Notes under the pieces: generated by a model | Seen by the model: the letters and a program-made list of their open reading frames with translations, nothing else | Databases searched by the model: none | Told to the model about the DNA's origin: nothing | Shown here: positions 1-64,000 of the stretch, piece after piece | Layout: each line of letters starts with the position of its first letter | How positions within the stretch are numbered: the stretch's first letter is position 1 | Translations under genes and position numbers: made by a program | NCBI RefSeq assembly: GCF_013280595.1 | Contig: NZ_JAAATY010000003.1 | Span: 310,001 to 374,000, forward strand | Length of the DNA stretch: 64,000 bases | Direction of reading: 5' to 3' | Source of the DNA: Kibdelosporangium persicum | Lineage (GTDB): Bacteria > Actinomycetota > Actinomycetes > Mycobacteriales > Pseudonocardiaceae

Positions 1-257
1 GTCTGTCCGTAGATCCAAGGGTGCTTCGGCGGTTGGTACGCGAACCTCGGACCGTTGTGATGCGTGATCACGCTGAGCACGCCGGGCGAACGGGCGGCCT
101 GCCCGGTGTCGATCCGGATGATCTTGCCCCGGGCGATCGCGCTCGTCACCAGGACCGCGTGCGTCAGTCCCGGGATGTGCTGGTCCGCCGCGTATTTCGC
201 GGCGCCGGTGACCTTGGCGGGCCCGTCGACCCGATCGAGTGGCTTGCCGATGATCAC
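1..257 (-). CDS. Xanthine-dehydrogenase-type molybdopterin-binding subunit, N-terminal fragment
   Basis: Only the first 85 codons are present; the gene leaves the window at its left edge. It starts with GTG at 257 in a GTGA overlap with the stop of the FAD subunit. The opening residues IGKPLDRVDGPAKVTGAAKY are the classic start of the large Mo-cofactor subunit of the xanthine/aldehyde dehydrogenase family. It should form a heterotrimer with the two proteins encoded upstream, receiving hydride equivalents from an aldehyde or N-heterocycle. The active-site glutamate lies beyond the window, so the substrate cannot be inferred. Confidence 0.9.
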   Translation of the reverse strand, partial: MIIGKPLDRVDGPAKVTGAAKYAADQHIPGLTHAVLVTSAIARGKIIRIDTGQAARSPGVLSVITHHNGPRFAYQPPKHPWIYGQ

Positions 258-1210
258 CGTGCACCGTCCAGCGCCGCCCGAACCGTCCGTTTCAGCAGCT
301 CGATCTTGAATCCGTTGTGCCTACGGGCGCTCGCTCCGCGCACCGCCACCTCCGCGGCCTCGTCCAGCAGACGGTCAGTCAACCGCCGGCCACGCAACAC
401 GTCCTCGGCGTCGACGGACCGCCACGGCTTCGGCGCCACGCCACCGAACGCCAACCTCACGTCCTGCACGACCCCATGACGCGTATGCAGCAATACGGCG
501 ACTGAGACCAGCGCGAATTCGAACGACGCCCGGTCACGGACCTTCACGTACCGGGAGGTGCCCGCGGCCCGGGGAATCTCCACGCCGGTGATCATCTCGC
601 CGTGCCGCAACACGGTCTCCACCTGCGGAGTGGCGCCGGGAAGCACGTAGAAATCCCTGATCGGCACCGGCGGGCGGCCATCGATGAGCACGCGCGCGTC
701 CAAAGCCGTCAACGCGACGGCGAGGTCAGACGGGTGCACCTTGATGCACGAATCGCTGCCACCGAACACCGCGTGCCACCGGTTCTCACCGTTCACGGCC
801 GGACAGCCGCTGCCCGGCGACCGCGTGTTGCACGGCATCGCGGCATCGCGGAAGTACCAGCACCGGGTGCGCTGCATGAGGTTCCCCCCGATGCTCGCCA
901 TGTTGCGCACCTGTCCGGACGCCGACGCCATCAGCGCCTGCGAGACCAACGGAAAACCGTCTCGGACCAGCGGGTGCCGCGCCACGTCGGTCATCCGCGC
1001 CAGCGCGCCGATCCGCACCATGTCCGCGTGCTGCGTGATCTCGGCCAACGGCACCGGGTTCACGTCGACCACGAGATCCGGTGCCTGCACACTGTCCTTC
1101 ATCAGGTTCAGCAACTCGGTCCCGCCGGCGACGAACGCGGCGCCTGGCCGACGCGCCAACCGGACCGCTTCGGTCACGGACGTCGCCCGGGCGTACTGGA
1201 AGTCCTTCAT
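254..1210 (-). CDS. FAD-binding subunit of xanthine-dehydrogenase-type molybdoenzyme
   Basis: 318-residue FAD subunit. It begins with ATG at 1210 (MKDFQYARA), overlapping the upstream iron-sulfur subunit stop by ATGA. The FAD pyrophosphate motif AGGTELLNLMK lies near residues 29-39, and SIGGNLMQRTRCWYFRD further on is typical of the YagS/PaoB branch, whose cysteine-containing insert (CWYFRD...PCNT...GC) can hold an extra Fe-S cluster. Electrons would pass from the Mo subunit through this FAD and the 2Fe-2S protein. The order Fe-S, FAD, Mo matches paoABC. Family assignment is firm; substrate unknown. Confidence 0.93.
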   Translation of the reverse strand: MKDFQYARATSVTEAVRLARRPGAAFVAGGTELLNLMKDSVQAPDLVVDVNPVPLAEITQHADMVRIGALARMTDVARHPLVRDGFPLVSQALMASASGQVRNMASIGGNLMQRTRCWYFRDAAMPCNTRSPGSGCPAVNGENRWHAVFGGSDSCIKVHPSDLAVALTALDARVLIDGRPPVPIRDFYVLPGATPQVETVLRHGEMITGVEIPRAAGTSRYVKVRDRASFEFALVSVAVLLHTRHGVVQDVRLAFGGVAPKPWRSVDAEDVLRGRRLTDRLLDEAAEVAVRGASARRHNGFKIELLKRTVRAALDGAR

Positions 1211-1749
1211 CCCGAGACCTCCCGGATCGCCCGCACGATGTTGGGATACGCGCCGCAGCGGCACAGGTTGCCGCTCATCTGTTCGCGGACCTGCGCGTCC
1301 GAACCCGGTTCGCCTTCAGCGAGCAGACCGATCGCGGACATGATCTGACCAGGCGTACAGAACCCGCACTGGAACGCGTCGTGCCGGATGAACGCCTCCT
1401 GCAACGGGTGCCGGACACCCTCGATCGTGGTGATCTCCGCGCCCTCCCGCATCACGGCGAGGGTCAGGCACGACTTGATCCGCCTGCCGTCGACCAGCAC
1501 AGTGCACGCGCCGCATTCGCCTCGGTCGCAGCCCTTCTTGGTGCCGGTCAGCCCGATCTGCTCACGCAACGCGTCCAGCAACGTCACTCTCGGCTCGACG
1601 TCCAGCACATGTTTCTCGCCGTTGACGGTCAACTCGACGCCGGTCGACGCCGAAGCCGTCGCCGACGCGTTGACCGTCATCCCGGCGGCGACGCCCGCCG
1701 CCGCAGTGCCTGCCAGGACTCGCCGTCTGGAAATCCCCTCATCAACCAT
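1207..1749 (-). CDS. 2Fe-2S subunit of xanthine-dehydrogenase-type enzyme, Tat signal
   Basis: 180-residue small subunit starting with ATG at 1749; an alternative start four codons earlier is possible. The N-terminus has a twin-arginine signal (SRRRVLAG followed by an Ala/Gly-rich hydrophobic stretch), so the folded trimer is probably exported, as for PaoA of E. coli. The ferredoxin domain has CDRGECGACTV and the second domain has CGFCTPG and CRCG, the eight cysteines for two 2Fe-2S clusters. It is the first gene of a tightly overlapping three-gene operon. The partner subunits lack signals and would be exported by hitchhiking (inference). Confidence 0.93.
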   Translation of the reverse strand: MVDEGISRRRVLAGTAAAGVAAGMTVNASATASASTGVELTVNGEKHVLDVEPRVTLLDALREQIGLTGTKKGCDRGECGACTVLVDGRRIKSCLTLAVMREGAEITTIEGVRHPLQEAFIRHDAFQCGFCTPGQIMSAIGLLAEGEPGSDAQVREQMSGNLCRCGAYPNIVRAIREVSG

Positions 1750-1818
1750 GCGCGCATACAACCCGCGATCGGGGAAAACGGTCTTCCATGTTCTTGCGCG
1801 GCTGAGATGATCTTCAGC

Positions 1819-2460
1819 ATGTCGCTACTGGACACGTTGCTGGTGCCGTTCCGCACGCCGGCGATCACGCTCGGCGCCACCAGCACGAGCTGGGGCGAGG
1901 TGGCGGGGTTCGTCACCGGTGCGTTGTGCGTCTGGCTGGTCGCCAGACAGAACGTGTGGAACTGGCCGATCGGCATCCTCAACAACATCGCGTTCCTCGC
2001 CCTGTTCATGACCAGTGGCCTGTACGCGGACGGCTGGCTGCAGGTCGTCTACATGGCGCTCGCGATATACGGCTGGTGGTCGTGGCTGCGCGGCGGTCAA
2101 GCGCACACGCACCTTCCGGTCAGCCACACGACGAGCAGCCAATGGCGGGCCCTGCTCGGGGCGGGTGTCGCCGGGACGGCGCTGCTGACGTGGATCCTCG
2201 AGACGCACACCGACTCGACCGTGCCGTTGCCGGACGCGCTGACGACTGTGCTCTCCCTGCTCGCCACGTGGGGCCAGGCCCGGAAGAAGGTCGAATCCTG
2301 GTGGCTGTGGATCACCGCCGACCTGATCTACATTCCGCTGTACGCCTACAAGGAGCTGTGGCTCACGGCGATCCTTTACGTCGGATTCCTGGCGTTGTGC
2401 GTCCTGGGACTGCGCACCTGGCGGGCCGACCTGCGAACACGGGAGTCGGTGGCGGCGTGA
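1819..2460 (+). CDS. pnuC: Nicotinamide riboside transporter PnuC
   Basis: Integral membrane protein of 213 residues with about seven hydrophobic segments. It matches PnuC in the region VWNWPIGILNNIAFLALF and in the late WWLWITADLIYIPLYAYK segment. PnuC carries nicotinamide riboside across the membrane by facilitated diffusion, driven by phosphorylation inside the cell. The next gene, in a GTGA overlap, is NadR-like and contains the kinase domain that would trap the substrate. The ATG at 1819 was chosen; an in-frame ATG at 1807 is also possible and neither has a strong ribosome binding site. The gene is divergent from the molybdoenzyme operon across a 69-bp gap. Confidence 0.92.
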   Translation: MSLLDTLLVPFRTPAITLGATSTSWGEVAGFVTGALCVWLVARQNVWNWPIGILNNIAFLALFMTSGLYADGWLQVVYMALAIYGWWSWLRGGQAHTHLPVSHTTSSQWRALLGAGVAGTALLTWILETHTDSTVPLPDALTTVLSLLATWGQARKKVESWWLWITADLIYIPLYAYKELWLTAILYVGFLALCVLGLRTWRADLRTRESVAA

Positions 2461-3542
2461 AGCGGTTCCAGCACGCGTTGGTGCTCGGCAAGTTCTACCC
2501 GCCGCACCTCGGCCATCATCTGCTCGTCCGAACCGCCGCGGCCGCGAGCGAACGCACCACGGTCGCCGTTCTCGCGTCCAGCGTCGAATCGATCCCCCTG
2601 GCGTCCAGGGTCGCCTGGCTGACCGAGGAACACAGTGGCGATCCCGGTGTTGTCGTGCTCGGTGACATCGACGAACACCCGACCGACTTCGAGGACGACG
2701 CCATCTGGGAGGCACACGTCGCCATCGCGCGATCGGTGTTGTCCCGCCGGGCGATCCAGGACGGCAATCCGTCCGCCGCGGCCGTCGACGCCGTGTTCAC
2801 CTCGGAGGATTACGGCCCCGAGCTGGCCAAGCGCCTCGGTGCCCAGCACGTCGCGGTCGACCCGGGGCGCGGCACGCATCCTGTTTCCGGGACCGCGGTG
2901 CGCGCGGATCCACGGGGTCGTTGGCAGGACCTGGCCCCGGCGACCCGGGCGGGCCTCGCGGCGCGGATCGTGGTCGTCGGCGCCGAGTCCACCGGCACGA
3001 CAACGCTGTCCCGCGCTTTGGCCGACTACTACCAGGTCGCTTGGGTGCCGGAGTACGGCCGTGTGCACACCGAAGAGAAACTCGCGGCCGCGAGAACGTT
3101 CGACGCATCGGCCACAATCGACAATCTTGTGTGGACGGTCGGGGATTTTGTGGACGTGGCGGCGTGCCAAGCGCGTGCGGAGGACGAAGCCGCGCATATC
3201 GGCCCCGTTCTTGTGTGCGACAACGACCCGTGGGCCGCGACCGTCTGGTGCGAGCGTTACCTCGGTCGCGCCTACCCTCAGGTTGCTGACGCCGTAGGCG
3301 ACCGGCGTCCCGCGCTGTACCTGCTGACCGACCATGACGGCGTTCCGTTCGAGCAGGACGGTTGGCGCGACGGTGAGCACTTGCGCGAATGGATGACCGA
3401 GTTGTTCGTTCGCCGGCTCGACGAACGGGGCGTGCCGTGGGTGCGGCTGACGGGGAGCAAGTCGGAGCGCTTGGCTCAAGCGATCCAGGTTTGCGACGAC
3501 GTGCTCGTAAGACACTTCCGCTACGCCGATCCACTGGGGTGA
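2457..3542 (+). CDS. nadR: NadR-type NMN adenylyltransferase / ribosylnicotinamide kinase
   Basis: 361-residue bifunctional protein starting with GTG that overlaps the pnuC stop. The N-terminal nucleotidyltransferase domain has GKFYPPHLGHH (HxGH at 17-20) and the closing SGTAVR motif near 154-159. The C-terminal kinase domain has a P-loop GAESTGTTTL near 175-184. Together these phosphorylate nicotinamide riboside to NMN and adenylylate NMN to NAD. No N-terminal helix-turn-helix is present, unlike the enterobacterial NadR repressor, so this form is enzymatic only. With PnuC it makes a complete salvage unit. Confidence 0.92.
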   Translation: MKRFQHALVLGKFYPPHLGHHLLVRTAAAASERTTVAVLASSVESIPLASRVAWLTEEHSGDPGVVVLGDIDEHPTDFEDDAIWEAHVAIARSVLSRRAIQDGNPSAAAVDAVFTSEDYGPELAKRLGAQHVAVDPGRGTHPVSGTAVRADPRGRWQDLAPATRAGLAARIVVVGAESTGTTTLSRALADYYQVAWVPEYGRVHTEEKLAAARTFDASATIDNLVWTVGDFVDVAACQARAEDEAAHIGPVLVCDNDPWAATVWCERYLGRAYPQVADAVGDRRPALYLLTDHDGVPFEQDGWRDGEHLREWMTELFVRRLDERGVPWVRLTGSKSERLAQAIQVCDDVLVRHFRYADPLG

Positions 3543-3560
3543 AGCACGAGAAGGCAGGAT

Positions 3561-4880
3561 GTGCCCGTGCACGACGACACCGTCCCCATTCCCCGTGTGA
3601 CCGACGAACCGGAGAAACCCGCTGACCGCGGCCGCCGCCGCGATCGCCGGCACAGTCACGGCCACGGGCATGGGCACGGGCATGGGCATGGGCCGGTCGA
3701 GCCGGCGTCACGGAACGTCCGGCGGTTGCTGACCTGGCTGCTGCTGCCGTTCGCGCTCGCTTCCGTCGTCGGCGTCGTCCTGCTCTACCCCACCGGTGAG
3801 ACCCCGTCACCGGTCAACGGTAAGCAGGTTCCAGTCCGCGGTGAGGTCGTCGCCGCATCGTTCGGGTCGTGTGACGGCGGCGTGCAGGTCGGCACGCCGG
3901 ATCCGGCTTGTCTGGTGATCACCGTCCGGATGAGCGACGGCCCTGCGCCCGGACGCGAGATCATCAGCCGGTCACCGAACGAGCCGAGCACCCCGCGGTT
4001 CGCCGTCGGCGACAAGATCGTGTTGTCGTACTCCGGCGGCGACCCGGTCAAAGGTGAGTCGTACCGCGTCGTGGACTTCCAGCGGGAAATGCCGCTCGCG
4101 GTGCTGGCGGGCCTGTTCGCGCTCGCGATCCTCGTCCTCGGCCGCTATCAGGGGATGGCCGCGTTGATCGCGCTCGGCCTGAGCTTCGCCGTGCTGCTGC
4201 TGTTCGTGCTTCCGGCCATCCTCGCCGGCGAGAATCCGTTGCTGGTGGCGATCGCGGCCGCCGGATTGATCATGTTCATGGCGCTGTACCTGACACACGG
4301 TTTCTCTGCCAGAACATCGACGGCCGTGCTCGGCACGATGATCAGTCTGATCCTCATCGGCCTGCTGGGCGCGTTGTTCTCCGCGGTGACCAAGTTGACC
4401 GGGCTCGACGAAGACACCGCGACGTTGCTCGGCTCGCTCGGGCACGGCCTCGATGCGCGCGGGTTGTTGCTGGCGGGGCTCGTCATCGGCGCGCTCGGCG
4501 TGCTTGACGACGTCACGGTCACGCAAGCAAGTGCCGTGTGGGAACTTCGGCGGGCGAATCCGTCACTGAGCTGGCGCGAGCTTTACGCCGCCGGGCTGCG
4601 CATCGGCCGGGACCACGTGTCGTCCGCCGTCAACACGCTCGCGATGGCGTACGCGGGCGCCGCGCTGCCGGTGCTGCTGTTCTCGTACCTGTCGGGCGCC
4701 GGTCTCGGCACGGTCCTCGGATCGCAGTCGATCGCCCAGGAGATCGTGCGCACCTTGGTCGGCAGCATCGGGCTCGTCGCCTGCGTACCCGTGACCACGT
4801 TCCTCGCCGCCATGATCGCCAGCCGCGAACCGGCCGCTACTCCAAAGAAGCCACGAACTTCGTCACGGCCTCCGGCCTGA
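3561..4880 (+). CDS. YibE/F family membrane protein with His-Gly-rich N-terminus
   Basis: 439-residue polytopic membrane protein starting with GTG at 3561 behind AAGGCAGG. A cytoplasmic Arg/His-rich tail (residues 1-50) precedes one membrane helix (about 56-76), an extracytoplasmic beta-rich domain (about 80-175) and seven or so further helices. The core, including GLDEDTATLLGSLGHG and GALGVLDDVTVTQA, is characteristic of the YibE/F family, whose biochemical role is not established. The tail holds a run of alternating His and Gly that could bind metal ions (inference). Its 3' end overlaps the convergent gene by 44 bp. Confidence 0.85.
   Translation: MPVHDDTVPIPRVTDEPEKPADRGRRRDRRHSHGHGHGHGHGHGPVEPASRNVRRLLTWLLLPFALASVVGVVLLYPTGETPSPVNGKQVPVRGEVVAASFGSCDGGVQVGTPDPACLVITVRMSDGPAPGREIISRSPNEPSTPRFAVGDKIVLSYSGGDPVKGESYRVVDFQREMPLAVLAGLFALAILVLGRYQGMAALIALGLSFAVLLLFVLPAILAGENPLLVAIAAAGLIMFMALYLTHGFSARTSTAVLGTMISLILIGLLGALFSAVTKLTGLDEDTATLLGSLGHGLDARGLLLAGLVIGALGVLDDVTVTQASAVWELRRANPSLSWRELYAAGLRIGRDHVSSAVNTLAMAYAGAALPVLLFSYLSGAGLGTVLGSQSIAQEIVRTLVGSIGLVACVPVTTFLAAMIASREPAATPKKPRTSSRPPA
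3651..3692 (+). repeat. Hexanucleotide repeat encoding (His-Gly)n
   Basis: Consecutive CAY-GGB codons encode HSHGHGHGHGHGHG at residues 31-44 of the YibE/F protein. The DNA is a short tandem repeat of GGGCAY, so copy number may vary by slippage in steps of six bases without breaking the frame. Confidence 0.85.
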
Positions 4881-5469
4881 GCCGGACCGCCAGTTTGCCC
4901 GACGGCGCGGCCTTGGCCAGCTGGTACAACGGGCGGCCGTCGAGGCCTTCGCCGCGTGCCTCGGCCTTCAACTGCGCCACCAGCAGTTCGGAGATCACCA
5001 GCGAACCGGTGTTCGCGCTGGCCGCGAGCGCGTCAGCGAGTTTGCGCAGCGCGAAGATGCCCAGTTCGGCGCCGCCTGTGCCGGAGTACGAAGCGACCGC
5101 CATGTTGATGCCGCGGCTGCGTGGCGTCTCAGCGACGAGCATGCTGACCGTGCGCACGCTGCGGACGTCCATCACGACCATCTCGACCCGCTCGGCCTTG
5201 GCCAGGTCGACGGCACGACGGCCGAACGTCCGCAGCACGACCTTGGTGCCGTCCAGCCACAGTGTTCTGCGGACCTGCGACCAGCTGAACACCAGCAACG
5301 GCACGGCGACGACCCCGGCCGCCACCAGGCCGGCGACCTGTCCGAAGATCAGGCCGATCACGCCGCCGACGGCGGCCGCCAGGATCACGATCGCGATGAC
5401 CGCCATCCGGAAACGCTTTCGCACGCCGGCCCGGTCCAGCAGGTCCAGCGACAGGTTCTCGTTCGACAT
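4837..5469 (-). CDS. Membrane protein of unknown function, two N-terminal helices
   Basis: 210 residues starting MSNENLSLDLLDRAG with ATG at 5469. Two adjacent hydrophobic segments (about residues 22-41 and 44-62) form a hairpin, followed by a soluble domain of about 150 residues beginning WSQVRRTLWLDGTKVVLRTFG. That domain start resembles membrane-anchored PH-like proteins common in actinobacteria, but I cannot name a family. The start codon directly abuts the stop of the upstream hydrolase (TGA followed by ATG), so the two are probably translationally coupled. The last 44 bases lie under the convergent YibE/F gene. Confidence 0.75.
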   Translation of the reverse strand: MSNENLSLDLLDRAGVRKRFRMAVIAIVILAAAVGGVIGLIFGQVAGLVAAGVVAVPLLVFSWSQVRRTLWLDGTKVVLRTFGRRAVDLAKAERVEMVVMDVRSVRTVSMLVAETPRSRGINMAVASYSGTGGAELGIFALRKLADALAASANTGSLVISELLVAQLKAEARGEGLDGRPLYQLAKAAPSGKLAVRLRPEAVTKFVASLE

Positions 5470-6171
5470 TCAGAGCCCCCGCAACGGGCCCGGCACCGTC
5501 GAGCCCTCTTCCAGTCCCGCGAGGAACGGATTGATCGTGCGCTCGCGGCCGATCGTCGTGGTCGGGCCGTGCCCCGGCAGGACAACCGTTTCGTCGGGCA
5601 ACGTCAGGATCTTCGTGCGCAACGACTGCGCCATTTTCCGCACGTCGCCGCCCGGCAGGTCGGTCCGGCCGATCGACCCGGCGAACAAGGTGTCACCGGC
5701 GAACAGCAGCCGGCCGCCTTCCTCGGTACCGCACCGGAACGTCACCGACCCCTGGGTGTGGCCCGGCGTGTGGTCGACGGTCATGCTCAGCCCGGCCAGG
5801 TCGAGCACGGCCTGGTCAGCCAGTTCGCGTACTTCGTTCGGTTCGCGCATCGCCAGCTTGCCGCCGAAGAACGCCGCCGACTCCGGGCTGATCCCCTTCA
5901 GCGGATCGGACAGCAGCTCGCGGTCGTCCGGGTGGATCCACGCCGGGATGTCGTCACCGTCGCAGATCGGGGCGACGGCGAAGCAGTGGTCGAAGTGACC
6001 GTGCGTCAACACGACCGCGACCGGCGTGAGGCCGTGTTCCGCGATCGCCTCCGCGACCGGCTCGGCAGCGTCCTGACCTGGGTCGACGATGACGCAGGCC
6101 TCGCCTTTGCCCGGCGCGATCAGGTAACAGTTGGCCTGCAGGGCTCCGGTGGGAAAGCCGACGACAAGCAC
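5470..6171 (-). CDS. MBL-fold metallohydrolase (glyoxalase II-like, Rv2581c-type)
   Basis: 233-residue metallo-beta-lactamase-fold hydrolase. The metal-binding motif THGHFDH, the later HTPGHTQGS, the FAGDTLF aspartate loop and the final LPGHGP histidine are all present, giving a full dinuclear site. The fold is that of hydroxyacylglutathione hydrolase; actinobacteria use other thiols, so the natural thioester is unknown. I chose GTG at 6171 (MLVVGFPTGALQANCY) because GAGAGGA precedes it and the protein then starts as mycobacterial homologs do; an in-frame GTG at 6201 would add ten residues. It lies next to the divergent cyclophilin gene, as in Mycobacterium. Confidence 0.88.
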   Translation of the reverse strand: MLVVGFPTGALQANCYLIAPGKGEACVIVDPGQDAAEPVAEAIAEHGLTPVAVVLTHGHFDHCFAVAPICDGDDIPAWIHPDDRELLSDPLKGISPESAAFFGGKLAMREPNEVRELADQAVLDLAGLSMTVDHTPGHTQGSVTFRCGTEEGGRLLFAGDTLFAGSIGRTDLPGGDVRKMAQSLRTKILTLPDETVVLPGHGPTTTIGRERTINPFLAGLEEGSTVPGPLRGL

Positions 6172-6289
6172 GCGCACGTCCTCTCGGGTGAATACCGCCA
6201 CCCTACTGTGCGTCCCCTCTACACAGTCCTTACCGGGGGTGCAAATAGACTGCGCCGGCTAGCAGACGTGAGGGCCAGGGAGGGTGCAG

Positions 6290-7126
6290 GTGCCGACGAA
6301 TCAGCAACGCCGGGAGGCGGCCAAGCGGAAGCTGGAACGCCAGCTCGCCCGTAGGGCCGAACGCGCGAAAAAGCGCCGGATCATGGCCACCGCCTTAACG
6401 GTCGGCGGTGTCGTCTTGGTCGTCGGCCTGATCTACCTCTTGGTCGCGCTGAACAGCGGTGACAGCACCGACACGGCGTCGGACACGTCGACCGAGCCCA
6501 CGCCTCCCCCGGCCGAGACGACGACCGGTCCGTGCAAGTACTCGAAGGACCCTGCCAAGCCCGCGTCCAAGCCGGTCGACGCACCGCCGGACGCCGACCC
6601 GACGCCGAACGCCGGAACGGCGAAGGTCAACGTCAAGACCAACCAGGGTGACATCCCGCTGACCATCGACCGCGCGAAGGCGCCGTGCACCGCGCAGGCG
6701 ATCGAGCACTTGGTCAAAGCCAAGTTCTACGACGGCACCACCTGCCACCGCCTGGTCAACTCGGCCTCGCTGAAGGTGCTGCAGTGCGGCGACCCGACCG
6801 GTCAGGGCAGCGGCGGCCCCGGCTTCGAGATCAAGGACGAACTGGCCAGCCTGCCCAAGCCGGCGGACGGGCAGCAGGCAGTGCCGTACCCGAAGGGCAC
6901 CCTGGCGATGGCCAACGCCGGGCCGAACACCAGCGGCAGCCAGTTCTTCATGGTCTACGGCGACAGCCAGCTGCCGCCCAACTACACGGTCTTCGGCACC
7001 ATCGACGCGCCCGGTCTCGCCACGTTGGACAAGATCGCGGCGGGCGGCATCACCCCGGGCCAGAACGGTCCCGAGGATGGCGCCCCGAAGAACGCGGTGA
7101 ACATCGAGACCGCCACCATTTCCTGA
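6290..7126 (+). CDS. ppiB: Membrane-anchored cyclophilin-type peptidyl-prolyl isomerase
   Basis: 278 residues. A basic, helical N-terminus (about 1-35) leads into one transmembrane helix (about 36-54), a Thr/Pro/Glu-rich linker and a cyclophilin domain (about 105-278). The domain has GTTCHRLV, the hallmark GSQFFMVYGDSQLPPNYTVF, and LAMANAGPNTS. It would catalyse cis-trans isomerisation of prolyl bonds in exported proteins outside the membrane. GTG at 6290 was chosen because GGGAGG sits about six bases upstream; a GTG at 6284 touches that sequence. It has the same neighbours as Rv2582 and is followed by a strong terminator. Confidence 0.9.
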   Translation: MPTNQQRREAAKRKLERQLARRAERAKKRRIMATALTVGGVVLVVGLIYLLVALNSGDSTDTASDTSTEPTPPPAETTTGPCKYSKDPAKPASKPVDAPPDADPTPNAGTAKVNVKTNQGDIPLTIDRAKAPCTAQAIEHLVKAKFYDGTTCHRLVNSASLKVLQCGDPTGQGSGGPGFEIKDELASLPKPADGQQAVPYPKGTLAMANAGPNTSGSQFFMVYGDSQLPPNYTVFGTIDAPGLATLDKIAAGGITPGQNGPEDGAPKNAVNIETATIS

Positions 7127-7136
7127 TTTCGTCCGA

Positions 7137-7179
7137 GCACAACGGCTCCGCTCGCCAGTCCCGGGCGGAGCCGTTGTGC
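7137..7179. terminator. Intrinsic terminator after cyclophilin gene
   Basis: A perfect 14-bp inverted repeat, GCACAACGGCTCCG (7137-7150) and CGGAGCCGTTGTGC (7166-7179), with a 15-base loop lies 10 bases after the cyclophilin stop. There is no long T-run, as is usual for actinobacterial terminators. Confidence 0.85.
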
Positions 7180-7251
7180 TGTCGGACCCCTGGATTACCG
7201 TTGTCGGCGTGGCGCCCAGACGGGTGACGGTGCCGACCTGACGGAGCTGTG

Positions 7252-7926
7252 ATGTACCGGGAGTACGAGCCGCCCGAGGCCGAAGCGGTCCGCTGCGTGT
7301 GGACCAGCACGAAGGTCGGTGTGCAGCGAGTGATCCCGGACGGCTGCATGGACATCATCTTCAACGGCGAGAACCTGGTCGTCGCGGGCCCGGACACCGA
7401 GGCGTTCCTCACCGAGGCGACCGGGACCGGCGTCGGTGTGCGGTTCCAGCCCGGGGTGGCGCCGGGTTTCCTCGGCATCCCGGCGCACGCGATCAAGAAC
7501 ACCCGCGTGCCGCTGGCGGAACTCTGGCCGACGGACCGAGTGCACCGACTACTCGGCGAATTGCACCGAGGCAAGCCGGGGCGATCGTTGCTTCGCGCGG
7601 TGCAATCCGCCGAGCCAGACCGGTTCGCCAACCGCGTGCGTCAGTTGGTCGCGAGCGGCGACGTGCGCGGCATGGCGGACGAACTCGGTATCACCGAACG
7701 GCACCTGCATCGCAAGTGCCTGGCGAAGTTCGGTTACGGCCCGAAGACGTTGCAGCGGATCGTGCGGTTCTCCGCGGCGATGGAACGCGTCTACGCCGGG
7801 AAGCCGTTCGCGGAAGTGGCGTACGAAGCCGGGTACGCCGACCAGGCGCATTTCTCGCGGGACGTGAAAGCCCTGGCCGGCGCGACGCTGACGACGCTGG
7901 TTCAGGACGCGGACGTCACCCGGTAG
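7252..7926 (+). CDS. AraC family transcriptional regulator
   Basis: 224 residues. The N-terminal part ([17 protein letters not shown], then [22 protein letters not shown]) is the small sensory domain seen in AraC regulators of the DUF6597 type. The C-terminal part carries the double helix-turn-helix, with [20 protein letters not shown] for the first and [19 protein letters not shown] for the second. ATG at 7252 is preceded by CGGAGC. It stands alone between the cyclophilin terminator and rel, and its last 25 bases overlap the convergent rel gene. No obvious target is adjacent. Confidence 0.88.
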
Positions 7927-10217
7927 ACGTCGTACACGCCCTCGACGCTCCGAACGGCCTTGAGCACGTGCCCGAGGTGCTTCGGGTCGCCCATCTCGAA
8001 CGAGAACCGGGAAACCGCCACCCGATCACGTGACGTCGTCACCGACGCCGACAGGATGTTCACCCGTTCGTCGGCCAGCACCTTGGTGACGTCGGACAAC
8101 AGCCGGTGCCGGTCGAGCGCCTCGACCTGGATGGCCACGAGGAACACCGACGAAGCCGAAGGCGCCCATTCGACGTCGACCAACCGCTCAGGCTCGGCAA
8201 GCAGCTCGTCGGCGTTGGTGCAGTCGGTCCGGTGCACGCTCACCCCGCCGCCGCGGGTGACGAAACCGAGAATGTCGTCGCCCGGCACGGGGGTGCAGCA
8301 CCGCGCGAGTTTGACCCACACGTCCGACGCGCCCTTGACGACCACGCCCGCGTCACCGGACGCACGGCGACGAGTGACCGTCGACGGAGTCGCGCGCTCG
8401 GCCAGCTCCTCCTCGGCGTGCTCGACGCCGCCGAGCAACGCGACGAGCCGTTGAACGACATGGCGCCCTGACGTGTGTCCCTCACCCACGGCCGCGTACA
8501 GCGAAGTGATGTCCGGGTACCGCAGTTCACGGGACAGCGCCGTCATCGCGTCGACCGAGACAAGCCGCTGCATCGGCAGACCGACCCGGCGGACTTCCTT
8601 GGCGATCGCGTCCTTGCCTGCCTCGATCGCCTCTTCGCGGCGCTCCTTGGCGAACCACTGCTTGATCTTGGCCCGGGCCCGGGGTGACGCGGCGAACTGC
8701 AGCCAGTCGCGGGACGGACCGGCTCCCTCGGCCTTCGAGGTGAAGATCTCGACGACCTCGCCGTTCTCGAGCTTGCGCTCCAGCGCGACGAGCCGGCCGT
8801 TCACGCGCGCGCCGATGCACCTGTGCCCGACCTCAGTGTGCACGGCGTACGCGAAGTCGACCGGGGTCGACCCGGCGGGCAACGTGATGACGTCGCCCTT
8901 CGGCGTGAACACGAAGATCTCGCGGGTGGAGAACTGGTAGCGCAGCGACTCGAGGAACTCGCCCGGGTCGGCGGCCTCACGCTGCCAGTCGAGCAGCTGA
9001 CGCATCCACGCCATCTCGTCGACCTCGACGGCCTTGCTGTCGTGGGTGCCGCGGGTCTCCTTGTACCGCCAGTGCGCCGCGATGCCGTACTCGGCCGTGT
9101 GGTGCATGTCGTGCGTACGGATCTGCACCTCAAGCGGTTTGCCGTCCGGGCCGATCACGGTGGTGTGCAGCGACTGGTACACGCCGAACCGCGGCTGGGC
9201 GATGTAGTCCTTGAACCGGCCGGGCATCGGCTGCCACATGGCGTGCACGACGCCCATCGCGGCGTAGCAGTCACGCACGTCCTCGACCAGGAGCCGCACG
9301 CCGACCAGGTCGTGGATGTCGTCGAAGTCGCGCCCGCGCACGATCATCTTCTGGTGGATCGAGTAGTAGCGCTTCTGCCTGCCCTCGACCGTGCACTTGA
9401 TCTTGGCGTCGGTCAGGTGCTTGTCCAGCTCCTCGATCACCGCGTTGAGGTAGTTCTCGCGGGACGGGGCCCGGTTGGCGACCAGCCGGACGATCTCGTT
9501 GAACTTCTTGGGCTGCAGGATCGCGAACGCGAGGTCCTCCAGCTCCCACTTGACGGTGGCCATGCCCAGCCGGTGCGCCAGCGGGGCCAGCACCTCGAGG
9601 GTCTCCTTGGCCTTGCGCGCCTGTTTCTCCGGCGGCAGGAACCGCATGGTGCGCATGTTGTGCAGCCGGTCCGCCAGTTTGATCACCAGGACGCGCGGGT
9701 CCTTGGCCATCGCGATGATCATCTTGCGGATGGTCTCGGCCTCCGCGGCCGTGCCCAGCTTGACCTTGTCCAGCTTGGTCACGCCGTCGACCAGGTGCGC
9801 CACCTCGTCGCCGAAATCGGCTCGGAGCAGTTCGAGCGAGTAGTCGGTGTCCTCGACCGTGTCGTGCAGCAGCGCCGCGACCAGCGTCGTGGTGTCCATG
9901 CCCAGCTCGGCGAGGATCGTCGCGACCGCGAGCGGGTGGGTGATGTACGGGTCGCCGGACTTGCGGCGCTGATGCCGATGCTTCTCCTCGGCGACGTCGT
10001 ACGCCTGCTGGAGCAGCCCGAGGTCCGCTTTGGGGTGCAGTTCGCGGTGCACCGCGGCCAACGGTTCGAGCACCTGCTTGACAGGGGCCGCGCGCTGCGC
10101 GGTGATCCTGCGGGCCAGCCGTGTGCGGACACGACGGGTCGCTGAAGGCGGCCTGGGGACGGCCGCCTGTTCCGGGGCCGGTTTCAGGCTCGCCGCGGAC
10201 TCCACGTCATGACTCAC
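7902..10217 (-). CDS. rel: Bifunctional (p)ppGpp synthetase/hydrolase Rel
   Basis: 771 residues, the full length of actinobacterial Rel. Domains in order: HD hydrolase (about 60-220, HDTVEDTD with the metal-binding HD at 118-119), synthetase (about 270-400, with [20 protein letters not shown]), TGS (about 435-500, [17 protein letters not shown]) and C-terminal ACT (about 690-770). Intact HD and synthetase motifs indicate it both makes and degrades the alarmone during amino-acid starvation. Starts with GTG at 10217 behind GGGAG. It is last in the secD-secF-apt-rel run, the same order as in Mycobacterium. Confidence 0.97.
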
Positions 10218-10328
10218 TCACACGCTCCCGCACTCACCAGAGCCGTCCGGGCCACGACTGAGGCCCGTGTACCGAGAATAACGCGTTGGCCCTGGTGACC
10301 ATGCCTGCTTCGCGCCAGGCGGCGGTCC

Positions 10329-10844
10329 TCACACGGTGAGTAGCGTGTCGAGTTTGCGTCCGGCCAGTCGGCTGCGACCGTCCAGTGCGCCGATCTCGAG
10401 CACCACTGTGATACCGGCCACTTCACCCTTGGCAAGTTCGACCAGTTCACATGCGGCGGCCGCGGTGCCGCCGGTGGCCAGGACATCGTCGATGACGGCC
10501 ACCCGCTGGCCCGGTTCGATCACGCCCGCCGGGATTTCCAGCTCCGCGGTGCCGTACTCGAGCGAATACGACGCCTTGCCGCCGACCACGGGCAGCTTGC
10601 CCGCCTTACGGACGGGGATGACGCCGAGCCCGAGGGAGTACGCGACGGCGGCGCCGAAGAAGAAGCCCCGCGCGTCGATTGCGACGACCGTATCGACGTC
10701 GTCCAGCGTGCCGGCCATGGCGTCGACCACCGCCTTGAACGCCGATGGGGTGCCCAGGACGGGCGTGATGTCCTGGAACATCACGCCCGGCTCGGGAAAG
10801 TCGGGCACTCGCCGGATCAGGGCGAGTGCCTCCGTCAGATCCAT
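10329..10844 (-). CDS. apt: Adenine phosphoribosyltransferase
   Basis: 171 residues. The PRPP-binding motif VAVIDDVLATGGTAAA and the AIDARGFFFGAAVA loop are those of Apt, which converts adenine and PRPP to AMP. ATG at 10844 (MDLTEALALI) gives the usual family length; no strong ribosome binding site precedes it. It begins 13 bp after the secF stop and precedes rel, an arrangement conserved across actinobacteria that puts a purine salvage enzyme beside the alarmone enzyme. Confidence 0.95.
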   Translation of the reverse strand: MDLTEALALIRRVPDFPEPGVMFQDITPVLGTPSAFKAVVDAMAGTLDDVDTVVAIDARGFFFGAAVAYSLGLGVIPVRKAGKLPVVGGKASYSLEYGTAELEIPAGVIEPGQRVAVIDDVLATGGTAAAACELVELAKGEVAGITVVLEIGALDGRSRLAGRKLDTLLTV

Positions 10845-10857
10845 GCAGGCACGTCCA

Positions 10858-12084
10858 TCAGTGCTTGCGCTTCCCGCTGGGCCGCTTGCCCTGCGGCTGG
10901 CCCTGCCGACGGCGCTGCTCGGCCGCACTCGGGTTGCGGACGGGCACGCCACCGGCGGCGCTGAGCGCGCGCTCCTTACGCAGCTCCGAAGACAGCGACT
11001 CCTCGTCGAACGACTCCGGCTTGTCCGCCACCTCGGCGCCCGCGGCCCGAGCGGCGAGGTTGGCCCGGCGCGCCTGCACGCGCCTGGCCTGCGCCTGGAA
11101 CTTCGGGTCACGCATGGTCAGGTCCACCAGCAGCGGGGTGGCCAGCGCGATCGAGGAGATCAGGCCGGCGAGCATACCGGTCAGCTGGACCAGCGCGAGG
11201 TCCTGCAGCGTGCCGACGCCCAGCAGAATGGCGCCGACGACCAGCAGGCCGATCACCGGCAGCAACGCGATCAACGCGGTGTTGATCGACCGCATCAGGG
11301 TCTGGTTGACCGCCAGGTTGGCCGCCTCGCCGTAGGTGCGGCGGGTCAGTCCGAGCAGGCCACGGGTGTTCTCCTTGACCTTGTCGAACACGACCACCGT
11401 GTCGTACAGCGAGAAGCCGAGGATGGTCAGCAGGCCGATCGCGGTCGCCGGGGTGACCTCGAAACCGATGATCGAGTACACACCCGCGGTCACGATCACG
11501 TCATGGAACAACGAGACCAACGCCGCGAGCGCCATCCGTCGCTCGAAGTACAACGCCAGGAAGATCGTCACCAGCACGAGGAACACACCGAGCGCGATCA
11601 GTGCCTGCTGGGTGACCTCACCGCCCCAGGTGCCGCTCACCGCGCTGTCGCTGATGGCGCCGTTCGGCTTGAGCTGATCGGTCATCGCCGTCTTCAGCCG
11701 GGAGATCTCGTTCTGGCTCAGCGTCTCGGTGCGGATCTGGATGGAGGCTGTGTCGCCCACACCCACGGCCTGCACGGAGCTCGGCTCCTTGCCGAGGGTG
11801 TCCCGGTAGACCTCGGTGACCTGCTCGGTGCTGATCGCCCCGGACGCACCCTGCGCCTGCAACTGGAGCTTGGTGCCGCCGGCGAAGTCGATACCGAAGT
11901 TGAAGCCGCGGAAGATCACCGAGGCCAGGCAGACCAGCACCAGTACCGAGAAGAAGATGTACCAGCGCTTGCGGTTGCCGATGACGTCCAGCGCGCCGTT
12001 GCCGACGTAGAGCCGCTGGAAGAACGACCCTCGCTTGGCCGGTGCGGCCGTGGCTGTCGTCTGAGTCTTGTCCTCGCCGGCCAC
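10858..12084 (-). CDS. secF: Protein translocase subunit SecF
   Basis: 408 residues with the SecF layout: N-terminal helix (about 43-62), the FNFGIDFAGGTKLQLQ strand, a periplasmic domain, and five further helices that include SLFHDVIVTAGVYS and GFSLYDTVVVFDKVKENTR. It works with SecD to complete translocation using the proton gradient. GTG at 12084 follows AAGGAGG and lies one base after the secD stop. The C-terminal tail after about residue 320 is long, basic and Gln/Arg-rich, a cytoplasmic extension. Confidence 0.96.
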   Translation of the reverse strand: MAGEDKTQTTATAAPAKRGSFFQRLYVGNGALDVIGNRKRWYIFFSVLVLVCLASVIFRGFNFGIDFAGGTKLQLQAQGASGAISTEQVTEVYRDTLGKEPSSVQAVGVGDTASIQIRTETLSQNEISRLKTAMTDQLKPNGAISDSAVSGTWGGEVTQQALIALGVFLVLVTIFLALYFERRMALAALVSLFHDVIVTAGVYSIIGFEVTPATAIGLLTILGFSLYDTVVVFDKVKENTRGLLGLTRRTYGEAANLAVNQTLMRSINTALIALLPVIGLLVVGAILLGVGTLQDLALVQLTGMLAGLISSIALATPLLVDLTMRDPKFQAQARRVQARRANLAARAAGAEVADKPESFDEESLSSELRKERALSAAGGVPVRNPSAAEQRRRQGQPQGKRPSGKRKH

Positions 12085-12085
12085 C

Positions 12086-13900
12086 TCAGGCCTCCTTCAC
12101 TGTGGGACCGGTGCCGCCTGCGGCCGACTTGACGCGTTCGGCGGCGTGACTCTCGCGGTGCGCCGCACCCAGCCCGACGAGCTTGGGGTTGGACAGCTTC
12201 TTGGACCGCGACACGATGGCGACCAGCGGGTGCGTCACCAGGAACACCACGATCAGGTCGAGCACCGTCGACATGCCGAGGGTGAACGCGAAGCCCTTCA
12301 CCTGGCCGACCGCGAGCAGGTACAGCACGGCGGCGGACAGGAACAGCACGGCGTCGGCGCTCAGGATGGTGCGGCGGGCACGGGCCCACGCGCGTGGCAC
12401 GGCCGACCGGAATGTTCGGCCTTCCCGCATTTCGTCCTTTATTCGTTCGAAGAACACCACGAACGAGTCGGCGGTGAATCCGATCGCGACGATCAGGCCG
12501 GCCACGCCCGCGAGGTCGAGGCTGTAGCCGATGACGCGGCCGAACAGCACGATGATCGCGTAGACGATGGCGAACGACAGCACCAGCGACAGGATCGTCA
12601 GCAGGCCGAGCAGACGGTAGTAGAACAGGCAGTACACGAACACCAGCAGCAGGCCGATCGCCCCGGCGATGATGCCTGCCTGCAGTGACGCGAGGCCGAG
12701 CGTCGCGGAGACGGTTTCCGCGTCGGACGACTGGAACGACAGCGGCAGCGAACCGTACTTCAGCACGTCGGCCAGTGCGGTCGCGGTGCGCTGGTTGAAG
12801 TTACCGCTGATCTCGGTGTTGCCGCCGGGGATCGGGCCCCGGATCTCCGGGGCCGAGACGACCTTGGTGTCCAGCACGAACGCGGCCCGCTGGCCGACGT
12901 TGGCGGCGGTGAACGTGGCCCAGATGTCCGCACCGGTGCCGTTGAAGCTCAGGTTGACCACGTAGCCCGCGCCCTGCGCGTTCGGGCCCGCGGTGGCGTC
13001 GCTGATGTCCTGTCCACGCAGGAACACCTTGCTGAGCACGTACTTCTCGGTGCCCTCCTGGTCGCACGCGACCAGCGGCAGGTTCGGGTCGTCGTTGCCG
13101 ACCAGGGGGTCCTCGGCCTCGCAGTTCAGCGACGCCAGGGCGGCCTGCTGTGCGGCCTGGTCCGCCTGCGGCGCGTTGCCGCCGTCCTCGGCGGTGGCCA
13201 GCGCCGGGTTCTGCCGGACGTCGCGTGCCTGCTTGATCTGGGCCGCGACCTCGGGGCTGACCGCGCCGGTGTCGTCGGCGGGCGGGGCGGGCTGCTGGGA
13301 CGACGGCGGCGGCGCGCTCGGAGTGGTGGGGTTGGCGCTCCCGGACGGCGGCTGCTGCTGCACGTGTGGCGCGGGACGTCCCTGCGGCTGGCTGCTGGCC
13401 GACGGTGCGGCGCTCTGGCCGCCGGACGCGGGCGGAGGCGTGGCGGGCTGGCTGCCGGACGGCGGTGGCTGGGTCCCGCTCGTCGGTGGCGCCTGCGAGG
13501 CCGGCGGCTGCTGGGGCGTGTTCGGGACCGCCAGCAGGACCTTGCGGAAACCGAGGGTCGCCGTCTGGCCGAGTTCCTTGGCCTTCTCGCCGCCGTCACC
13601 GGGCACCGTGATCACGATGTTGTTGCCGTCCAGAACGACCTCGGCACCGCTGATGCCCTGGCCGTTGACACGGGTCTCGATGATCTGCCGGGCCTGGTTG
13701 AGCGACTCCGGGCTCGGCGCGTTGCCGTCGAGCGTTCGCGCGGTCAGCACCACACGGGTGCCGCCCTTGAGGTCGATGCCCAGCTTGGGGACCGGTTTGT
13801 GGTCACCAGTGCCGAACACGAGGCCGTAGAGGACCGCGATGATCGCTATGAAGAAGGCGAGATAACGAACGGGGCGGAAGTGCCCAGCCGATGGTGCCAC
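12086..13900 (-). CDS. secD: Protein translocase subunit SecD with Pro/Gln-rich insert
   Basis: 604 residues. The first helix (about 12-30) precedes GIDLKGGTRVVL and the P1 periplasmic domain; the C-terminal half holds the five-helix SecDF core with GFTADSFVVFFERIKDEMREG. Between about residues 126 and 212 lies a low-complexity insert very rich in Pro, Ser, Gln and Ala; mycobacterial SecD proteins also carry a proline-rich stretch here. With SecF it pulls exported chains through SecYEG. Starts with GTG at 13900 and is separated by 150 bp from yajC upstream. Confidence 0.96.
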   Translation of the reverse strand: MAPSAGHFRPVRYLAFFIAIIAVLYGLVFGTGDHKPVPKLGIDLKGGTRVVLTARTLDGNAPSPESLNQARQIIETRVNGQGISGAEVVLDGNNIVITVPGDGGEKAKELGQTATLGFRKVLLAVPNTPQQPPASQAPPTSGTQPPPSGSQPATPPPASGGQSAAPSASSQPQGRPAPHVQQQPPSGSANPTTPSAPPPSSQQPAPPADDTGAVSPEVAAQIKQARDVRQNPALATAEDGGNAPQADQAAQQAALASLNCEAEDPLVGNDDPNLPLVACDQEGTEKYVLSKVFLRGQDISDATAGPNAQGAGYVVNLSFNGTGADIWATFTAANVGQRAAFVLDTKVVSAPEIRGPIPGGNTEISGNFNQRTATALADVLKYGSLPLSFQSSDAETVSATLGLASLQAGIIAGAIGLLLVFVYCLFYYRLLGLLTILSLVLSFAIVYAIIVLFGRVIGYSLDLAGVAGLIVAIGFTADSFVVFFERIKDEMREGRTFRSAVPRAWARARRTILSADAVLFLSAAVLYLLAVGQVKGFAFTLGMSTVLDLIVVFLVTHPLVAIVSRSKKLSNPKLVGLGAAHRESHAAERVKSAAGGTGPTVKEA

Positions 13901-14050
13901 GTCTGTCCGTCTCTCTATGCGTCACTAGTGGGGGAGCGGGCTCGGGTTGGTCATGACGCTGCGCCCGCACCCGATCTCGAATGGGTGAGGGCGCAGCGTA
14001 CCGCGAAGGCGATGAGGTTGGTGTTTTCCCCAGCGCTCAGTGCAGTGCGG

Positions 14051-14461
14051 TCAGCTCTTCTTGGTCTGCTCGAGCGGCGGGGCCACCTCGGCGGTGGACT
14101 TCGGCGTCTCGGACGTGACGGTCTTCTCGTCGGCCTTGGTCTCCTCGACCTCGGCGACGGCCTCGTCGTCGTCCTCCACCGTCTCCTCGACGACGTCGTC
14201 GCTGACCTTCTCCCGGATCGCGGCACGCAGCCAGGTGGTCACCACACCGTCGGCGATCTCCAGGTCAACCGTGGCGTCGTCATCGGTGTTCGCGACGTAG
14301 CCGTACAGGCCCGACGTGGTCATCACCTTGTCGCCGACCTCGATCGAGTTCTGCAGTTCCTGCTGCTGCTGCATCGCGCGCTTCTGCTTGCGGCTCATCA
14401 GCACCATGGGCACGATGAGCACCGCGATCAGCAGAAACGGAAGCAGTTGCCCGAGGTTCAT
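14051..14461 (-). CDS. yajC: Preprotein translocase subunit YajC
   Basis: 136 residues. One N-terminal helix (LLPFLLIAVLIVPMVLM) is followed by the family signature NSIEVGDKVMTTSGLYGYV and a very acidic C-terminal tail (about 90-136, Glu/Asp/Val-rich). YajC associates with SecDF. ATG at 14461 is preceded by GGAGAGAA; an in-frame start seven codons earlier is less likely. It lies upstream of secD in the same direction. Confidence 0.92.
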   Translation of the reverse strand: MNLGQLLPFLLIAVLIVPMVLMSRKQKRAMQQQQELQNSIEVGDKVMTTSGLYGYVANTDDDATVDLEIADGVVTTWLRAAIREKVSDDVVEETVEDDDEAVAEVEETKADEKTVTSETPKSTAEVAPPLEQTKKS

Positions 14462-14575
14462 TTCTCTCCGTTCGGCGGACATCCCGTTGGAGTGGAAATG
14501 CCCGATTGTTCTGGTTGCCTGCCGCCGAGTGTGCCACCAGCGCGTTACGCCCAGACATTCAGCCTGTGCGCGCGG

Positions 14576-15631
14576 TCACTCGTCGAACAGCGTAGGCGCC
14601 GCTTGACCTGGTGCGTCGCTCGGGGCTTGCAACCCGAGGTGCGCCCACGCGGTCGCTGTCGCTACTCGGCCACGAGGTGTTCTTGCCAGCATGCCAGCGC
14701 GTACCAGGTACGGCTCGCACACTTCCTCCACGGTAGTTGACTCCTCCCCCACGGCGACAGCCAAAGTCGAAATACCGACCGGTCCCCCGCTGAAGGATTT
14801 GACCAGGGCGTTCAGCACGGCCCGGTCGAGCCGGTCGAGGCCCAGTTCGTCGACGTCGTAGACCTCGAGCGCGGCCCTGGCCACCTCAACTGTGACCGCA
14901 CCGTTAGCTCGGACCTCCGCGTAGTCCCGGACGCGGCGCAGCAGGCGGTTGGCGATCCGGGGTGTGCCACGGGAGCGCCGCGCGATCTCCATCGCGCCGT
15001 CCGGCCGCAGGTCGACGCCCAGGATCGTGGCCGACCGAGCGAGTACCCGCTCCAGTTCGTGCGGCTCGTAGAACTCCATGTGCGCGGTGAAGCCGAACCG
15101 GTCCCGCAGCGGCCCGGTCAGCACACCGGACCGTGTCGTGGCGCCGACCAGCGTGAACGGCGCGATGTCGAGCGGGATGCTGGTCGCGCCCGGTCCCTTG
15201 CCGACCACCACGTCGACCCGGAAGTCCTCCATCGCCAGGTAGAGCATCTCCTCGGCGGGACGGGCGATCCGGTGGATCTCGTCGATGAACAGCACGTCGC
15301 CCTCGACGAGGTTGGACAGCATCGCGGCGAGGTCGCCCGCGCGCTCCAGCGCCGGGCCGGAGGTGATCCGGATGGCACTGCCCAGCTCGGCGGCGATGAT
15401 CATGGAAAGGCTGGTCTTGCCCAGGCCTGGCGGGCCGGACAGCAGCACGTGGTCGGGTGGCGCGCCGCGGCGCATCGCGCCTTCGAGCACGAGTTGCAGC
15501 TGCTCACGGACACGCGCCTGGCCGACGAACTCGCTCAGCCGCTTCGGTCGCAGCGTCGCCTCGACGTCGCGGTCCTCCGGCTCCGCCAATGGCGAGAGCG
15601 CGTCCTCGTCAGTCACCGGGCCATCCTGCAT
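14576..15631 (-). CDS. ruvB: Holliday junction branch migration ATPase RuvB
   Basis: 351 residues. AAA+ motor with Walker [10 protein letters not shown], Walker B FIDEIH, the sensor region [18 protein letters not shown] and a C-terminal winged helix containing [10 protein letters not shown] and [10 protein letters not shown]. RuvB hexamers drive branch migration on RuvA-bound junctions. ATG at 15631 lies 9 bp after ruvA. Full family length with no odd features. Confidence 0.97.
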
Positions 15632-15640
15632 GGCGCTCCC

Positions 15641-16237
15641 CTATCGCTTGCGACCGAGGACGGCCAGGGACTTGCGCAGCACCGCCGCGGTGTCACCGGC
15701 GGAGTTCTCGGCGAGCACGCCGTCGACGGCCTGCTCGGCGGCTTTCAGCGCGAACCCGAGACCGACGAGGGCTTCGACGACGGACCCACGCACCACGTTC
15801 GCGGTCGGCGCGACCGGCGACTCGGCGCCGGTCGCGAGGGCGCCGACCTTGTCGCGCAGTTCGATGATCAGCCGCTCGGCGCCCTTCTTGCCGATGCCGG
15901 GGACCTGCGTGAGCATCGCGACGTTGCCCTCGGACAGCGCGGTGCGGAGCTTGTCGGGTTCGAGGACCGCGAGCATCGCCAGGCCGAGGCGCGGGCCAAT
16001 GCCCGACACGGTCAGCAGCATCCAGAACAGGTCACGTGCGTCCGTGTCGGCGAAGCCGAAGAGCGTCAGGGAGTCCTCGCGCACGATGAGGGCGGTGTAG
16101 AGCTGGGCTTCCTCGCCCCGGCGCAAGGTCGCCAGCGTGGACGGCGCGGCCTGGACCGCGAAGCCGACGCCGCCGACCTCGATCACGGCGTGGTCCAGTC
16201 CGACCGACTGCACCGGTCCGCGTACCGACGAGATCAC
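15641..16237 (-). CDS. ruvA: Holliday junction DNA helicase subunit RuvA
   Basis: 198 residues starting with GTG at 16237 in a GTGA overlap with the ruvC stop. N-terminal OB domain ([20 protein letters not shown]), two helix-hairpin-helix motifs ([14 protein letters not shown] and [13 protein letters not shown]) and the C-terminal RuvB-binding domain are all present. It binds the four-way junction and loads RuvB. Confidence 0.96.
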
Positions 16238-16803
16238 CGCTTCGCTCCTTTTCGTGCTTCGGCCAGCCGGGCCTTGTGCACCCGGGCCAGTTCCGCCGCG
16301 CGCTGTTCGGCCTCGGCGAGCCGGGCGCGCATCGGCGCGCGCCAAATGTGACAGATGGCCAGCGCGAGCGCGTCGGCGGCGTCCGCCGTCGCCGGTTTCT
16401 CCTGCAGCTTGAGCAGCCGCATCACCATCGCGGTCACCTGCGCCTTGTCGGCCCGGCCGGAACCGGTGACGGCGGCTTTGACCTCGCTGGGAGTGTGGAA
16501 CTCGACTTTCAGGCCGCGCCGGGCCGCGGTGACCGCGACGACGCCGCCCGCCTGCGCGGTGCCCATCGCCGTCTGCACGTTGTACTGGCTGAACACGCGC
16601 TCGACCGCGACGACATCCGGTTTGTGCAGGTCCAGCCAGCCCTCGACGGCGTCCGCGACCGCCAGGAGACGGTCGGCCAGCGCCGCGTCGACCGGCGTGC
16701 GGACCGTGTCCACGGCGACACACGTGACCTTCCGGCCGGTCCCGCCGTCGACCACGGCGATACCGCACCTGGTCAAGCCCGGGTCGACACCGAGCACACG
16801 CAC
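16234..16803 (-). CDS. ruvC: Crossover junction endodeoxyribonuclease RuvC
   Basis: 189 residues. Catalytic acidic residues are visible: D7 in [14 protein letters not shown], Glu in VAVERVF, and the paired Asp in [15 protein letters not shown]. RuvC resolves junctions processed by RuvAB. GTG at 16803 was chosen with AGGGG upstream; a GTG two codons later is possible. The C-terminus extends beyond the nuclease core with a basic helix rich in Ala, Arg and Glu. It is the first gene of the ruvCAB operon. Confidence 0.95.
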
Positions 16804-16890
16804 ACCATCACCCCTAAGAACGCCTGTTCGAAAGCCTATCCCGGCAGCCCGTGCAGGCTGGGCAGGACACGCCCTGGGCATGATGGGTTC

Positions 16891-17334
16891 GTGACCCCCG
16901 AAGAGATCATCAAGGTGCTGGACCTGCGGCCGCTGCCCGTGGAAGGCGGACTGTACAAGGAGAACCTCAACGGCCATCCGAACGCCTCGGCGATCTACTA
17001 CATGCTGGTGGCGCCGCAGGTCTCCCGGCTGCACAAGCTGGACCACATCGAGATCTACTCGTACCACGCGGGCGCGGCCGCCCGGTTGTTGCTGCTGCAC
17101 CCGGACGGCCGGGTCGACCGGCCGGTCCTCGGCATGGATCTGGCCGCGGGCGAACGTCCGCAGGTGATCGTGCCCGCCGGGACGTGGCAGGCGACCGAGA
17201 CCTTGGGCGAATGGAGCCTGCTCGGCACGGTCATGTCGCCGCCGTACCACGAGGACGGAGTGACTTTCGCCGAAGCAGGCCCTCTCGCCGCCGCCTATCC
17301 CGCTGCCGCCGAGGACATATCGCGCTTGGCCTGA
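16891..17334 (+). CDS. DUF985 cupin-like protein
   Basis: 147 residues starting with GTG at 16891. The pattern [39 protein letters not shown] and [12 protein letters not shown] matches the cupin-fold DUF985 family (YML079-like). The His/Glu residues around [11 protein letters not shown] could form a metal site, but no enzymatic role is established for the family. It is divergent from ruvC and its 3' end overlaps the antiporter gene by 40 bp. Confidence 0.85.
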
Positions 17335-18557
17335 CGGCGTTCCGCGCGCCGGTCGAGCCAGCTCAGCCACGGCGCGGTCATCATCGTCGTCACGATCGCG
17401 ACCAGCACCAGGACACTGAACAGCGCCTGCGTCACGATGCCGACCTGAAGGCCGACGTTCAACGCGATCAACTGCATGAGACCGCGGGCGTTCATCAGCA
17501 CGCCGACCCGCATCGCGACGAAGTTGTCCTCGCCGGTCAGTCGCGCCGCCGCCCAGCACGCGCCGAACTTGCCGATGACCGCGACGGCGACGCTGGCCAC
17601 CGCGAGCAGCATCAGCGGCACGGTGAACAGCAGGCCGAACGACGTGTTCAGGCCGGAGTAGGCGAAGAACAACGGCAGGAAAACGACTTTGGTCACCGAG
17701 CTGATGGCGCTGACGATCTTCTCGGCGAGTTCACCGCGCGGGAAGATGAAGCCGACGCAGAAACCGCCGAAGACGGAGTAGAGCCCGATCAGGTCGGTCC
17801 ACCACGCGGCGGCGAACAGGACGACCGCGGTCGCCAGCACCAGGTGCTCCGTGGCCATCCCCGGCCGCGCCATGACCCAGGCGAGGGCGGGCCGGGCGAT
17901 GAACCAGATCACCAGGACGAACAGCAGCGTTCCGCCCGCGGTGACGAGGATCTTGCTGGGATCGCCCGTCGCGAGGCCGATCGTCAGGGCCAGCAGGATC
18001 CACGCCACGCCGTCGTCGAGTGCGCCCGCGGCCAACGACAGTGAACCCTGGCGCGTGCGGGTCAGGTTCCGTTCGCTGATGATCCGCGCCAGCATCGGGA
18101 ACGCCGTGATCGCCAGTGCGACTCCGACGAACAACGCGGACACCCCGACCGGGACGCCTTCTTTGAGCGCGTCCACATGTCCCTGCGTCACCAGGATCAG
18201 ACCGACGCCGAGGAGCAGAGGAGCGGTGACCCCGGCGAGTGACACCGTTCCCGCCGGGCGACCGAGGCCCCGGACCTTGTGCGACGCGAACTGGTGGCCG
18301 ACTTCGAACATGAACGCGACCAGTCCGATGTGGCTGACGACGTACAGCATCGGCCGGACTTCGTCGGGGAACAACGCGTCCTGCACGCCGGGCAGCAGCA
18401 GTCCCAGTAAGGACGGCCCCAGCAGAACGCCCGCGATCATCTCCCCGACGACCGGCGGCTGGCCGATCCGCCGAGCGGCCATCACCACCACTCGGCACGT
18501 CAGCAGGATGATGACCGCGGCTAGGAAGAATCGCGCGGTAGTGGTGGCGATGTCCAT
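17295..18557 (-). CDS. Cation:proton antiporter (CPA2 family)
   Basis: 420 residues with about twelve helices. The family features are [19 protein letters not shown] near the N-terminus and [17 protein letters not shown], which carries the ion-binding Asp pair, in the middle. It would exchange protons for sodium or potassium. ATG at 18557 lies nine bp after the P450 stop, with AGGGGAC in that gap, so it is the fourth gene of the redox operon. Antiporters of this family also occur in glycopeptide antibiotic clusters, which is suggestive only. Confidence 0.88.
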
Positions 18558-18566
18558 CTGGTCCCC

Positions 18567-19886
18567 TCAATCCACGGCCAGCGAGCCGTCCTGTTGCTCG
18601 AAGTAGCGCCCGCACAGCCGCTGCCGGCGGGCGTCCCAGACCATGTAGCTGCCCAGCACGAGCTGGGTGAGGCTGCGCGTCACGTCTTCCCAGCGGTCCC
18701 GCAGCCGCATGACCGCCAGACGCCCGCCGACCGGCCGGTGGCCTGCCGACCGGTCGGTCAGCAGACACGGACCGCGGTTGGGAATCGATCGCGTGTGCGC
18801 CGCGGACGTGCGCAGTTCGAAGCGCTCGAGCGTTTCGCGCGCGACGACGCGCATCGTGACGGGCATCAGGCCGCGCGCCGGGCACGCGCGGTTCGCCGTG
18901 ACGCCGTACGGGACGTGGTTGGCGTCTTTGGCCGACGCCGTCTTCCACCGGGACGGGTCGAAGCGCTCCGGGTGGTCGAAGCCTGCCTGGTGGAAGTCGG
19001 CGTAGTTGAACAGGAGCACCGAGCCGGCCGGGATGGCGCCGATCTCGCCGGTCGTGATCCGGTGCGCGACGCCGAACAACGGGTACAGGCGCAACGCCTC
19101 GTCCATGACGTCGTCCAGGTCGACCGTTCCGTCGCGCAGTCCTTCCTGCACGTCGGCGTGTTGCGCGATCGCCATCAGCAAATGCGTCATGGCTTCGCTG
19201 GACTGCACGACCGCGGTGTTGAAGAACGTGCCTTGCAGGTACCAGGCCTGTTCCTGGGTGCTCAGCACATCCGGCAACCGGTGCGGCACTTCGCCTGCCT
19301 CGATGCGCTTGACCAAGTAACGCGTCAGTCGTTCGCGCCTCGCCATGTGCCGCAGCCCGCAGCACTTCAACGCGGTCACGACGTCGTCCGCGTTGCCGAC
19401 GATCAACTCGCGGGCATCCGACGGGCAGCGTTCGCCGAACACCACCTCGTAGTAGAAGTCCGCCCAGATCGGCATCATCACGTCCCTGAGCCGGACTTCG
19501 GTCACCGGCCCGCTGAATGCACCGAGGACTCGCTCGGTGCATTCCGCGGCAATCCGCGGTGCGTTGAGGTGCGCTCCGGCCAGAATGCGCCGAGTGGTCC
19601 GCGCGACCTCGGTGTAGCGCTCACCGGCTTCGAGGTGTTCCTGGTGCACCTGTGGTCCCGGCGCGAGCCAGTACCAGAACAGGTCCGACAGCACGGCGCC
19701 GCGGCTGCGTCCGGTGGCCGCGGGGTTTTCGTACAGCGCTCGGAACCGCGCCACCTCGACCTGGATGCCTTCTTTGCCGTTGACGTGCGCGAAGATCCGC
19801 AGCCGCAACCGGACGACCATGGCCGGTAACCAGAACGGCAGGCTGACGAGGAGAGCGAGCAGAGCGCCGAGGACCGCGATCAGCAT
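18567..19886 (-). CDS. Atypical membrane-anchored cytochrome P450
   Basis: 439 residues. An N-terminal helix (about 2-27) would anchor it, unusual for bacterial P450s. P450 features: the K-helix ExxR as EALR (263-266), HPERFDPSRW (305-314) and a heme loop PYGVTANRACPARG with the proposed ligand Cys335. The loop is degenerate: the usual Phe seven before and Gly four before the Cys are Gly and Ala. The I-helix region (219-232, TFFNTAVVQSSEAM) lacks the usual acid/Thr pair for oxygen activation, so the chemistry may be non-standard. It overlaps the upstream oxidase gene by seven bases. Family fairly sure; substrate unknown. Confidence 0.8.
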   Translation of the reverse strand: MLIAVLGALLALLVSLPFWLPAMVVRLRLRIFAHVNGKEGIQVEVARFRALYENPAATGRSRGAVLSDLFWYWLAPGPQVHQEHLEAGERYTEVARTTRRILAGAHLNAPRIAAECTERVLGAFSGPVTEVRLRDVMMPIWADFYYEVVFGERCPSDARELIVGNADDVVTALKCCGLRHMARRERLTRYLVKRIEAGEVPHRLPDVLSTQEQAWYLQGTFFNTAVVQSSEAMTHLLMAIAQHADVQEGLRDGTVDLDDVMDEALRLYPLFGVAHRITTGEIGAIPAGSVLLFNYADFHQAGFDHPERFDPSRWKTASAKDANHVPYGVTANRACPARGLMPVTMRVVARETLERFELRTSAAHTRSIPNRGPCLLTDRSAGHRPVGGRLAVMRLRDRWEDVTRSLTQLVLGSYMVWDARRQRLCGRYFEQQDGSLAVD

Positions 19887-20932
19887 CGGACCTCCCTGAC
19901 GAGATCGCTCGTTACCTGACGTACGGAGGCGCACCCGGTCAGCGCGAGCGCCCGGTCGAGCTCTCCGCGCAACAGCTCCAGGACGTCGAGCACGCCTTCT
20001 TCGCCGCGCGCCGCCAAACCCCACAGCACGGGCCTGCCGATCCCGACCGCGTGCGCGCCCAACGCGAGCGCTTTGACGACGTCGGTTCCGCGTCTGACGC
20101 CGCCGTCCATCAGCACCGGGATATCGACCGCCGCCGCGACGTCGGCGACGGCGTCGATCGCGGCCACGGCCGTGTCCAACTGACGGCCGCCGTGGTTGGA
20201 CACCAGTAATCCGCTGACTCCGTGTTCGACGGCCGTGACCGCGTCAGCCGGATGCATCAGTCCTTTCAGGACGATCGGGAGTTCCGTCGTCTGTCTGAGA
20301 CGGTCGATGTGCTCCCACGACAGCTCCGGCACCATCGCGATGCTGCGCACGCCGCTGTCCCCGGCCAGACCACGCATGTTCTCGCAGTACAGGCCGGCCG
20401 GCAGGTCGTGGAACTCGTTGTGGTGATCGCGTTGGCGCCAGCCGAGAACCGGCGAGTCGACCGTGACGACCAGCGCCCGGCAGCCCGCGTCCTCGGCCCG
20501 CTTGACCAGAGCGTCGGTGACCGCCTGGTCAGGCTGGATGTAGAGCTGGAACCACAGGACCAGATCGGCGCCGCCTGCGGTGGCGATGTCGCCGATCGGC
20601 ACGGTCGACGCCATGCTGGCGATCAGGACCGTGCCCGCCTTCGCCGCCGCCCGGGCCGTGGCCTGCTCGCCCGCCGGATCGGCCAGCCGGTGGAACGCGG
20701 TGGGTGAGAGCAGTACCGGCATGGTGATCCCGGCGCCGAACAAGGTCGTACCGAGATCGCGTCCGGGTTGCCCCCGCAGAACCCGGGGCAACAACCGCAG
20801 ACGGGCGAACGCTTGCTCGTTCGCCCGCACCGTCACCTCGTCGTCCGCGCCACCCGCGATGAAGTCGTACGCGTACCGCGGCAACCGGTCTCTGGCCAGC
20901 GCCTCGAACTCCCTGACCGAGAACGGCATCAT
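19880..20932 (-). CDS. FMN-dependent alpha-hydroxy-acid oxidase/dehydrogenase
   Basis: 350 residues, complete TIM-barrel flavoenzyme of the lactate/glycolate/mandelate oxidase family. Visible sites: YAYDFIAGGADDE (20-32), WFQLYIQ with Tyr131, and the active-site loop SNHGGRQLD with catalytic His247 and Arg250. It should oxidise a 2-hydroxy acid to the 2-oxo acid; the electron acceptor cannot be read from sequence. The closest functional analogies are lactate oxidases and the 4-hydroxymandelate oxidase of glycopeptide clusters. It overlaps its upstream and downstream neighbours (ATGA and seven bases), so it is translated together with them. Confidence 0.92.
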   Translation of the reverse strand: MMPFSVREFEALARDRLPRYAYDFIAGGADDEVTVRANEQAFARLRLLPRVLRGQPGRDLGTTLFGAGITMPVLLSPTAFHRLADPAGEQATARAAAKAGTVLIASMASTVPIGDIATAGGADLVLWFQLYIQPDQAVTDALVKRAEDAGCRALVVTVDSPVLGWRQRDHHNEFHDLPAGLYCENMRGLAGDSGVRSIAMVPELSWEHIDRLRQTTELPIVLKGLMHPADAVTAVEHGVSGLLVSNHGGRQLDTAVAAIDAVADVAAAVDIPVLMDGGVRRGTDVVKALALGAHAVGIGRPVLWGLAARGEEGVLDVLELLRGELDRALALTGCASVRQVTSDLVREVRC

Positions 20933-22491
20933 GTCGTCGCGGTCAGGACGGTCTGGAGCAGCCGCTCCGCGAGGAACTCGGTCAACGGTTTGCGGTGGTG
21001 GTCCTCACTCGTCCAGTCGTTCTCCAGGTTCTCGGCCACGTGGTGCTCGGCCAGCACACTGCCGCGTTGGACGTGCCGCACCACTGGGTGCAGGTACGCC
21101 GCGTCGTGCGCACGTTCGGCGTTGTCCTGCGCGACGCGGCGCACGGTGATGTCGAACGGGTCCACTTTGTCGTGGTCCGGGCCGTACTCGAGCGTGACGA
21201 TGAAGTAGTCGTCAGCGAACTCGCTGTCGTGCGCGTAGTCGACCGGGACCTCCTCGTGGTACCGGGCTTCTCTGCCGTTCACGGCGATCAGGTCGCCCAG
21301 CATGCCGAACTGCTGCCAGAGCGCTGAGCTGCGGTTGACGCGCTCGAGGATGGCGTCGGTCAACGCGACCGGGTCCGCCGGATATGCCACACACGGCCAT
21401 TCCTGGCCATGGTTCTTGTGCTCCAGAATCCGGTGCAGCGCCTTGACGGTGTACCGGAAACCGTGGATGAACCCGCTCGTGGACTTCTTGAAGTCGCGGA
21501 CCTGCATCACCGTGCCGGCGAAGTACAGGCCGGGCACGTTGGTCGACTGCCATTCGCTGGTCTGCGCGGGGAAACGGTCCTTGATCACCAGTTCCGGACG
21601 GCAGTTCTCCGCGAAGATCGACGTGTCGAAGCGGAACCCGGTGCAGGCGATCACGCGGTCGTACGGGATGTCCTTGACCACTTCGTTGGCCCTGGAGAAG
21701 CTGACCGACACGACGAACCTGTCGCCGTCCTTGCGGATGTTGAGGATGTTGCCGTCCAGGATCGCGTTCTGAGACTTGAGCTGATACGTGTCCAGGAAGT
21801 TGTTGTTGACCGCACGCAGATGCCCGACGAAATGCGACTGCCACGCGAACCGCACCGAGTTCGGTCCGGCGACGTGAATGACGGCCGCGGTCTCGACCAG
21901 GTTGTCGGCGGTCTCGAAGGCCGAGTTGCCCTTCCCGATGATCAGCACCCGCTGGTCAGTGAAGTCCTGCGGGTCGACGCTGACCGTGCCGTACGACTCG
22001 ACGAGGTCGATGCCCGGGATGTCCGGCACGAACGGCTGCGACGGACCGGTCGCGACGATCACCGTGGGCGCTTCGTAGACCTCGCCCTTGTCGTCGACGA
22101 CTCGGAAGTTCTCGCCTTTGCCGACTTCCACGACACGCGCGTTGTACCGGACGGACAGGTCGAGCTTCGTGGCGAAGTCGTCGAGGTACCGGACCATGTC
22201 GTCGGCGTCCGGAAAGTACCGGGGTGTGTATTTCGTGAAAAGCAGATCGTGGTCGTCCGACAGCAACGAGTTCCAGTCCATCCGCAGGTTGAACTCGGCG
22301 TCGTCGATGCCGGTGCGCGGCTTGTTGATCGAGATCAGCTGACGGTGCCGGGGAAACGTGGCGAAGAACGAACCGGCCGACGGACCGGCCTCGACTACCA
22401 GGTAGTCGCGGCCCGCCCGGTCGAGGAAGTAGGCCAGCTGAAGCCCGGCCGGTCCCGCCCCGATCACCAGATAATCCGTGGCAGTGGGCAT
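20929..22491 (-). CDS. FOXRED2-like FAD/NAD(P)-binding oxidoreductase
   Basis: 520 residues. Dinucleotide fold 1 is VIGAGPAGLQLAYFL (about 9-23) and fold 2 is LIIGKGNSAFETADNL (about 180). The block INKPRTGIDDAEFNLRMDWN followed by SLLSDD and the PDADDMVRYLDDF stretch resembles the eukaryotic ER flavoprotein FOXRED2/ERFAD and its bacterial relatives, not classical Baeyer-Villiger enzymes. Reaction unknown; flavin-dependent monooxygenation or disulfide reduction are both possible. ATG at 22491 follows GGAGGGGATGTC. It is the first gene of the four-gene operon. Confidence 0.82.
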   Translation of the reverse strand: MPTATDYLVIGAGPAGLQLAYFLDRAGRDYLVVEAGPSAGSFFATFPRHRQLISINKPRTGIDDAEFNLRMDWNSLLSDDHDLLFTKYTPRYFPDADDMVRYLDDFATKLDLSVRYNARVVEVGKGENFRVVDDKGEVYEAPTVIVATGPSQPFVPDIPGIDLVESYGTVSVDPQDFTDQRVLIIGKGNSAFETADNLVETAAVIHVAGPNSVRFAWQSHFVGHLRAVNNNFLDTYQLKSQNAILDGNILNIRKDGDRFVVSVSFSRANEVVKDIPYDRVIACTGFRFDTSIFAENCRPELVIKDRFPAQTSEWQSTNVPGLYFAGTVMQVRDFKKSTSGFIHGFRYTVKALHRILEHKNHGQEWPCVAYPADPVALTDAILERVNRSSALWQQFGMLGDLIAVNGREARYHEEVPVDYAHDSEFADDYFIVTLEYGPDHDKVDPFDITVRRVAQDNAERAHDAAYLHPVVRHVQRGSVLAEHHVAENLENDWTSEDHHRKPLTEFLAERLLQTVLTATT

Positions 22492-22508
22492 GACATCCCC
22501 TCCGTGGA

Positions 22509-22520
22509 CACCTTGAGGTG
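22509..22520. promoter_or_regulatory. Candidate operator upstream of the redox operon
   Basis: The palindrome CACCT-TG-AGGTG lies 18 bases upstream of the first gene of the redox operon, just before its ribosome binding site. It could be a repressor site or an mRNA hairpin. No regulator gene is adjacent. The rest of the 156-bp gap (22492-22647) shows nothing else I can name. Confidence 0.3.
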
Positions 22521-22647
22521 GTGTGACAAGGGATGACTACGCACGTGGCCACGATGCAGTTCGCTGGTCGGACAGCGTAACTTTTCCCAGTATTGGTCTC
22601 AGTGCCGCGCCATTGTGCGCAGCGGGACGAACCTGGTAATGGCGGGC

Positions 22648-23166
22648 CTACGGACCGTTGACGCCGGGTATCCAGCTTTCCGGCCGGCCGCTTTCGGTCA
22701 GCACGTGCTGCCAGTCCGAGAAGCCGGCGGGGGCGTCCGGCGACCACGGCCAGTGGCCGTCCGCGGTGGGCGTGATGATCTGCAGCGCCGGGAAGTCGCC
22801 CTTGCGGTACAGCACGAACGCGCTGCCGAAGTACTCCAGGTAGTGCCCTTTGTTGACGCGCTCGACCGTCACCGGGATGCCTTCGAAGAAGTCCTCGTAC
22901 AGGTGTCCCGGCAGAAACCGCTCACCGTTCCTGGCACGGTCGAGGTACGCGTTGATCAGCACCGGCCCCATGCCCTCCGGCAGGCCCAGCACCACGGCCT
23001 CGGCGACGCCGAACCGGCGCCACGCGCCGACTGAGAACGTGTAGCCCGCGCCGCCCTGGTCGCCGGGGACGTCGATGACCGCACAACCGTTGACTTCGGT
23101 CTCCTGAAGCAGCCAGTCGCGGAATCTCTGTTCGTCAGGGTTCAGCGGCTCGGACACGTCCGCCAT
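22648..23166 (-). CDS. DUF4262 domain protein
   Basis: 172 residues starting MADVSEPLNPDEQ. The segment GAGYTFSVGAWRRFGVAEAVVLGLPEGMG and the later EGIPVTVERVNKGHYLEYFG fit the DUF4262 family (small soluble proteins of unknown function). No signal or membrane segment. Its start lies nine bp after the stop of the membrane protein gene upstream, so the two are likely co-transcribed. No function can be given. Confidence 0.75.
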   Translation of the reverse strand: MADVSEPLNPDEQRFRDWLLQETEVNGCAVIDVPGDQGGAGYTFSVGAWRRFGVAEAVVLGLPEGMGPVLINAYLDRARNGERFLPGHLYEDFFEGIPVTVERVNKGHYLEYFGSAFVLYRKGDFPALQIITPTADGHWPWSPDAPAGFSDWQHVLTESGRPESWIPGVNGP

Positions 23167-23175
23167 TGTGCCTGG

Positions 23176-23820
23176 TCATCCGATCGAGCGATAACTCGCC
23201 TTGGCCCTGCCGAACGCGTACAGCAGGTACCCCAGCGCCAGCAAGGCGACGGCGAAGCCGGCGATCACACCGGGGAAGCTCGGTGCGCCCGGGTTGAGGA
23301 AGCGCCCGTACAGCCGGAGATCGGCGGCCACGTAGTAGAGCAGGTAGAGCAGCGGGTAACCGAGCCAGCTGATCGGGTACCACCATTTCATCGCCCGCTG
23401 GTTGCGGCCGACCACCAGGAAGTCGGCCAGCACGGCCAACGGCGTGATCATGTGCTCTAACAGCGAGTACGCGCTGCTCAGGCTGCCGCTCAGCAACGTC
23501 ATGAACGTGACGCACACCAGCAGCGACAACACGGTCATCGCGCCACGCAACCACGGCGATCGCGGTTCGGCGCGGCCGGTGATCAGCGGATACGCGGCGA
23601 GTCCGGTGTAGACGACACCGGCGAGCAGGCTGGCCTGCTGGCTCAACGCCGTCAGTGGATCAGGCAACTGGCCGACGGCCAGGAAGAAGCCGAGGAACCC
23701 GCAGAACGCCACGAGCAGACGCCATGCGAAAACCCCGGGCACGGCCCGGGGTTTCGGCAGGACAGCGTCGTCGGCGGTCAGTTCGGCCTCACGCGTCCAC
23801 GGCCGCCAGAATGTCGTCAC
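23176..23820 (-). CDS. Pr6Pr-type six-helix membrane protein
   Basis: 214 residues with six predicted helices. HMITPLAVLADFLVVG and the WWYPISWLGYPLLYLLYY region are typical of the Pr6Pr family, membrane proteins of unknown function. The GTG start at 23820 lies inside a diverged copy of the yebC 3' end, so the first twelve residues (MTTFWRPWTREA) are encoded by yebC-tail DNA in another frame. There is no clear ribosome binding site, and a start further in is possible; the hydrophobic part begins near residue 31. Confidence 0.75.
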   Translation of the reverse strand: MTTFWRPWTREAELTADDAVLPKPRAVPGVFAWRLLVAFCGFLGFFLAVGQLPDPLTALSQQASLLAGVVYTGLAAYPLITGRAEPRSPWLRGAMTVLSLLVCVTFMTLLSGSLSSAYSLLEHMITPLAVLADFLVVGRNQRAMKWWYPISWLGYPLLYLLYYVAADLRLYGRFLNPGAPSFPGVIAGFAVALLALGYLLYAFGRAKASYRSIG

Positions 23821-24016
23821 TCACGTGGAATCGGGCACAGTGCGTAGACGTCCCGCCAGCCACCTCACGCATCCACAGCCGCCAAAATGTCGTCACTCAC
23901 ATGGAATCGGGCACAGTGCGTAGACGTCCCGCCAGCCACCTCACGCATCCACAGCCGCCAAAATGTCGTCACTCACATGGAATCGGGCACAGTGCGTAGA
24001 CGTCCCGCCAGCCACC

Positions 24017-24769
<753 letters not shown>

Positions 24770-24794
24770 CTCTCCTCCGTCGTCTACGCGCCAG

Positions 24795-25436
24795 TCAGGA
24801 CGCCCGAACTATCTCCGTGAACAGCCGGTGCACCCGCCCGTCGCCGGTGAGCTCCGGGTGGAAGGCGGTCGCCAGCACGGACCGTTGCCGAACCGCGACG
24901 ATCCTACCGGCGGCTCCCGCCGGGATTGATCCAGCCGTTTCGGCGCCCGGCTCCGGTTCGGGAACGCGAGCGAGCACCTCCACCTCCGGAGACACCGACT
25001 CCACCCACGGCGCACGGATGAAGACGGCGTGCACCGGCCCGCCTTCGACGCCCGTGAAGTCCAGGTCCTCCTCGAAGGAGTCCACCTGCCTGCCGAACGC
25101 GTTGCGTCGCACGATCATGTCGATACCGTCGAGTTGGTGCTGGTCAGGGCGCCCGTCCAGGACCTTGCCGGCGAGCATGATCATGCCGGCGCACGAGCCG
25201 TAGGCGGGCAGCCCGCCGGCGATCCTCGCCTTCAGCGGCTCGAGCAGTTCGAACGTCTCCAGCAGCCGGGACATCGTGGTCGACTCCCCGCCGGGCAGCA
25301 CGATCCCGTGCAGCCCGTCGAGTTCCTCGACCCGCCGCACCGGCCGGACCCGTACATCACACTCTTTCAGGGCAGCTGCGTGCTCCCGCACGTCGCCTTG
25401 CAACGCGAGCACACCGACAACTGGCTGAGCCGTCAA
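24795..25436 (-). CDS. pdxT: Pyridoxal 5'-phosphate synthase glutaminase subunit PdxT
   Basis: 213 residues, class I glutaminase. [26 protein letters not shown], the nucleophile Cys in [10 protein letters not shown] and the FHPE His/Glu pair are all present. It supplies ammonia to PdxS for vitamin B6 synthesis. I chose TTG at 25436 because GGAGGGG precedes it by about eight bases and the protein then starts at the usual place. A Pro/Glu/Ala-rich insertion (about 163-182, [13 protein letters not shown]) extends a loop before the final strand. PdxS is encoded 3.4 kb away, separated by unrelated genes. Confidence 0.95.
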
Positions 25437-25575
25437 CCTGGGTTCCCCTCCCGAAACGCCTCCTACCAGCTTAGAAGATGCCCTGGGCGTGTGCCGTCGG
25501 CGCCTCGCCGGCCGTGCGCGAGCGCTTCGGCAAGCGCTCCACATTGCTCCGAGGGCACACGTTGACCTGCCCGCG

Positions 25576-26979
25576 TCACCTCGCCAGGCTGTCCTGGTCG
25601 ACCGGGATCGTGGCCGAGGCCCGGCGACGGGAGATCATTCGCCAGCCGACGGCCAGCACGATCACGATCGCGGGCAGCGAGTAGAACGCGATCCGTTCGG
25701 CATCGCCCGCGAAGGCCATCAGGATGATGACGAGCGCGAGGAAACCGAGCGTCGCCCAGCCGGTGTACGGCGCGCCCGGCATCCGGTAGTCCGGGCGTTC
25801 CAGTTCACCCCGGAGCGCCGCCTGACGCAGCCGGATCTGGCAGAGGATCAGCGTCGCCCAGGTCGCGACCACGCCGAGGGAGGCGATGGCGATCGCGATG
25901 TCGAACGCCTCCTTCGGCACCAGGTAGTTCAGCACCACGCCGAACAGGTACGCGACCGACGTGAACAGGATGCCGCCGTGGGGAACGTGCCGCGAGCTCA
26001 TCCTGCCGACGAACTTCGGCGCTTCGCCCTTCTCGGCCAGGGCCCGGAGGATACGGCCGGTCGAGTACAGGCCGGAGTTGCACGACGACAACGCGGCGGT
26101 CAGCACGACGGCGTTCATGACGTCGCCGACGCCGGGGATGCCCAGGCGGGAGAACACCGTGACGAACGGGCTTTCGCCGCCGTTGTAGAACGGCCAGGGC
26201 AGCAGCATGGCCAGCAGCAGCACCGAACCGACGTAGAAGATCGCGATCCGCCAGACCACGCTGTTGATGGCCTTCGGCAGCACCTTGTGCGGGTCCTTGG
26301 TCTCCCCCGCCGCGATGCCGACCAGCTCGATCGCCGAGTACGCGAAGATCACCGCCTGCAGCGTCATCAACGCGACGCCGACACCGGCGGGGAAGAACCC
26401 GCCGTGCCCGGTCAGGTTGCCGGGGCCGGCCGGGGTGCCGCCGATGTCGGCCGCGGTCACCACCAAGCCGAGGCCGACCACCAGGAACACGACGATGGCC
26501 AGCACCTTGATCACCGAGAACCAGAACTCGAGTTCACCGAACAGGCGCACAGACAGCAGGTTCACCGCGAGCAGCACGGCGAGCGCGAGCATCGCGGTGA
26601 CCCACTGCGGCACGTCGGGCAGCCAGCGGTGCACGTAGATGGCCACCGCGGTGATCTCCGCGATGCCGGTCATCGCCCAGTTCACCCAGTACATCCAGCC
26701 GGACGCGAAGCCGGCCCACGGTCCGATGAACTTGCGGGCGTAGGTCACGAAGCTGCCCGAACTGGGCTCGTGCATGACGAGCTCGCCAAGCGCTCGCATC
26801 ACGAAGTACGCCGCGATGCCGCACAGCGCGTACGACAACACCAGTGACGGACCGGCCTGGTTGAGTCTGCCGCCTGCGCCCAGGAACAGCCCAACGCCGA
26901 TCGCGCCACCGATGGCGATCATCTGTACCTGGCGTTTGCCCAGCGCCTTGCGGTAACCGTCTACATCGACCGAGTCCAT
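25576..26979 (-). CDS. Amino acid permease (APC superfamily, AAT type)
   Basis: 467 residues with about twelve helices. Typical of the amino acid transporter family: [19 protein letters not shown] in helix 1, [20 protein letters not shown] between helices 2 and 3, and [19 protein letters not shown] in helix 6. The closest resemblance is to GABA, asparagine and aromatic amino-acid permeases; the substrate cannot be fixed. It lies between pdxT and pdxS and is transcribed with them in direction but has 139 bp before pdxT. Confidence 0.88.
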
Positions 26980-27017
26980 AGCTGCCGAACCGTAGACAGT
27001 GGACGCCAGAACGATCG

Positions 27018-27049
27018 AGACCTCTTAAGGAAGACTTAGCGTGAGGTCT
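27018..27049. promoter_or_regulatory. Inverted repeat upstream of permease gene
   Basis: AGACCTC (27018-27024) and GAGGTCT (27043-27049) face each other across 18 bases in the 83-bp gap between the TIM-barrel gene and the permease start. It could end transcription from the upstream gene or bind a regulator of the permease; no T-run is seen. Confidence 0.3.
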
Positions 27050-27062
27050 GCGTCACAATCGG

Positions 27063-28157
27063 TCATCTGACGCTGTCGTTGTGCCGCGCCACCACGTGAA
27101 ATGCCTCCTTCGGTTCCCAGCGGTAGCGCGAGTACGGATCGTCGTAGCGGTCCCGGATCACCTTGACCAGACTGAACGCGCTGATGTCGAGGTCGCGTTC
27201 GCGGACGGGCGCGTGCGGCGCTTCCGGGTTGATGAACGTGTAGACGTGCGCACGTATCCCTTCGGCGGCGAAGATCCGCAACATGCGAGCGATGTGTTCG
27301 GCCTGGACGTGCTCATCGCGAGTGAATCCCGGCTTGATCACCGGCGGGTCCTGCGTGTAGTCGACGATGTCGTAGCCGCCGGCGCCGCGCTCGGGCGCGC
27401 CCGGGTACGTGCAGCAGCCGAACTCCATGATCGTGATCGGCTTGTTCCACGTGCGGAACTTGGCCAGGTCGGCGCGGTATTCGGCGTCGGTCGCGAAGTA
27501 CGGGTAGTAGTCCAGTCCGATCACGTCGAACAGTGACCAGTCGACCGGTTCGAAGAACGCGCCGCCGTACGTGACCGTGCCCCGGAACTGGGCGCGCGCC
27601 GTGTCGGCCGCCTTGCCGAGGAACTCGTTGAGGCGCTGATAGACGTTCGGCCACTCCTCGGGCGGGATGGAGCCGATGGTCGCGATGCGTTCCTCGAAGT
27701 TCGCGCCCGGGATGATCCCCGGCGTGAACAGCAGGTGTTCACAGCCCGCGGCGAAGACGACGTCGCCGCCGTGCTTGCGCAGTTTCTCGGCCTGCCGGGC
27801 CGATTCGGCGAGGTGGTCGAGCACTTCGTGCTGCGGGTGGTCATACAGCCGCGGCTGCAGATAAACGGTCATTCCGCGTTCGATCGCGGCGCGCGCCGTC
27901 GCGGTTTGCCGGTCGATGTCCGTGCCGAACACCGTGATCGACCGACAACGCAGCCGACAGCTGATCGCGTCGAGCTCTTGCTCCATCAGTCTGCGGTTCC
28001 AGCGCGCACGGCTCAGCGGCATGCCGGGAAAGTGCAGCGTGCCGGTGTCGTATGTGACCCCGGCGTCGCGGCGCTGCCCGGCGCTCGCCTCTCCTGCCAG
28101 GCCGAATGCGGTCAGGCCGCCGAGCGCGGCCGCGCGTAGGAAGGTCGCCCGTCTCAT
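27063..28157 (-). CDS. Secreted TIM-barrel (glycoside hydrolase-like) protein
   Basis: 364 residues. The N-terminus MRRATFLRAAALGGLTAFG resembles a short Tat or Sec signal with cleavage near ASA. The mature part fits an (alpha/beta)8 barrel: VTYDTGTLHFPG, DAISCRLRCRSITVFGTDID, FDVIGLDYYPYF at strand 6 and KPITIMEFGCCTY, where Glu would be the nucleophile of a clan-A hydrolase. The usual acid Asn-Glu motif is not obvious, so activity is unproven. Related proteins are sometimes labelled abortive-infection proteins; I see no support for that. Divergent from a TetR gene 41 bp away. Confidence 0.65.
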   Translation of the reverse strand: MRRATFLRAAALGGLTAFGLAGEASAGQRRDAGVTYDTGTLHFPGMPLSRARWNRRLMEQELDAISCRLRCRSITVFGTDIDRQTATARAAIERGMTVYLQPRLYDHPQHEVLDHLAESARQAEKLRKHGGDVVFAAGCEHLLFTPGIIPGANFEERIATIGSIPPEEWPNVYQRLNEFLGKAADTARAQFRGTVTYGGAFFEPVDWSLFDVIGLDYYPYFATDAEYRADLAKFRTWNKPITIMEFGCCTYPGAPERGAGGYDIVDYTQDPPVIKPGFTRDEHVQAEHIARMLRIFAAEGIRAHVYTFINPEAPHAPVRERDLDISAFSLVKVIRDRYDDPYSRYRWEPKEAFHVVARHNDSVR

Positions 28158-28176
28158 CCGAGTACCCCTCGACTGG

Positions 28177-28204
28177 TTGATTGACTAGGATATTGGTCAT
28201 GCAA
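28177..28204. promoter_or_regulatory. Candidate TetR operator
   Basis: Half-sites TTGATTGAC (28177-28185) and GTCATGCAA (28196-28204) match as an inverted repeat at seven of nine positions, with a ten-base spacer. The site spans the tetR start codon and sits in the 41-bp divergent gap with the TIM-barrel gene, so binding could shut both genes. Confidence 0.5.
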
Positions 28205-28819
28205 CCAGAAAATGAGCGAAGCGGCCAGGGACGGCGCTCGTTCATCGAGGCGGCCCGGCGGGCGCAGATCGTGCAGGCGGCGATCGAGACCATCGCCGAA
28301 CTCGGGTACACCAAGGCGTCGTTCGCACGAATCGCGCGTCGTGCCGGCGTGAGCGCGGGGTTGATCAGCTATCACTTCGCCAACCGCGAGGAACTGATCA
28401 ACCAGGTGATGATCACCGTGCACGAGTCGATGGACGCCGACCTGACCGCGCGGATCGAAGGCTCCACGAGCCACACGGAGTCACTGCGACGGCTGATCGA
28501 GGGATACGTGCACTACTGCGCGGCGCACCCGAAGGAACTGATCGCGATCAGCCGCATCGCGGCCAACGCCACCGAGGCACGCGAGTGGTCCGAAGGACAG
28601 CGCGACTCGACACTCGGCGAGCTGGAAGACATGTTCCGCGGCGGCCAGGAAAGCGGCGAGTACCGGCGGTTCGCGCCGCGGGTGATGGCGCTGACGCTGA
28701 TGGCGGCGCTGGAGAACGTGTCGCGCGAACTGTTCGAGCGGCCGGACACGGACGCCGCGGCGTTCGCGACCGAACTGGCCGACTTGTTCGACCACGCCAC
28801 ACGCGGAACAACCCTGTGA
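28199..28819 (+). CDS. TetR family transcriptional regulator
   Basis: 206 residues from ATG at 28199 (an upstream in-frame TTG at 28181 is less likely). The DNA-binding domain has IVQAAIETIAELGYTKASFA and IARRAGVSAGLISYHFANREEL, the usual helix-turn-helix. The ligand domain (about 75-206) is short and carries no motif I recognise. Divergent from the secreted TIM-barrel gene, the likely target. Its stop lies within the arm of a strong terminator shared with pdxS. Confidence 0.92.
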   Translation: MQPENERSGQGRRSFIEAARRAQIVQAAIETIAELGYTKASFARIARRAGVSAGLISYHFANREELINQVMITVHESMDADLTARIEGSTSHTESLRRLIEGYVHYCAAHPKELIAISRIAANATEAREWSEGQRDSTLGELEDMFRGGQESGEYRRFAPRVMALTLMAALENVSRELFERPDTDAAAFATELADLFDHATRGTTL

Positions 28820-28845
28820 TCGAATCATCCGATCACAGGGTTGTT
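28807..28845. terminator. Bidirectional terminator between tetR and pdxS
   Basis: A perfect 16-bp stem (AACAACCCTGTGATCG at 28807-28822, CGATCACAGGGTTGTT at 28830-28845) with a seven-base loop lies between the convergent tetR and pdxS genes and includes the tetR stop codon. Confidence 0.9.
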
Positions 28846-28859
28846 GAGCCTGAAATCTC

Positions 28860-29765
28860 TTACCAGCCGCGCTCGGCCAGGCGGTGCGGCTGCGGGATCT
28901 CGTCGACGTTGATGCCGACCATCGCCTCGCCGAGGCCGCGCGAGACCTTCGCGATCACGTCGGGGTCGTCGTGGAAGGTGGTGGCCTTCACGATCGCCTC
29001 CGCGCGCTGCGCCGGGTTGCCGGACTTGAAGATGCCGGAGCCGACGAACACGCCCTCCGCGCCGAGCTGCATCATCATCGCGGCGTCCGCCGGGGTGGCG
29101 ATCCCGCCCGCGGTGAACAGCACGACCGGCAGCTTGCCGAGTTCGGCGACCTCTTTCACCAGCTCGTACGGCGCCTGCAGCTCCTTGGCCGCCACGTACA
29201 GCTCGTCCTCCGGCAGGTTCTGCAGGCGACGGATCTCCTGGCGGATCTTGCGCATGTGGGTCGTCGCGTTCGACACGTCGCCCGTGCCGGCCTCGCCCTT
29301 GGACCGGATCATGGCCGCGCCTTCGGTGATCCGGCGCAGCGCCTCACCGAGGTTCGTCGCGCCGCAGACGAAGGGCACGGTGAACTGCCACTTGTCGATG
29401 TGGTTGGCGTAGTCGGCCGGAGTCAGCACCTCGGACTCGTCGATGTAGTCCACCCCGAGCGACTGGAGCACCTGGGCCTCGACGAAGTGCCCGATCCGGG
29501 CCTTGGCCATCACCGGGATGGACACCGCGGCGATGATGCCGTCGATCATGTCCGGGTCGCTCATCCGGGACACGCCGCCCTGGGCGCGGATGTCGGCGGG
29601 CACGCGCTCGAGCGCCATCACCGCGACGGCACCGGCGTCCTCGGCGATCTTGGCCTGCTCGGCGGTGACCACATCCATGATCACTCCGCCCTTGAGCATC
29701 TCCGCCATACCGCGCTTCACACGGGCGGTCCCGGTCTGCGGGACGGATTCTGGGCTGGTGGTCAC
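28860..29765 (-). CDS. pdxS: Pyridoxal 5'-phosphate synthase subunit PdxS
   Basis: 301 residues, full length. [20 protein letters not shown] with the first active-site Asp, [20 protein letters not shown] containing the Schiff-base Lys region neighbours, [16 protein letters not shown], and [16 protein letters not shown] are all conserved. It condenses ribose 5-phosphate and glyceraldehyde 3-phosphate with ammonia from PdxT to form PLP. GTG at 29765 has AGAGGA upstream. In mycobacteria pdxS and pdxT are close; here a permease, a TIM-barrel gene and a TetR gene separate them. Confidence 0.97.
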
Positions 29766-30038
29766 GGAAGTCGTCCTCTCGACGTAAGGATGGGTTCACC
29801 ATCAATCGTACGGCGAACGTGGCCCCCTCCCACGGGCCAATCTAACGCAATATCACCAGGCCACTTCGTCAAAGCCGCAGCGTGTGGCCCCTGTCACCCC
29901 CACTCGGTCGACTACGACGGCGTTACTACCACTGGATGGCACGCGGCCGCTGGGGTTGTCCCCGACCTGCGAACGGGTGTGAGATCGAGCACATCGTGTC
30001 CTGCAGCTGAACACTGTCCGTGCGGGAGGTTGAGGGCT

Positions 30039-32159
30039 ATGGCTGGTAAACACACCGAGAACGGAGACGCCGGAGCCGCGGTCGCTGTGGACGACCCGGC
30101 CAAAGTGCGCAACGTGGTCCTGGTCGGGCCGTCCGGTTCCGGAAAGACCACACTGACAGAAGCCCTGCTCACCGCGGCCGGTGTGTTGTCGCGAGCGGGC
30201 TCGGTCACCGAAGGCACGACCGTGTGCGACCACGACCCGGCGGCCGTCCGCCAGCAGCGTTCGGTCGGGTTGTCGGTCGCGCCACTGATGCATGACGGCG
30301 TGAAGATCAATCTCATCGACACGCCCGGATACGCGGACTTCGTCGGTGAACTGCGGGCCGGGCTGCGCGCCGCGGACGCGGCGTTGTTCGTGGTCTGCGC
30401 GGCTGAAGGCGTGGACGCCGCGACCGTCGCCGTCTGGGAGGAGTGTGCCGCCGTCGGCATGCCCCGGGCGGTGATCGTGGCGAGGCTCGACCACCAACGC
30501 GCCGACCCGGAGAACGAGATCGCGGCCTGCCGGGACGCGTTCGGCGCCGGTGTCCTGCCGTTGTACCTGCCCGCCAAGAACGGCCTGGTCGGGTTGATCA
30601 CCCAGCGGTTCTACGACTACTCCGACGGCTATCCGCCGAAGATGGGCGAGCCGGACCCGGCCGACCTGGAACGGATGACCGAAGCGCGCAACGAGCTCAT
30701 CGAGGGGATCATCGCCGAGAGCGAGGACGAGACCCTGATGGACCGGTACCTCGCCGGTGAGGACCTCGACCAGGACATCCTCATCGCGGACCTGGAGAAG
30801 GCGGTCGCGCGCGGCTCGTTCCACCCGGTCATCCCGGTCTGCTCGGCGACCGGCGTCGGGCTCGCCGAAGTACTCGACGGCATCAAGCGCGCCTTCCCGT
30901 CCCCGTTGGAGCACCAGCTTCCGGAGGTCACCGACCCGAACGGCAAGGCGCCCGAGAAGCTGCGCGCGGACCCGGACGGTCCGCTCGCGGCGGAAGTCGT
31001 CCGCACCGCGGTCGACTCGTATGTCGGACGCGTGTCGTTGGTGCGCGTGTTCTCCGGGACGCTACGACCGGAACGTGCCGTGCACGTGTCCGGTCACGGC
31101 ATGGCCGAGCGCGGGCACGAAGACCATGACGTCGACGAACGCGTGGCGCACATCTACTCGCCTTTGGGCGCGACTCTGCGGGAAGTGCCGTACTGCGTCG
31201 CGGGCGACTTGTGCGCGTTGACCAAGGTCGGTTCGGCGGAGACCGGCGACACGGTCTCCGCGCCTGAGCACCCGTTGTTGATGGCGCCATGGCAGATGCC
31301 CGAGCCGTTGCTGCCGGTCGCGGTCGTGGCCAAGACGCGCAGCGACGAGGACACCATGGCGCGTAACCTCGCGCGGCTCGTCGCCGGTGACCCGACACTT
31401 CGGTTGGAACGCAACGCGGAGACGCACCAGCTTGTGTTGTGGTGCATGGGCGAGGCGCACGCGGACGTGGTGCTGGCACGACTGCGCTCAGGCGGCGCGG
31501 ACGTGGACACCGAACCGGTGAAGGTCGCGCTGCGCGAGACGTTCGCCGCGCCGGCGAAGGCCAAGGGCAGGCACGTCAAGCAGTCCGGTGGGCATGGCCA
31601 GTACGCGGTGTGCGACATCATCGTCGAGCCGTTGCCGCGCGGCGGCGGGTTCGAGTTCGTCGACAAGATCGTCGGCGGGGCGATCCCGAACCAGTTCATC
31701 CCGAGCGTGGAGAAGGGCGTCCGGGCGCAGCTCGAGCGCGGCCTGCTGTCCGGCTACCCCGTGGTGGACATCAGGGTCACGCTGGTGGACGGCAAGGCGC
31801 ACAGCGTGGACTCCTCGGACGCGGCGTTCCAGACCGCCGGGTCGATCGCGCTGAAGGAGGCGGCCGCGGCCGGTCAGATCACGTTGCTCGAACCGGTCGA
31901 CACGGTGACCGTGCGGCTGCCGGACGAGCACCTGGGCACGGTGCTCGGCGACCTGTCCAGCCGCCGCGGCCGGGTTCTGGGCACCGAGGCGGACACGTCA
32001 CCGGGGTACTCGGTGATCCGCGCGGAGGTCCCGGCGACACAGCTGATCCGGTACGCGATCGACCTGCGGTCGCTCAGCTCCGGGTCGGCGACGTTCACCC
32101 GGGAGTTCAGCCGGTTCGACCCGCTGCCGCAGAACCTCGTGGCCGGCATGACCGGCTAA
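30039..32159 (+). CDS. fusA2: Elongation factor G-like protein (EF-G2)
   Basis: 706 residues with all five EF-G-type domains. G1 is GPSGSGKTTL and G3 is DTPGYADFVGEL, but the usual NKxD guanine-specificity motif is replaced by RLDH in VIVARLDHQRAD, and the G2 region is altered, as in the paralogous EF-G2 (FusA2) group rather than canonical EF-G. Domain IV has the GHGQYAVCDI strand typical of translocases. Cellular role of this paralogue is unclear. ATG at 30039 follows GGGAGG. It lies far from any ribosomal operon. The long open frame upstream is only antisense of pdxS. Confidence 0.92.
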   Translation: MAGKHTENGDAGAAVAVDDPAKVRNVVLVGPSGSGKTTLTEALLTAAGVLSRAGSVTEGTTVCDHDPAAVRQQRSVGLSVAPLMHDGVKINLIDTPGYADFVGELRAGLRAADAALFVVCAAEGVDAATVAVWEECAAVGMPRAVIVARLDHQRADPENEIAACRDAFGAGVLPLYLPAKNGLVGLITQRFYDYSDGYPPKMGEPDPADLERMTEARNELIEGIIAESEDETLMDRYLAGEDLDQDILIADLEKAVARGSFHPVIPVCSATGVGLAEVLDGIKRAFPSPLEHQLPEVTDPNGKAPEKLRADPDGPLAAEVVRTAVDSYVGRVSLVRVFSGTLRPERAVHVSGHGMAERGHEDHDVDERVAHIYSPLGATLREVPYCVAGDLCALTKVGSAETGDTVSAPEHPLLMAPWQMPEPLLPVAVVAKTRSDEDTMARNLARLVAGDPTLRLERNAETHQLVLWCMGEAHADVVLARLRSGGADVDTEPVKVALRETFAAPAKAKGRHVKQSGGHGQYAVCDIIVEPLPRGGGFEFVDKIVGGAIPNQFIPSVEKGVRAQLERGLLSGYPVVDIRVTLVDGKAHSVDSSDAAFQTAGSIALKEAAAAGQITLLEPVDTVTVRLPDEHLGTVLGDLSSRRGRVLGTEADTSPGYSVIRAEVPATQLIRYAIDLRSLSSGSATFTREFSRFDPLPQNLVAGMTG

Positions 32160-33121
32160 CGCACCGACCTGGTCTGTCCGTCCCAGCCGGACTCCAGGAG
32201 GCCCGGCAGCAGATCGGCGAGCTGGACGGGATAGACGGTGTCGGTGGTGGAGCGCAGGTCGGCTGCGCTCCACCAGCGATGCTCGTCGATCGTGTCCAGC
32301 TCGATCCGGTCGAACCCCGACGTGTCCACTGTGGTCGTCGGCGTCCTGGCGACGAAGAACCACTCTTCGGCGTCGTAACTGCGGCCGTCGAAACTGAACA
32401 CCACCCGGCGCCGCCAGACCGGACCGGTCAGTTGGTCGTCGTCGAGTTTGATGCCGGTTTCCTCGTGGAGCTCCCGCAGCGCCGCGGCACGGATGTCCTC
32501 GTCCGGTTCGACGCCGCCGCCGACGGTGAACCAGAACGTGTCGTTCGCGTCGCCGGGGTTGCTGCCGTGGAACAACAGCACGCGGCCTTCACCGTCGAGC
32601 AACAGCACGCGCGCTGACGGCCGTGGCACGGGAGCCGCTTCGCCGTTCAGTTCCGGTTCGGCGATCTCGAAGTACTCCGGCTGCGGCGCGGTTCCGGCCA
32701 GTTTCAGCCAGCGGACCGTTCGGCGACGACGTTGTGCCAACGTGTCGCGGACCGCGTCGTTGTGCACCCTCCGAGCGATCACCACGCGTTGCTCCGCGTC
32801 GACGAGTTCGGCGACCAGCGCGAGCGGAAGCCGGACGCGTTCGACGGCGGCGAGTTCCCGGCTCAGTTCGTTCTCGGCTGCTTCACGGTCCTGCCGCGGT
32901 GCCCTTTCGGCGTGGTCGGCGACCTCCCGCAGCGACGCCGGCGCCGCTCCGGCCGCGGCGACCGCGCGCGCGACGACTGCGCGGCGCGCGAGTGCGGCTT
33001 CCAACGCGGCCCATGCGGCGTCTGTCCGGATGTGCAGGCGGTCCAGCCGGTTGGCGGTCGCCAGCAACCAGGCCACCAGGATCACCACCAGCGGGACGAC
33101 GATGAACAGAACGGTGGTCAC
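32156..33121 (-). CDS. Membrane protein with LemA-like N-terminus and C-terminal NUDIX domain
   Basis: 321 residues. An N-terminal helix (about 3-22) followed by NRLDRLHIRTDAAWAALEAA and a long helical region resembles the start of LemA-family proteins. The C-terminal half (about 165-300) is a NUDIX hydrolase with GGGVEPDEDIRAAALRELHEETGI, matching the Gx5Ex7REUxEExGU box. Substrate is probably a nucleoside diphosphate derivative, not known. It starts with GTG at 33121, overlapping the pimA stop; mycobacteria have a membrane NUDIX protein in the same place. Its stop overlaps that of EF-G2 by four bases. Confidence 0.82.
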   Translation of the reverse strand: MTTVLFIVVPLVVILVAWLLATANRLDRLHIRTDAAWAALEAALARRAVVARAVAAAGAAPASLREVADHAERAPRQDREAAENELSRELAAVERVRLPLALVAELVDAEQRVVIARRVHNDAVRDTLAQRRRRTVRWLKLAGTAPQPEYFEIAEPELNGEAAPVPRPSARVLLLDGEGRVLLFHGSNPGDANDTFWFTVGGGVEPDEDIRAAALRELHEETGIKLDDDQLTGPVWRRRVVFSFDGRSYDAEEWFFVARTPTTTVDTSGFDRIELDTIDEHRWWSAADLRSTTDTVYPVQLADLLPGLLESGWDGQTRSVR

Positions 33122-34248
33122 GGCGCCTCACCGACGTGCCGTGGGTCGGCGGCGATCGCGGCCTCGTAGACCCGCAGGACCTGGCCGGCGATCACCGACC
33201 AGTCGAACGCGGCGACGCGCCGCGCGCCCTCGGCGGCCAACGTGGAGCGCTTCGCGGGATCTCGGAGCAATTCGCGGAGCGCTCGGGCCAATTCGGTCGG
33301 ATTGCCCACCGGCGTCACCACCCCCGCTGCCGCGTCGTCGAGTACCCGCCGGAACGCGTCGAGATCGCTCGCCACCACCGGAGTGCCCGCGGCCATCGCC
33401 TCAAGCAGGATGATCCCGAAGCTCTCGCCGCCCGTGTTGGGCGCGCAGTAGACGTCGACGCTGCTCAACGCGCGTGCCTTGGTCTCGTCGTCGACCTGGC
33501 CCAGCAGGTCGATCCGGTCGGCCAGTTCCGGACCAGCCGCGCGCTTCAGGTCGTCGGGATCGCCCCGGCCGACCACCAGCAACCGCAGGTCGGGCATGTG
33601 CGGGACGAGCTGGCGCATGGCCGCCAGAAGCACCGGCATGCCTTTGCGCGGTTCGGTGAACCGGCCGACGAACCCGATCGTCGGCCCCTGGCGGGGATAG
33701 CCGTCGAGCGGCTCGGCGTCGGCGAAGAACGCCACGTCGACGCCGTTCGGGATTTGCACCGCGTCGCCGCCGAGGTGCTCCACCTGCACTCGCCGGGCGA
33801 GCGCGGACACCGCGATGCGCGCGGTGATCTTCTCGAGGAACGGCTGCAACACGACCTGGAACGCGTTCAGCGCCCGGGATTTTGTCGTCGACGTGTGGTA
33901 GGTGGCCACGATCGGGCCCTCGGCGACGATGAGCGCCAGCAGGGACAAGCTCGGTGCGATCGGCTCGTGCAGGTGGAGCACATCGAAGTCATGCTCCCGG
34001 ATCCATCGGCGCACTCGCGCGTACGACACCGGACCGAACGACAGCCGCGCCACCGAACCGTTGTACGGGATGCCGACCGCCCGGCCGGCCGGCTGGACGA
34101 AGTCGGGCAGCGGCGTGTCCTCGTCGGCGGGTGCGAGCACGGCCACCTCGTGGCCCATCTTGCGGAACGCCTTGGCCATGTCGACGACGTGGGCCTGGAC
34201 TCCCCCGGGGACCTCGAAGGAGTACGGGCACACGACACCGATCTTCAT
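33118..34248 (-). CDS. pimA: Phosphatidylinositol alpha-mannosyltransferase PimA
   Basis: 376 residues, GT4 fold. It opens MKIGVVCPYSFEVPGGVQAHV, has VLHLHEPIAPSLSL, the catalytic loop YHTSTTKSR, the nucleotide-sugar contacts GRFTEPRKGM and the EX7E region ESFGIILLEAMAAGTPVV. It transfers the first mannose from GDP-mannose to phosphatidylinositol on the cytoplasmic membrane face. ATG at 34248 overlaps the patA stop. The block pgsA-patA-pimA is the start of PIM and lipomannan synthesis and is conserved in mycobacteria and their relatives. Confidence 0.95.
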   Translation of the reverse strand: MKIGVVCPYSFEVPGGVQAHVVDMAKAFRKMGHEVAVLAPADEDTPLPDFVQPAGRAVGIPYNGSVARLSFGPVSYARVRRWIREHDFDVLHLHEPIAPSLSLLALIVAEGPIVATYHTSTTKSRALNAFQVVLQPFLEKITARIAVSALARRVQVEHLGGDAVQIPNGVDVAFFADAEPLDGYPRQGPTIGFVGRFTEPRKGMPVLLAAMRQLVPHMPDLRLLVVGRGDPDDLKRAAGPELADRIDLLGQVDDETKARALSSVDVYCAPNTGGESFGIILLEAMAAGTPVVASDLDAFRRVLDDAAAGVVTPVGNPTELARALRELLRDPAKRSTLAAEGARRVAAFDWSVIAGQVLRVYEAAIAADPRHVGEAP

Positions 34249-35144
34249 TCGCCGAGCGCTTCCCCGCGGGCGTGCGGCAGGTCGGAGATCCAGAGCTTCT
34301 GCAGCATGTGCCAGTCGGCGGGGTGTTCGGCGATGTCCTTGGCGAAACTGTCGGCCATCGCCTGGGTCGCGGCCGGGATGTCCGCGCGGGACTCGACCAG
34401 CCGCGGCGAATGCAGTCGCAGGCCCCACCCATCGTCGGTGAAGATGTTGTCGCCGATGGCGAGTGTCGCGCCGGTGCTCGCGGCCAGCCGGGCCGGGCCG
34501 GCGGGCATCCGGGTCTCCTCGCCGAAGAACGTCACCGGGATGCCCGACCTGGTCAGGTCACGGTCGGCCACCAGGCAGACGATGCCGTTGTTCCTCAGCC
34601 GCTCGATCATTCCCCGGAACGAGCCGCTGCCGGTCAGGGGCTGCACGTCGAAACCGAGCGACCGGCGATACGCCAGGAACCGTTCCCAGACCGATTCAGG
34701 CTTGAGCCGTTCGGCGACGGTGGTGAATTCGCCGTAGGTCTGTGCCAGCCAGATGCCGGAAGCGTCGAAGTTGCCGGTGTGCGGCACCACGAGCACCGCG
34801 CCTTTGCCGCGGTCCAACGCGGCGTCGATCACGTCACGGCCGATGACGACGGTGTTGATCTGCCGCGCGATCGCCCGGTGATCCATGGTCGGCAGCCGGA
34901 AGACCTCTTTCCAGTACCGCGCGTACGAGCGCATGCCTTGCCGGACGAGTTCGTCCAGTTCCTTGGGCGTCGCGCCCGGCACGACACGGGTCAAGTTACG
35001 CCGCAACTGCTGCGCGCCCGAGCCGTCGCGCAGTGCGGCGAGATCGGCGCCTGCCTGGAACGCGGCGCGCGCCACGAACTCCGGCAGGGCCTTGACCAGG
35101 CCCCACCCGGTTCCGTAGGCGGCATCGATCAGCCGTTCCTTCAC
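34245..35144 (-). CDS. patA: Phosphatidylinositol mannoside acyltransferase PatA
   Basis: 299 residues, lysophospholipid/lipid A acyltransferase fold. The catalytic HX4D motif is HTGNFD in VLVVPHTGNFDASG, with LVADRDLTRSGIPVTFFG further on. It acylates the mannose of PIM1/PIM2. GTG at 35144 overlaps the pgsA stop (GTGA), and its own stop overlaps pimA, so the three genes are translationally coupled. Confidence 0.94.
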   Translation of the reverse strand: MKERLIDAAYGTGWGLVKALPEFVARAAFQAGADLAALRDGSGAQQLRRNLTRVVPGATPKELDELVRQGMRSYARYWKEVFRLPTMDHRAIARQINTVVIGRDVIDAALDRGKGAVLVVPHTGNFDASGIWLAQTYGEFTTVAERLKPESVWERFLAYRRSLGFDVQPLTGSGSFRGMIERLRNNGIVCLVADRDLTRSGIPVTFFGEETRMPAGPARLAASTGATLAIGDNIFTDDGWGLRLHSPRLVESRADIPAATQAMADSFAKDIAEHPADWHMLQKLWISDLPHARGEALGE

Positions 35145-35752
35145 GCCGTCTCCTCCTGCGCCGCGTGGTAGACCGCGACCAGCCGCTGGATCACCGTGAC
35201 CACCGACAGGACTGCGAGCAGCCATAACGCGACGTGCAGGGCGTAGGGAACACCGAACCCGTACAGCCCGGTACCGACCAGTGTGATGATCAGGCGTTCC
35301 GCGCGCTCGACGATTCCCACATCGGCGTGCAGGCCGGACGCCTCGGCCCTGGCTTTGACGTACGAGATGACCTGGCCGCTGACCAGGCAGATCAACGCGG
35401 CGGCACCCAGCATGCGGTTCTGCGCGACAGCCAGGCAGTACCAGGCGACGGCCGCGCCGAGCGCACCGTCGGCGATCCGGTCGCAACTGGAGTCCAGCAC
35501 GCCGCCGAACTTGGTGCCCTTGCCCTTGGCACGGGCCATCGCACCGTCGAGCAGGTCCAGCATGGCGAATCCCCACACGACGAACGTGCCGGCGACCAGT
35601 TCGCCCCGAGGAAAGAACCACATCGCACCGAGCACCGCACCGACGGTGCCGATGACAGTCATCGCGTTGGGCGTGAGGCCGAACCGGACAAGCCATGCGC
35701 CGATCGGATCGGTCACGCGCGAGACCGAAGCACGGGCGAAGATGTTCAGCAT
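35141..35752 (-). CDS. pgsA: CDP-alcohol phosphatidyltransferase (PgsA, phosphatidylinositol phosphate synthase)
   Basis: 203 residues with about six helices. The family motif DG(x)2AR(x)8G(x)3D(x)3D reads DLLDGAMARAKGKGTKFGG followed by VLDSSCDR. In this genomic context it should make phosphatidylinositol phosphate from CDP-diacylglycerol and inositol phosphate for PIM synthesis. ATG at 35752 has no clear ribosome binding site. In Mycobacterium a HIT gene and thrS lie directly upstream; here 2 kb with a MarR/YceI pair intervenes. Confidence 0.94.
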   Translation of the reverse strand: MLNIFARASVSRVTDPIGAWLVRFGLTPNAMTVIGTVGAVLGAMWFFPRGELVAGTFVVWGFAMLDLLDGAMARAKGKGTKFGGVLDSSCDRIADGALGAAVAWYCLAVAQNRMLGAAALICLVSGQVISYVKARAEASGLHADVGIVERAERLIITLVGTGLYGFGVPYALHVALWLLAVLSVVTVIQRLVAVYHAAQEETA

Positions 35753-35820
35753 GAGGTTTCGGCGGGCACCCTGATCGACTCGGTTAGCGGCAAGCGCAGC
35801 CTAACCGCTGGCCTGGCCGG

Positions 35821-36315
35821 TCAGAACTCGGCCCGCAGCTCCACCTTGGCCTTCGCGCACTGGGGGGCGAGTCCCGCGGAGATCGCGGCGGAGATCTGCT
35901 CGAGTTGCTCGAGTTGCTCGGGCGTCAGCACGTCGAACAGGTGCTCGCGCACAGCTGTGACATGCCCGGGTGCCGCCTTCTCGAGGATCTTGAAACCTTC
36001 CTCGGTGAGCTCGGCGAACTGCCCGCGCTTGTCGCTTTCGCAGGCGCGCCGGCGCACCCAGCCCGCTTCCTCCAACCGGGACACCGCGTGCGAAAGCCGG
36101 CTCCGAGACGAACGACACATCGCGGCGAGCTCGCTCATCCGCAGCGACCGGTCCGGCATCTCGGAGAGCACCGCGAGGATCTCGAAGTACGCGAGCGGCA
36201 TGCCGGAGTCGCGCTGCATCTGCCGGTCGAGGTGCTCCATGAAGGCGCCGGTCGCTCCGAGAAAGCCGCGCCAGATCGTCTGCTCGCGGGGGTCGAGCCA
36301 CCGGACCTCTGTCAT
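35821..36315 (-). CDS. MarR family transcriptional regulator
   Basis: 164 residues. Winged-helix domain with LAYFEILAVLSEMPDRSLRMS, ELAAMCRSSRSRLSHAVSRL and the wing DKRGQFAELTEEG; flanking helices form the dimer interface. ATG at 36315 is preceded by GGATGGGG. It is divergent from yceI across 87 bp containing a clear palindrome, so it probably represses itself and yceI. Likely ligand unknown. Confidence 0.92.
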   Translation of the reverse strand: MTEVRWLDPREQTIWRGFLGATGAFMEHLDRQMQRDSGMPLAYFEILAVLSEMPDRSLRMSELAAMCRSSRSRLSHAVSRLEEAGWVRRRACESDKRGQFAELTEEGFKILEKAAPGHVTAVREHLFDVLTPEQLEQLEQISAAISAGLAPQCAKAKVELRAEF

Positions 36316-36335
36316 GACCCCATCCTACCCCATGG

Positions 36336-36384
36336 TTGAACTCTAAACTATATTGCGCTAGGATCTGGTTGAAGGTTCAACCAG
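36336..36384 (+). promoter_or_regulatory. yceI promoter with MarR-type operator
   Basis: A -35 box TTGAAC (36336-36341), a 17-bp spacer and a -10 box TAGGAT (36359-36364) point toward yceI. Directly downstream is the perfect palindrome CTGGTTGAAGGTTCAACCAG (36365-36384, nine-base arms). An extra half-site GGTTGAA (36334-36340) overlaps the -35 box. The arrangement fits repression by the divergent MarR protein at both sites. Confidence 0.75.
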
Positions 36385-36402
36385 CCCACGAAAAGGATAG
36401 AC

Positions 36403-36951
36403 ATGAGCACCCCGACCATCAACATCCCTGGTTACCAGACCGGCACCTGGGCGATCGACCCGATTCACTCGGACGTCTCGTTCATCGTCCGCCACTTGGG
36501 TGTCTCAAAGGTCCGTGGCCAGTTCAACACCTTCTCCGGTGAGATCGTCACCGCCGAGGACCCGCTGCAGTCGACCGTGACCGCGACGATCGACGCCGGT
36601 TCGTTCCACACCCGGCAGGAGCAGCGCGACAACCACGTGAAGGCCGAGGACTTCCTGCACGTGGCGGACCACCCGGAGATCAAGTTCGTGTCCACGGGCA
36701 TCCGCCAGGACGGTGCGGACTTCCTGCTCGACGGCGAACTGACCATCCGCGGCGTGACCAAGCCGGTCACCCTGGAGCTGGAGATCAACGGCTTCGGCCA
36801 GGGCCCGGACGGCACCCCGGTGGTGGGCATCTCGGCCAGCACCGAGATCAACCGCAAGGACTTCGGCGTGCACGGCGGTGCCGCGAGCCCGATGGTCGGC
36901 GAAAAGATCAAGATCGCCCTCGAGATCGAGGCCGGCCGCACGGCGGAGTGA
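36403..36951 (+). CDS. YceI family protein
   Basis: 182 residues starting MSTPTINIPGYQTGTWAIDP with ATG at 36403 behind AAAGGA. YceI lipocalin-like fold: IDPIHSDVSFIVRHLGVSKV, then HPEIKFVSTGI and LTIRGVTKPVTLELE. Members bind isoprenoid or amphiphilic ligands. There is no signal peptide, so this copy is cytoplasmic, as in many actinobacteria. Regulated by the divergent MarR protein (inference from the operator). Confidence 0.93.
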   Translation: MSTPTINIPGYQTGTWAIDPIHSDVSFIVRHLGVSKVRGQFNTFSGEIVTAEDPLQSTVTATIDAGSFHTRQEQRDNHVKAEDFLHVADHPEIKFVSTGIRQDGADFLLDGELTIRGVTKPVTLELEINGFGQGPDGTPVVGISASTEINRKDFGVHGGAASPMVGEKIKIALEIEAGRTAE

Positions 36952-36992
36952 CTTCTCGAAGCGCTTCTCGTTGCGTGCCAACGCAAGCATGT

Positions 36993-37020
36993 TGCCCCCG
37001 GCGCCTCTGGCCCGGGGGCA
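36993..37020. terminator. Terminator after yceI
   Basis: TGCCCCCGG (36993-37001) pairs with CCGGGGGCA (37012-37020) around a ten-base loop, 41 bases past the yceI stop. A smaller hairpin TTGCGT/ACGCAA (36971-36986) precedes it. Confidence 0.75.
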
Positions 37021-37778
37021 CTGCCATGTCGTGGGTCCTTTCCAGGCGACAGGATGGACAGTCCGAGTTGGACTGAGCGCGTAATCTTCGGCCTGGTCGC
37101 CGCTGAGTCAGCGCTGACCGACCTCGCGGCGGCACCCATCAGCGGCGAGCCTTGCTCGGAGCCGTCGTGACGATTGCGCAGCCGAACGCACCAGCTGCTC
37201 AACAAGAACCGGACCGTGCACCGGAAACCCGGATTCACCAGCGCCCGAACCAAAACCGCCGCAACGCAACCCCCGCCCGTCCCGGGGGGCACCCCGCTTG
37301 CCAGTCTACTTGGGGTGCAAGATCGACAGGGGTTCGGTCGTGCGCGATGGGGATAACTCGGCGGCTGTGGACAACTGGGCTCAGTCGATCTTCGTGCGGG
37401 GTGGATTGTCGTGGGTGCCCGATAGGCTGGATTCCGGGGGCCGGAGGCCGTCCCGGGGTCGACGCTGCTCCGGGTTCGAGGCTCATCGGGTTCGGTCCGA
37501 ACTTCGACGTGACCAAGCTGAACGCGATCGCCAAAGGCACCGGCGGCCAGGCGAGCGCAAGTTCGAGGCTGTCCGCGTTCGAGCCTGTCCCGGTTTCCGG
37601 GCGGTCCCGGGTTCGGGCCTGTCCGGGGTTCAAAGCCACCGGGGTTCAAGGTTGCCCTGGTTCATGGCTGCCGCGACAAGGCCATCTGCGGCACGACCTT
37701 CGCTGTGTGGCCAGCTCCGAGTCACGGAGCGCACCTGAACAGCCCACTCAGGGCAGCAGCGAGCGGACGAACCTGGGA
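37021..37778. other. 758-bp gap without a convincing gene
   Basis: Open frames cross this region on both strands, but they read as Pro/Arg/Gly-rich low-complexity sequence without family resemblance or good starts. It contains a hairpin GCACCCC/GGGGTGC (37289-37295, 37312-37318) and a degenerate short-repeat array (separate entry). It separates the pgsA side from HIT-thrS, which are adjacent in mycobacteria, so it may be a remnant of decayed DNA (inference). Confidence 0.5.
37557..37672. repeat. Degenerate 16-18 bp tandem repeats
   Basis: About seven imperfect copies of a unit close to CGGGTTCGGGCCTGTCC follow one another, for example GCGTTCGAGCCTGTCC, CGGGTTCGGGCCTGTCC and GGGGTTCAAAGCCACC. 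Two more related pieces lie at 37470-37500. The GGTTCRA core recalls a tRNA T-loop but no cloverleaf can be drawn. Confidence 0.55.
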
Positions 37779-38327
37779 TCAGACCGTCTTCCAGGCGTCC
37801 GCGAGCAGCTGCCGGGTTTCGGCGAGCAGTTGCGGCAGCACCTTCGTGTGGCCGATCACCGGCATGAAGTTCGCGTCCCCGCCCCACCTCGGCACCAGGT
37901 GCTGGTGCAGGTGCGCGGCGATCCCCGCGCCCGCGATCACGCCCTGGTTCATGCCGATGTTGAAGCCGTGCGGCGAGGACACCGCACGGCCGACGCGCAT
38001 CGCGCGTTGTGTGAACTCGGCGAGTTCCAGGGTTTCCTGGACCGTCAGGTCGGTGTAGTCCGCGACATGCCGGTAAGGCACCACCATCAGGTGGCCAGGG
38101 TTGTACGGGTACAGGTTCAGCAGGGCGAACACCAGCTCGCCGCGGGCGATGATCAGGCCGGAGACGTCGTCGAGGTCGACCACGCGGCAGAAGGGGCAGC
38201 CGTCGGCCTGGTCGTGGTCCGGCTTGTTCTCCCCTTTGATGTACGCCATCCGGTGTGGCGTCCACAGGCGTTGCAGGGCGTCTGGTTCGCCGACGCCCTG
38301 CTGCTCGACCAGTTCCGGGTCAGTCAC
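37779..38327 (-). CDS. HIT domain protein (Ap4A phosphorylase type)
   Basis: 182 residues starting with GTG at 38327, overlapping the thrS stop. The histidine triad is [14 protein letters not shown] near residue 44 and [18 protein letters not shown] are typical of the actinobacterial diadenosine polyphosphate phosphorylase group (Rv2613c-like). It would split Ap4A, a by-product of aminoacyl-tRNA synthetases, which fits its coupling to thrS. Confidence 0.93.
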
Positions 38328-40381
38328 AGCGTCGCCTGGACGGTTTCGGCCGTCGGCGAGCTGTTCTCACGGCGCTCAATCCATGCCGTGATCGTGTCCA
38401 CCGCGCGGTCGACCGGGACGCCGTTGATCTGCGTGCCGTCGCGGAACCGGAACGACACCGCGCCCGCTTCCACGTCCTTGCCACCTGCCAGCAGCATGAA
38501 CGGCACCTTCTGCATGGTGTGGTTGCGGATCTTCTTCTGCATCCGGTCGTCGGAGAAGTCCAGCTCCACCCGCACGCCACGCGCCTTCAACGCCTTCGAG
38601 ACCTGCTTCAGGTGCTCGGCGTGCTCGTCGGCGATCGGAATGCCGACCACCTGCACCGGCGACAGCCACGCCGGGAACGCGCCCGCGTAGTGCTCGGTGA
38701 GCACGCCGAAGAAGCGCTCGATCGAACCGAACAGCGCACGGTGGATCATCACGGGCCGTTGCCGCGATCCGTCGGCCGCCGTGTACTCCAGTTCGAACCG
38801 CTCCGGCAGGTTGAAGTCCAGCTGGATGGTGGACATCTGCCAGGTACGGCCCAGTGCGTCCTTGGCCTGCACCGAGATCTTCGGGCCGTAGAACGCCGCG
38901 CCGCCCGGGTCGGGCACCAGCTCCAGGCCGGACTCCTCGGCGACCGAACGCAGGGTTTCCGTCGCCTGCTCCCAGATCTCGTCGGAGCCGACGTACTTCT
39001 CCTCGTTCTTGGTCGACAGCTCGAGGTAGAAGTCGTCCAGGCCGTAGTCGCGCAACAGGTTCAGCACGAAGGTCAGCAGCGACTTCAGTTCGTCGCGGAC
39101 CTGCTCGGGAGTGCAGAAGATGTGCGCGTCGTCCTGCGTCATGCCGCGCACCCGGGTCAGGCCGTGGACCACACCGGACTTCTCGTAGCGGTAGACCGAG
39201 CCGAACTCGAACATCCGCAACGGCAGTTCCCGGTACGACCGCCCGCGCGACCGGAAGATCAGGTCGTGGAACGGGCAGTTCATCGGCTTGAGGTAGTAGT
39301 CCTGCCCCGGTTTGCGGACCGTGCCGTCCTCGTTGAGCTCGGCGTCGAGGTGCATCGCCGGGTACATGCCGTCGCGGTACCAGTCCAGGTGCCCGGAGAC
39401 CTCGAACAGCGTGCCCTTGGTGATGTGCGGCGAGTAGACGAACTCGTAGTCCTCTTCCTCGTGCCGCCGCCGCGAGTAGTCCTCCATCGCCTTGCGGACG
39501 ATGCCGCCTTTGGGGTGGAACACCGCCAGGCCGGAGCCGATCTCGTCGGGGAAGCTGAACAGGTCGAGCTCGTTGCCGAGCTTGCGGTGGTCGCGCTTCT
39601 CGGCCTCCGCGAGCATCTCCAGGTAGTGGTCCTGCGCTTCCTGCGACTCCCACGCGGTGCCGTAGATCCGCTGCAGCTGCGGGTTCTTCTCGCTGCCGCG
39701 CCAGTACGCGGCGGCCGAACGGGTCAGCTTGAACGCCGGGATGTACTTGGTGGTCGGCACGTGTGGGCCACGGCACAGGTCGCCCCACACCCGGTCGCCG
39801 CTGCGCGGGTCGAGGTTGTCGTAGATAGTCAGCTCCCCGCCGCCGACCTCCATCACCTCGGACGTGTCCACATCAGACTTGATGTCCACCAGTTCGAGCT
39901 TGTACGGCTCGGCCTTCAGCTCGTCCTTGGCCGCGTCGACCGACTCGACCACCCGGCGGGAGAACCGCTGGGCGCCCTTGATGATCTGCTTCATGCGCTT
40001 CTCCAGCGCCTGCAGGTCCTCCGGGGTGAACGGCTTCTCCACGTCGAAGTCGTAGTAGAAACCGTCCTTGATGAACGGGCCGATGCCGAGCTTGGCGTCC
40101 GGGAACATCTGCTGGACGGCCTGGGCGAGCACGTGCGCGGTCGAGTGCCGGATGACCGAACGGCCGTCCTCGGTGTTCGCCGCGACCGCCTCGACCTCGA
40201 CGTCCGTGTCCGGCGCCCACGACAGGTCGCGCAGCTTGCCTTCCGGATCACGGACGACCACGATGGCGTCCGGGCCTTTGGTCGGCAGCTCTGCCTCCCG
40301 CACGGCGGTGCTCGCCGTAGTCCCTGCCGGTACCACCACGCGCTGGGGGGGTACGGCCTGGACGGCGGGAGACTGGGACAC
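38324..40381 (-). CDS. thrS: Threonyl-tRNA synthetase
   Basis: 685 residues with the full class II ThrRS layout: TGS-like N1, the N2 editing domain with [16 protein letters not shown] and its Zn/editing residues, the catalytic core with motif 2 around [13 protein letters not shown] and motif 3 [17 protein letters not shown], and the anticodon domain (PVQVVGIPI onward). GTG at 40381. The N-terminus carries about 25 extra residues before the TGS domain. No T-box leader was seen in the 180 bp upstream. Confidence 0.97.
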
Positions 40382-40561
40382 GGTGGTGCTCCTTCACGAC
40401 GTTCCGGTGTGGATTCGAATGGTATCGAGTGCCCGACCAGCCGCTTCCGCCCTGGGTCGGTCGGTTGTTACCGATTCGACAGCCTTCGCACAGCTAACGC
40501 ACAGTAACCCGGGTGAACCTGGAGGCGTCATCGATTTTCCGCACGTGACGGGGAGCGACCA

Positions 40562-41089
40562 GTGTCCGACCAACCCACCGATCCACGACCGCAGGCCCAG
40601 CCGGGCAACCAGGACGCGCAGCCCGCAGCTCCCGCCCAGGCCACCACTCCGCTGAACCAGCCGCACCCGGGGCAACCCGCGCCCGAGCAGGCCGAGCAGG
40701 CCGTGAACACCGAGCAGCCGAAGACCGAGGAAACCGCCGCACACGGCGCGGCGGCGCCACCGCCTCCCCCACCGCCCGTGCCGCCTGTGCCGCCTGTGCC
40801 ACCGCGCACGCCCGGACGATTCGGGCGGTTCGCCCGGCACCGCGCCACGCAGCTCGTCGCCGCGGGTCTGGCAGGCCTGGTGATCGGCGGCGGCGCGGTC
40901 GCGTTGATCGACCGTGACGGCCCACGCGGCCGTGACTACTACGGCTATCACCAGTTCGATCGAGGCCCGCGCGGCAACGGCCCCGGCTGGGACCAGCGCC
41001 CTGACCGGGACTTCCGCGACGGCCCACGAGCCCCGCGCCAGGCGCCGCAGGCGCCGTCCACACCGGGCACCCCGCCGACCACCGGCTGA
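40562..41089 (+). CDS. Pro-rich single-pass membrane protein of unknown function
   Basis: 175 residues from GTG at 40562 behind GGGGAGC. A cytoplasmic region rich in Gln, Pro and Ala (1-90, including AAPPPPPPPVPPVPPVPP) leads to one helix (about 100-118, LVAAGLAGLVIGGGAVALI) and an Arg/Gly/Asp/Pro-rich outer tail. Low-complexity composition prevents assignment. It faces the DUF305 gene tail to tail with no bases between the two stop codons, and is divergent from thrS. Confidence 0.65.
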   Translation: MSDQPTDPRPQAQPGNQDAQPAAPAQATTPLNQPHPGQPAPEQAEQAVNTEQPKTEETAAHGAAAPPPPPPPVPPVPPVPPRTPGRFGRFARHRATQLVAAGLAGLVIGGGAVALIDRDGPRGRDYYGYHQFDRGPRGNGPGWDQRPDRDFRDGPRAPRQAPQAPSTPGTPPTTG

Positions 41090-41716
41090 TCAACCGGCGA
41101 GCATCGCCCGCATCTGGCCGATCTCCTTCTGCTGGGCGACGATCACGTCCTGTGCCATCTCCTCGACGAAGACGTCCGACCCGGTCTGCAGCAGGTCGCC
41201 TGCCATCTCCAGGGCGCCTTCGTGGTGGGCGATCATCCGCTCGAGGAACATCTTGTCGAACGCCGGACCGCTCGCCGCCCGCAACGCGGCGAGCTGTTCG
41301 GGAGTCGCCATGCCCCGCATCGCGCCGTGCATCTCGTGCTGCGGCGCCTTGTTGCGCGCCAGCCACGTCTCCATGGCCTTGATGTCCGGGCCCTGGGTGT
41401 CGGTGATCCGGCCGGCCAGCGCCTTCACGTCGTCACGCGCCGCCCGCGACGGGGCGAGCCCCGCCATCTCCAGCGCCTGCCGGTGGTGCTCGATCATCAT
41501 CCGCACGTACTTGACGTCCGCGTCGTTGTAGCCCTGCTTCGGGGCGGCCTGCGCGGCCTCGCCCGGCGGCAGGGTCGTCGCCGGTTCACCGGGCGCCCCC
41601 GGGACGATCACCCCGGGTTCCGAAGACTCCGGCTGATCGGTGTCACCCGTGCAACCGGACAATACGAGCGCACCCGTCAGCACCACGGCGAGCGCGCCGG
41701 CTCTCATCCACACCAC
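41090..41716 (-). CDS. DUF305 lipoprotein
   Basis: 208 residues with a lipoprotein signal (VLTGALVLSGC, lipid-attached Cys near residue 22). The DUF305 domain follows with YVRMMIEHHRQALEMA and MIAHHEGALEMAGD, the paired His-His motifs of this ferritin-like four-helix family, often linked to copper or other metal handling. A start at ATG 41707 is equally possible. Divergent from the LVIVD protein gene. Confidence 0.88.
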   Translation of the reverse strand: MVWMRAGALAVVLTGALVLSGCTGDTDQPESSEPGVIVPGAPGEPATTLPPGEAAQAAPKQGYNDADVKYVRMMIEHHRQALEMAGLAPSRAARDDVKALAGRITDTQGPDIKAMETWLARNKAPQHEMHGAMRGMATPEQLAALRAASGPAFDKMFLERMIAHHEGALEMAGDLLQTGSDVFVEEMAQDVIVAQQKEIGQMRAMLAG

Positions 41717-41768
41717 GCCCAGACGCTACCTGACGGCACACACGGCGAAATTCCTACTTTTGGATACT

Positions 41769-41797
41769 TTGCCTCGCTAACAAAGTGTGTTCATACT
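41769..41797 (+). promoter_or_regulatory. Promoter for LVIVD protein gene
   Basis: TTGCCT (41769-41774) and CATACT (41792-41797) are spaced by 17 bp, 35 bases upstream of the start codon and its ribosome binding site GGAAGGAG. Confidence 0.55.
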
Positions 41798-41831
41798 GGC
41801 GGCTCAACAGCTTTGGTGGAAGGAGCGTGCC

Positions 41832-43250
41832 GTGAAGCCGAGTGGCAGACCGCTCGCGTTAGTGGTGGCAGCGGTGGCAGCGCTGCCCGTTTTGATCGGC
41901 ACTCCGGCCTCGGCGGCAGGAGCCGAGGACATCCCTGGGGTGGACCAGATCAGGTCCAGCTGGAACATCAGGCAGATCGCGAACGTGCCCAAGAAGGCAC
42001 CCTTCGACAACGTCGACGCGCTCGGCACCGACATCGCCTTCACGGACGGCAAGGCGATCGTCGGCAACTACGACGGCTTCACCATCTACGACATCCGCAA
42101 CCCGCGGAAGCCGACGATCCTCAGCCAGGTCTCGTGCCCCGGTGCGCAGAACGACGTTTCGGTCTCCGGAAACCTGCTCTTCCTGTCCACGGACTCGTCC
42201 CGCAGCGACGCGTCCTGCACCAGCACCTCGCTGCCGGCGTCGGAGAAGAGTGCCTGGGAAGGCATGAAGATCTTCGACATCAGCAACGCGAGGTCTCCGA
42301 AGTACGTCGCGGCGGTCGAGACGAACTGTGGTTCGCACACCCACACGCTCGTCCCGGACAAGCGGGGCAAGGACGTCTACCTGTACGTCTCGTCGTACGG
42401 CCCGCGCGCGGAGTTCCCGGACTGCGCCCCGCCGCACGACATGATCTCGATCATCAAGGTGCCGGTGCGCAACCCGGCGGCCGCGGCCGTGGTCAACAAG
42501 CCGGTGCTGTTCGCCGACGGCGGCAACCCCGGTGTCCCCGGCTCGTTCCCGAACGTCTACACCAGCGCGACCACCGGTTGCCACGACATCACCGTCTACC
42601 CGTCGAAGGACCTGGCGGCCGGCGCGTGCATGGGTGACGGCGTGCTGTTCGACATCTCCGACCGTGAGCGGCCGAAGGTGATCAACCGGGTCCAGGACAA
42701 CGCGCACTTCGCGTTCTGGCACTCGGCCACGTTCAACAACGACGGCACCAAGGTCGTGTTCACCGACGAGCTCGGTGGCGGCGGCCGGGCGGCCTGCACC
42801 GAGGCGATCGGCGCGCAGCGCGGCGCGGACGGCATCTACGACATCACCGGTCGTGGGGACAACCGCAAGCTGGAGTTCCGCAGCTACTTCAAGATCCCGC
42901 GGATCAACGGCGAGACCGAGAACTGCGTGGCGCACAACGGCTCGCTGATCCCGGTGGCCGGCCGCGACATCATGGTGCAGGCCTGGTACCAGGGCGGCAT
43001 CTCGGTGTGGGACTTCACCAACTCCGCCAAGCCCAAGGAGATCGGCTACTGGGAGCGCGGACCGTTCTCGGAGACCGAGGCGATCACCGCCGGTTCGTGG
43101 TCGGCGTACTACTACAACGGCTACATCTACTCCTCGGACATCCAGAAGGGCCTGGACGTCCTGGACATCGTCGACCCGCGGTTGCTGTCCGCGAAGTTCG
43201 TCCGGACCGACGAGCTGAACGTGCAGACCCAGAAGGGTTACCGCGGATAA
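41832..43250 (+). CDS. Secreted LVIVD-repeat beta-propeller protein
   Basis: 472 residues starting with GTG at 41832 and preceded by GGAAGGAG. A Sec signal (residues about 6-28, cleaved after ASA) precedes repeats of the type LFDISDRERPKVINRV, IFDISNARSPKYVAAV and VWDFTNSAKPKEIGYW, the LVIVD pattern that builds a beta-propeller. Several cysteine pairs suggest disulfides. No catalytic motif was recognised. A strong terminator follows, so it is a single-gene unit. Confidence 0.85.
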   Translation: MKPSGRPLALVVAAVAALPVLIGTPASAAGAEDIPGVDQIRSSWNIRQIANVPKKAPFDNVDALGTDIAFTDGKAIVGNYDGFTIYDIRNPRKPTILSQVSCPGAQNDVSVSGNLLFLSTDSSRSDASCTSTSLPASEKSAWEGMKIFDISNARSPKYVAAVETNCGSHTHTLVPDKRGKDVYLYVSSYGPRAEFPDCAPPHDMISIIKVPVRNPAAAAVVNKPVLFADGGNPGVPGSFPNVYTSATTGCHDITVYPSKDLAAGACMGDGVLFDISDRERPKVINRVQDNAHFAFWHSATFNNDGTKVVFTDELGGGGRAACTEAIGAQRGADGIYDITGRGDNRKLEFRSYFKIPRINGETENCVAHNGSLIPVAGRDIMVQAWYQGGISVWDFTNSAKPKEIGYWERGPFSETEAITAGSWSAYYYNGYIYSSDIQKGLDVLDIVDPRLLSAKFVRTDELNVQTQKGYRG

Positions 43251-43268
43251 CGCTCACTGACGCACACC

Positions 43269-43307
43269 CGGCCGGGCCGTCCCCTAGGGGCGGCCCGGCC
43301 GTTTTTT
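43269..43307 (+). terminator. Intrinsic terminator with T-run
   Basis: CGGCCGGGCCG (43269-43279) pairs perfectly with CGGCCCGGCCG (43291-43301), with an inner CCCC-TA-GGGG stem, followed by six T (43302-43307). It ends the LVIVD gene. Confidence 0.95.
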
Positions 43308-43353
43308 CCAGGGCGGTGCCGGATGCCCCGCACCGGGCGAATCCGTAACGTCT

Positions 43354-44271
43354 GTGCGCGTGAACCTCATCGAGACCGAGTCACTGGAGAAACGGTACGG
43401 CGGCACGGTCACCGCGCTCGCCGACCTCACGGTGACCATCGAGCCGGGCATCGTGGGCCTGGTCGGCGCCAACGGCGCGGGAAAGAGCACGCTGATCAAA
43501 CTGTCGCTGGGGTTGCTCGAACCGACCGGCGGCAAGATCCGCGTACTGGGGTTGGACCCGCTGAACGACGGTGACGCGGTCCGGGCACGTGTCGGCTACA
43601 TGCCGGAACACGACTGCCTGCCGCCTGATGTCTCCGCGGCCGAGTTCGTCACGCACATGGCCCGCGTCAGCGGACTGCCGCCCGCCGCGGCGCGCGAGCG
43701 GGCGTCGGAGACGTTGCGGCACGTGGGCCTGTACGAGGAGCGCTACCGGCAGATCGGCGGCTACTCGACCGGCATGAAGCAGCGGGTCAAGCTCGCCCAG
43801 GCGCTCGTGCACGACCCGGAGCTGCTGTTGCTGGACGAGCCGACCAACGGGCTCGACCCCGAAGGCCGCCGGGCGATGCTCACCCTGGTGCACCGGATCG
43901 GCAACGAGTTCGGCATCTCCGTGGTGGTCTGCTCGCACCTGCTCGGCGAGATCGAGCGGATCTGCACGTCGCTGGTGGCCATCGAGAACGGCCGGCTGTT
44001 GCGCTCGGCGTCGCTGTCGTCGATGACGCAGCACAGCGACATCCTGATGATCGAGGTCGACGACGGCGAGGACGCGCTGACCCAGCGGCTGACCGGCGAC
44101 GGGCTCGCGGTCCGGCGCAAGGAGCGCATCCTCATGGTCACCCTGAACGGGGACGACACCTTCGACACGATCCGGGACGCGGTCGCCGACCTTGACCTGT
44201 CGTTGCACCGGCTCGAACAGCACCGCCACCAGGTCGCCGACCTGTTCCGGGAGGAGGTCAGCCATGCCTGA
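43354..44271 (+). CDS. ABC transporter ATP-binding protein
   Basis: 305 residues. Walker A GANGAGKST, signature YSTGMKQRVKLAQALVHDP (modified LSGGQ), Walker B LLLLDEPTNGLDP and switch His in VVCSHLLGE. GTG at 43354 is used; GTG at 43360 (MNLIETES) is also possible. First of four overlapping genes: ATPase, permease, ATPase, permease, so a probable two-module exporter of unknown substrate. Confidence 0.92.
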   Translation: MRVNLIETESLEKRYGGTVTALADLTVTIEPGIVGLVGANGAGKSTLIKLSLGLLEPTGGKIRVLGLDPLNDGDAVRARVGYMPEHDCLPPDVSAAEFVTHMARVSGLPPAAARERASETLRHVGLYEERYRQIGGYSTGMKQRVKLAQALVHDPELLLLDEPTNGLDPEGRRAMLTLVHRIGNEFGISVVVCSHLLGEIERICTSLVAIENGRLLRSASLSSMTQHSDILMIEVDDGEDALTQRLTGDGLAVRRKERILMVTLNGDDTFDTIRDAVADLDLSLHRLEQHRHQVADLFREEVSHA

Positions 44272-45124
44272 GGCCAGCGGCGTCATTCATGACATCGGCT
44301 ACCAGCGCTACAACGGACCGAGGCTCAGCCGCCGGTACTCCACGTGGTCCATCTACGTGCACAGCCTGCGCAGCGCGTTCGGCCTCGGCCGCACCGCGAA
44401 GGCGAAGGTGCTGCCCGCGGGGATGTTCGCGCTGGCGTGCCTGGCGTCGCTGATCATCGTGATCGTCAGCAGCCAGCTGCCCGAACCGATTCTCACGTAC
44501 GTCGGGCTCGTGTCGACGTTCACCTACGCGATCACCGCGTTCGCCGCGATCGTCGCGCCCGAACTGGCGTCCCGCGATCTGCGCAACAGCCTGCTGCCGC
44601 TGTACTTCTCACGTCCGCCGCACCGCACGAACTACGCGCTGGCCAAGTTCGGCGCGTTGGCCACGGCCGTGTTCGTGATGTTCGCCGGCCCGCTGTTGAT
44701 CATGTTCATCGGGCTGGCGTTCAGCTCCGGCGGCATCGGCGACGTGGTCGTCGAACTGGTCGACCTCGCTCCCGGCATCACCGCGGCGCTGATCCACGCG
44801 ATCGTGATCGCGGCCATCGCGCTGCCGCTGGCGTCGCTGACCGGCAGGCGCGTCTTCGCCACCGGCATGATCATCGCCGTCTTCCTGCTCAGCGCCCCGA
44901 TCTCCGGCGCGCTGCAGTCGTTCAGCTCCGGCGACGCGGCGTACCTCGCCGGCCTGCTCAACCCGGTGAACCTGCTCAACGGCGTCGACGAATGGCTGTT
45001 CGGCACGACCGAGGACCTCACGTTGATCGGCCGGTACGGCTCGATCTACGGCGTCGCGGCGCTGCTGATCGCCGTACTCGGCATCACGCTGCTGATGTGG
45101 CGCTACAAGAAGGTGAAAGCATGA
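44264..45124 (+). CDS. ABC transporter permease (ABC-2 type)
   Basis: 286 residues with about six helices and the N-terminal GYQRYNGPRLSRRYSTW, which is typical of permeases in this four-gene actinobacterial arrangement. ATG at 44264 is preceded by GGGAGGAGG inside the 3' end of the ATPase gene, an overlap of eight bases. Pairs with one of the flanking ATPases. Confidence 0.88.
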   Translation: MPEASGVIHDIGYQRYNGPRLSRRYSTWSIYVHSLRSAFGLGRTAKAKVLPAGMFALACLASLIIVIVSSQLPEPILTYVGLVSTFTYAITAFAAIVAPELASRDLRNSLLPLYFSRPPHRTNYALAKFGALATAVFVMFAGPLLIMFIGLAFSSGGIGDVVVELVDLAPGITAALIHAIVIAAIALPLASLTGRRVFATGMIIAVFLLSAPISGALQSFSSGDAAYLAGLLNPVNLLNGVDEWLFGTTEDLTLIGRYGSIYGVAALLIAVLGITLLMWRYKKVKA

Positions 45125-46071
45125 CCGCCATCGCTACCGGACCGGAAACGGCCACCAAGATGTCCACAGTGGAGCTGACCGGGGTTTCCCACTGGTACGG
45201 CAACGTCGTCGCGGTCAACGACGTCACGTTGACGATCGGCCCAGGCGTGACCGGCCTGCTCGGGCCGAACGGCGCGGGCAAGACCACCGTGCTGCACATG
45301 ATGGCGGGTTTCCTGCCGCCGTCGCAGGGCACCGTGACCGTCGGCGGACGGCCGTCCTGGCGCAATCCGGACGTCTACAAGGAACTCGGGCTGGTCACCG
45401 AACGCGAGAGCGTGCCGGGGCACCTGACCGCGCAGGAGTTCGTGTACGCCAGCGCGAAGCTGCACGGTCTGCGCGACCCGCTGGAGGCGACCGCGCGGGC
45501 GATCGGGACCGTGGAGATGGACGACGCCAAGGACCGCCGGATCTCCACGTACTCCAAGGGCATGCGGCAGCGGACGCGTGTCGCCGCCGCCCTCGTGCAC
45601 GATCCGTCGGTGCTGCTGCTGGACGAGCCGTTCAACGGAATGGACCCGCGGCAGCGCCTGCACATGATGGACCTGCTGCACACCATGGCCGGTCAGGGCC
45701 GCACGATCCTGTTCAGCTCGCACATCCTCGAAGAGGTCGAGCAGCTTTCGGGCACCGTGCAGGTGATCGTGGCGGGCAGGCTGGCCGCGTCCGGCGACTA
45801 CCGGCACATCCGGCGGCTGATGACCAACCGGCCGCACGTGTTCACCATCCAGTCGTCCGACGACCGCGGGCTGGCGGCCGCGCTGATGGAGCTGGCCTCG
45901 GTGTCCGGAGTGGAGCTCGAACCGTCCGGTCTGCAGGTCCGCGCGAACGACTACGGCACGTTCACCCGCTCGTTGACCAAAGTCGCGCGGGACAAGGGCA
46001 TCCGCCTGACCGCGGTGCTGCCGTCCGACGAATCCCTGGAAAACGTCTTCTCCTACCTGGTGGCGTCATGA
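45121..46071 (+). CDS. ABC transporter ATP-binding protein
   Basis: 316 residues. Walker A GPNGAGKTT, signature YSKGMRQRTRVAAALVHDP, Walker B LLLDEPFNGMDP. ATG at 45121 overlaps the permease stop (ATGA). The C-terminal 80 residues form the regulatory extension common in such exporters. Confidence 0.92.
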   Translation: MTAIATGPETATKMSTVELTGVSHWYGNVVAVNDVTLTIGPGVTGLLGPNGAGKTTVLHMMAGFLPPSQGTVTVGGRPSWRNPDVYKELGLVTERESVPGHLTAQEFVYASAKLHGLRDPLEATARAIGTVEMDDAKDRRISTYSKGMRQRTRVAAALVHDPSVLLLDEPFNGMDPRQRLHMMDLLHTMAGQGRTILFSSHILEEVEQLSGTVQVIVAGRLAASGDYRHIRRLMTNRPHVFTIQSSDDRGLAAALMELASVSGVELEPSGLQVRANDYGTFTRSLTKVARDKGIRLTAVLPSDESLENVFSYLVAS

Positions 46072-46784
46072 ACCTCACGATCGCGGGCCTGACCGCGCGG
46101 GCCCTGCTGGGCAGGCGGCGGATCCTGTTGCTGATCCCGATGCCCGCGGTGCTGATCGGGCTCACCCTCGTCGGCGTGAGCACCGGCGAACCGGCGCAGC
46201 AGTGGGCGCCCACCATCCTCGGCCAGCTCGGCCTCGGCGTGATCCTGCCGCTGACCGCGTTGATCGTCGGCAGCAGCGTGCTCGGCCTGGAGATCGAGGA
46301 CGGCACGATCACCCACATCCTGGCCAAACCGTTGCCGCGCCGGGAAATCGTCGTGGCGAAGCTGGTGGTCGCGTGGGCCGTCACGACGGTGACCACGGCC
46401 GTCCCGATCGGGATCGCGGGCATGATCGCCGGCTCCACCGGACTGGGCGCCGGCCTGGCCCTGGGAGCGGCCGTGGGCGCGCTCGCGTACACCGCCTTCT
46501 TCCTCGCGTTGAGCCTGATGTCCCGGCGGCCGGTCGCGGTCGGCCTCGTCTACATCATGCTGTGGGAGAACCTGTTGGTGCAGTTCGTGTCCGGGGCGCG
46601 GGCGCTGAGCATCCAGCAGTACTCGCTCACGCTCGCCGACAGGCTGTCCGGCGACACGGTCCTGCTGGAGTCCACTTTGTCCACGGTGACCGCGGCGATC
46701 CTGGCTGCCGCGTTCGTCGCGATCGGCACGGTCATCGCCACACAACGGCTCCGTTCGTTCGCGCTGACCGGCGAGACGAGCTGA
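46068..46784 (+). CDS. ABC transporter permease (ABC-2 type)
   Basis: 238 residues with about six helices. GSSVLGLEIEDGTITHILAK followed by PLPRREIVVAKLVV is the typical coupling-helix region of ABC-2 permeases. ATG at 46068 overlaps the ATPase stop. Last gene of the transporter operon. Confidence 0.87.
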   Translation: MNLTIAGLTARALLGRRRILLLIPMPAVLIGLTLVGVSTGEPAQQWAPTILGQLGLGVILPLTALIVGSSVLGLEIEDGTITHILAKPLPRREIVVAKLVVAWAVTTVTTAVPIGIAGMIAGSTGLGAGLALGAAVGALAYTAFFLALSLMSRRPVAVGLVYIMLWENLLVQFVSGARALSIQQYSLTLADRLSGDTVLLESTLSTVTAAILAAAFVAIGTVIATQRLRSFALTGETS

Positions 46785-46853
46785 CCACCCGGGGGTTGTC
46801 CCCCACCAGGTGACCGGGTGGCCGCGAACCACCCGGTCTCCTACTTTTCGGAC

Positions 46854-47276
46854 ATGGCAACGAATCTTCTCGACGCACTGGGCAAGAACGGCTGGCGTCG
46901 CGTGGTTTTCCTGTACGTCGGGCCAGGCAAGCGCCGCCAGTGGGCACCGCGGCTCGGCCGTCCGGGACGCAGGACGGCGGCGCCGGTGACGGTGGCCGCC
47001 GGTTCGCTCTCGTTCTTGCTGTCGCTGGTGGTTTGGTACCTGATCGGCCGGATCGCGACCTACGGCGTCTTCTGGCGAGAAGGCGACGAAGCCGGCGCGT
47101 GGGGCGGTCCGACTCTCGCCGGCGCCTGGATCACGCACGCGCTCATCGCCGCGGCGCTGGTCGCGGTGGTGATGTGGCTGTTGGTCCCGATCACCACTCT
47201 GATCATCCGCGGTCTGCCGCGCACTCCGACGTCCGCATTTGACCCGGCGGAATGCGTCGACTCCAACGCCGCCTGA
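46854..47276 (+). CDS. Small membrane protein of unknown function
   Basis: 140 residues from ATG at 46854 (a GTG at 46818 would add twelve). A basic N-terminal part (about 1-45) precedes two helices (about 47-67 and 95-120), then a short tail. I recognise no family. It lies 69 bp after the ABC operon in the same direction and may belong to it. Confidence 0.6.
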   Translation: MATNLLDALGKNGWRRVVFLYVGPGKRRQWAPRLGRPGRRTAAPVTVAAGSLSFLLSLVVWYLIGRIATYGVFWREGDEAGAWGGPTLAGAWITHALIAAALVAVVMWLLVPITTLIIRGLPRTPTSAFDPAECVDSNAA

Positions 47277-47417
47277 ACGCTCCCCTGCCCAGGTCTTGAG
47301 TCGGCCTTTATTTCGTCACTGAGTGATCAAACTGTGTATGTAGTCCTGCCTGTTGTGAAAGGCTGTTTACGCGGAGGACACAGCATGCCGTGACGGGCCG
47401 GGACTGATACTCGGTGG

Positions 47418-48413
47418 ATGACCTCCTTCACCTACTCGGCGGGCCCGGCCAGGGTGGTGTTCGGCTCCGGCACGATCTCCGTGCTGCCCGACGAAGTGGC
47501 CGATCTCGGCGCGTCCCGCGCGCTGGTCATCGGTTCCGGCAGGGCGGCTCCCGCCCGAGCCGCGCTCGGTGCGCTGGCCGTCGCGCACTTCGGCGACGCG
47601 GCGATGCACACACCGGTCGAAGTGACCGAGCAGGCGTTGGCGGTCGTGCACGACGCCAACGTCGACTGTCTTGTCGCGGTCGGCGGCGGCTCGGCGATCG
47701 GGCTGGGTAAAGCGTTGGCGCTGCGCACCGACCTGCCCCAGATCGTGGTGCCGACGACCTACGCCGGATCCGAGGCGACGCCCGTCCTCGGGCAGACCGC
47801 CGACGGGCGGAAGACCACGATCCGGACACCGGCCGTGCTGCCCGAGACGATCGTCTACGACGTCGACCTGACCGTCGGCATGCCGGTCCCGCTGTCGGTG
47901 ACCAGCGGGATCAACGCGATGGCGCACGCGGTCGAGGCGCTGTACTCCCCGGACGCGAACCCCATGACCGACCAGCTGGCGCTCGACGCGATCCGGCGGT
48001 TGGCCCGTTCACTGCCCAGGATCGCCGCCGCCCCGGCGGACCGGGACGCCAGGGACGACGCGTTGCAGGCCGCCTGGTTGGCGGGCACCTGCCTCGGTGC
48101 GGTCAGCATGGGACTGCACCACAAGCTCGCGCATGTGCTCGGCGGCAGTTTCGGTCTGCCGCACAGCGAGACGCACACCGTGCTGTTGCCGCACGTGATG
48201 GCGTACATGGCACCGGCGGCGATGGACCGGATCGCCGAAACGTTGCGCGTCGGCGACGCACCGACCGCCGTCTACGACCTCATCGCCGAACTCGGTGGCC
48301 CGACGTCGCTCAAGGCGCTCGGCATGACCGAGGCCGACCTGGCGACAATCGACGAGCACCAGGACGTGCTCCGCGCGGCGTGGGAGGGCACGCGCCCCGA
48401 GCGCATCTCGTGA
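47418..48413 (+). CDS. Maleylacetate reductase / iron-containing alcohol dehydrogenase family
   Basis: 331 residues. NAD(P)-binding VAVGGGSAIGLGKALAL is followed by PTTYAGSEATP, and the metal-site region reads SGINAMAHAVEALYS, with Asn where iron alcohol dehydrogenases have Asp, a feature of maleylacetate reductases. Later ligands are in LHHKLAHVLGGSFGLPHSETH. It would reduce maleylacetate to 3-oxoadipate at the end of hydroxyquinol or chlorocatechol breakdown. No ring-cleavage gene is nearby. The GntR regulator gene follows 77 bp downstream. Confidence 0.85.
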   Translation: MTSFTYSAGPARVVFGSGTISVLPDEVADLGASRALVIGSGRAAPARAALGALAVAHFGDAAMHTPVEVTEQALAVVHDANVDCLVAVGGGSAIGLGKALALRTDLPQIVVPTTYAGSEATPVLGQTADGRKTTIRTPAVLPETIVYDVDLTVGMPVPLSVTSGINAMAHAVEALYSPDANPMTDQLALDAIRRLARSLPRIAAAPADRDARDDALQAAWLAGTCLGAVSMGLHHKLAHVLGGSFGLPHSETHTVLLPHVMAYMAPAAMDRIAETLRVGDAPTAVYDLIAELGGPTSLKALGMTEADLATIDEHQDVLRAAWEGTRPERIS

Positions 48414-48442
48414 TCGCCAAGCCGGGCGGGACAACACCGTGC

Positions 48443-48466
48443 GATACGATCAGATATCAGATATGA
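48443..48466. promoter_or_regulatory. Candidate GntR/FCD operator
   Basis: The gap before the GntR gene contains a direct repeat of CAGATAT and the 5-1-5 palindrome ATATC-A-GATAT (48454-48464). A near-identical site (GTATCTGATAT) precedes the fucosidase gene at 56607. It lies 24 bp upstream of the ribosome binding site region, fitting autoregulation. Confidence 0.6.
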
Positions 48467-48490
48467 AGCTGGATCCGGGGAGGATTCGCA

Positions 48491-49165
48491 GTGGCCTCGG
48501 TACCAGTGCCGCGGTTGACTCCGCCAGCACGCACGATGCTGCGTGACACGGTTTACGAGTCCATCAGGCAGATGCTGATGGACCACGTCCTGGAGCCGGG
48601 GGCGAGGCTGTCCATCGACGGGTTGGCAAGGGAACTGCGGGTTTCGCCGACGCCGGTGCGCGAGGCGATGACCAAACTGGAGTCCGACGGACTGGTGGCC
48701 AAGCGGCCGCACGCGGGCTACGTCGTCGCCCCGCTGATGGACCAGGTCAGCCTGGACAACCTCGTCGAGATCCGCCTGCTGCTCGAACCCGCCGCCGCCA
48801 GGCGGGCGGCGGGCAACGCGACCGAAGCCCAGATCACCGAGATGCGCGCGCTCGTCGAAACCATGACGGCCTACCCGGCCGGGGAGAACTACGAGCACTA
48901 TCGCGATTTCGCGGTCCAGGACGCGCGGTTGCACCGGCTGATCGCCGAAGCGTCCGGGAATCCCCTCATCGCCGACGCGCTCACCCGCCTGCACGCTCAC
49001 ACGCACAGCTACCGCCGTTACTTCACGGTCGGCATCGCCGCGGAGACGACCCGGGAACACGACCAGATCGTCAGCTCCATCGCGGCGCACAACGCAGACG
49101 CCGCCGAAGCGGCGATGATCCGTCACATCACCGCGTCGCGGGACCGCCAGCGCGAGGCGTACTGA
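48491..49165 (+). CDS. GntR family regulator, FCD subfamily
   Basis: 224 residues from GTG at 48491 behind GGGGAGGA. Winged helix with SIDGLARELRVSPTPVREAM and TKLESDGLVAKRPHAGYVV; the C-terminal FCD all-helical domain (about 85-215) has metal-ligand positions in RDFAVQDARLHRLI and EHDQIVSSI. It follows the maleylacetate reductase gene and is its probable regulator; the shared operator suggests a wider set of targets. Confidence 0.92.
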   Translation: MASVPVPRLTPPARTMLRDTVYESIRQMLMDHVLEPGARLSIDGLARELRVSPTPVREAMTKLESDGLVAKRPHAGYVVAPLMDQVSLDNLVEIRLLLEPAAARRAAGNATEAQITEMRALVETMTAYPAGENYEHYRDFAVQDARLHRLIAEASGNPLIADALTRLHAHTHSYRRYFTVGIAAETTREHDQIVSSIAAHNADAAEAAMIRHITASRDRQREAY

Positions 49166-49207
49166 CGATCGCGGCCAATTGGCCTGTGTCGGGTATGTTG
49201 CGCAGAC

Positions 49208-50032
49208 GTGGGTGTGGCGCTGCGGGCAAGACGGCATGAGTGGGCGGATCTGCCGCCTGAGCTGATCGCGGCCGTCGCCGACCGGACCGGACCGATCGTG
49301 CGGGTGGACAGCACGTCAGCGGGGTACAGCAGTCAACTGGCCGCGACCCTGGACACCGCGAGCGGCCGGGTGTTCGTCAAGGGCATGCGGACCGACCACG
49401 CCGACCGGTGGACGCAGGACGTCGAAGCGGCCATCGGCCCGTACCTCGCTCCCCTGGCACCCCGAGTGCTCTGGCGGGTGGTCGCCGATGGCTGGGACCT
49501 GATCGGGTTCGAGCACATCGCCGGACGGGGTGCCGACTACGGGCCGGCTTCGGCGGATCTGCCGTTGGCCGTCGAAGGGATCACGGCGATCGGGCGGCTG
49601 GCGCGTCCCGGCATCAGGCTGCGAACGGCCAGGGCGCGGTGGGGTCGTTACCTCGACGATCCGTCCGACGCGGCGGCGTTCGCCGGTGACACGGTGGTGC
49701 ACTCGGACATGAATCCCAGCAACATGCTGCTCACCGGGGCGAACACCGTGCGCATGGTGGACTGGCCGTGGGTCACCCGCGGCGCCGCGTGGATCGACGC
49801 GGCGTGCTGGGTGGTGTGGCTTGTCTACAGTGGGCATCCGCCGCACGCCGCGGAGCAGTGGGCGGCGAGGGTACCGGGCTGGGCCGGAGCGGATCCGGAC
49901 GCGATCGACCTGTTCGCCGTCGCCCAGACCCGGTACTGGCAGGCCACTGTGGACGCGCACACGAACCGGATGACGATGGCCCTGCGCACTGCGGCGTCCC
50001 GGTGGGCACTGCACCGAGGGATGTGGCCGTGA
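49208..50032 (+). CDS. Phosphotransferase family protein (APH fold)
   Basis: 274 residues from GTG at 49208. Kinase-like features: VFVKGM with the ATP-binding Lys, the catalytic loop VVHSDMNPSNMLL and the metal-binding MVDWPWVTRGAAWIDA. This is the aminoglycoside-phosphotransferase fold, which also includes choline and homoserine kinases. The substrate is unknown and a resistance role should not be assumed. A terminator follows. Confidence 0.82.
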   Translation: MGVALRARRHEWADLPPELIAAVADRTGPIVRVDSTSAGYSSQLAATLDTASGRVFVKGMRTDHADRWTQDVEAAIGPYLAPLAPRVLWRVVADGWDLIGFEHIAGRGADYGPASADLPLAVEGITAIGRLARPGIRLRTARARWGRYLDDPSDAAAFAGDTVVHSDMNPSNMLLTGANTVRMVDWPWVTRGAAWIDAACWVVWLVYSGHPPHAAEQWAARVPGWAGADPDAIDLFAVAQTRYWQATVDAHTNRMTMALRTAASRWALHRGMWP

Positions 50033-50036
50033 AAGA

Positions 50037-50064
50037 GCGCGCCTGACCCCCAGGACAGGCGCGC
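50037..50064. terminator. Terminator between convergent genes
   Basis: GCGCGCCTG (50037-50045) and CAGGCGCGC (50056-50064) form a perfect nine-bp stem with a ten-base loop between the kinase-like gene and the convergent ABC permease gene. Confidence 0.75.
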
Positions 50065-50072
50065 CCTGGCGG

Positions 50073-50849
50073 TCAGGCCTTGCGCATCGCGCGGGTGCCG
50101 ACGAGCAGCCCGACGACGGCCATCGCGATCGCGGCGACCAGACCGGCCAGCACCGTGCCGGACGCGATGGTGCCGTTGAACAGCTGGCGTTCGGCGTCGA
50201 CCACGTAGGTCAGCGGGTTGAACTTCGCCATGGTCTGCAGCCACGCCGGGCCGTTGTCGATCGGCAGCATCATCCCGGCCAGCAGCAGCAACGGGAACAA
50301 CAGCGTCTGCTGCACGCCCCAGAACATCCACTCCTGGTCCTTGGACGCCAGCGCCAGGGTGTACGACAGCGCACCGAGGCCGACGCAGAAGATCGCCAGG
50401 ATCACCAGGCCGATCGCCGCGCCCGCCACGTTCAGGGTGAAGCCGAACGGGATGGTCACGATCACCAGCAACACCGTCTGGGCGATCATCGGGACGATCT
50501 CCTTCACCGCGCGCCCGATGATCAGCGCGGGCCTGCGCAGCGGGGAGACCAGCATCCGTTCGTGCGAGCCGGTCTGCATCTCGTACAGGAGGTTCGAGCC
50601 GGTCGACGACGTGCCGAACAGGCACGACATCACCACGATGCCCGGAACGAACCACTGCAACGAGGTGTCGCCGGGTAGCAGCGGCGCGAACAGGGCGAGG
50701 AAGAACAACGGCTGGACCATCGTGAAGATCACCGAGAACGGGTCGCGCAGCACCGGCCGCAGCTCCCGGGTGAACACGGTCAGGGTGTCGGTGACGAGGT
50801 TGGTCCGCGGCGCGGTGTGCGGGGCGGCGGTGTGCAGGGTGGTGGTCAT
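50073..50849 (-). CDS. ABC-2 type permease (DrrB-like)
   Basis: 258 residues with six helices. RPVLRDPFSVIFTMVQPLFFLALFAPLL starts the membrane part, and NLLYEMQTGSHERMLVSPL is the conserved loop of daunorubicin-resistance-type permeases. ATG at 50849 overlaps the ATPase stop (ATGA). With that ATPase it forms an exporter for a hydrophobic compound (inference from family). Confidence 0.9.
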   Translation of the reverse strand: MTTTLHTAAPHTAPRTNLVTDTLTVFTRELRPVLRDPFSVIFTMVQPLFFLALFAPLLPGDTSLQWFVPGIVVMSCLFGTSSTGSNLLYEMQTGSHERMLVSPLRRPALIIGRAVKEIVPMIAQTVLLVIVTIPFGFTLNVAGAAIGLVILAIFCVGLGALSYTLALASKDQEWMFWGVQQTLLFPLLLLAGMMLPIDNGPAWLQTMAKFNPLTYVVDAERQLFNGTIASGTVLAGLVAAIAMAVVGLLVGTRAMRKA

Positions 50850-51835
50850 GCCTTCTTCTCCTTCAGGGAAACGTCTTCACGCAGGCTGCGGCCGGTCAGG
50901 GTGAGGAACACGTCGTCGAGCGTGGGCCGGATGACCTCGACGCCGGCCACGTCGATCAAGGCGTCGTCCAGGCCGCGGAGCAGTTTCGGTGCGATCCGCG
51001 CGCCACCGTCCACTTCGATCACCACCTGCGCTCCGGATTGCTTCACGGTGGCGCCCTCGGCGATGCCGAGCGCATGGTGATCGGTCACCTGGCGGGCGTG
51101 TTGCGGGGTGTCGAAGGTCAGGATGATCCGGTCGCCGGCGTGCTCGGCCTTCAGCCGCGCGGGCGAGCCGTCGGCGATCATGCGGCCGTGGTCGATGACG
51201 ATCACGCGCTCGGCCAGCGAGTCGGCCTCGTCCAGGTAATGCGTCGTCAGCACGATCGTCGTGCCGTGCTCGGCGCGCAGCCGCTGGATGTGCTCCTGCA
51301 GGTTGGCCCGGTTCTGCGGGTCAAGACCGGTGGACGGCTCGTCGAGGAACAGCAACGCGGGCGCGTGGATCAGGCCCATCGCGATGTCGAGCCTGCGCCG
51401 TTGACCACCGGACAGTTTGGACACCACGCGGTCCGCGACCGCGGTCAGGTCCAGCGACTCGATCAGTTCCGCCGCACGCGTACGCGCCGCCGAGGCGCTC
51501 ATCCCATACGCGCGACCTTGGCTGATCAGTTCGTCGCGGCCGCGCTGGCTGTGGCCCGCGCCGTTGCCCTGTCCGATGTAGCCGATGCGGCTACGTACTT
51601 CGCGCTGCTCGGTGGCGACGTCGAATCCGGCCACCCGGGCCGTGCCCGACGTGGGGGCCAGCAAGGTGGTGAGCATCCGCAGAGTGGTCGACTTGCCCGC
51701 GCCGTTCGGCCCGAGCAGCGCCACCATCTCCCCGGCCTCGACGCGCAGGTCGAGTTCCCTGACGGCTTCGACCGTCTCGTTGCGCACGGTGAAGTGCCTG
51801 GTCAGTCCGTTTGTCTCGATCATCGCTCCGGTCAT
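50846..51835 (-). CDS. ABC transporter ATPase (DrrA-like)
   Basis: 329 residues from ATG at 51835; in-frame ATGs at 51856 and 51823 are alternatives. Walker A GPNGAGKST, signature KLSGGQRRRLDIAMGLIHAP, Walker B LLFLDEPSTGLDP, and the DrrA-type C-terminus IRPTLDDVFLTLTGRSLRED. Divergent from a WYL-domain regulator with a perfect palindrome between them. Confidence 0.92.
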   Translation of the reverse strand: MTGAMIETNGLTRHFTVRNETVEAVRELDLRVEAGEMVALLGPNGAGKSTTLRMLTTLLAPTSGTARVAGFDVATEQREVRSRIGYIGQGNGAGHSQRGRDELISQGRAYGMSASAARTRAAELIESLDLTAVADRVVSKLSGGQRRRLDIAMGLIHAPALLFLDEPSTGLDPQNRANLQEHIQRLRAEHGTTIVLTTHYLDEADSLAERVIVIDHGRMIADGSPARLKAEHAGDRIILTFDTPQHARQVTDHHALGIAEGATVKQSGAQVVIEVDGGARIAPKLLRGLDDALIDVAGVEVIRPTLDDVFLTLTGRSLREDVSLKEKKA

Positions 51836-51859
51836 GGCGACAACGCTAGAATTCATTCA

Positions 51860-51874
51860 GGTCAGTTCCTGACC
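51860..51874. promoter_or_regulatory. Operator between exporter and WYL regulator
   Basis: The perfect palindrome GGTCAG-TTC-CTGACC lies in the divergent gap between the exporter ATPase gene and the WYL regulator gene, 23 bp before the regulator start. It is the likely binding site of that regulator for both directions. Confidence 0.7.
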
Positions 51875-51897
51875 GCAACGGATGGGAATCTGAAGCC

Positions 51898-52863
51898 ATG
51901 GCGAACACGAGTGCACGGATGCTGCGGCTGTTGTCGCTGTTGCAGACCCATCGGTTCTGGCCGGGCGGCGAACTGGCCGATCGGCTCGAGGTCAGCCCGC
52001 GAACGCTCAGACGCGACGTCGACCGGCTGCGCGAACTGGGCTATCCCGTCGACGCGAGCCGTGGCGTCGCGGGCGGTTACCAACTGCAGTCGGGTGCGGC
52101 GATGCCGCCGTTGCTGCTTGACGACGAAGAAGCGGTCGCCATCGCCGTAGGGCTGCGCACCGCCGCGGGCGGCGCGGTCGACGGCATCGAAGAGACGTCG
52201 ATGCGCGCGTTGACCAAAGTCATCCAGGTGATGCCCCCGCGGCTGCGGCGACGCGTCGAAGCGTTGCGCAGCTACACGGTGCCTGCCTTCTGGGGTGCCG
52301 GGAACACCAGCTCGACAGTCGACGCGACGTCGTTGACGGTGATCGCGTCGTCGTGCCGTGACGACGAACGACTTCGCTTCGGCTACAAGTCCTATGACGG
52401 CGAAGAGTCGAAACGGCACGTCGAGCCGCACCGGCTGGTGTCACTGGGACGCCGCTGGTACCTCGTCGCGTGGGACGTCGAACGACATGACTGGCGGACG
52501 TTCCGTGCCGACCGGATGGTCGACCCGAAACCGACCGGTGCCCGGTTCCGGCAGCGCGAGTTGCCCGGCGGGGACGCGGGCGCGTTCGTCCGCGACCGGT
52601 TGACCGCCCGGCCGACCCAGTACGAGGCGATCATCGAGTTCCAGGCCCCGGCGACGACGGTCAAGGACCAGGTGGCGCACTGGGGCACGGTCGAGCCGGT
52701 CACCGGCGAGACGTGCCGCCTGATCATGAAGGTCGATTCGTTCGAGTGGCCGGCGATGGTCGCCGGTGTCATCGGCGCCGAGTTCACCGTCGTGCAGCCG
52801 CCGGAGCTGAAGGACTACATCCGCGCGATGGGCGAGAAGCTGCTGAGGTCCACCCGGGACTAG
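51898..52863 (+). CDS. YafY-type regulator with HTH_11 and WYL domains
   Basis: 321 residues from ATG at 51898. HTH: WPGGELADRLEVSPRTLRRD and VDRLRELGYPVDASRGVAGG. WYL domain (about 140-215) includes RHVEPHRLVSLGRRWYLVAWD, whose WYL residues are intact, followed by the WCX extension. WYL domains sense small ligands. It most likely controls the divergent DrrAB-type exporter. Confidence 0.92.
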   Translation: MANTSARMLRLLSLLQTHRFWPGGELADRLEVSPRTLRRDVDRLRELGYPVDASRGVAGGYQLQSGAAMPPLLLDDEEAVAIAVGLRTAAGGAVDGIEETSMRALTKVIQVMPPRLRRRVEALRSYTVPAFWGAGNTSSTVDATSLTVIASSCRDDERLRFGYKSYDGEESKRHVEPHRLVSLGRRWYLVAWDVERHDWRTFRADRMVDPKPTGARFRQRELPGGDAGAFVRDRLTARPTQYEAIIEFQAPATTVKDQVAHWGTVEPVTGETCRLIMKVDSFEWPAMVAGVIGAEFTVVQPPELKDYIRAMGEKLLRSTRD

Positions 52864-53034
52864 AAGCGTTACCGGTCTCGCTGTCAGTTATCCCACATCG
52901 GCGTTTTTTTGTTTTTCCCGAAGAGCAGTGGGTAGCGTGTCGGCGCCCGGCATCGAGGCCGGCATGTCACTGTCACAGACCGGGCGGTCGTACCGCTGGG
53001 GCCACACCGCCCGGGCCTTGGAAAGGGAAGTGTT

Positions 53035-54285
53035 TTGCGGCGCACCATGCCGCCGATGTTCCGCGCGCTCGCGCACCACAACTATCGGCTTTGGGCCGGC
53101 GCCGACCTCGTGTCGGTCACCGGCTCGTGGATGCAGGTCCTCGGCCTGAACTGGGTGGTGCTGGCGCAGACCGGCTCCGCCACCGCGGTCGGCCTCTCGG
53201 TGATGACGAGCGCGCTGCCCGCGGTCGTGCTCGCACCGTGGGCGGGGGCGTTGGCGGATCGGATCGATCCACGCCGGGTGATCGTCGCCGGGCACGTCGG
53301 CCACGCCGCGCTCGCGGTGGTCCTCGCGCTGGTCGTGGCGACCGACGCGCCGGTGGCGGTGCTCTATCCGCTGACCGTGCTGTCCGGGCTGATCAGCGTG
53401 TTCGAGGGACCGGCGCTCGGCCGGTTCGGCGCGATGGTGGTCCCGCGTGAGCACCTCGGCAACGCGGTCTCGCTCGGCTCGTTGATCAACTCGACGGGCC
53501 GGGTCCTGGGGATGAGCCTGGCCGGGGTGCTCGCGGCCACAGTGGGCTCACCGGCGCTGTTCCTCGTCAACGCGGCCAGCTTCAGCGCGGTGCTGCTGGC
53601 CATCGCCCTGATGCGACCGGTCGAGTTGCATCCGCTGGCCGTGAGCGCGCCTGACCGTGCGGGAATCCGTGCCGGGCTGGGGTACCTCAGCCGGCGTCGC
53701 ACATTGCTCACGCTGCTGGCACTCGGTTTCGTGCTGTCCGGCCTGGGCCGTAACTACCAGGTGACGATGGCCGCGATGGCCGAAGGCCCGCTCGGCGCGG
53801 GCTCGTCCGGCTACGGCGTGCTTTCCGCGGTCTTCGCCGTCGGCACCGTCCTCGGCGGACTGATCGCGGCCCGGATGCGCGAGCTGACGTTGCCGCTGTT
53901 GTTCGGCGCCGCGGTGATCAGCTGCTGCCTGCAGGCGCTGAGCGGCTTCAGCACCAGCCTGATCGGCTTCGCGGTGATGATCCTGCCGATCGCCGTCGGT
54001 GCGGTGCTGATCGACACGATCACGAGCACGCGCCTGCAACTGGACTCCGACGAGGACATGCGCGGCCGGGTGATGGCGGCGCAGAACATGGTGGCGGCCG
54101 CCGCGGGCGCGGTCGGCGCGCCTCTGCTCGGCTGGTTGTGTGAGCAGCTCAGCCCGGGGATGGCGCTGCTGACGGCCGGTTCGGTCACGTTGGCCGCCAC
54201 GCTCCTCGCGCTGTCGGCGACCAGGCGCCGGAGCCGGGCCGCCGTCGTGGCCGATCACCCCCCGCTGGTGAGCACCGCGGCCTAG
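53035..54285 (+). CDS. MFS transporter (EntS/MFS_3 type)
   Basis: 416 residues with twelve helices. FRALAHHNYRLWAGADLVSV and GSWMQVLGLNWVVL are typical of the MFS_3 group; LADRIDPRRVIVAGHV is the loop 2-3 motif. Exporters of this group handle siderophores or drugs; substrate unknown. TTG at 53035 follows AAGGGAAG; ATG at 53047 is an alternative. It lies nine bp before dinB. The 171 bp upstream (52864-53034) shows no further gene. Confidence 0.85.
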   Translation: MRRTMPPMFRALAHHNYRLWAGADLVSVTGSWMQVLGLNWVVLAQTGSATAVGLSVMTSALPAVVLAPWAGALADRIDPRRVIVAGHVGHAALAVVLALVVATDAPVAVLYPLTVLSGLISVFEGPALGRFGAMVVPREHLGNAVSLGSLINSTGRVLGMSLAGVLAATVGSPALFLVNAASFSAVLLAIALMRPVELHPLAVSAPDRAGIRAGLGYLSRRRTLLTLLALGFVLSGLGRNYQVTMAAMAEGPLGAGSSGYGVLSAVFAVGTVLGGLIAARMRELTLPLLFGAAVISCCLQALSGFSTSLIGFAVMILPIAVGAVLIDTITSTRLQLDSDEDMRGRVMAAQNMVAAAAGAVGAPLLGWLCEQLSPGMALLTAGSVTLAATLLALSATRRRSRAAVVADHPPLVSTAA

Positions 54286-54294
54286 CCTGAGGGC

Positions 54295-55320
54295 ATGGAT
54301 TGGGTGCTGCACGTCGATCTCGACCAGTTCATCGCGGCGGTCGAGATCGCACGTCACCCCGAGTTGAAGGGCAAGCCGGTCGTAGTCGGTGGCACCGGCG
54401 ACCCGACGCAACGCGCTGTCGTGGCCACGGCCTCCTACGAGGCCCGGGAGTTCGGTGTGCACTCCGGGATGCCGTTGCGGACAGCGGCCAGGAAATGTCC
54501 CGACGCGATCTTCCTGCCGACCGACGCGCCCGCGTACGAAGAAGTGTCCGACCGCGTGATGGCCACGTTGCGGGATTTCCCCGTGGTCGTGGAGGTGATC
54601 GGGTGGGACGAGGCGTTCGTCGGCGCGCGCACCGAGGACCCCGAAGCTTTGGCGGCGGACCTTCGTGCGGCGGTCGCGGCGAGGACCGGCATGTCGTGCT
54701 CGGTGGGCATCGGGGACAACAAGCTGCGCGCCAAGATCGCCACCGGGTTCGCCAAGCCCGCCGGGGTCTACCGGCTGACCAGGGACAACTGGGTGGCCGT
54801 GATGGCCGGTCGGCCGGTCGGCGCGTTGTGGGGCATCGGCCCGAAGACCACGAAGAAGCTGGCCGAGCTGGGTCTGGCGACGGTCGAGGACCTGGCCAGG
54901 GCCGATCCCGCCGTGCTGGCCGAACGGTTCGGGCCGAACATGGGCCCCTGGTACCGGACGCTCGCGCTGGGCGCGGGTGACCCGAACGTCGAAGCGACGC
55001 CGTACGTGGCGAAGTCACGCAGCCGCGAGGTCACGTTCCAGCAGAACATCGACGACCACGCGCAGGTCGCCGCGCAGGTGGCGGGTCTGGCGAAACGCGT
55101 GGCCCAGGACGTGGCCGACGAGGGACGTCCGGCGGCGCGGGTCGCGGTGAAAATCCGGTTCGCGCCGTTCCTGACGCACACGCGCAGCATCACGCTGCCC
55201 GCACCCAGCAGCGACCCCGCGGAGATCGAACGCGCGGCGCTGGAAGTACTCGGCCTCTTCGACCTGCGTAAACCGATCCGCCTGCTCGGCGTGCGGGCCG
55301 AGTTCCCGGTCACCGAGTGA
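54295..55320 (+). CDS. dinB: DNA polymerase IV (Y-family)
   Basis: 341 residues. Catalytic motifs HVDLDQFIAAVE (metal-binding Asp and steric-gate Phe) and GWDEAFVGA (Asp-Glu pair; most DinB have S-x-DEA), SVGIGDNKLRAKIATGFAKP, and the helix-hairpin-helix LWGIGPKTTKKLAELG. It copies damaged DNA at low fidelity. The C-terminus is short and lacks an obvious beta-clamp-binding QxxLF peptide. Closest in style to mycobacterial DinP. Confidence 0.93.
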   Translation: MDWVLHVDLDQFIAAVEIARHPELKGKPVVVGGTGDPTQRAVVATASYEAREFGVHSGMPLRTAARKCPDAIFLPTDAPAYEEVSDRVMATLRDFPVVVEVIGWDEAFVGARTEDPEALAADLRAAVAARTGMSCSVGIGDNKLRAKIATGFAKPAGVYRLTRDNWVAVMAGRPVGALWGIGPKTTKKLAELGLATVEDLARADPAVLAERFGPNMGPWYRTLALGAGDPNVEATPYVAKSRSREVTFQQNIDDHAQVAAQVAGLAKRVAQDVADEGRPAARVAVKIRFAPFLTHTRSITLPAPSSDPAEIERAALEVLGLFDLRKPIRLLGVRAEFPVTE

Positions 55321-55327
55321 GGGCCTG

Positions 55328-55906
55328 TCACTGGGTGAGGACTGGGTTCATGAACGTCATGGCGGTCTCGCCGGCGCCGAGCGGCCGCAGGCTCTCGGGC
55401 AGCACGATGAAGCTGAACAACGTGCCGACGTAGATCACCCGCAACAGGTGGACCTGTGTCTCGCTGGTTTCGACGCCGTCGGTGCGGCTGGCCTCGTGCA
55501 CCAGGTGCACGCCGGACGTGAACGCGTGCACCAGGGTCGCGTGCAGCTCGGGCCGCCTTGTGCCTTCCAGCCAGAGTTCCATCATCGCCCGGTACCGGTC
55601 CTTGTGGACGGTCACCGACTCGTCCAGCACCTGGGCGAGGATCTCCATCAGCGCGGCGCGGCCCAGCTCGCCTTCCCGCTTCTCGCGCAGTTCGGCGATC
55701 CAGTCGAAGTGCAACTGGACGATGCGCTTGACGGCCGCGTCCAGCAACGCGTCGCGTGAACGGAAGTAGTTCGACGTCGTGCCCTTGGGGACTGCGGCCT
55801 CGTCGTCCACTGACCGATGCGACAACCTGTGACTGCCTTCGCGTGCGACGATCGCGATGGCGGCGTCCGCGAGCGCGTCGCGGCGTTGCTGGTTGACCGG
55901 TGGCAC
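55328..55906 (-). CDS. TetR family transcriptional regulator
   Basis: 192 residues from GTG at 55906 behind AGGGAGG. N-terminal helix-turn-helix ALADAAIAIVAREGSHRLSH and AVPKGTTSNYFRSRDALLDAA. The regulatory domain has PESLRPLG near the end but no known ligand motif. It is convergent with dinB at a gap of seven bases and follows the ArsR gene. Target unknown. Confidence 0.9.
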   Translation of the reverse strand: MPPVNQQRRDALADAAIAIVAREGSHRLSHRSVDDEAAVPKGTTSNYFRSRDALLDAAVKRIVQLHFDWIAELREKREGELGRAALMEILAQVLDESVTVHKDRYRAMMELWLEGTRRPELHATLVHAFTSGVHLVHEASRTDGVETSETQVHLLRVIYVGTLFSFIVLPESLRPLGAGETAMTFMNPVLTQ

Positions 55907-55942
55907 AGCGGTACCTCCCTGGACGGGGCGCGGGAGGCGAGT

Positions 55943-56296
55943 CTAGTTCTCCGCTTCGCCCTCGGTGTTCGCCCGTCGTTCGCGCTTGCCCCGAGCCAGC
56001 TCGGTGCCCAACGCGTCGAGGCGCTGCGTCCAGAACCGGCGGTAGCGGTCCAGCCAGACGTCGATCTGCTTGAGCGGTTCGGGGTCCACCGAGTACAGCC
56101 GCCGGGTGCCGTCCGGCCGGACGGTGGCGAAGCCGTTGTCGCGCAACACCCGCAGGTGCTGGGACACGCCCGGCTGGGAGATGCCGAACTCCTCCTGGAC
56201 GACGGCACTGATCTCACCGGCGGCTCGTTCCCCGTCGGCGAGCAGCTCGAGGATCCGGCGCCGCACCGGATCTCCGAGCACATCGAACGCATGCAT
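55943..56296 (-). CDS. ArsR family transcriptional regulator
   Basis: 117 residues from ATG at 56296 (MHAFDVLGDPVRRRILELLA). Winged helix with EEFGISQPGVSQHLRVLRDN and the wing VRPDGTRRLYSV. No metal-binding cysteine pair is present, so it belongs to the non-metal branch (SdpR/YdfF-like). A perfect palindrome lies 22 bp upstream. It precedes the TetR gene in the same direction by 36 bp. Confidence 0.9.
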   Translation of the reverse strand: MHAFDVLGDPVRRRILELLADGERAAGEISAVVQEEFGISQPGVSQHLRVLRDNGFATVRPDGTRRLYSVDPEPLKQIDVWLDRYRRFWTQRLDALGTELARGKRERRANTEGEAEN

Positions 56297-56317
56297 GACA
56301 CCATTCAAACAGTCCGT

Positions 56318-56329
56318 ACTTATATAAGT
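56318..56329. promoter_or_regulatory. ArsR operator
   Basis: The perfect 12-bp palindrome ACTTATATAAGT lies 22 bp upstream of the ArsR start and overlaps an AT-rich -10-like sequence, standing out in the GC-rich context. It fits autorepression. Confidence 0.7.
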
Positions 56330-56606
56330 CAAAGGCTATCTGCGTCGCCCGACCGATCGGTAGGCGATTGACCCGACGACTGACCGGTAGGTAGGCAATC
56401 CCAAGGGCACGCGAATCGGTCCTGGCAAGGTCGGCGAGACGACGATTTTCCCGCTTCGAGCTGGATCTTTGCCGACATCAAGCGGTCAAGCCACCGCAGA
56501 TCGCTTGTGATCGGTTACGATCGAACCTGTCCAGTTGCGGACAAAGAGTTACGACGTCTGACCGTTGACGCCCCACCGGCCCCGCTGACATCATCCGACC
56601 AGGATC
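56330..56606. other. Non-coding gap before fucosidase gene
   Basis: No gene seen. It contains imperfect repeats around GATCGGTAGGCGATTGACC (56351-56375) and a related GACCGGTAGGTAGGCAATCC (56382-56401), and a cluster of GATCG words at 56500-56525. A TTGACG at 56565 could be a -35 box. Confidence 0.4.
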
Positions 56607-56622
56607 GTATCTGATATATGAT
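56607..56622 (+). promoter_or_regulatory. Fucosidase promoter -10 and candidate operator
   Basis: GTATC-T-GATAT (56607-56617) is the reverse-complement match of the site before the GntR/FCD gene. It overlaps TATGAT (56617-56622), a good -10 box close to the ATG at 56635, so bound protein would block transcription. Confidence 0.6.
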
Positions 56623-56634
56623 TGGGGTTGTCCG

Positions 56635-58971
56635 ATGTCGCACACCCGCCGCACCATCCTCAAAGCCGGCAGCGCGCTCGGCGCCGGAGCCGCGATCGGC
56701 GGGCTGCGGACGTTCACCGCTCAGGCCGAAGAGATCGACCGGCCCGCGTCGGCCCCACTGGTGTCCGATGAGGACGCCACCACGTTCTGGCACCTCGCCC
56801 CCGCGGTGGAGAGCCGGATCATCGAGCAGGGCCTGCCGGTCGGCAACGGACGGTTAGGCGCGCTCATTGGCGGCAACCCGGCGAGCGACTCCCTCTATGT
56901 CACCGACATCTCGCTGTGGGCGGGCGACAAGAACGACGTGCTCGACAACGAAGGCCAGTTCCCGTACGAACGCGTCCACTTCGGCACCTTCAACGTGCTG
57001 GCCCAGGCCGCCGTGTCGATTCCGGACCACACCCCGAACGCGATTACGAAGTACCGCCGCACGCTCGACGTCAGCAACGGCCTGGTGACTACAACGTACG
57101 AGTACAAAGGCACCAGGTACCGGCGTGAGGTCTACTCCAGCCACCCGGACGACGTGATCGTGATGCGGCTGACCCGCAGCGGCCGCGGCACCCACACCGG
57201 AACGATCTCGATCACCGGCACCCACGGCGAATCCACAGTCGACGGCGCGTTCAGCGGGCAGTTGGCCAACGGGCTGAAGTACGGCGCGGTCGTCCAGGCG
57301 ACGGGCAAAGGCGGCCGGATCAGCCTGAACGGCAACCAGGTCGCGTTCACCGACTGCACCGAAGTCGTCATCGTGTTCAGCGGCGGCACCAACTACGTGC
57401 CCGACTACAAGGCCGGCTACATGAACGCGAGCGCCGATCCGTTGGCGATCGCGCGCGACAAGGCGGCCAAGGCGCTCAAGGTGTCCGGCGAAGCGCTGCT
57501 TGCCACGCATGTCCGTGACTACCAGTCGTTGTACAACCGGATGACGGTCGACTTCGGACGCTCGACACGAAACCAGCGGTCGATGGACACCTGGTCGCGC
57601 CTGGTCGTCCGCGGCACGCCCGGCGCGGCGGCCGACCCCGAGCTCGAGGCGAGCTACCTGCAGTTCGGCCGGTACCTGATGATCACCGGGTCGCGCGGCA
57701 ACCTGCCGCTGAACCTGCAGGGCCTGTGGCTGCACAACAACACGCCGGACTGGATGGCCGACTACCACACCGACGTCAACGTGCAGATGAACTACTGGAT
57801 GGCCGACCGGGCGGGCCTGTCGGAGTGCTTCGAGCCGTTCGCCGACTACTGCGTCGCCCAGTTGCCAGGCTGGACCCAGACCACCCAGGAGTTGTTCCTC
57901 GACCCGCGCAACAGGTTCCGCAACTCCTCCGGCAAGGTCGGCGGCTGGGCGGTGGCGTACTCGACGAACATCTACGGCGGCTCCGGCTGGTGGTGGCACT
58001 CCGGCGGTAACGCGTGGATCTGCAACTCGCTGTGGGAGCACTACGAATACACCCAGGACCGCGTGTACCTGGCGAAGATCTACCCGCTGCTCAAGGGCGC
58101 CTGCGAGTTCTGGGAGCACCGGCTGGTCATGGACCCGGTGCGGCAGAAGCTGGTCGCCGACAAGGACTGGTCGCCCGAGCACGGCCCGCAGGACGCGATG
58201 GGCATCACCTACGCGCAGGAACTGTGCTGGGACCTGTTCGAGCATTTCCGTGCCGCGAGCGCGATCCTGAACAAGGACCGGCCGTACGCGCAGACCATCG
58301 CCGGGTTACAGGAGCAGCTGTACATGCCCGAGGTCAGCCCGAAGTCCGGCTGGTTGCAGGAGTGGATGAGCCCGGACAACCTCGGCGAGACCACGCACCG
58401 GCACCTGTCCGGCCTGATCGGGTTCTTCCCCGGCGACCGGATCAAGAACGACACCAGCCCGCCTGAGCTGGTGGAGGGCGTGCGCCGGCAGCTGATCGCC
58501 CGCGGTATGGACAGCTTCGGCTGGGCGTGCGCGTGGCGTGCCCTGTGCTGGGCGCGGCTGAAGGACGCCGACCGCGCGTACCAGTTGTTCCTGAACGTGC
58601 TGCGGCCGTCGGTCAGCAACTCGAACGGCACCGCGCCGAACCTGTTCGACATGTACAGCCAGGGCAGCTACACGATCTTCCAGATCGACGCCAACTTCGG
58701 CGCGCCGTCGGCGATGATCGAGATGCTGGTCTACTCCCGGCCGGGCTTGATCGAGCTGCTGCCCGCGCTGCCCGCGGCCTGGGCGAGGACCGGCAGGATC
58801 ACCGGCGTCGGCGCGCGCGGCGGCTTCACCGTGGACGTGTCGTGGCGCGACGGCAAGGTCACGAGCGCGACCGTCCACAGCACCACCGGAACCGAGACCG
58901 TGGTGCGGTCCGGCTCGTGGCGCGCGAACATCCGGCTCAGCCCCGGCCAGAGCGTCACCGTCCGCCCGTAA
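56635..58971 (+). CDS. Tat-exported GH95 alpha-L-fucosidase-like enzyme
   Basis: 778 residues. Twin-arginine signal HTRRTILKAGSALG (residues 3-16) with a cleavage region near AQAEE. GH95 layout: N-terminal beta-sandwich (WHLAPAVESRIIEQGLPVGNGRLGALI), (alpha/alpha)6 barrel with YHTDVNVQMNYW, WSPEHGP (probable acid Glu) and FQIDANFGAPS, then a C-terminal beta domain. In characterised GH95 enzymes the first position of the N-x-N pair is Asn; here it is Asp (DVN), so specificity or mechanism may differ. It would cleave terminal alpha-L-fucose or L-galactose outside the cell. Confidence 0.88.
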   Translation: MSHTRRTILKAGSALGAGAAIGGLRTFTAQAEEIDRPASAPLVSDEDATTFWHLAPAVESRIIEQGLPVGNGRLGALIGGNPASDSLYVTDISLWAGDKNDVLDNEGQFPYERVHFGTFNVLAQAAVSIPDHTPNAITKYRRTLDVSNGLVTTTYEYKGTRYRREVYSSHPDDVIVMRLTRSGRGTHTGTISITGTHGESTVDGAFSGQLANGLKYGAVVQATGKGGRISLNGNQVAFTDCTEVVIVFSGGTNYVPDYKAGYMNASADPLAIARDKAAKALKVSGEALLATHVRDYQSLYNRMTVDFGRSTRNQRSMDTWSRLVVRGTPGAAADPELEASYLQFGRYLMITGSRGNLPLNLQGLWLHNNTPDWMADYHTDVNVQMNYWMADRAGLSECFEPFADYCVAQLPGWTQTTQELFLDPRNRFRNSSGKVGGWAVAYSTNIYGGSGWWWHSGGNAWICNSLWEHYEYTQDRVYLAKIYPLLKGACEFWEHRLVMDPVRQKLVADKDWSPEHGPQDAMGITYAQELCWDLFEHFRAASAILNKDRPYAQTIAGLQEQLYMPEVSPKSGWLQEWMSPDNLGETTHRHLSGLIGFFPGDRIKNDTSPPELVEGVRRQLIARGMDSFGWACAWRALCWARLKDADRAYQLFLNVLRPSVSNSNGTAPNLFDMYSQGSYTIFQIDANFGAPSAMIEMLVYSRPGLIELLPALPAAWARTGRITGVGARGGFTVDVSWRDGKVTSATVHSTTGTETVVRSGSWRANIRLSPGQSVTVRP

Positions 58972-58978
58972 GGGCCGC

Positions 58979-59422
58979 TCAGACCCCCAGCTCGCCGGCC
59001 AACCTCCGCAAGTAGCCGGCGAGCTGGGCCTTGTCGTGTTCCTCCCAGTTCTCGGTCAGCTCGTCGAACACGCGGCGCTGCCAGTCGCGCGCGCCCGCGA
59101 GCAGCTGCTCACCGGAATCGGTGAGCCGGACGACTGTCCGCCTTTTGTCCTTTTCGGACTCGGTGCGCACCAGGTACCCCGCTTCGGCGGCGTCGCGGAC
59201 CATCCGGCTCGCGCCGGAGTGGTCGAGCCCGAGCTGGTGGGCGATCGCGTTCACCGTCGCCTCACCGCCCTGCCCGGCCGTCTGGACCGCTTCGACCGCC
59301 TGGATGTGCTGCACGTGCCGCATCTCGCCGGTCAGCTCCGCGGACGCACGCGCACTCCACCGTCTGGACCAGAACCGGACGAGCCGGAACAACGCCGGCC
59401 CGCCATCGGTGTCACTCACCAT
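58979..59422 (-). CDS. MarR family transcriptional regulator
   Basis: 147 residues from ATG at 59422 behind GCTGGGGC. Winged helix with VNAIAHQLGLDHSGASRMVR and the wing EKDKRRTVVRLTDSGE. Divergent from a VOC-family gene with two palindromic sites between, so it likely represses both. Convergent with the fucosidase gene, 7 bp apart. Confidence 0.9.
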   Translation of the reverse strand: MVSDTDGGPALFRLVRFWSRRWSARASAELTGEMRHVQHIQAVEAVQTAGQGGEATVNAIAHQLGLDHSGASRMVRDAAEAGYLVRTESEKDKRRTVVRLTDSGEQLLAGARDWQRRVFDELTENWEEHDKAQLAGYLRRLAGELGV

Positions 59423-59438
59423 GCCCCAGCCTACATCG

Positions 59439-59475
59439 CGTGCGAATCGCACGTACAATAGGTGCGATTCACACG
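59439..59475. promoter_or_regulatory. Double MarR operator
   Basis: The perfect palindrome CGTGCGA-A-TCGCACG (59439-59453) is followed by TACAAT (59454-59459), a -10 box for the VOC gene, and by a second, imperfect copy GTGCGATTCACAC (59462-59474). Two sites around the promoter fit tight repression by the divergent MarR protein. Confidence 0.75.
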
Positions 59476-59488
59476 AATTGGAGGTCCC

Positions 59489-59863
59489 GTGAGCATCGTG
59501 CTGAACCACATGATCATTCCGGCCGACGACAAGGTGGCGGCCGCGGAGTTCCTCGCCCGGCTGCTCGGGCTGCCGGTCGGCGAACCGGCGGGCCCGTTCG
59601 TTCCCTTGCGGGTCAACGACGATCTGACGCTCGACTTCGACGACCGGCGCGGGTCGCGGCCGGGCCACTACGCGTTCCTGGTGGACGACAAAACGTTCGA
59701 CGCGCTGCTCGCGTTCCTGGAGCGGTCACCCGGGATCCAGTACGGCTCCGGGCCGATGGGCGGCTGGGACCGCTCGAGCAACCACCTCGGCGGTGGGCGG
59801 GGCGTGTACGTGCTGGACCCCAATGGGCACGGCTACGAGTTCTTCACCGCGGTCCCCGAATGA
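59489..59863 (+). CDS. VOC family protein (glyoxalase/bleomycin-resistance fold)
   Basis: 124 residues from GTG at 59489 behind GGAGG. One VOC module pair: VLNHMIIPADDKVAAAEFLA, LTLDFDDRRG and GRGVYVLDPNGHGYEFFTA, with the His and Glu positions of the metal site. Members include dioxygenases, isomerases and drug-binding proteins. The dual MarR operator suggests induction by a small molecule. Confidence 0.88.
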   Translation: MSIVLNHMIIPADDKVAAAEFLARLLGLPVGEPAGPFVPLRVNDDLTLDFDDRRGSRPGHYAFLVDDKTFDALLAFLERSPGIQYGSGPMGGWDRSSNHLGGGRGVYVLDPNGHGYEFFTAVPE

Positions 59864-59896
59864 CGGCCGCGGTCCTCGCGTGACGGCGGACTTCGT

Positions 59897-61117
59897 TCAG
59901 GTAGCCGGATTCCAGACGTAGGCCGTGGTCGTCGTGACCGGGATGAAGCCGAGGCGTTCCAGGATCGGGCGGCTGTCGTCGGAGGCGTCCACCCAGAGGT
60001 ACCGGATGCCCAGTTCGACGGCCAGCCGCGCGCGCCGGGCGACAAGCGCTCGGTAGATTCCCCGGCCACGCCACCGCACCGCCGTCGTGCCACCGAACAG
60101 ACCTGCGAACTCCCTGTCCTGTTTGGGGGCCAGCCACCCGGCCGAGACCACCTGGCCGTCGGCCTCGGCGACGAATACGGCGAGGTGCTTCTTGCGCGCG
60201 ACGAGCATGTCGGCGACCCAGCTGAACCCCGGACCCCACACACCGCAGGTCATCTCGGCGATCCGGTGCATGTCGGCGTCGTCGTCGGTCCGGCGGACGC
60301 GGATGCCGCCGGCCAGTACCGGCTCGGCGGCCAGGCCGGCGGCCGTCCCGATCATCACGGTTTCCTTCTCGTCCGGCTGGAAACCGGCGGCCAGCAGCCT
60401 GGACGGCATGTCCCCCGGCAGGTCGTGGGCGCGGGTCTGCCATTCGACGCTCTGCCCGCGCGCGGCGAAGAAGTCCCGTTGCCGGGCGATCAACGCGTCC
60501 ACGTCCACTCCGGACAGATCACGGGGCGGGCCGGCGTACCCCTGGCGTCTGCCGACGATCCGCGTGACCGGGTCGTCGGTTTCCGCGTGCACGCCGTCCT
60601 CGAGGTCGGTCCGCTCGGACGCCCGCACGTGCCGGTCGTACTTCTCGAGCAGCGGAGTGGGCAGGTCGGCGCGCAGCCGGGGCAGCACCCGGCCGGGGAT
60701 CGACCCGGACGGCGTCTCACCCACCTTCACCGCGCCCATCGCGAGGTAGAACCCCTCGGCTGCCGGTTCGGCGTCGATGGTCAGGACGGTGAATCCGGCG
60801 GCGCGCGCCGACTCCATGGCGTGCCGCCACAACCGCTTGCCGAGACCTTTGCCGATCTCGGACGGCTCGAGCCACATGTGCGCCAGTTCGCCTTCCGGCG
60901 CACGGCCTTCCACGCTGTAGAAGCCGAGCAGCCGATCGCCTTCGGCCGCGACGACGATCCCGCGCTCCACGACGTCCCGCAGCCGGAACGACAGTTCGGC
61001 CCGGCAGGCGTCCAGGAAATCCCGGTCGTACCCCCAGTGGGCCTTCGACCGCAAAGCCAGTTCCCCCAGCGCGGCGGCCTCGCCGGGCCGGGCCGCGCGC
61101 AGCACGATCTTGGACAC
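59897..61117 (-). CDS. Tandem GNAT acetyltransferase
   Basis: 406 residues from GTG at 61117. Two GNAT domains: the first (about 1-150) has HMWLEPSEIGKGLGKRLWRH and VLTIDAEPAAEGFYLAMG; the second (about 255-406) has VRWRGRGIYRALVARRARLA and YLWVDASDDSRPILERLGF. Both keep the R/Q-x-x-G-x-G/A acetyl-CoA loop in recognisable form. The substrate is unknown. Much longer frames upstream, over the LacI gene, are antisense and were not used. Confidence 0.85.
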   Translation of the reverse strand: MSKIVLRAARPGEAAALGELALRSKAHWGYDRDFLDACRAELSFRLRDVVERGIVVAAEGDRLLGFYSVEGRAPEGELAHMWLEPSEIGKGLGKRLWRHAMESARAAGFTVLTIDAEPAAEGFYLAMGAVKVGETPSGSIPGRVLPRLRADLPTPLLEKYDRHVRASERTDLEDGVHAETDDPVTRIVGRRQGYAGPPRDLSGVDVDALIARQRDFFAARGQSVEWQTRAHDLPGDMPSRLLAAGFQPDEKETVMIGTAAGLAAEPVLAGGIRVRRTDDDADMHRIAEMTCGVWGPGFSWVADMLVARKKHLAVFVAEADGQVVSAGWLAPKQDREFAGLFGGTTAVRWRGRGIYRALVARRARLAVELGIRYLWVDASDDSRPILERLGFIPVTTTTAYVWNPAT

Positions 61118-61191
61118 GAGAGCAATAGTCCCATCGGGCACCACTGAATTACGGCAGGTCAGCCCGGACCCGCACCGTGTTAACCTGCGTG

Positions 61192-61204
61192 TGCAATCGT
61201 TTTC
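61192..61204. promoter_or_regulatory. LacI-type operator
   Basis: TGCAATCGTTTTC, the reverse complement of GAAAACGATTGCA, has the central CG and A/T arms of LacI-family operators. It lies 24 bp upstream of the lacI-type start, fitting autoregulation. Confidence 0.65.
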
Positions 61205-61228
61205 CGCCCAGACCGGGGTGCTGCCGCC

Positions 61229-62251
61229 ATGACGAACTCCCCCACTCTCAAAGAGGTCGCGCAACGCGCTGGAGTGCACGTCACCACGGCATCGAGAGCA
61301 CTCAACCCGGCCACTAGCTCCCTGGTGAACCCCGCGACGATGCGCCGGGTCCAGGCCGCCGCCCGCGAACTGCGCTACCAGCCCAACGCGATGGCCCGCG
61401 GGTTGAAGACGGCCAAGTCGATGTCGGTCGGCGTGCTCCTGCCTGACCTGACCAACCCGCTGTTCCCGCCCATCGTGCGCGGTATCGAGGATGTGCTGGC
61501 GGCGTCCGGTTACACGACGCTGATCGCCAACACCGACAACGACCTCGAACGGCAACGGACCTTGTTCGACACGTTGCGTGCACGGCAGGTCGACGGCGTG
61601 ATCATCGCGACCGCCCGGCGTGACGACAACCTGTTCACCGAGGCGCATCAGCAGGGTGTGCGGATGGTGATGGTCAACCGGCGCGTGGACCAGTCGGACA
61701 TCCCGTCGGTCACCGGCGACGACCACGACGGCATCGCGATGGCCGTGCGGCATCTGATCGAGCTCGGTCACACGCGCATCGCGCATGTCGCCGGCCCGCA
61801 GCACACGTCCACCGGCCGTACGCGTCAGCGCGCGTACCGTCAGGCGCTGGACGACGCGGGCATCGAACTCGATCCCGGGTTGCTGGTCACCGCCAACGAG
61901 TTCACCGAAGTCGAGGGGGCCAAGGCGACCAGGGCCATGTTCGAGGCAGGCAAACGCCCGACCGCGGTCGTCGCCGCGAACGACATGATCGCGCTCGGCT
62001 GCCTGGACGTGTTCAACGAACGCCGGATGCGCTGCCCGGACGACATCAGCCTGGTCGGCTTCAACGACATGCCGTTCGTCGATCGCCTGACGCCACCGTT
62101 GAGCACCGTGCACGTGCCGCACTACCAGATCGGCGCGGAGGCGGCGCGCATGCTGCTCGACCGGCTCGCCAACCCGGACCTGCCGGCGAAGTCGATCACG
62201 CTGCCCGCCACGCTGGTGCTGCGCGAGTCCACCGCGGCACCGGCCGTCTAG
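61229..62251 (+). CDS. LacI family transcriptional regulator
   Basis: 340 residues from ATG at 61229. N-terminal HTH TLKEVAQRAGVHVTTASRAL with the hinge YQPNAMARGLKTAKS, then a periplasmic-binding-protein fold (SVGVLLPDLTNPLFPPIVRG, VVAANDMIALGCLDV, ISLVGFNDMPF). Effector probably a sugar. No sugar operon is adjacent; the GH95 gene 4.6 kb away on the same strand is one possible target. Its stop codon TAG marks the left edge of the fold-back element. Confidence 0.93.
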   Translation: MTNSPTLKEVAQRAGVHVTTASRALNPATSSLVNPATMRRVQAAARELRYQPNAMARGLKTAKSMSVGVLLPDLTNPLFPPIVRGIEDVLAASGYTTLIANTDNDLERQRTLFDTLRARQVDGVIIATARRDDNLFTEAHQQGVRMVMVNRRVDQSDIPSVTGDDHDGIAMAVRHLIELGHTRIAHVAGPQHTSTGRTRQRAYRQALDDAGIELDPGLLVTANEFTEVEGAKATRAMFEAGKRPTAVVAANDMIALGCLDVFNERRMRCPDDISLVGFNDMPFVDRLTPPLSTVHVPHYQIGAEAARMLLDRLANPDLPAKSITLPATLVLRESTAAPAV

Positions 62252-62437
62252 GCCGTGTTTCAAATGCCCGATCGCGATAGCCGGGCCGGATGCGGCCCCT
62301 GACGCCACCGCGGGACCGCCCAAAGACAACCAGTATTCGCGGCGATCCCGCGGCGACGCCAGGAACCGCCCCACCGAGCCGATTCCGGCCTCCGGCCGGG
62401 GCAGACTCTCATCGACCGGGACATTCGAAACACGACC
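62251..62437. mobile_element. 187-bp fold-back (MITE-like) element
   Basis: The ends GGCCGTGTTTCAAATG (from 62251) and, on the other strand, GGTCGTGTTTCGAATG (from 62437) form terminal inverted repeats, followed by CCCGATCG and CCCGGTCG. Inner parts GACGCCACCGCGGGACCGCC (62301-62320) and GGCGATCCCGCGGCGACGCC (62341-62360) also pair at 16 of 20 positions, so the whole piece is a large imperfect hairpin. TA flanks both ends (62249-62250, 62438-62439). The ends resemble those of actinobacterial IS5-group elements. No transposase is encoded. Confidence 0.7.
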
Positions 62438-63159
62438 TAACCGTTCGGCTCCAAGGCACCCAGGTACAGCGACGCGATCTCGGGGTGGTCGGTGATCTCC
62501 TCGGCCGTGCCGTGCAACCGGACGCGGCCGCCTTCCATGACCACACCGTGCGTGGACAGCGAAAGCCCGAGCCGCACGTTCTGCTCGACCAACAGGACTG
62601 TCTTGCCGCGCTCGCGCATGCCGTTGATGAGCGCCGCGACCGCGGAGATGCTCCTGGGGTCCAGGCCTAGTGACGGCTCGTCCAGCAGGATCACCGACGG
62701 GTCGAGCATCAGCGACCGGCCGATCTCGACCATCCGGCGTTGCCCACCGGACAGGTTGCCGGCGGGTGCGCCCGGTCGTTCCGCGATCAACGGGACCAGA
62801 TCGGCCACGGCCGAATACCGCTCTTCCAGCAGCTTCCGTTGCCGCCGGATCAGATAACCGCCCATCAGCACGTTCTCGCGCACGCTCATCCGTGGGAACA
62901 ACGCGCCCGTCTGCGGCACCTGAGCGATACCTTTGGACAGTACTTGTGGTGCCGTCAACCGGTCGATCCGTTCGCCGGCCAGCGACACGGTGCCCTGGCG
63001 GGGCTTGAGCAGACCGCTGACCACTCGCAACACCGTCGACTTCCCGGCGCCGTTCGGGCCGAGCACGCAGGTGACCGACTCCGGGACCACGCTCAGATCG
63101 AGGCCCTGCAACACATCGCCGCCGCCGTAACCGGCGTGGACGTCCTTCAGGGTCAACAT
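62437..63159 (-). CDS. livF: Branched-chain amino acid ABC transporter ATPase LivF
   Basis: 240 residues. Walker A GPNGAGKST, LivF-style QVPQTGALFPRMSVRENVLMG, signature NLSGGQRRMVEIGRSLML, Walker B VILLDEPSLGLDP and LLVEQNVRLGL. It powers uptake of leucine-type amino acids or related amides or urea together with LivG. ATG at 63159 overlaps the LivG stop by one base. Its stop codon is formed at the edge of the MITE-like element. Confidence 0.92.
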   Translation of the reverse strand: MLTLKDVHAGYGGGDVLQGLDLSVVPESVTCVLGPNGAGKSTVLRVVSGLLKPRQGTVSLAGERIDRLTAPQVLSKGIAQVPQTGALFPRMSVRENVLMGGYLIRRQRKLLEERYSAVADLVPLIAERPGAPAGNLSGGQRRMVEIGRSLMLDPSVILLDEPSLGLDPRSISAVAALINGMRERGKTVLLVEQNVRLGLSLSTHGVVMEGGRVRLHGTAEEITDHPEIASLYLGALEPNG

Positions 63160-63953
63160 CAGGCGGTCACCTCGCCGAGGTACGCGTCCAGCACGGCCGG
63201 GTCATGACGGATCACGCCAGGCGGCCCCGACGCGATCACCTCGCCCCTGGCCAGCACGAAGACCGGATCGCACAAGTCAAGCACCATCGGGATGTTGTGC
63301 TCCACCACGAGGAAGGTGACGCCCTGCCGGTTGGCCGCCCTGATGATGCCGGCCATCCGGTCGACCAGGCCGGGATTGACGCCGCCCGCGGGCTCGTCGA
63401 GCAGGACCATCCGTGGCTCCAGCATCAGCACCTGCGCCAGTTCGACCAGTTTCTGCTGGCCGTAGGACAACGCACCGGCCCGCTCGTTCTCGAACCGTCC
63501 GAGACCGACGAACGACAGCAGGTCACGCGCGCGATCGGCCTCGTGCCCGGCGACGGCGCCGGACGCCAGCACCCGCGGCGAGAACGACTCCAACGGCGCG
63601 ACCACGTTCTCCAGCACTGTCATGCTCTTGAACAGCCTGGTGACCTGGAACGTCCGGCCAAGGCCGTGATGTGCCCGCAGCCACGGCGAAAGCCCGTCGA
63701 TGCGGTGCCCGTCGAACCAGATCTCGCCGGTGTGCGTGCCGCCGGTGCCGGTGATCAGGTTGAACAGCGTGGTCTTGCCGGAGCCGTTCGGGCCGATCAG
63801 CGCGGTGATCGAGCCCGCGGGGACCGCCAGGTCGACGCCGTTGACCGCTTTCAGGCCGCCGAACGCTTTGTGCACGTCGCGAAGTTCCAGCAACGGACCG
63901 GGTTGCGGCTTGATCGGCTCGCGGGTGCCGACTTCGGCCGGCCGGTGGTCCAT
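63159..63953 (-). CDS. livG: Branched-chain amino acid ABC transporter ATPase LivG
   Basis: 264 residues if it starts with ATG at 63953 (MDHRPAEVGTREPI). Walker A GPNGSGKTT, LivG-type GLGRTFQVTRLFKSMTVLEN, a modified signature LSYGQQKLVELAQVLML, Walker B VLLDEPAGGVNP and LVVEHNIPMVLDLCD. The frame stays open to the window end (63998 and beyond), so the gene may start earlier or be fused to a LivM permease, as happens in actinobacteria. The permease and binding-protein genes must lie outside the window. Confidence 0.88.
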   Translation of the reverse strand: MDHRPAEVGTREPIKPQPGPLLELRDVHKAFGGLKAVNGVDLAVPAGSITALIGPNGSGKTTLFNLITGTGGTHTGEIWFDGHRIDGLSPWLRAHHGLGRTFQVTRLFKSMTVLENVVAPLESFSPRVLASGAVAGHEADRARDLLSFVGLGRFENERAGALSYGQQKLVELAQVLMLEPRMVLLDEPAGGVNPGLVDRMAGIIRAANRQGVTFLVVEHNIPMVLDLCDPVFVLARGEVIASGPPGVIRHDPAVLDAYLGEVTA

Positions 63954-64000
63954 CGCGCCCGCGTGATCGGTGTACTCGACCTCACGGCGCTTGGCCAACC

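Follow-up and report, generated by a model that had tools for sequence, protein, structure and literature searches.

The window analysed here, a 64-kb stretch of DNA from the soil actinobacterium Kibdelosporangium persicum, contains a four-gene minus-strand cassette (22491–17295) encoding, in order, an FAD flavoprotein, an FMN 2-hydroxy-acid oxidase, a P450 and a CPA2 antiporter, which raises the question of whether these genes form a unit, and for what purpose. Profile matches were obtained for all four family names proposed in an earlier note on this DNA, and the location between ruvC and yebC given there proved right, as did, from the coordinates, the tight packing: the flavoprotein and oxidase genes overlap by 4 bases (ATGA), the oxidase and P450 genes overlap by 7 bases (P450 ATG at 19886) and the P450 stop and the antiporter start are 9 bp apart (Table 1). 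The antiporter fits the CPA2 profile via PF00999, the TIGR00932 score being 123.9 bits, below the curated 238.3. No match to a sigma-70-like promoter was found in the gap upstream of the operon.

Table 1. Genes of the cassette and features bordering it in the window
Feature	Position	Strand	Profile match
FAD/NADPH flavoprotein, first cassette gene, 520 aa	20929..22491	-	Pyr_redox_3, 174.8 bits
FMN-dependent 2-hydroxy-acid oxidase (PF01070), 350 aa	19880..20932	-	FMN_dh, 406.9 bits
Atypical P450, hydrophobic N-terminal helix, 439 aa	18567..19886	-	p450, 39.6 bits, residues 257-369 only
CPA2-type cation:proton antiporter, 420 aa	17295..18557	-	Na_H_Exchanger (PF00999), 161.9 bits
Gap upstream of the operon, probable promoter place	22492..22647	-	
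Cupin-like gene (named by eye), convergent, host-side boundary, outside cassette	16891..17334	+	
DUF4262 gene, other host-side boundary, outside cassette	22648..23166	-	

The convergent cupin-like gene overlaps the end of the antiporter gene, and a small membrane-protein gene lies, with the DUF4262 gene, on the yebC side. The insertion site was compared in eight same-family genomes; most simply, the cassette appears to have been inserted between the DUF4262 and cupin-like genes. A genome of the same genus (G114) carries a decayed relic of the cassette, from which the P450 and antiporter genes are gone and in which the flavoprotein gene is internally deleted. In a separate search of eight genomes, the flavoprotein match in five was only a 44–47% relative; the four of these that were inspected adjoin other genes and were dropped as cassette members.

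The P450 is present in 43 of 200 same-family genomes, the own genome included, and 100 loci were retrieved with it (20 of the 43 family genomes and the best 80 of 360 database matches), with distinct P450s in 94 of them. When the same gene order was sought in these other actinobacteria, it was present: the oxidase gene lies directly upstream of the P450 gene in 98/100 loci, the flavoprotein gene directly before the oxidase gene in 89/100 and the antiporter gene downstream of the P450 gene in 68/100, which clearly contradicts the possibility, raised in the earlier note, that homologs never co-occur elsewhere. Six loci that no contig end interrupts lack a local flavoprotein gene. Pairwise distances among five proteins, including a ligase described below, are correlated (r 0.71–0.87, 45–91 loci per pair; null maxima 0.11–0.32). 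Gene order, distance correlation and site comparison together support a single co-inherited redox unit, foreign to the ruvC–yebC interval. A scan of viral contigs for close relatives revealed none, and a scan of plasmids gave one match, in a chromosome-sized record of Nonomuraea gerenzanensis that has no annotation in this stretch.

A gene for an acyl-adenylating ligase was found near the cassette in 59 loci and not found in the other 41 stretches; five of the 59 matches (L080, L100, L117, L120 and L135) are only 37–45% identical. The own genome encodes the ligase in trans, outside the window (contig C47, 9011–10432), with 53% identity to a cassette ligase, the next best match having 32%; the threshold for calling ligases (E ≤ 1e-85) was chosen after seeing this gap. 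Trans presence was checked in the window's own family (200 genomes), where the ligase occurs in 39 genomes (own included), all inside the 43 P450-positive ones, and in 0/157 others; the P450-positive, ligase-negative genomes are G011 (74% complete), G107, G148 and G192. The Fisher p value for this association (2.4e-37) ignores shared ancestry, and the weight is therefore placed on the nested distribution and on G114, in which cassette and ligase appear to have been lost together: no ligase match was found alongside the decayed cassette, although this absence could be an assembly gap in a draft genome of 98% completeness (contamination 6). The ligase of one locus (L129) comprises an AMP-binding and a C-terminal domain; its top subfamily is long-chain-fatty-acid ligase (213.3 bits, below the cut-off of 476), and its closest solved relative is 6sq8 (217 bits), listed as a fatty acid CoA ligase, which we take to be McbA. 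It shares its architecture with McbA-type amide-bond synthetases and coumarate or fatty-acid ligases, the similarity being moderate only, and could yield a CoA ester, an amide or an adenylate. The compact pathway proposed earlier is supported as a unit, but is incomplete in the window, its ligase being encoded in trans. Chance adjacency of four genes with no common function is extremely improbable. Nothing was found in its favour, although each of the families is common in actinobacteria, and the same order at different sites, the co-inheritance, the coupling to the trans ligase and the apparent co-loss speak against it; this reading was ruled out by the 100 loci and the family profile.

The flavoprotein has a class-B-monooxygenase-like fold. 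FMO and BVMO enzymes have characteristic fingerprint patterns, and these were found in 0/102 flavoproteins, including the FxGxxxHxxx[WYF] fingerprint (0/102); the cassette protein thus differs from class B flavin monooxygenases (SMFMO, FMO, N-hydroxylases), and also has an extra C-terminal region. It may resemble FOXRED2/ERFAD, an orphan human ER protein, as the earlier note proposed; a comparison with solved structures gave 45 matches, FOXRED2 not among them.

In the oxidase, the SNHGGRQLD motif is intact, as had been noted, with N, H, G, G, R and Q invariant in 96/96 relatives. The putative catalytic residues D159, K223, H247 and R250, whose roles we assume from known oxidases, are likewise kept in 96/96; the protein shares them and the FMN_dh family with HAO2/HAO3, glycolate oxidase and 4-hydroxymandelate oxidase. 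Among PDB entries matched in a single stretch, hydroxyacid oxidase 3 scores highest (304 bits), 7f22 and 7f20 outscoring it only via the summing of two repeats, and the PTAFH motif is common to HAO2/3 and the cassette oxidase. At the position of Tyr24 of glycolate oxidase the oxidase carries Phe (in the family, Tyr in 68/96 and Phe in 28/96). It differs from known 2-hydroxy-acid oxidases in its fixed cassette setting and in the variability of the position aligned with Arg164, the second substrate-side Arg in what we take to be glycolate oxidase numbering, which is Arg in only 61/96. A genome-wide search at E ≤ 1e-60 gave no oxidase match in one species (G595) that keeps the other cassette genes, and another genome (G596) yields only a 48% paralog; hence, the oxidase is not obligatory.

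The P450 belongs to the cytochrome P450 family (PF00067), with the P450 fold, the heme Cys and ExxR all present; it has the I-helix motif GTFFNT, the heme loop PYGVTANRACPA and a C-terminal extension beyond about residue 384. Its heme loop had been called degenerate; this does not hold, since the signature P[FY]GxxxNRxCPA is kept in 100/100 homologs and the predicted fold is that of a full P450 (VIA-align comparison of the model). The loop is about one residue longer than the FxxGxRxC spacing of the usual P450 heme loop. The supposed lack of an I-helix acid/Thr pair is half right: Asn stands in for the acid, whereas the Thr is still present (FNT). Asn occupies the acid position in 98/100 homologs, with Thr in L109 (FCTT) and L123 (FFTT). 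E264 is found in 99/100 P450s, R267 in 98/100 and R314 in 98/100, presumably forming the ERR triad, assigned by position. The N-terminal 25 residues are more than 60% hydrophobic in 86/100, and this helix may anchor the enzyme in the membrane. No credible ferredoxin frame was found within 5 kb in the 100 loci.

According to PMC8124189, the CYP74 clan has a conserved Asn in the I-helix groove, which it uses on fatty acid hydroperoxides. The cassette P450 shares with this clan (allene oxide synthase, hydroperoxide lyase, epoxyalcohol synthase) the I-helix Asn and the E-R-R triad, and likewise has no redox-partner gene seen nearby, but it lacks the nine-residue heme-loop insertion, has PLFG in place of the PPV region (100/100) and differs by the C-terminal extension; no CYP74 chain is among the 50 VIA-align matches listed for the model, which proves nothing. 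Strict coupling of the H2O2 of the oxidase to the P450 was also considered and was weakened, the oxidase being missing in L073 and L109: L109 has lost both oxidase and Asn, L073 without oxidase keeps Asn and L123 with oxidase has FFTT, so there is no clean correlation between oxidase and Asn. It is a rather unlikely idea that the P450 founds a bacterial family which uses a CYP74-like Asn, without electron-transfer partners, to cleave or isomerise peroxides or N-O/O-O bonds, fed with peroxide by the product of the overlapping oxidase gene, in an undescribed acid-derived natural-product pathway common to many actinobacteria.

Some lineages carry accessory genes. A tyrosine-type ammonia-lyase is linked in 12/100 loci, with the MIO motif ASGD in 12/12 and AHL in 11/12 (L122 was not read by the pattern); the HL pair presumably confers tyrosine selectivity. 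The lyase scores below the NCBIfam equivalog cut-offs, so tyrosine specificity is a prediction; the ammonia-lyase of the own genome is 43% identical to that of L145 and, by identity, of a different subfamily. A sulfotransferase is linked in 30/100 loci, eight of them inside the operon, and a response-regulator cluster and a kinase cluster occur in 48/95 and 45/95 loci. In L074 (Actinoallomurus), an MFS carrier, which reaches 133.5 bits against the aromatic acid/H+ symport subfamily (cut-off 418.55, not attained), is accompanied by a DUF6282 protein; the MFS and DUF6282 clusters comprise five loci each, all without the antiporter. These variants, in L074 and its relatives, would also suit catabolism.

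The cassette most likely biosynthesises an acid-derived small molecule; the explanation as a whole, to which we give about even weight, is that of a mobile biosynthetic cassette with a wide but patchy distribution across Actinomycetota, its usual set being ligase, NADPH flavoprotein, FMN oxidase, atypical P450 and proton-coupled carrier. The ligase would activate a carboxylic acid, possibly p-coumarate where the tyrosine-type lyase is present, and the flavoprotein and FMN oxidase would perform oxygenation and two-electron oxidation, with the FMN oxidase converting a 2-hydroxy-acid-like intermediate to its 2-oxo form and releasing H2O2. The putatively membrane-anchored P450 could then catalyse a rearrangement, a cleavage or a peroxide-driven step needing no dedicated ferredoxin, and the product, perhaps sulfated in some lineages, would be exported with the help of the antiporter, a two-component system often being encoded near the putative exporting cassette. 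The earlier note had left biosynthesis and detoxification side by side, for a 2-hydroxy acid-derived compound. Biosynthesis is now favoured because a ligase, a tyrosine-type ammonia-lyase and a sulfotransferase are linked to the cassette, while the absent oxidase match in G595 leaves a 2-hydroxy acid only a possible starting compound. Glycopeptide clusters contain P450 and antiporter genes, and those for 4-hydroxyphenylglycine have an oxidase (Hmo) of the same superfamily, but the cassette oxidase is nearer HAO3 than Hmo (242 bits), and no peptide synthetase is among the neighbour genes annotated, which are only a part of all neighbours.

A catabolic or detoxification unit is judged improbable. 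In that reading, uptake or formation would supply an aromatic or 2-hydroxy acid, which the ligase would activate before its oxidation, while the antiporter would handle acid stress. The aromatic-acid-carrier-like MFS and DUF6282 genes, an aldehyde dehydrogenase gene adjoining the cassette in L098 (Actinocatenispora) and the two-component genes in about half of the loci are consistent with it, but the ammonia-lyase and sulfotransferase in or beside the cassette point to the making and decorating of a compound, and neither a decarboxylase nor a ring-cleavage family turned up among the small part of the neighbours that was looked up. Doubtful to a similar degree is a lipid pathway of the alpha-oxidation or oxylipin type, in which the P450 and a long-chain hydroxy-acid-oxidase-like enzyme would act on fatty acyl chains and the ligase would be a fatty-acid ligase. 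The hydrophobic P450 N-terminus, the closeness of the oxidase to hydroxyacid oxidase 3 with its shared PTAFH and the Phe at the Tyr24 position, the subfamily of the L129 ligase, and the I-helix Asn, which CYP74 uses on fatty acid hydroperoxides according to PMC8124189, would suit such a pathway, but loci with the ammonia-lyase or the aromatic carrier point to aromatic acids, and no lipoxygenase or desaturase was found among the neighbours looked up.

Among the open PMC papers listed by searches with guessed terms, none describes the cassette. The cassette offers a defined portable gene set, its missing fifth gene now named, and an unexplored P450 family can be assayed together with a flavoprotein that has been likened to an orphan human ER protein. 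The linked though patchy distribution, with 360 database matches for the P450, suggests a common metabolite, which cluster-finding based on NRPS/PKS cores could miss.

The four genes of the cassette in the window follow one another without real gaps, and the P450 gene starts within the oxidase gene, with a 7-base overlap; the coordinates and overlaps given in the earlier note are correct. The set of 100 compared loci comprised the best 80 of 360 scan matches and 20 of the 43 family loci, 94 of them with distinct P450s; the P450, being the search query, is present in all of them by construction, while the neighbouring genes were not so selected. The oxidase gene is immediately upstream of the P450 gene in 98 loci (overlapping it in 75), the flavoprotein gene is upstream of the oxidase gene in 89 and the antiporter gene is downstream of the P450 gene in 68. 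Stated causes cover ten of the 11 loci without a called flavoprotein–oxidase pair: the oxidase is absent in two (L073, L109), the contig end cuts two (L076, L087) and the flavoprotein is locally absent in six (L080, L092, L100, L117, L120, L135). Distances between member proteins are correlated, with coefficients of 0.71–0.87; the null maxima were 0.11–0.32. This conserved order and these correlated distances bear out the earlier claim of a single unit; the cassette is one unit.

Coordinates of the cassette and of related genes in other loci
Feature	Sequence	Positions	Strand	Remark
Cassette (FAD flavoprotein, FMN 2-hydroxy-acid oxidase, P450, CPA2-type antiporter, in this order)	window	22491 to 17295	minus	
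Heme-oxygenase-like diiron protein	L072	12412-13470		after cassette; 49% identical to that of L068
Heme-oxygenase-like diiron protein	L068	6477-7307		after cassette; 49% identical to that of L072
Second flavoprotein subfamily	L154	9095-10603		43-47% to window's
Second flavoprotein subfamily	L155	9526-11025		43-47% to window's
Second flavoprotein subfamily	L156	9123-10631		43-47% to window's
Second flavoprotein subfamily	L157	8888-10396		43-47% to window's
Tandem repeat, 76 bp	window	23787-24052		3.5 copies, 97% matches

Of 200 same-family genomes, 43 carry the P450 (14 of 46 genera), as do six of 396 genomes of a phylum-wide sample (E <= 1e-40), the window's own genome being counted in both; a scan of 84,980 species, one genome per species, gave 402 candidate stretches, 360 of which contain it. 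Among the best 80 matches, the closest named relatives are K. aridum (84% P450 identity) and K. banguiense (76%), which puts the window's genome within or close to Kibdelosporangium. The window's genome has a large P450 complement, with 80 profile matches at E up to 0.001, some being fragments of one gene.

The cassette moves between genomic sites. In the window's genus it is flanked by a DUF4262 gene on one side and a cupin-like gene on the other, within the yebC–ruvC interval; loci outside the genus showed no ruvC or yebC match within about 10 kb on each side, where the contig allowed. The yebC site was inspected in eight genomes. In G171, whose own cassette is elsewhere, the cupin match begins about 20 bases after the DUF4262 match, and this junction is an empty site; cassette matches are also absent between yebC and ruvC in G029, G019 and G016, while in G022, G148 and G086 ruvC is beyond the stretch covered, so these have no bearing on occupancy. 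G114 is a genus member in which the cassette decayed: the oxidase frame is still open, the flavoprotein gene reads as a 253-residue frame with large inner parts missing, by eye, what is left of the P450 gene is a short 3' piece, and no antiporter match was found at the site. The tandem repeat of the window appears by eye to be the yebC 3' end, including the stop, repeated downstream; only about 3 bases separate the yebC and next-gene matches in L039 and L041. In the genus members L059 and L060, a 915-aa opposite-strand reading frame, absent from the window, lies between the DUF4262 and flavoprotein genes. The record for L059 bears the title Rhodococcus rhodnii NRRL B-16535; its gene order resembles that of Kibdelosporangium, its P450 shows 84% identity, and the strain is perhaps mislabelled.

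The catalytic Asp, Lys, His and Arg of the oxidase are kept in all 96 relatives, and the second substrate-side position is Arg in only 61; the best single-stretch PDB match is hydroxyacid oxidase 3. The flavoprotein model (pLDDT 76.1) is closest to SMFMO, with YpdA tied, the FMO and BVMO fingerprints are absent from all 102 flavoproteins compared, and none of their cysteines is invariant (Cys283 82%, Cys297 88%), so the protein can be classed only broadly, as an NADPH-type flavoprotein. Near second-subfamily flavoprotein genes, genes resembling glutamate-cysteine-ligase homologs (L155–L157) and AhpD-like genes (L156, L157) were noted by eye.

In 59 of 100 loci the stretch with the cassette also encodes an AMP-dependent ligase, the fifth member, five of these matches having only 37–45% identity. 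In the window's genome the ligase gene is in trans, on contig C47, surrounded by housekeeping-like genes such as one for a peptidyl-tRNA hydrolase (labelled by eye); its product shares 53% identity with the L055 cassette ligase, the next-best match reaching 32%. At E <= 1e-85, the ligase occurs in 39 of the 200 family genomes, all P450-positive, and in none of the 157 P450-negative ones, including G114; it was not found in the P450-positive G011 (74% complete), G107, G148 and G192. A formal p-value for this association is too small because of shared ancestry; the nesting of the ligase within P450-positive genomes is hard to explain other than by joint function with the cassette.

Other members are optional. 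An MIO-type aromatic ammonia-lyase, carrying the His-Leu pair typical of tyrosine enzymes, is found in 12 of 100 loci, all with a second flavoprotein and a ligase; in G596 (L158) the genes for lyase, flavoprotein and ligase sit together as a module of their own. A sulfotransferase (query 224.4 bits with PF17784) occurs in 30 of 100 loci, divergent and adjoining the ligase in 22 and within the operon, between oxidase and P450, in eight. Response-regulator and sensor-kinase clusters occur in 48 and 45 of 95 loci, respectively, one pair being confirmed with Pfam. An MFS carrier cluster (L058, L065, L074, L097, L098) and a DUF6282 cluster (L058, L066, L071, L074, L092), for which the Pfam check covers L074, occur in five loci each, all lacking the antiporter. 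Two loci from beyond Actinomycetota, one in Paraburkholderia acidicola (L072) and one on an acidobacterial MAG contig (L068), also encode a heme-oxygenase-like diiron protein weakly resembling HrmI and 4-chloro-allylglycine synthase (PF14518 match in L072); at E <= 1e-3 the other loci compared gave no match to it. The preceding gene in L068 looks by eye like another adenylate-forming enzyme.

The open-access literature searched yielded no description of the cassette; subscription-journal work could exist. Coupling of the overlapping oxidase and P450 genes through peroxide is an appealing idea that cannot hold generally, since the genome of one P450-keeping species, searched as a whole, gave no match to the oxidase at E <= 1e-60. 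The ligase, ammonia-lyase, sulfotransferase and carrier linked to the cassette suit synthesis of a small product derived from an acid better than they suit breakdown, and this biosynthetic reading has roughly an even chance of being right. A catabolic unit seems unlikely, and a lipid pathway equally so.
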